Shown piece after piece: positions 1 to 9,368 of a stretch of 9,368 nucleotides of DNA (within the stretch, counting starts at the first letter, position 1; every line of letters begins with the position of its first letter). Origin of the DNA: an uncultured Verrucomicrobiota bacterium. Lineage in GTDB: Bacteria; Verrucomicrobiota; Kiritimatiellia; RFP12; UBA1067. A program made the translations under genes and the position numbers. The DNA is taken from positions 1-9,368 of the forward strand of contig CAMOHV010000028.1 of assembly GCA_946615275.1 (NCBI GenBank). Reading direction: 5' to 3'. The notes under the pieces were generated by a model. The model was given only the letters and a program-made list of their open reading frames with translations. It was not told where the DNA came from and searched no databases.

Positions 1-222
1 GATCTCGATCCTGCCGCGCCATTTCTCCGCGAGCGCGCGTATCTCCGCGAAGTAGCGCGGAGCGGTGTCCGGCGTCAGGTTCCCCGGCTCGCCTGCGGGG
101 AGCATGGCGTGCGCGGAGAATCCGATGGCCGAAAAGCCCTTGGCCACGGCCGCTTCAACCATCGCCTCCGGCGGGTCCTTGCCGTCGCACCATGTGGTGT
201 GCATGTGGAAGTTCGTTTTCAT
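1..222 (-). CDS. Histidinol-phosphatase of the PHP family, N-terminal part
   Basis: This is the first 74 codons of a gene that continues beyond the left edge. The protein begins MKTNFHMHTTWCDGKD. It carries the metal-binding HxH of PHP motif I (H6, H8), followed by D13-G14 and, after a helix ending AAVAKGF, the GFSAHA segment with H38. This order, together with an early segment ending YFAEIRALAEKWRGRIEI, is typical of HisJ/HisK-type histidinol-phosphatases. These remove phosphate from L-histidinol phosphate in the cytoplasm, the penultimate step region of histidine synthesis. The family usually has GFSDHA or GFSEHA; here the residue before H38 is Ala. Other PHP phosphoesterases cannot be excluded from so short a piece. 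The ATG at 222-220 is preceded at 7 nt by a good -10 box, so the mRNA is probably leaderless. An AAAGGAG-like stretch at 242-248 lies about 19 nt upstream, inside the promoter spacer, and is too far away to serve as a ribosome binding site. Confidence 0.8.
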   Translation of the reverse strand, partial: MKTNFHMHTTWCDGKDPPEAMVEAAVAKGFSAIGFSAHAMLPAGEPGNLTPDTAPRYFAEIRALAEKWRGRIEI

Positions 223-258
223 GGCGGATATTCTACCAAATCTCCTTTCGCCGGGCAA
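223..258 (-). promoter_or_regulatory. Promoter of the histidinol-phosphatase gene, probably leaderless
   Basis: Read on the minus strand, a -35 box TTGCCC (258-253) is followed by exactly 17 bp and a -10 box TAGAAT (235-230), preceded by TTTGG. The start codon lies 7 nt beyond the -10, at the place where transcription normally begins. The same layout occurs at two other sites in this window, which raises confidence. No separate Shine-Dalgarno can act downstream of the predicted start point. Confidence 0.65.
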
Positions 259-300
259 TTGGCAATTTAGTTGGAGCGTATGGGGTCATTCCACAAATCG

Positions 301-377
301 TAGGCGCAAATCCCTTTTTGCCTATCAGCCCATTGAGGGCTGCCGCCCCAGGCGAGCCTCACGCCCAAAGGGATTTT
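301..377. repeat. Nested inverted repeat able to form a branched structure
   Basis: An outer 10-bp perfect inverted repeat pairs AAATCCCTTT (308-317) with AAAGGGATTT (367-376). Between the arms lie two further small hairpins: AGCCC-attga-GGGCT (327-341) and AGGC-ga-GCCT (350-359). An alternative left-arm pairing TAGGC (301-305) with GCCTA (320-324) also exists. The arrangement could be a structured RNA, a cruciform operator or the trace of a small palindromic mobile element. It lies between divergent genes, so a role as a gene-end terminator is unlikely. Confidence 0.45.
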
Positions 378-384
378 CATTGTT

Positions 385-423
385 GTTTGTGGACAATGAT
401 GGCATTGAGAGTTTGTGGACAAT
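385..423. repeat. Two direct copies of GTTTGTGGACAAT, DnaA-box-like
   Basis: The 13-mer GTTTGTGGACAAT occurs at 385-397 and again at 411-423, a 26-bp repeat period. Its reverse complement contains TTGTCCACA, a one-mismatch form of the classical DnaA box TTATCCACA and a form favoured in some GC-rich bacteria. A looser relative (TTCCACAAA) lies near 289-297. The pair may bind DnaA or another regulator controlling the divergent promoters. There is no further evidence for a replication origin. Confidence 0.4.
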
Positions 424-488
424 CAAAAAACGTCGAATTCACTACACCTGCATTTGAGATACCGCTTACCTCGAAGTGAATGCGGCGT

Positions 489-523
489 TTGCGCCACGAG
501 GCTATTTTTGGTAAAATATCGCC
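489..523 (+). promoter_or_regulatory. Promoter upstream of the giant secreted protein gene
   Basis: The -35 box TTGCGC (489-494), exactly 17 bp, and the -10 box TAAAAT (512-517) preceded by TTTTTGG match the architecture of the two other promoters in the window. A short palindrome GGCG-tttg-CGCC (484-495) overlaps the -35 and could be an operator. The predicted start point coincides with the ATG at 524, which opens a mini-ORF rather than the main gene. Confidence 0.6.
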
Positions 524-544
524 ATGGCGGAGAAGAGGCCATAA
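524..544 (+). CDS. Six-codon leaderless mini-ORF in the leader (MAEKRP)
   Basis: The ATG at 524 lies 6 nt after the -10 box and encodes MAEKRP before TAA at 542. If transcription starts at the ATG, as at the two sister promoters, this would be a leaderless leader peptide ahead of the large gene. The frame is the same as that of the main gene but is separated from it by this TAA and a TGA at 614-616. It may have no function, with the ATG being simply part of a general start-site motif. It could also be the remnant of a longer N-terminus. Confidence 0.3.
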   Translation: MAEKRP

Positions 545-634
545 AGGTGCCGACGACCGGCGAACTGCGATCCCGCGCGGCGCGGCATCGACGACCCGCT
601 GATGGAGCCGGCATGACGGGAAAGGAGCGAGGAG
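524..634 (+). promoter_or_regulatory. 111-nt 5' leader of the giant gene with its ribosome binding site
   Basis: This GC-rich leader runs from the predicted transcription start to the TTG start codon. It contains self-complementary runs such as GCCG-acgac-CGGC (from about 549) and CCGCG-cgg-CGCGG, and two copies of CGACGACC (551-558 and 589-596). A second short frame (ATG 613 to TGA 645, MTGKERGVVF) overlaps the main start out of frame. AAAGGAG at 621-627 lies 7 nt before the TTG at 635 and is a strong Shine-Dalgarno, which decides that start. No known riboswitch class was recognised. Confidence 0.45.
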
Positions 635-5812
<5,178 letters not shown>

Positions 5813-5829
5813 TCCCCCGCGCGCTGAAC

Positions 5830-5869
5830 CTTTCAACTTTTCAACCTTTCAACTTTTCAACTTTTCAAC
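5830..5869 (+). repeat. Five tandem 8-nt repeats (C/T)TTTCAAC
   Basis: Five perfectly phased octamers, alternating CTTTCAAC and TTTTCAAC in the order C,T,C,T,T, fill most of the gap between the giant gene's stop (5810-5812) and the next gene. An extra AAC at 5827-5829 precedes them. The array is pyrimidine-rich on the coding strand and far lower in G+C than its surroundings. It is not an inverted repeat, so it is not an intrinsic terminator. It may be an interspersed intergenic repeat of this genome or an mRNA spacer element. Confidence 0.8.
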
Positions 5870-5889
5870 TTGTAAAGAGGACGCAAGCA

Positions 5890-6484
5890 ATGAATTCCTT
5901 CGAGGCATTGATCTCAGACTTCGCCGAGAAGACGGGGCTGTCGCTGTAGTCAGTCAAGGACGGCGACGTCGACCTCGTCGTGGACGGCGTGGACGTGAGC
6001 GTGCAGTATCGCCAGGACAAGGACGACTGCGTGATGTTCACGCTGCCCCTCGACGACACGGAGCCAGACGCCAGGATGTCGCGCCGGGCCCTTGAGCTTG
6101 CCGCGAACGGCGCGGGCACGGGCGGGCACTTCCTGGGTGTAAAGGAGGGCATGTTCGTCCTTTCGTCCGTCGCGCTGCTTGGCGGTCTTTCCGCAGAGGA
6201 CTTCGCCGAGCGCCTTCTCGCGCTTCCGGCCGCGGCGCGCCCCGGTTCGCTCGTCGCGTACATGAACGCATTGTTCCGCGACGAGCTGCTTGCCTTCAAG
6301 GACATCGGCGAGGCGGATGCGGTGTTCGCGAAGTACGAAGGGGCGGTCCGCCCCCGGCAAGTTCAACGCCCTGCGCGCGGAGATCGAAGCGATCCCGGAG
6401 GATGCGTTCGCGAATCACGAGCACCTCGGGATCGGCGACAAGATCCGCGACATCATCTGCTTCGCGGTCGCGCCGGAGGAGTGA
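5890..6484 (+). pseudogene. CesT-like type III secretion chaperone, interrupted by TAG and a +1 frameshift
   Basis: A start ATG with a good Shine-Dalgarno (AAGAGGA at 5875-5881, 8 nt spacer) opens MNSFEALISDFAEKTGLSL, then meets TAG at 5947-5949. The frame continues with clear coding character: DLVVDGVDVSVQYRQ, then a helix ending GAGTGGHFLGV, then FVLSSVALLGGLSAEDF. This is the order of CesT/Tir-type secretion chaperones, small acidic cytoplasmic dimers that hold an effector for the type III export gate. Near GGGG (6340-6343) and CCCCC (6351-6355) the sensible frame shifts by one nucleotide. It then continues GKFNALRAEIEAIPEDAF and ends FAVAPEE at the TGA in 6482-6484. Corrected, the protein would be about 197 residues, longer than the usual 130-160, owing to a C-terminal extension I do not recognise. 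Codon use is intact on both sides of both lesions. This suggests recent decay, sequence error or recoding. A GTG at 5980 could allow restart. Family assignment is from pattern only. Confidence 0.6.
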
Positions 6485-6503
6485 GTCGCCTGAAGCGCTC
6501 CTC

Positions 6504-6538
6504 TTGCGCGGGCGGGGGTGAAATGGTATAATCGTCCC
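6504..6538 (+). promoter_or_regulatory. Strong promoter of the beta-helix glycosidase gene, probably leaderless
   Basis: The -35 box TTGCGC (6504-6509), exactly 17 bp, and a perfect -10 box TATAAT (6527-6532) preceded by ATGG lie immediately before the gene. Only 6 nt (CGTCCC) separate the -10 from the ATG at 6539, so transcription should start at or next to the start codon. There is no Shine-Dalgarno in that space. The promoter overlaps the end of an out-of-frame extension of the preceding gene. Confidence 0.75.
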
Positions 6539-9368
6539 ATGAAAACGAACATCGCCCTCGCCGCCGTGCTCGCGCTCGGCGCCGCTTGCGCCGAGACCGT
6601 CGATCCCGCGGCCTACGGCTTCTCCCCAGACGCCGCCCCCGAGGTGAACGCAGCCGCCCTCCAGAAGGCGCTCGACGGCGGACGCAGGACCGTCAAGGTC
6701 GCGAAGGCCGGCGTCTACGGCCTCGACCGCACCGTGTTCATCGACAGCGACACCGTCCTCGAGTTCGCCCCCGGCACCGTCCTCAGGAAGATGAAGCCGT
6801 ACTCCAACGTGCTCGTCAACCGAGGGGCCTACAACTACGGGTGCGACTCCAACATCGTGGTGCGCAACCTCGAGATAAGCGTCAACAAGATGCAGTCAAT
6901 CCCCGGGCCCGAATCGAACGCCCCGGGCCTTCGCGGCCACTTCGCCTTCTACCGCGTGAAGAACGTTGAGTGCCACAACTTCACGTGCAACGACTGCGAG
7001 GGCGGGCAGTACTGCTGGCACGCCGTGGACTTCGACGGGCTCCTCCTCGACGGCTTCGTGATACGCGGCAAGAAGGACGGCGTCCATCTCAACCGCGGCC
7101 GCAACTTCACGATCCGCAACGGCGTCCTCAGGACGGGCGACGACGGCGTGGCGCTCAACGCCGGCGACTGGCCCGGCGGCTGCACGCCCGTGATGGGCTC
7201 CATCGAGAACGGCGTCGTCGAGAACATCGTGGACGAGGATGGCGGCAAGTGCAACTTCGCCCGCGTCATCACCGGCTGCTGGAAGGAATGGCACCCCGGG
7301 ATGAGGCTCCAGAGATGCGACATCTTCAAGGTGGGGAAGAACGTGTATGCCGTCTATCCCATGCCTCTCGGCACGAACGAATACGTCTCGATGACGGCGC
7401 CCTCGCACAAGCACGGCGTGTGGAAGAGCCCCGAGGGGATCAACTTCCAGTATCTCCAGGACGACGGCGAGACGCGCGCAGACATCAAGAACGTCACGTT
7501 CAGGAACATCCGCATGGAGTGCCCCCGCGCCATCTCATGCAGCTGGGAGATGGGCGACTGGGCCCGCCTCGTCCATCCCGAGATTCCGCGGAAGGACTAC
7601 CCGGTGATCGACATCAAGCTCGAGAACGTCGTGAAGACCGCGCCGGGGCCGATAGTGACTGGCAACGCGTGCGCCAACATCGAGTTCGACAACGTCAAGA
7701 GCGAGAAGGGCGCCATCCTCACCTTGGGCCGCGTCCGGCAGGGCATGGGGACTGGCCTGTATTCCACGGATCGTCGCATCAAGGTGAGGAACTGCGTCTT
7801 CGACGGCAAGGAGCGCGTGGACTTCGTGTTCAGGGATCCCGCCGGCAGCGGCTCGATCGAGCTTGTCGGGAACAAGGCGTCACGCCCTGTGAAGATCGAT
7901 GGGGACCTGAGGGACATCGCGATCAAGGGCGACACGCCCGTCGACGCGCCTGCCGCGCCGAAGGTGCTGCACGTCGATTCGGAGAAGGGCGACGACGCGG
8001 GCGACGGCTCGGCGGCGCGTCCGTTCAAGACGCCTGCGAAGGCGAAGGAGGCCGTGCGCGCGCTGAAGAAGAGCGCGCAGGGCGGGGTTGTGGTGGAGCT
8101 GGAGGGCGTCTTCCCCGGGCTGAAGGGGCCGGTGCTGGACCTGGGGAAGGACGACGGCGGCGCTTCGCCGTCCGCCCCCGTGGTGTGGCGCGCCGGGGGG
8201 CGGGGCGCGCTCCTCACGGGCGCGTGCCGTCTCGCGGCGTCCGACTTCAGGCCAGTCTCGGGCGCGGCGCGCGAGCGCCTAAAGCCAGAGGTGCGAGGCA
8301 AGGTGTACGAGTGCGACCTCAAGAAGTTCGGCGTCGGCGAGCTTAAGCCGCTCCCCGCGAAGTTCAACAAGTGGTCCGAGATGGAGCTCGTCTCGTCCGG
8401 CCGCGCCATGACGATCGCCCGCTACCCAGACTCCGGCTGGCTGGAGATCACAAACGTGATCGACCGTGGCGTCGCCCCCAAGGACCTCAAGAAGGGCGAG
8501 TGGGAGTTCGGCGTCCGGGGCGGCACGTTCGAATATCCCGGCGACGCGCCGTCGCGCTGGGACGTCTCGAAGGGCGTCTTCATCTTCGGCTTCTGGTGCT
8601 ACGACTGGGCGAGCGACACGCTGCGCCTCGCGAAGATCGACACGGAGAAGAGGACGTTCACCACCGAGGGCGTGCACACCTACGGCATCGGCAAGCCCAG
8701 CAAGTGGGCCCAGGCGAAGCCGCGCTACTTCGTGTACAACCTCCTCGAGGAGCTGGACGCCCCCGGCGAGTGGTATGTGGACCGCGAGACGCGCACGCTC
8801 TACTTCTACCCCAGCTCGGACGGCTTCAAGGACGTCGCGCTCTCGCTAGCGAAGTCTCCGCTCGTGCGCATCTGCAATGCGGCCAACGTTGTGGTGAAGG
8901 GGCTGTCGTTCAAGTATTCCACGGGCCTTGCGGTGCAGGTGGCCGCATCCTCGAACGTGGATCTCGAAGGGCTTGACGTCTCATGGCTCTCGCAGAACGG
9001 CATAAGCGTGTGGGAGGGCCGCGGCGTCACGGTGCGGAACTGCCGCATCTACGAGATCGGCAGCGCCGGGCTTTCGGTCTATGCCGGCGACCGCAAGTCG
9101 CTCGCGAAGTGCAACCACCGCATCTGCGGCAACGACATCGGATTCTGCGGACGCCTTGCTCGCATATCCGGCCCCTGCTGCACATTCGGCGGATGCGGCA
9201 TAACCGTGGAGCGCAACTACTTCCACGACACGCCGTACATCGCGATGAGCTACGGCGGCAACGAGCACCTGATACAGTACAACGAGATCGAGTGCGCCAT
9301 GCTGGAGGCGGGCGACGGCGCGGGCATGTACACCGGGCGCGACTGGGGCAGCCGCGGCAACGTGGTCC
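6539..9368 (+). CDS. Secreted two-domain beta-helix glycosidase (GH28-like plus GH141-like), 3' end missing
   Basis: One frame stays open for 943 codons from ATG 6539 to the right edge. A signal peptide (MKTNIALAAVLALGAACA) probably cleaves after A18. The cysteine at 17 lacks a proper lipobox. Residues about 25-470 form a right-handed beta-helix of the pectate-lyase/GH28 type: NAAALQKAL at the start, KKDGVHLNRGRNFTIRN with D180, then TGDDGVALN with D201 and D202, matching the Asp positions of polygalacturonases. The GH28 GHG motif is not evident. From residue 475 a second typical entry begins (HVDSEKGDDAGDGSAARPF). It is followed by GGVVVELEGVF, a SAPVVWRAGGRGALLTG segment, and later NEHLIQYNEI and LEAGDGAGMYTGRDW (residues 922-936). 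These are hallmarks of GH141-like helices, a family with fucosidase and xylanase members. The likely role is depolymerising pectic or other complex polysaccharides in the periplasm or outside the cell. The substrate is unknown. Roughly 200 or more residues are probably missing beyond the edge. Confidence 0.8.
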   Translation, partial: MKTNIALAAVLALGAACAETVDPAAYGFSPDAAPEVNAAALQKALDGGRRTVKVAKAGVYGLDRTVFIDSDTVLEFAPGTVLRKMKPYSNVLVNRGAYNYGCDSNIVVRNLEISVNKMQSIPGPESNAPGLRGHFAFYRVKNVECHNFTCNDCEGGQYCWHAVDFDGLLLDGFVIRGKKDGVHLNRGRNFTIRNGVLRTGDDGVALNAGDWPGGCTPVMGSIENGVVENIVDEDGGKCNFARVITGCWKEWHPGMRLQRCDIFKVGKNVYAVYPMPLGTNEYVSMTAPSHKHGVWKSPEGINFQYLQDDGETRADIKNVTFRNIRMECPRAISCSWEMGDWARLVHPEIPRKDYPVIDIKLENVVKTAPGPIVTGNACANIEFDNVKSEKGAILTLGRVRQGMGTGLYSTDRRIKVRNCVFDGKERVDFVFRDPAGSGSIELVGNKASRPVKIDGDLRDIAIKGDTPVDAPAAPKVLHVDSEKGDDAGDGSAARPFKTPAKAKEAVRALKKSAQGGVVVELEGVFPGLKGPVLDLGKDDGGASPSAPVVWRAGGRGALLTGACRLAASDFRPVSGAARERLKPEVRGKVYECDLKKFGVGELKPLPAKFNKWSEMELVSSGRAMTIARYPDSGWLEITNVIDRGVAPKDLKKGEWEFGVRGGTFEYPGDAPSRWDVSKGVFIFGFWCYDWASDTLRLAKIDTEKRTFTTEGVHTYGIGKPSKWAQAKPRYFVYNLLEELDAPGEWYVDRETRTLYFYPSSDGFKDVALSLAKSPLVRICNAANVVVKGLSFKYSTGLAVQVAASSNVDLEGLDVSWLSQNGISVWEGRGVTVRNCRIYEIGSAGLSVYAGDRKSLAKCNHRICGNDIGFCGRLARISGPCCTFGGCGITVERNYFHDTPYIAMSYGGNEHLIQYNEIECAMLEAGDGAGMYTGRDWGSRGNVV

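Follow-up and report, generated by a model that had tools for sequence, protein, structure and literature searches.

Within a 9,368-base stretch of Kiritimatiellae-like DNA from an uncultured gut-type bacterium (the window, i.e., the whole stretch that was analysed), three promoter-like sites of almost identical build lie directly before an ATG. This raises the question whether the respective mRNAs begin with their start codon and are hence leaderless, and whether such initiation is common in the lineage. The sequence-only reading of these sites had answered both parts in the affirmative. On the evidence given below, we consider it highly probable that the sites are extended -10 promoters of the primary sigma factor, that two of them drive leaderless genes while the one at 489-517 is leadered, and that leaderless genes make up about a tenth of the genes of the lineage beside those led by a Shine-Dalgarno (SD) sequence.

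Three promoter-like sites in the window

The first site (230..258, minus strand) is composed of TTGCCC at 258-253, TGG at 238-236 and TAGAAT at 235-230. It lies ahead of a PHP-domain gene (1..222, minus strand, 3' end beyond the window; start codon ATG 222-220; Pfam PF02811, E 2.2e-8). The second (489..517, plus strand; TTGCGC 489-494, TGG 509-511, TAAAAT 512-517) is located upstream of a gene for a 1725-aa protein, and the third (6504..6532, plus strand; TTGCGC 6504-6509, TGG 6524-6526, TATAAT 6527-6532) precedes a gene for a right-handed beta-helix protein (6539..9368, plus strand, running off the window; PF13229, E 1.8e-10, above the cut-off). The -10 is separated from the ATG by 7 nt at ATG 222-220 (minus strand), 6 nt at ATG 524 and 6 nt at ATG 6539. 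When recounted in the window, the motif positions, the 17-bp spacer, the TGG and the ATG at 6-7 nt were found at all three sites as the sequence-only reading had described them. Each site has a -35 hexamer of the form TTGCSC and a TG at -15/-14 ahead of a TATAAT-like -10; a T at -17 is present in two of the three, the 6504-6532 site having an A. The predicted +1 coincides with the A of ATG 222 for the PHP-domain gene and with ATG 6539 for the beta-helix gene, and both genes are predicted to be leaderless. No SD sequence was seen by eye ahead of either of these two ATGs. An Rfam scan of the window gave no match at the gathering threshold.

Three copies of TTG-N17-TGGTAnAAT are present in the window, whereas none of 200 shuffles contained the motif. 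For TGGTAnAAT, 3 occurrences were observed against 0.02 expected, and TTGNNN-N17-TAnAAT was found at just the three promoter sites, with 0.03 expected. A chance resemblance within intergenic DNA would agree with the outcome of a plain sigma-70 scan of the window, which reported one of the three sites when 1.1 were expected; the other two were missed because TTGCGC matches TTGACA at 3 of 6 positions only, which is below the rule of the scan. Against the shuffles, the expected numbers and the tests in relatives described below, the probability of such a resemblance is practically negligible.

Start signals in related genomes

All genome-wide figures were obtained from relatives of the window organism, i.e., relatives of its beta-helix protein, their family and their phylum. 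The beta-helix protein (943 residues up to the window end) has relatives in four records of the genome collection with 74, 74, 66 and 66% identity, each over about half of the protein. The titles of these records name the uncultured Lentisphaerae RUG572 and Kiritimatiellae or Kiritimatiellia MAGs from goat, water deer and horse. The pattern TGGTAnAAT-N4-9-ATG was counted 109, 134, 68 and 64 times in these four relatives, the reversed pattern 0, 1, 1 and 1 times. In the family of the relative G002, 33 of 57 genomes have at least 20 matches to this pattern and 24 have 17 or fewer (judged by eye), with a range from 0 to 178. Summed over 20 motif-rich genomes, which were picked for their richness, 2228 matches were obtained at N4-9, 769 at N10-15 and 739 at N40-45. 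The sums for 12 motif-poor genomes of the family, picked for their poverty, were 32, 28 and 31, respectively, and no peak was visible. The motif-poor genomes are poor at leadered distances as well, which suggests that the promoter preference changed inside the family.

A crude count was applied to the phylum, where TATAAT-N5-8-ATG had to be at least twice as frequent as TATAAT-N12-15-ATG with at least 25 matches. This applied to 14 of 194 genomes (by eye), with G114, G123, G171 and G187 passing only just. Thus, no phylum-wide peak is seen by this count, but leaderless-type genes may escape it, as the example of G201 demonstrates: TGGTAnAAT is absent from the 96 kb examined of this genome and TGGTAnAAT-N4-9-ATG occurs just once genome-wide, yet 4 of 61 genes carry a -10 at 5-9 nt.

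At the gene level, 487 genes were called on contigs of G002, G004, G175 and G187 using a simple, home-made gene finder based on codon usage, with a home-made choice of the start codon. The contigs were picked without regard to motif matches; G175 and G187 themselves had been chosen as motif-rich genomes. The rule for the -10 allows mismatches, is lenient and favours TG. The 20 contigs of G001 and the first 20 stretches of G002 (contigs chosen by matches) were excluded from the rates. The G001 contigs 1-20 (L045-L064) have a GC content of 32%, whereas contigs sampled from the other relatives lie at 53-63%; the RUG572 bin may be mixed with contigs from a different organism.

In the contigs of these four genomes, TAnAAT peaks 6-9 nt before the ATG and a separate AGGA peak is found at 7-9 nt; the -10 signal returns 17-40 nt before the ATG, which is the distance of leadered promoters. 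A -10 at 5-9 nt was assigned to 43 of 460 genes (9%) versus 3 of 452 internal start codons (Fisher p 2e-10), and an SD-like sequence to 223 of 460 genes versus 82 of 452 internal start codons. Five genes have both signals and 199 of 460 neither, so that a good deal must be overlooked by the choice of start codon or by the rules. For G002 and G004, which were found by protein similarity alone, the numbers are 25 of 272 genes versus 2 of 266 internal controls. Three further genomes gave 9 of 123 (G030), 9 of 106 (G066) and 4 of 61 genes (G201), together 22 of 290 versus 1 of 282 internal controls. Of these, G201 was chosen as motif-poor, and G030 and G066 were taken because their TATAAT-N5-8-ATG ratio is high; the rates of the latter two are based on gene calls seeded with the codon usage of G002, the first calls (0 genes with a -10, no SD excess) having been left out.

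The genome-wide enrichment at a fixed distance which the sequence-only reading had anticipated is therefore present in the relatives (43 of 460 versus 3 of 452, with the peak at 6-8 nt). Its view of leaderless initiation as a common mode needs narrowing: the -10 is enriched at the predicted distance, but the genes concerned are a minority compared with the SD-like ones. The proposal that leaderless genes mainly encode exported proteins was rejected, as such proteins were predicted for 16 of 43 leaderless-type and 82 of 218 SD-led genes, which is no bias. AAA as second codon is commoner in leaderless-type genes (12 of 43) than in SD-led ones (23 of 218).

Akkermansia and the Kiritimatiellae belong to the same phylum in recent taxonomy. 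For Akkermansia muciniphila in the mouse caecum, 10% of the start sites determined by Cappable-seq were leaderless and located at annotated gene starts (PMC4782308), which is near the 9% of genes in the Kiritimatiellae relatives; the former starts were mapped, whereas the latter are sequence predictions. The similarity of both values would fit a mixture of SD-led and leaderless initiation as general in the phylum. Akkermansia is described as SD-scarce (PMC10783764), whereas SD-like sequences are the commoner signal in the Kiritimatiellae relatives. In many bacteria, leaderless genes can be recognised by a TA-like signal located some 10 bp ahead of their start (Zheng et al. 2011, PMC3160421), and leaderless transcription is predicted in 21.6% of bacterial species, as cited in PMC9581028. 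The genes treated here resemble those of PMC3160421 in that the -10 lies directly before the start, SD-led genes occur alongside, and the mode is widespread but not dominant; unlike the signal given in the accessible part of that paper, the present one is TRTGn-extended. The terms Verrucomicrobia, Lentisphaerae and Akkermansia were absent in a term search of the text of PMC3160421.

Promoter anatomy and the predicted transcription start

The flanks of the motif were compiled from 30 sites each of G002 (of 125), G234 (of 136) and G220 (of 125), giving 90 leaderless-type sites. The ATG is followed by an ORF of at least 60 aa or one running off the locus in 81 of these (27 of 30 in G002), and AAA is the second codon in 32. 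No SD sequence was found at a usable distance in any of the 90 sites, which is largely forced by the fixed motif filling that place. A T at -17 is present in 83% of the 90 sites and in 85% of 34 other TGGTAnAAT sites. The base at -16 is a purine in 72% of the 90, and the immediately upstream region is A/T-rich.

A TTG at spacer 17 was found in 6 of 30 sites in G002, 0 of 30 in G234 and 0 of 30 in G220; thus, the -35 seen in the window has a counterpart in G002 and amounts to no more than a weak feature. In 34 TGGTAnAAT sites without an ATG at 4-9 nt, the two T columns of the TTG have a T in 59 and 53%. TTGCSC was not retained as a lineage-wide -35 in view of the weak bias in the relatives. This element of the architecture claimed from the window is weak or absent there, a TTG at spacer 17 occurring in 6 of the 90 sites. 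The TGG extension, which had been tied to the leaderless mode, did not hold up in this role either. Among the 43 leaderless-type -10s of the four relatives, 39 carry TG, which is partly built into the rule, and 13 carry TGG. Conversely, 50 TGGTAnAAT sites on contigs not chosen by matches have an ATG at 5-8 nt in 14 cases and none in 36. Hence, TGG marks promoters of the clade generally and not leaderless genes. As a mark of the latter it was also rejected on account of G201, whose leaderless-type genes (4 of 61) stand without any TGGTAnAAT in the sampled 96 kb.

The consensus predicted for the clade, TRTGn-TATAAT, corresponds to an extended -10 that is already known. In Gram-positive promoters, TRTG at -17 to -14 forms the extended -10, and TGn can offset a poor -35, most TGn promoters keeping at least 3 of 6 matches in the -35 (PMC2613000). 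The promoters described here are like this class in having a TG that a single base separates from the -10, a T at -17, mostly a purine at -16 and little -35. They differ from the class in their Kiritimatiellae host and in being predicted from sequence, with n = G in the 90 sites fixed by the search pattern.

What was observed is the motif, a peak in its spacing, its scarcity at the control positions and long ORFs behind most of the ATGs; from these we infer the +1 position, the sigma factor and the ribosome mechanism as follows. All three sites of the window would be promoters of the primary sigma factor, of the TRTGn-TATAAT class and accompanied, at 17 bp, by a weak -35 of the TTG type. RNA polymerase with this sigma factor would bind the extended -10 and start about 7 nt downstream. 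As the end of the -10 is separated by 7 nt from the ATG of the PHP-domain gene and by 6 nt from that of the beta-helix gene, transcription should start at the A or within a few nt of it, and both mRNAs probably begin at the start codon. Ribosomes, mostly 70S, would then bind the 5'-terminal AUG directly, as reported for leaderless mRNAs (PMC9031893). At 489-517, the same type of promoter would drive a leadered, SD-led gene.

The exact start deserves attention, because transcription might begin 1-4 nt upstream of the ATG and give very short leaders instead of strictly leaderless mRNAs. The gap between -10 and ATG measures 6 nt in 23, 7 nt in 38 and 8 nt in 29 of the 90 sites, which is more variation than one fixed start needs. 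However, a C precedes the ATG in 65 of 90 sites, suggesting a pyrimidine-purine start at the A and fitting the YR start rule reported in PMC4782308. Very short leaders are judged unlikely, and in function they would hardly differ from strictly leaderless mRNAs.

It is also conceivable that the genes are transcribed from upstream promoters and that the -10-like sequence is an A/T-rich region of low structure or for S1-type ribosome binding. AT-rich stretches at about -20 to -10 of SD-less genes have been interpreted in both ways (PMC5397173). An A/T-rich helper would need neither the TG nor a fixed distance of 6-8 nt, but what is observed is specifically an extended -10 (83% of the 90 sites carry a T at -17), and the motif also occurs 17-40 nt ahead of genes, i.e., at leadered distances. 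We regard a helper function as improbable and retain the extended -10 promoter as the preferred reading.

Genes downstream of the three predicted promoters

The N-terminus of the PHP-domain protein, as read from ATG 222, is kept in relatives, and the gene is present in 13 of the 20 motif-rich genomes. In 3 of these 13, two of them with a GTG start, a -10 precedes the start codon by exactly 6 nt: TAGAAT-N6-GTG (G232, with TGG), TACAAT-N6-GTG (G001) and TATACT-N6-ATG (G004). In the other 10, no such -10 was seen by eye. For the beta-helix gene, the promoter arrangement of the window is kept in neither of the two relatives with a readable start, the upstream region being different in the G002 record and SD-like in the G003 record. 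Since the upstream regions of both genes vary among relatives, the mode of initiation appears to change gene by gene. The N-terminus of the beta-helix protein is signal-peptide-like according to a home-made rule; further matches of this protein to GH28, NosD and GH141_M were all below their own cut-offs.

A wider proposal is put forward tentatively, with a little less than even confidence. A gut and rumen clade of the Kiritimatiellae might use TRTGG-TATAAT with almost no -35 as its primary promoter. It would thereby place AUG (and GUG) at +1 in roughly one tenth of its genes, and individual genes would change from the leaderless to another mode, or back, among close relatives; initiation in the class would then be described for the first time. 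A literature search combining leaderless and Kiritimatiellota returned no paper. In the literature on leaderless genes, SD sequences and start sites, Kiritimatiell- was found among the matches listed only in PMC10783764, in one class row of a table in the accessible part of that article, and the matches listed for Verrucomicrobia and Akkermansia included no account of initiation in Kiritimatiellae. As far as these searches reach, the mechanism is already known and the lineage is new for leaderless initiation. If true, about one gene in eleven would lack an SD sequence and its -10 would be the better guide to its location, a point of importance for start calling, and a promoter consensus would be obtained for a lineage without one in the literature searched.

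The remaining promoter, at 489-517, differs in what follows it. The ATG at its predicted +1 opens an ORF of 6 codons only (MAEKRP plus stop, 524..544, plus strand), for which reason ATG 524 was rejected as a leaderless gene start. The earlier claim of an ATG at the predicted +1 in three of three cases thus describes gene starts for the PHP-domain and beta-helix genes but not here, where the position of the ATG is most likely a coincidence. The stop codon at 614-616 closes the frame of the 1725-aa protein, so this gene (635..5812, plus strand) starts at TTG 635 or later. Read from the sequence, SD-like AAAGGAG (621-627) and GAGGAG (629-634) precede TTG 635 (621..634, plus strand). The site at 489-517 is most likely an ordinary leadered promoter with a predicted leader of about 111 nt, and the 1725-aa gene SD-led. 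A structured leader ahead of this gene was rejected, the folding being unremarkable (z -1.04).

The same z value weighs against the notion that all three sites are leaderless and that the ORF at 524 encodes a leaderless leader peptide controlling the 1725-aa gene. The distance of ATG 524 from the -10 is right for this, but in the relatives short ORFs after an ATG at 5-8 nt were found at 2 of 50 TGGTAnAAT sites, which is not above the control triplets (3 of 50 for GTA, 0 of 50 for AGT). We consider control by a leader peptide very improbable.

Several further features were recorded around the 1725-aa gene, whose product is glycine-rich and matched in Pfam only the Flg_new/List-Bact repeat, below the cut-off. 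Upstream of the 489-517 promoter, a perfect 10-nt inverted repeat (AAATCCCTTT/AAAGGGATTT, 49 nt between the arms) is present at 308-376 and is followed at 385-423 by a 13-nt direct repeat (GTTTGTGGACAAT, 26-nt spacing); both are possibly an operator or an element end. Within the gene, an array of about 32 GGC triplets (1436-1530) encodes a glycine run. Between the gene and the next frame, AACTTTTC is repeated in tandem with 5.6 copies (5827-5871). This next frame (5890-6484, plus strand) is CesT-like, i.e., of a type III secretion chaperone family (PF05932, E 5.7e-5, just over the cut-off), and looks interrupted by an in-frame stop codon at 5947-5949 and a frame change near 6357 (by eye).
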